Made by a program: the position numbers and the translations under genes. From Sulfurimonas sp. (GTDB lineage: Bacteria; Campylobacterota; Campylobacteria; Campylobacterales; Sulfurimonadaceae), in contig JAUSKV010000144.1 in assembly GCA_030646745.1 (NCBI GenBank), positions 1-6,451 of the forward strand: a DNA stretch of 6,451 bases, written 5' to 3'. Below the pieces are notes generated by a model. That model had not been told where the DNA came from, did not search any database, and was given only the letters and a program-made list of their open reading frames with translations. Positions 1 to 6,451 of this stretch are shown one piece after another. Positions within the stretch are counted from its first letter, which is position 1; the number at the start of each line of letters is the position of its first letter.

Positions 1-836
1 AACATGTTACTTCAAATAAACTAAAAGACCGTCTTGAAGCTGAAATGACAACAAATGTTGCTATGAAGTTAGAAATTGTTGGAGAGGGTAAATTTAAAGT
101 TTCAGGTCGTGGAGAGTTACAAATAACTATTCTTGCTGAAAATATGCGTCGTGAAAATTTTGAATTTGGTGTAAGTCGTCCGGAAGTTATCGTTAGAGAA
201 ATTGAAGGTGTTAAATGTGAACCGTTTGAGCATTTAGTTGTAGATGTTCCAGAAGAATTCAGTGGTTCAGTTATTGAAAAACTTGGTAAAAGAAAAGCAG
301 AAATGAAAGCAATGGTTCCAATGGGTCAAGGCTTTCAAAGAATTGAGTTTGAAATTCCGGCTCGTGCACTTATCGGATTCCGTGGACAATTCTTAACTGA
401 CACAAAAGGTGAAGGAATTATGAATCACTCTTTTTTAGAATTCCGTCCTTATAGTGGTACGGTTGAGTCAAGAACTTACGGTGCTCTTGTATCTATGGAA
501 AATGGTGAAACATTAGCGTATTCACTATTTAACATACAAGACCGTGGTGTTCTTTTCATAGGACCACAAACTAAGATATATGAGGGAATGATTGTTGGTG
601 AACACTCTCGCTCAAATGATTTAGTGGTAAATGCTATCAAAGGTAAAGCTCAGTCAAATGTTCGTTCATCAGGTGCCGATGAAGCTATTAAACTTATTCC
701 GCCAAGAGATATGTCACTAGAGCGTGCTTTAGAGTGGATTGAAGATGATGAACTTCTTGAAGTTACTCCAAAATCTATCCGTATTCGTAAAAGATATTTA
801 ACAGAAGCAGAAAGAAAAAGATACTCTCGCAAATAG
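1..836 (+). CDS. typA: GTP-binding protein TypA/BipA, C-terminal part (5' end outside window)
   Basis: TypA/BipA is a translational GTPase of the EF-G family that binds the 70S ribosome and helps 50S assembly and stress or cold adaptation. The reading frame is already open at base 3 ([15 protein letters not shown]), so the ATG at 45 is internal. The 277 residues present correspond to the last half of a roughly 600-residue protein: EF-G-like domain III ([14 protein letters not shown]...[17 protein letters not shown]), domain V ([21 protein letters not shown]) and the TypA-specific C-terminal domain ([32 protein letters not shown]). The last of these is nearly invariant in the family and separates TypA from LepA and EF-G. 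The GTPase domain lies outside the window. A hairpin terminator follows the stop closely, so this gene ends its transcription unit. Family assignment is by recalled motifs and is very secure. Confidence 0.97.
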
Positions 837-851
837 TCTCTTTCTTCAAAT

Positions 852-880
852 TTTCACAGGCAAAAGCCTGTGAAATTCTT
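852..880 (+). terminator. Rho-independent terminator after typA
   Basis: A perfect 10-bp inverted repeat (TTTCACAGGC at 852-861, GCCTGTGAAA at 866-875) encloses an AAAA loop and is followed by TTCTT. It starts 15 bp after the typA stop. The U-tract is short and interrupted, but the stem is perfect and has a GC-rich apex, which fits an intrinsic terminator. Confidence 0.8.
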
Positions 881-936
881 ACCTCGCATTAAAACCTTCT
901 GCATAGTCAAACTACTTTCTATTTTTGAAATGTCGA

Positions 937-942
937 TATACT
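937..942 (+). promoter_or_regulatory. Possible -10 element for the small membrane protein gene
   Basis: TATACT lies about 25 bp before the ATG at 967, in the 130-bp gap after the typA terminator. No convincing -35 hexamer is seen, which is common for housekeeping promoters in Campylobacterota. A start near 948 would leave a leader of about 20 bases holding only the ribosome binding site. The call rests on one hexamer plus position, since a promoter is expected between the terminator and the gene. Confidence 0.35.
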
Positions 943-966
943 TCCTCGAATAAAAAGGATAAAAAA

Positions 967-1230
967 ATGGATAATCTAATATATATTGGTTCGTTGATTT
1001 TAGTGGCTTTACTTATTTTTACATTCAACAGAACAAACAACACGAAGTTAATGTTATTGGCAGTAGCCATAGGTGCTTATATAATTTATTCCCATGAATC
1101 AGGTCACACTGCTACAGAATTTAAAGACAAAATGATAAACTCTGTTGATAAATCCGCTGAAAAATTTGTCGATAAATATGATACTGATATAAAAGATGCA
1201 GAAAAAGTAAAAAAAGAGTCACAAAAATAG
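967..1230 (+). CDS. Small two-helix membrane protein with charged C-terminal tail (unknown function)
   Basis: This is an 87-residue protein that I do not recognise. Residues 4-20 (LIYIGSLILVALLIFTF) and about 28-41 (LMLLAVAIGAYIIY) are two short hydrophobic segments joined by a polar turn (NRTNNTK), suggesting a helical hairpin in the inner membrane. Residues 44-87 are highly charged (DKMINSVDKSAEKFVDKYD...EKVKKESQK) and probably form an amphipathic or coiled-coil helix on one membrane face. A TTG at 925 would extend the frame by 14 residues, but the ATG at 967 has an AAGGAT ribosome binding site seven to twelve bases upstream, so I chose it. It stands between the typA terminator and the nrdB promoter, probably as a single-gene unit. 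No function should be inferred from its neighbours. Confidence 0.75.
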   Translation: MDNLIYIGSLILVALLIFTFNRTNNTKLMLLAVAIGAYIIYSHESGHTATEFKDKMINSVDKSAEKFVDKYDTDIKDAEKVKKESQK

Positions 1231-1269
1231 AAAAGCTTTTATTGGCTTCAATTAAACAAAAACTTCCGA

Positions 1270-1278
1270 TGCTATAAT
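1270..1278 (+). promoter_or_regulatory. Extended -10 promoter of the nrdB-thyX operon
   Basis: TGCTATAAT is a perfect TATAAT with the extended TGn element, in the only gap before nrdB (1231-1331). The expected start point is about 1284-1286, giving a leader of some 45 bases. No good -35 box lies 16-18 bp upstream; the region is AT-rich instead, as usual in Campylobacterota. The same ten bases, TGCTATAATG, recur in front of the helicase gene at 5903-5912. I saw no NrdR-box-like dyad here. Confidence 0.75.
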
Positions 1279-1331
1279 GACAGATTATAAATTTTATGTC
1301 AGTGAATAAATAAATAAGAGAGAGTAAGAAA

Positions 1332-2354
1332 GTGAATAGAAAAGAGATATATAATCCGAATTCAACCGAAAATGTAAATGATAGAAGGGTTTTTGGTGGA
1401 AATCCAACGGGTATTTTTGAACTAAATAATATCAAATACCAATGGGCATACAATCTTTGGGAAGTTATGTTGAATAACACATGGTTCCCAAAAGAAGTTG
1501 ATATGACAAGGGATGTAAATGACTATAAACAACTTACAGATGCCGAAAAAACAGCGTATGACAAAGCTCTCTCACAACTCATTTTTATGGATTCACTCCA
1601 AACAAACAATTTAATTGATAATATAAACCCATATGTAACTGCACCAGAGATTAACCTTATTTTGGTTCGTCAATCATTTGAAGAGGCGCTTCACTCACAA
1701 AGCTATGCGGTTATGGTTGACAGCATCTCACAAAATTCGGCAGAAATTTATGATTTATGGCGTCGCGATATGATGCTCAAAGGCAAAAATGATGCAATAG
1801 CGAGAGTTTATCAAGAGCTTGCAAAGAATCCATCCGAATATAACTTTGTAAAAGCCTGTTTTGCAAACCAGATTTTAGAGGGAATCTATTTTTACAGTGG
1901 TTTTGCCTACATCTATACTCTTGCAAGATCAGGAAAAATGTTAGGTTCAGCACAAATGATTCGGTTTATTCAAAGAGATGAAGTTACACACCTTGTTCTT
2001 TTTCAGAATCTTATAAATACGCTTCGAAAAGAGAGAGCGGATCTCTTTAGTGACAAACTAAGAGCAGAAGTTATTGAAATGTTTAAAGAGGCAGTAAAGC
2101 TTGAAACAGATTGGGGTAGATACATCACTCAGGGTCAGATTTTAGGTTTGACCGATGATATTGTTGAACAATATATTCAATTCTTAGCAGATGAGAGGTT
2201 AAATGCAGTTGGATTTGATAAGATTTACAATGTTACAAATCCGATTAAGTGGGTGAATGATTTTGCAAAATTTAATGATCAAAAAACTAACTTTTTTGAG
2301 GGAACCGTAACGAACTACTCAAAAGGAAGTCTATCATTTGATGATGACTTTTAG
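1332..2354 (+). CDS. nrdB: Class I ribonucleoside-diphosphate reductase, beta (small) subunit
   Basis: The beta subunit holds the metal/tyrosyl-radical cofactor that the alpha subunit (NrdA, not in this window) uses to reduce ribonucleoside diphosphates to deoxynucleotides in the cytoplasm. All residues expected from E. coli R2 are present at a constant early offset: metal ligand D87 (MDSLQ), E118 and H121 (EALHSQSY), E183 (ILEGIYFY), E217 and H220 (RDEVTH), with the radical tyrosine at Y125. Presence of that tyrosine argues for a tyrosyl-radical enzyme rather than a tyrosine-less class Ic type. The acidic C-terminal tail (SFDDDF) fits the peptide that docks into the alpha subunit. The length of 340 residues is normal. 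The start is GTG at 1332 with GAGAGAG at 1318-1324. It is the first gene of the operon, and the next start codon lies 9 bp after its stop. Confidence 0.96.
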
Positions 2355-2386
2355 AGAGTGAGCATGTACAAACTATGCTCACTCTC
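2354..2386 (+). promoter_or_regulatory. Hairpin across the nrdB stop and the hydrolase start codon
   Basis: A perfect 12-bp inverted repeat (GAGAGTGAGCAT at 2354-2365, ATGCTCACTCTC at 2375-2386) has a 9-base loop and is followed by ATTTATAA. The left arm contains the last base of the nrdB stop, the probable ribosome binding site GAGAG and the first two bases of the hydrolase ATG at 2364. The right arm is hydrolase coding sequence. It could be a weak terminator that lowers downstream expression, or a structure that hides the start until ribosomes finishing nrdB open it. The repeat is certain; the function is inferred. Confidence 0.6.
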
Positions 2387-3087
2387 ATTTATAACAACTA
2401 ACAACTATAACACTAACTTACAAACACTGCTAACACTTATAGAAGAAACCCCAGAAAATTCACTTATTGTAGCTCCAGAGGTATGTTTGAGTGGTTTTAA
2501 TTATGATAACTTTGGGAAAGTTTGTGACGCAGCTCCAATAGCCATAGAAGAGATAAAAAAAGCCTCAACAGATAAAATTATTATCTTAACTATCATCGAA
2601 AAAAGAGGAGATGAAGTTTTTAATTTTGCTAAAATTTTTCATAACGGTGAAGTTATATACGAGAGAGCCAAAGCAAGATTGTTCCTCTTCGGCGGAGAGG
2701 ATAAATATTTTTCTGAAGGCAGTGATGATGCAATTAAGATTATTGAAGTGGATGGGATAAAGATAGGAGTACTTATCTGTTTTGAACTTCGTTTTAAAGA
2801 GTTGTGGAAAAAGTTAGAGGGGTGTGATGTCATCGCTACACCCTCTTGGTGGGGGAGTTCTACGAACAGAACACTTCAAAACGCTTACAAGAGCATTAGC
2901 GATAATGAATCAGTGTTATGTGGTTGCAAGCGACAGTTTAAATGAAGATTGTACAAAAATGAGCGGAATCATAGCTCCAAACGGCAAAGTACGCCGTAAT
3001 GGGAATAGAGCTTGCTTAGAAGTAGATTATATTGAAAAAGAGATAACCTTAATGAGAAGATACATGGATGTTGGCATAGATGGATAG
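2364..3087 (+). pseudogene. Carbon-nitrogen hydrolase (nitrilase superfamily), split by a +1 frameshift
   Basis: Nitrilase-superfamily enzymes hydrolyse amides or nitriles with a Glu-Lys-Cys triad. All three are visible in the first frame: E39 (IVAPEVCLSGF), K103 (ERAKARLF) and C139 (GVLICFELRF). The substrate cannot be told. At residue 164 (ATPSWWG) the family-like sequence leaves this frame and continues in the next one as VLRTEHFKTLTRALAIMNQCYVVASDS and SGIIAPNGK, ending at 3087. One extra G in the run at 2851-2855 (five, where four keep the frame) explains this. Joined, the protein has about 240 residues, normal for the family; unrepaired, the first frame stops at 2945 after 193 residues. 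ATG 2364 matches the family N-terminus better than GTG 2358. The second frame is intact, so the lesion is very recent, a sequencing error, or recoded. Confidence 0.88.
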
Positions 3088-3718
3088 AATAACGGCTACA
3101 AAAACAACCAGATTAGCAGAAGATTGCCACCAAAAATTTGCTCTCAGCCCTGAAGTTAAAAATGCTATTGCAAATACAAATAGAGAGGCTTTTGTTCCCA
3201 TGGGACTTAAGCATAATGCTTACAAACTAGATGCTCTGCCTATGGGCTATGCACAGTGGATAAGTTCTCCTTTAACTGTTGCGAAGATGAGCCAATATTT
3301 AGAGCCAAAAGGTGGTTTTAAAGTTTTAGAGGTTGGATGTGGAAGCGGTTATCAAGCAGCGGTGCTCTCGCACATGTTTCGTGGAGTTTTTACCATAGAG
3401 AGAATTGAGTCGTTAATGTTCGAAGCAAAATCTCGCTTTAGAGAGCTAAACCTAAACAATATTCATACAAAAATAGATGATGGACAAAATGGTTGGAAGC
3501 AGTATGCTCCCTATGATAGAATACTATTCTCTGCCTCGGCAAAAGTGATACCGCAAAAAATTTTTGAGCAACTCACTGATGGCGGGATTTTAATAGCACC
3601 TATAGAAAAAGCCGGTAAGCAGATAATAACCCGCTTTAAAAAAAACGGTGCAAATATTGAACAGACCGAATTAGAAGCGTGCGATTTTGTTCCTATTTTG
3701 GATGGCATACAAAAATAA
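3080..3718 (+). CDS. pcm: Protein-L-isoaspartate O-methyltransferase (Pcm family)
   Basis: Pcm transfers a methyl group from S-adenosylmethionine to isoaspartyl residues in aged proteins, starting their repair in the cytoplasm. The 212-residue protein has the family order: an N-terminal helical part ending in REAFVPMGLKHNAYKLDALPMGYAQWISSP (35-64), SAM-binding motif I VLEVGCGSGYQAAVL (82-96), an acidic post-I end (FTIERIE), YDRILFSASAKVIPQ, GGILIAPI and the closing FVPILDG. The usual GQTISxP loop reads AQWISSP, with Trp in the Thr position, so this member is somewhat divergent and the substrate is slightly less certain. Its ATG lies inside the hydrolase 3' end (8 bp overlap) with only a poor ribosome binding site, suggesting translation coupled to the upstream gene. 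The stop overlaps an ATG of the thyX frame (TAATG). Confidence 0.88.
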   Translation: MDRITATKTTRLAEDCHQKFALSPEVKNAIANTNREAFVPMGLKHNAYKLDALPMGYAQWISSPLTVAKMSQYLEPKGGFKVLEVGCGSGYQAAVLSHMFRGVFTIERIESLMFEAKSRFRELNLNNIHTKIDDGQNGWKQYAPYDRILFSASAKVIPQKIFEQLTDGGILIAPIEKAGKQIITRFKKNGANIEQTELEACDFVPILDGIQK

Positions 3719-3729
3719 TGGAGATATTT

Positions 3730-4563
3730 ATGGAGATGTACGGCATAAAATATTCACAACCAAAAGTAGTTCTACTGCAAGATACAGGTATTGGCGTAGC
3801 AGAGGCTGCTGCACGAACATGCTATGACTCATTTGAAAATAGTGAAAATGAGGTTATTAAACAGATTGAAACCAACATGCCAGAAGCGGAGGAGTGCAGT
3901 GCCATAAACTCTATTGAAGATTCAACTCTTTTAAGTGACTTGGCTTGGACCTACTTTCATCACTCTATTTTAGAACATGCAAACCTCAGTTTTTTAATTC
4001 GCGGCACTTCAAGAGGTGTACTTCAAGAGCATGCAAGACACCGGATTCAGGCTATATCTGTACGAAGCACCCGTTACACCATGAGCTCTGTCATCAACGC
4101 TTTTGTCGCATCAAAACATGGAGGAGACAGAGAGTTTTTCATAGATAAGATTTTAGATTTTGACATGTTTGTAACGACAGATAAAGAGTATAATAGAATT
4201 GAAATAGGCGCAATTTATGATAAACTTGAGTTTCAGTCACAAAGAGTGGAAGATTTTGTTGACATGGCTGTTGCAAAAAGTTCTCTCCCCTTTATAGAAG
4301 AGTTTTCCGGCAATGCACAGGCGCTTTTTGAAGCATTAGAGGTTGGTAAAAAGAAAAAGAATGTAGGCGACGCTTTTAAGCACATCATTACTGACAATGT
4401 AAAAGTTGACATGGTTGTAACATTTAATCTTAGAAGTTTAAAAAACTATTTTACACTCAGAGATAGCGGTGCGGCATATTTTCAAATTCGCTGGCTAGCT
4501 CAGGAGATGATGCGAGCGACACCATCGAAATATTTAGATTTAATTATTAAAAAGAAATCATAA
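3730..4563 (+). CDS. thyX: Flavin-dependent thymidylate synthase ThyX
   Basis: ThyX makes dTMP from dUMP using methylene-tetrahydrofolate and FAD/NADPH, replacing ThyA. The signature RHRx7SxR is complete: R103, H104, R105, S113 and R115 (RHRIQAISVRSTR). The FAD-site HHSILEH (77-83), the SRGVLQE lead-in and the C-terminal NLRSLKNYFTLRDSGAAYFQIRWLAQEM (233-260), with its nucleotide-binding arginine, are also present. At 277 residues it is longer than the short Helicobacter type, with extra sequence at about 36-66 and 130-220. The start at 3730 has GGAG at 3720-3723, six bases upstream; in-frame ATGs at 3718 and 3736 are alternatives. It is the fourth gene of the nrdB operon, so dNTP reduction and dTMP synthesis share a transcript. 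Confidence 0.96.
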   Translation: MEMYGIKYSQPKVVLLQDTGIGVAEAAARTCYDSFENSENEVIKQIETNMPEAEECSAINSIEDSTLLSDLAWTYFHHSILEHANLSFLIRGTSRGVLQEHARHRIQAISVRSTRYTMSSVINAFVASKHGGDREFFIDKILDFDMFVTTDKEYNRIEIGAIYDKLEFQSQRVEDFVDMAVAKSSLPFIEEFSGNAQALFEALEVGKKKKNVGDAFKHIITDNVKVDMVVTFNLRSLKNYFTLRDSGAAYFQIRWLAQEMMRATPSKYLDLIIKKKS

Positions 4564-4576
4564 AAAAAGGATTCAC

Positions 4577-4807
4577 ATGTCTAAAAAAACAGTGTTTTGG
4601 AAGTTGTGTTTAGCATCAGTAGTTGTTTTTGGAGGATGTGCAAATATGACATTTAATGCTCAGATGTGTCAAAATATAAGATTAGACCCTCAGGCTACTA
4701 TGCCTCAAGAGTGTATGAAATACAGCGAGGAAGAGGCTGCAAAAGCGTCTATCAAACCATCCGAGAAAATTCAGTCAAAAGAAAGTTTAGAATTTAACAA
4801 AGAGTAA
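4577..4807 (+). CDS. Small predicted lipoprotein (unknown function)
   Basis: This is a 76-residue protein with a lipoprotein signal: positive N-terminus (MSKKTVFWK), hydrophobic core LCLASVVVF and a lipobox-like FGGC with the lipidated cysteine at C21. Phe at -3 is less usual than Leu, but G-G-C is good. Residue +2 is Ala, so the outer membrane is the expected destination by the E. coli rule. The mature part has about 56 residues, with two further cysteines (C31, C46) that could form a disulfide in the periplasm, then a charged lysine/glutamate-rich tail. The ribosome binding site AAGGA precedes the ATG closely, and the gene begins 13 bp after thyX, so it is the last operon gene. The function is not recognisable. 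Confidence 0.8.
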   Translation: MSKKTVFWKLCLASVVVFGGCANMTFNAQMCQNIRLDPQATMPQECMKYSEEEAAKASIKPSEKIQSKESLEFNKE

Positions 4808-4826
4808 AAGAATTTTTACTCTTTGT
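4797..4826. terminator. Bidirectional terminator between convergent genes
   Basis: A perfect 13-bp inverted repeat (ACAAAGAGTAAAA at 4797-4809, TTTTACTCTTTGT at 4814-4826) with a GAAT loop. The A-rich and T-rich inner arms and nearby T-runs let it serve both strands. It contains the stop codons of both the lipoprotein gene (plus) and the repeat-tailed gene (minus). Confidence 0.85.
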
Positions 4827-5799
4827 CCGCGGGTTTTTTAAGAGATTTTATATTTATCTTTTTGCCGGTAAGCACTGGAGCAGACTCTCTTTTAGAACCA
4901 TCGTGACGATGATTCCTATCCCCTGATTTGCCGGAAAATATAGCTTTTCCATTCTCATCTTTACCTAAAAATGTCGAACTTTTTTTATCTTTGTCATAAG
5001 GCTTTTTAAATCCGGATTTGCCATCTTTGTCAAAAGGTTTCTTAAAGCCGGACTTATCATCTTTTTTATCTTTATCCCATGGTTTTTTTGCAGCAGATTT
5101 GTCATCTTTATCCCATGGTTTTTTGAAGCTAGGCTTGTTATCATCTTTTTTATCTTTGTCCCAAGGCTTCTTTGCACCAAACTTATCATCTTTTTTGTTC
5201 TTATCATAAGGCTTTTTAAATTCAGATTTTTCATCCTTTTTATCTCTGTCATAAGGCTTCGCTGAACGAGGTTTGTCATCTCTTGATGGTCTATCTCCAA
5301 ATTTTTTCTTCTCACCTTTGAAGTCGCTATTTCTTGGTTTAAAATCTTTTCTCTCTTCTCTTGGCGCGTACTCTTTTTTTACAACTTCCGCCTTTACAAC
5401 AATAGCCGGTCCGAAGCCTTCAATTGGCTCTTGCATAATAGTTCGCCCAATGAGTGTCTCTATCGGGTAGAGAAGTTTCTCCTCTTCTTGGTCGAGTAAA
5501 ATGAGTGCATATGAGGTTGCGTGGGCAATTCTTGCCATGTAAGCAATGGCTTTGTCGGGTAAGTTGTAGCTAATTAGAAGTTCAGCTCTAAGTTCCGGCG
5601 CGTTTAGCAAGTCATCATCATTTATAAAAGTGATATTTTTTGAATTTTCACTATTTTCAATTGTTTCACAAGTGACAACAATAATTTTTTTGCCCTCATT
5701 TTTCATGAGAAGCAGGTTTAAAAGCTCCTGTTTTTTCTCTGATTGACATGGGTGAACACGATGGTTGTGGCGTTTTAAAGTTGGAGTAGAAGATGGCAT
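4816..5799 (-). CDS. Degenerate helicase C-domain protein with K-P-aromatic-D-K repeat tail
   Basis: This is a 327-residue protein. Residues 8-37 (LKRHNHRV...KKQELLNLL...KKIIVVT) and 68-121 (PELRAELLISYNLPDKAIAYMARIAHATS...LLDQEEEKLLYPIETLIGRTI) line up by eye with the second RecA domain of RhlE-type helicases, where they would read QHxHxVDxxRKRELL...VLVFTRT and VVNYxLPxxPEDYVHRIGRTGR...LLRDIEKLLKKEI. The ATDIAARGLDI region (motif V) is missing and the arginine-finger motif VI is replaced by ARIAHATS, so ATPase activity is not expected. Residues 181-279 are seven charged repeats, probably disordered. The start at 5799 has AAGGA six bases upstream; the frame runs on to 5898, but that part is promoter and leader. 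It is transcribed divergently from the helicase gene. A role as RNA-binding or helicase partner is my inference. Confidence 0.75.
   Translation of the reverse strand: MPSSTPTLKRHNHRVHPCQSEKKQELLNLLLMKNEGKKIIVVTCETIENSENSKNITFINDDDLLNAPELRAELLISYNLPDKAIAYMARIAHATSYALILLDQEEEKLLYPIETLIGRTIMQEPIEGFGPAIVVKAEVVKKEYAPREERKDFKPRNSDFKGEKKKFGDRPSRDDKPRSAKPYDRDKKDEKSEFKKPYDKNKKDDKFGAKKPWDKDKKDDNKPSFKKPWDKDDKSAAKKPWDKDKKDDKSGFKKPFDKDGKSGFKKPYDKDKKSSTFLGKDENGKAIFSGKSGDRNHRHDGSKRESAPVLTGKKINIKSLKKPADKE
4963..5259 (-). repeat. Seven imperfect tandem repeats inside the minus-strand gene
   Basis: On the minus strand this codes seven units of 12-16 residues with consensus K-P-[Y/W/F]-D-K-D-K-K-D-D-K-S-x-x-K. 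The unit heads are KPYDRD, KPYDKN, KPWDKD, KPWDKD, KPWDKD, KPFDKD and KPYDKD. Each carries exactly one aromatic residue among alternating lysines and aspartates. At DNA level the plus strand shows recurring runs such as ATCTTTATCCCATGGTTTTT. Units vary by whole codons, so copy number can change without breaking the frame. Confidence 0.9.
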
Positions 5800-5815
5800 A
5801 AAAATCCTTGAGTGA

Positions 5816-5845
5816 TTTGCAGCTGTAGAAGTTGTACGCTGCAAA
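5816..5845 (-). promoter_or_regulatory. Hairpin in the predicted 5' leader of the minus-strand gene
   Basis: TTTGCAGC (5816-5823) and GCTGCAAA (5838-5845) form a perfect 8-bp stem, with a further GTA/TAC pairing inside a 14-base loop. On the minus strand it falls between the predicted -10 (5857-5862) and the ribosome binding site near 5805. It has no following U-run on that strand, so it reads as leader structure rather than a terminator. Its function is unknown. Confidence 0.5.
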
Positions 5846-5856
5846 ATTGTTGCGTG

Positions 5857-5862
5857 ATTATA
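5857..5862 (-). promoter_or_regulatory. -10 element for the repeat-tailed protein gene
   Basis: The minus strand reads ACGCTATAATC, with a perfect TATAAT at 5862-5857. A start near 5850 would give a leader of about 50 bases containing the 5816-5845 hairpin. No clear -35 box is seen. It lies back to back with the helicase promoter, 43 bp between the two -10 boxes, so the polymerase footprints should overlap. Confidence 0.65.
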
Positions 5863-5902
5863 GCGTAAATGTACTGTGAGAGTTTCATTCTTACGCAAAA
5901 TC

Positions 5903-5911
5903 TGCTATAAT
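5903..5911 (+). promoter_or_regulatory. Extended -10 promoter of the DEAD-box helicase gene
   Basis: TGCTATAAT, a perfect -10 with the TGn extension, identical to the nrdB promoter element including the following G. The start is expected about 5917-5919, leaving a leader of some 36 bases. The best -35 candidate is TTTCAT at 5883-5888, with 17-bp spacing and a poor match. Confidence 0.72.
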
Positions 5912-5953
5912 GCCCCAAATTTAGCCTATTTAAGCTAATGTAAAAGGTAGTTA

Positions 5954-6451
5954 ATGTCATTTAAACAACTCGGGCTCATTGAGCCACTTCTAAAAGCCAT
6001 CCAAGAGCAGGGTTACACAGAACCCACTCCTGTTCAAAAGCAGGCAATTCCTGTTATTTTAGCCAGAAAAGATATTCTTGCAGGTGCACAAACCGGAACC
6101 GGTAAAACAGCAGGTTTTACGCTCCCAATGCTCCAACTTTTAAGTCAGCATAAGCGAGCACACAACAAACCGGAGATTCGTGCGCTTATTTTAACTCCAA
6201 CAAGAGAACTTGCATCTCAAGTTGCCGAGAGTGTAGATATTTATGGAAAACATCTTCCTTTTAAATCGACTGTAATATTTGGCGGAGTCAAGATAAACCC
6301 TCAGCTTGTTGCTCTAAGAAAAGGTGTTGATATTGTTATCGCAACTCCCGGGCGACTCTTGGACCACATTTCTCAGAAAACTATTGACCTATCAAAAGTT
6401 GATTTTTTGATTTTGGATGAAGCGGATAGAATGCTGGATATGGGCTTTATA
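5954..6451 (+). CDS. rhlE: DEAD-box RNA helicase, RhlE type, N-terminal part (3' end outside window)
   Basis: This is an ATP-dependent RNA helicase that remodels RNA, typically in ribosome assembly or mRNA decay. The 166 residues present are most of RecA domain 1, with motifs in order: Q motif ([13 protein letters not shown], 20-32), Walker A AQTGTGKT (45-52), Ia PTRELA, GG (FGGV), Ib TPGR, and DEAD at 155-158 within [12 protein letters not shown]. The opening [16 protein letters not shown] and [31 protein letters not shown] are typical of RhlE among DEAD-box subfamilies. The ATG has AAAAGG upstream (5942-5947) and its own promoter. The frame is open at the window edge, so motifs III-VI and any C-terminal tail are not visible. 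The symbol reflects subfamily resemblance. Confidence 0.93.

Follow-up and report, generated by a model that had tools for sequence, protein, structure and literature searches.

The window analysed here, the whole 6,451-nucleotide stretch from a Sulfurimonas sp. contig (JAUSKV010000144.1), ends within a gene for an RhlE-type DEAD-box helicase, and divergently from this gene lies a second one encoding a protein of 327 residues. Is this protein a helicase domain that has lost its chemistry and, if so, what is it kept for? The original prediction, a dead but maintained RecA2 domain of RhlE type, is borne out by profile comparison and the predicted fold, and by purifying selection and broad presence across the family. 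We refer to the protein as the pseudohelicase.

Layout of the locus

The features are as follows:

4816–5799, minus strand: RecA2-only pseudohelicase gene, 327 amino acids plus stop; 64 relatives; carried by 187 of the family's 228 genomes
5395–5799, minus strand: N-terminal degenerate RecA2 domain (N-domain), residues 1–135; from hhalign, PDB hmmsearch, an AlphaFold2 model and fold searches
5746–5775, minus strand: family signature KRHNHRVHPC, residues 9–18, aligned to RhlE QVIHPVD
5596–5637, minus strand: motif V-equivalent stretch (NITFINDDDLLNAP), residues 55–68; D61 kept, ARG(I/L)D lost
5512–5541, minus strand: motif VI-equivalent stretch, residues 87–96, YMARIAHATS for YVHRIGRTGR; Y87 and R90 kept, HRIGRTGR lost
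5413–5466, minus strand: conserved block PIETLIGRTIMQEPIEGF, residues 112–129, aligned to E. coli RhlB PAIETYIGHSIPVSKY, inside the proposed RNase E dock
4999–5394, minus strand: low-complexity basic linker with KKPWDKDKKDD-type repeats, residues 136–267; net charge +18
4819–4998, minus strand: conserved C-terminal box (FLGKDENGKAIFSGKSGDRNHRHDG...GKKINIKSLKK), residues 268–327; dN 0–0.007 to L003/L004
5805–5809, minus strand: ribosome-binding site AAGGA of the pseudohelicase gene, read in the sequence
5857–5862, minus strand: TATAAT −10-like box of the pseudohelicase gene, from the intergenic comparison
5906–5911, plus strand: TATAAT −10-like box of rhlE, from the intergenic comparison
5954–6451, plus strand: divergent RhlE-type DEAD-box helicase, first 166 residues, where the window ends

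The frame of the pseudohelicase, its ATG at 5799, the AAGGA at 5805–5809 on the minus strand and the stop at 4816 are all as claimed, as is the divergent arrangement with rhlE. The neighbour had also been called intact; it has an RhlE-type start, but the window holds 166 residues of it and we take its intactness from relatives. The ATG at 5799 is the usual start of the family, since the alignment begins there in nearly all rows shown, and a longer, TTG-started frame would start upstream of the TATAAT box. The linker contains 49 lysine and arginine and 31 aspartate and glutamate residues, is of low complexity with repeats at the DNA level, and has a pLDDT mostly of about 50 or less in the AlphaFold2 model.

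The other neighbours in the window are the end of typA/bipA and genes for the ribonucleotide reductase small chain, a carbon-nitrogen hydrolase, an isoaspartate methyltransferase and thyX; two small window proteins gave no convincing Pfam match. The small protein at 4577–4807, with no Pfam match above the cut-off, has by eye a signal-like start, could be a lipoprotein and lies near thyX in 8 of 16 named relatives. The carbon-nitrogen hydrolase gene (2358–3087) is apparently split into two frames that overlap near 2824–2945, and corresponds to a single frame of 238 amino acids in locus L009; a frameshift and an assembly error are both possible. A phage or defence link of the pseudohelicase was considered and dropped, as the protein has no PHROGs or PADLOC match at E 0.01.

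The N-domain is a RecA2-only relative of RhlE-type helicases

Comparison of the pseudohelicase family with RecA2 of RhlE-type helicases by hhalign gives a probability of 97.8 and an E value of 6.7e-13 (a single comparison, E without database correction), a likeness that exceeds chance; against RecA1 of the same helicases, the probability is 0.1 and E is 0.46. The NCBIfam RhlE profile matches the window protein at E 2.4e-7. With 30 bits, the protein falls below the curated RhlE cut-off of 743, which is uninformative here because the full helicases of the same genome fall short too (best 474.8). Profile and fold searches with the N-domain converge on one family, in line with the prediction, and profiles, PDB hmmsearch and the predicted fold all identify a RecA2 domain of DEAD-box type. 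The elements of the AlphaFold2 model run beta 13–17, helix 20–33, beta 39–42, beta 56–59, helix 61–66, beta 72–77, helix 84–92, beta 94–102 and helix 107–117. The N-domain is thus related to RhlE-type DEAD-box helicases through RecA2 alone. That a different fold resembles RecA2 by chance is highly improbable and already contradicted by the agreement of fold search and profiles on one family, even though a search with the window protein alone found no Pfam domain and just 2 of 42 family members match Helicase_C, both weakly.

With RhlE-type helicases (NCBIfam NF007882, NF053710), the pseudohelicase shares the RecA2 fold, whose elements follow each other in the same way from beta1 through the final helix, a strand resembling NYxLP, the motif VI tyrosine and first arginine, the block that follows motif VI and a basic C-terminal tail. 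It differs in having an extra conserved C-terminal box, about 33 residues fewer between motifs IV and V, and neither the motif IV phenylalanine, ARG-D nor HRIGRTGR. RecA1, with its Walker A and DEAD motifs, is absent; the sequence starts at the RecA2 boundary and gives no RecA1 match. The motif V stretch itself, which had been thought deleted, is present: from D61 of motif V to P81 of LP there are 20 steps in both proteins, gap-free in the sequences and in the hmmsearch alignment. The missing part sits instead between motifs IV and V, where RhlE has 53 residues, counted from the phenylalanine of motif IV to the aspartate of motif V, and the pseudohelicase has 20. When the model is set against RhlE, the helix-strand-helix between these motifs is absent.

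We followed the motifs through 109 distinct N-domains, 64 from the homologue search and 45 from loci, with near-identical sequences included. HRIGR and GRTGR each occur in 0/109, confirming loss of the arginine-finger motif; a lone arginine stands at the first finger position in 26/109 and at the second in 1/109. ARG[ILV]D of motif V, a motif that reads ATDxAARGxD in the helicases, and the motif IV phenylalanine are likewise found in none of the 109, whereas the motif V aspartate and the tyrosine and first arginine of motif VI are kept in all of them. We take the finger arginines to be those of the known motif, and the motif V aspartate and first motif VI arginine to serve the fold. Retention of D61, Y87 and R90 with loss of the finger motifs is then the pattern expected if the fold was held and the chemistry is gone, and judging from these residues the protein would have no ATPase activity. 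The fold of the enzyme family is kept in the predicted structure, catalytic residues are lost and the gene is maintained by selection, three features expected of a pseudoenzyme.

At the N-terminus, K9, H13, R14, H16, P17 and C18 are invariant in 42 rows of alignment A1 (42 of 65 proteins). The signature of residues 9–18 is not invariant across all loci, as L033 and L041, both outside the 109, differ. Counts of this signature are partly circular because 39 of the 45 locus sequences (49 loci tried) were located by a motif at residues 9–14.

When RecA2 domains are compared, RhlE-like groups come nearest to the pseudohelicase family, and the DeaD-like group is distant. Median scores with the family profile are 58.9 bits for the helicases of loci L053–L055 and L057 (the L053 type), 48.7 for a second RhlE-like group and 44.9 for the type adjacent to the pseudohelicase. 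The top-scoring active RecA2 domains among the fetched loci belong to RhlE-type helicases of two other families, not to the neighbour, a ranking that is biased because those loci were fetched for matching. An origin by inverted duplication of the neighbouring rhlE is thus unsupported, as RhlE types of other families score higher in this biased sample. A tree groups all 20 pseudohelicase rows in a single clade (100/100); the branch leading to it is long, and the tree cannot place its origin.

The L053 type is a distinct RhlE-type helicase, mostly next to a truD-like gene by eye. Its RecA2 end (GKAITQE...GYAPE) is closer to the pseudohelicase than that of the neighbouring RhlE, and its members share the ending G(K/R)xIxQE...G(Y/F). 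At a limit of E 1e-130, 10 of 298 genomes have it, in families f6 and f7 and none in the window's family; the count includes G215 at 57% identity and omits two more matches at 53–54%. A "decapitated helicase" of this type as the source of the pseudohelicase is kept as an idea only, because these helicases were fetched for matching and are rare.

Selection, distribution and the tie to rhlE

The gene was predicted to be maintained rather than decaying, and whole-gene dN/dS (Nei-Gojobori counts) to L003 and L004, the two closest relatives, is indeed 0.07–0.08; for L005 and L006, synonymous sites are saturated or nearly so. By part, the ratio to L003/L004 is 0.12–0.17 for the N-domain, 0.06–0.07 for the linker and 0–0.01 for the C-terminal box, compared with about 0.01 for the RhlE part and 0.06 for ThyX. 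The N-domain is constrained, but less than RhlE.

The pseudohelicase ATG is preceded, at a distance of 57 nt, by a TATAAT box. In 30 intergenic regions (from the window and from 29 loci out of 41 tried; 26 are distinct, as four contigs are present in duplicate), a perfect TATAAT is found on the pseudohelicase strand in 30/30 and no more than 80 nt from the ATG in 26/30, with TATAAT occurring somewhere in 24% of mononucleotide shuffles. On the rhlE strand, 12/30 regions have a perfect TATAAT. A two-hexamer sigma-70 consensus scan gave 3 sites versus 3.1 in shuffles and missed the TATAAT boxes; of the promoter analyses, solely the intergenic comparison is informative.

A protein search with residues 1–135 returned 64 proteins of 52–93% identity, none carrying a Pfam domain. 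Named relatives come from Sulfurimonas, Helicobacteraceae and Campylobacterales assemblies, and current labels are "hypothetical" or, in a few cases, "superfamily II DNA/RNA helicase". In a set of 298 genomes from the order, only the window's family has strong matches (E 8e-30 or better), in 25 of its 29 genomes; outside it, matches are at E 4e-15 and weaker, mostly in frames of full-helicase length. In the whole family, the pseudohelicase is carried by 187/228 genomes (E 1e-18) and by 124 of 139 good assemblies, with a stop within the match in three rows, among the matches listed. Selection and distribution contradict a decaying pseudogene. Decay or an annotation accident, to which the low-complexity tail with its DNA repeats and the missing Pfam domain might point, has a negligible chance of being right, given also that the start and the TATAAT box are conserved.

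A search with the C-terminal box, its candidates limited to 0.55–1.75 times the query length, found 325 proteins; the best 120 of the 325 have 183–349 residues and none has a Pfam domain. Among the matches listed, 86 proteins are new in this search, and the N-domain was recognised in 78 of them by motif and in 8 by eye, two of the latter having a shortened N-terminus. Within the length limits and among the matches listed, the box thus appears to belong to the pseudohelicase family, and the genome of the window has a single instance of it. By motif it is present in 96 of 110 full sequences, and in 7 both the motif and a later RNH are absent. We also observed that the box (GKDENGKAIFSGKSGDRNHRHDG, window 4819–4998), with two short predicted strands, is the slowest-changing part of the protein and, among the matches listed and within the length limits, is seen with the pseudohelicase N-domain alone. 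L042, L044, L046, L047, L049 and L013 keep the N-domain while the box motif is absent, so the box is not strictly required.

The prediction placed the gene beside its probable parent family, which holds here and in many relatives, but the pairing is not constant. Among the matches listed, both places could be read in 121 genomes; the two genes lie within 5 kb in 84 of these, head-to-head in 84/84 and with 73–378 bp between matched stretches in 81. In the other 37 they were not found close together: 8 genomes have them far apart on one contig, and 29 have them on separate contigs, in some cases perhaps through a break in the assembly. In one genus (g5), 0/15 genomes read have a close pair. Counted by locus, rhlE is directly divergent in 9/16 loci of a first sample and 9/25 of a second.

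The 228 genomes divide into 165 with both genes, 22 with the pseudohelicase alone (one being the window's own, in which rhlE is cut by the contig end), 10 with RhlE alone and 31 with neither (Fisher odds ratio 23, p 9e-16, inflated by relatedness and linkage). For the 139 good assemblies, a table derived from tallies and completeness columns reads 116, 8, 4 and 11 (odds ratio 40, p 1.3e-8, inflated in the same way). Two of the 25 carriers in the order sample, G114 and G158, are near-complete and without the adjacent RhlE type. At the limits used, G312 is without both genes, which G102 of the same genus has 226 kb apart; this loss of both hints at a tie beyond linkage, in a single reduced genome.

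Proposed role and related systems

In the adjacent RhlE type (33 sequences), mean column identity is 0.99 in motif V, 1.0 in motif VI and 0.70 in the block that follows; in the pseudohelicase, it is 0.58 in beta3 plus motif V, 0.59 in motif VI and 0.79 in block 112–129. For the three blocks compared, in two sets that differ in breadth, the order of conservation is reversed: RhlE is best conserved at the catalytic motifs and the pseudohelicase at the following block. Values for the pseudohelicase are 0.90 at residues 9–18 (partly circular) and 0.82 in beta4, and since this core strand is conserved at least as much as the block, conservation of the block may serve the fold.

Worrall and colleagues (PMC7611231) describe RhlB residues 368–397, outside the helicase motifs, as a proposed RNase E-binding surface. 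PIETLIG of the block aligns with PAIETYIG of RhlB (taken from NC_000913; the paper's numbering is one lower than the record), and both are conserved. The match is weak beyond PAIETYIG, the alignment is to one E. coli protein, and the RhlB site is proposed, not solved. Compared pairwise with RhlB by BLASTP, the N-domain matches at E 8e-5, and the alignment ends in block 112–129. RhlB differs in being an active helicase, and docking by the pseudohelicase is putative. The Epsilonproteobacteria surveyed in PMC5874925 are missing RNase E/G and have RNase J, which makes RNase J a candidate partner.

The conserved block and basic tail suggest an adaptor that would hold RNA while docking a protein partner. 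We favour, with confidence and doubt in about equal measure, a noncatalytic RecA2-only RhlE relative under purifying selection that acts as an adaptor in RNA handling. Its RecA2 domain would dock a partner from the RNA-decay or RNA-remodelling machinery, and its basic tail would hold RNA. The conserved faces of the N-domain may bind a protein, with RNase J or RhlE as candidate partners in an RNA-decay or ribosome-assembly complex. RNA binding by the tail is a guess from charge, because the linker has 31 acidic beside 49 basic residues. More cautiously, the pseudohelicase may be an RNA-associated protein without a tie to decay. A bolder version, which we think improbable, makes it a non-catalytic component dedicated to an RNA degradosome built on RNase J, in which the nuclease-docking half of the motor would have become a stand-alone RNA tether; this genome would then encode two such proteins (see below).

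Somewhat unlikely, yet to be taken seriously, is a RecA2-fold RNA-binding or ribosome-associated protein unrelated in function to RhlE and RNA decay, whose fold would be a scaffold for the N-terminus, tail and C-terminal box, and whose proximity to rhlE would be a relic or reflect a shared promoter region. The gene stays when rhlE is elsewhere (37/121 genomes read), and the adjacent RhlE type was not found in 22/187 carriers, including the window's genome with its cut rhlE. The slowest part of the protein is the box (dN 0–0.007 to L003/L004), which is absent from the helicases seen, and the 86 proteins found by the box only, among the matches listed, all have the N-domain (two short ones, its rest). 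Against this stand the 84/84 head-to-head close pairs and the co-occurrence with RhlE; both are confounded, the co-occurrence by relatedness, by linkage and by assemblies that are incomplete.

Improbable, in our view, is a regulator or decoy of the neighbouring RhlE, a free RecA2 that would compete for RecA1 or a helicase partner and lower activity. Motifs V and VI face RecA1, and it is precisely there that residues were lost, which argues against a domain swap, as do genomes that carry the pseudohelicase without the adjacent RhlE type against such regulation. Relatedness to RhlE RecA2 and the divergent gene order would fit it, and a precedent exists in PMC3814787, where RraA, an outside protein that binds SrmB on a RecA2 domain, lowers DEAD-box ATPase activity.

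The 2022 Utp25 paper (PMC9539457) presents Utp25 of the yeast SSU processome as, to its authors' knowledge, only the second pseudohelicase proposed, after Deinococcus radiodurans PriA (the subject of PMC4504706). Like the window protein, Utp25 is an inactive, conserved DEAD-box relative that keeps the fold, but it is eukaryotic and has both RecA-like domains; PriA is a bacterial helicase relative that has lost catalysis, but a DNA helicase and no stand-alone DEAD-box RecA2. Neither is a single RecA2 domain. The Helicobacter pylori RhpA–RNase J minimal degradosome, as given in PMC5874925, pairs a DEAD-box protein with RNase J in related bacteria, but RhpA is a complete, CsdA-family related helicase. 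Our search of the literature on pseudohelicases, RhlE, RecA2 and Sulfurimonas DEAD-box proteins, which covered few subscription papers, gave no description of the family among the matches listed. With pseudohelicases few, a one-domain DEAD-box pseudoenzyme found in most genomes of a family, often head-to-head with an active relative, would be a small and tractable case that could show what a helicase domain does without its motor and whether docking is what RecA2 domains are kept for. Proteins now called hypothetical also gain a label from it.

The same genome encodes a second RecA2-only protein (G000:C195:2810–3451; L002, 1210–1851) of 214 residues, which matches Pfam Helicase_C at E 1.4e-16 and has TDTILQTLNL at motif V and YFVRVGHLKEVG at motif VI. 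Like the pseudohelicase, it is a stand-alone degenerate RecA2 with a basic tail; it differs in keeping the stretch between motifs IV and V and in having no C-terminal box. Similar short frames (215–246 residues between stops, 41–52% identity) occur in 7 further genomes, giving 8/298 in three families, and 8/8 are without ARG-D of motif V and HRIGRTGR of motif VI and keep the motif IV–V stretch. Either stand-alone degenerate RecA2 proteins arose repeatedly, or this type split off earlier within one and the same lineage. By eye, the gene on C195 adjoins a molybdopterin-oxidoreductase-like frame.
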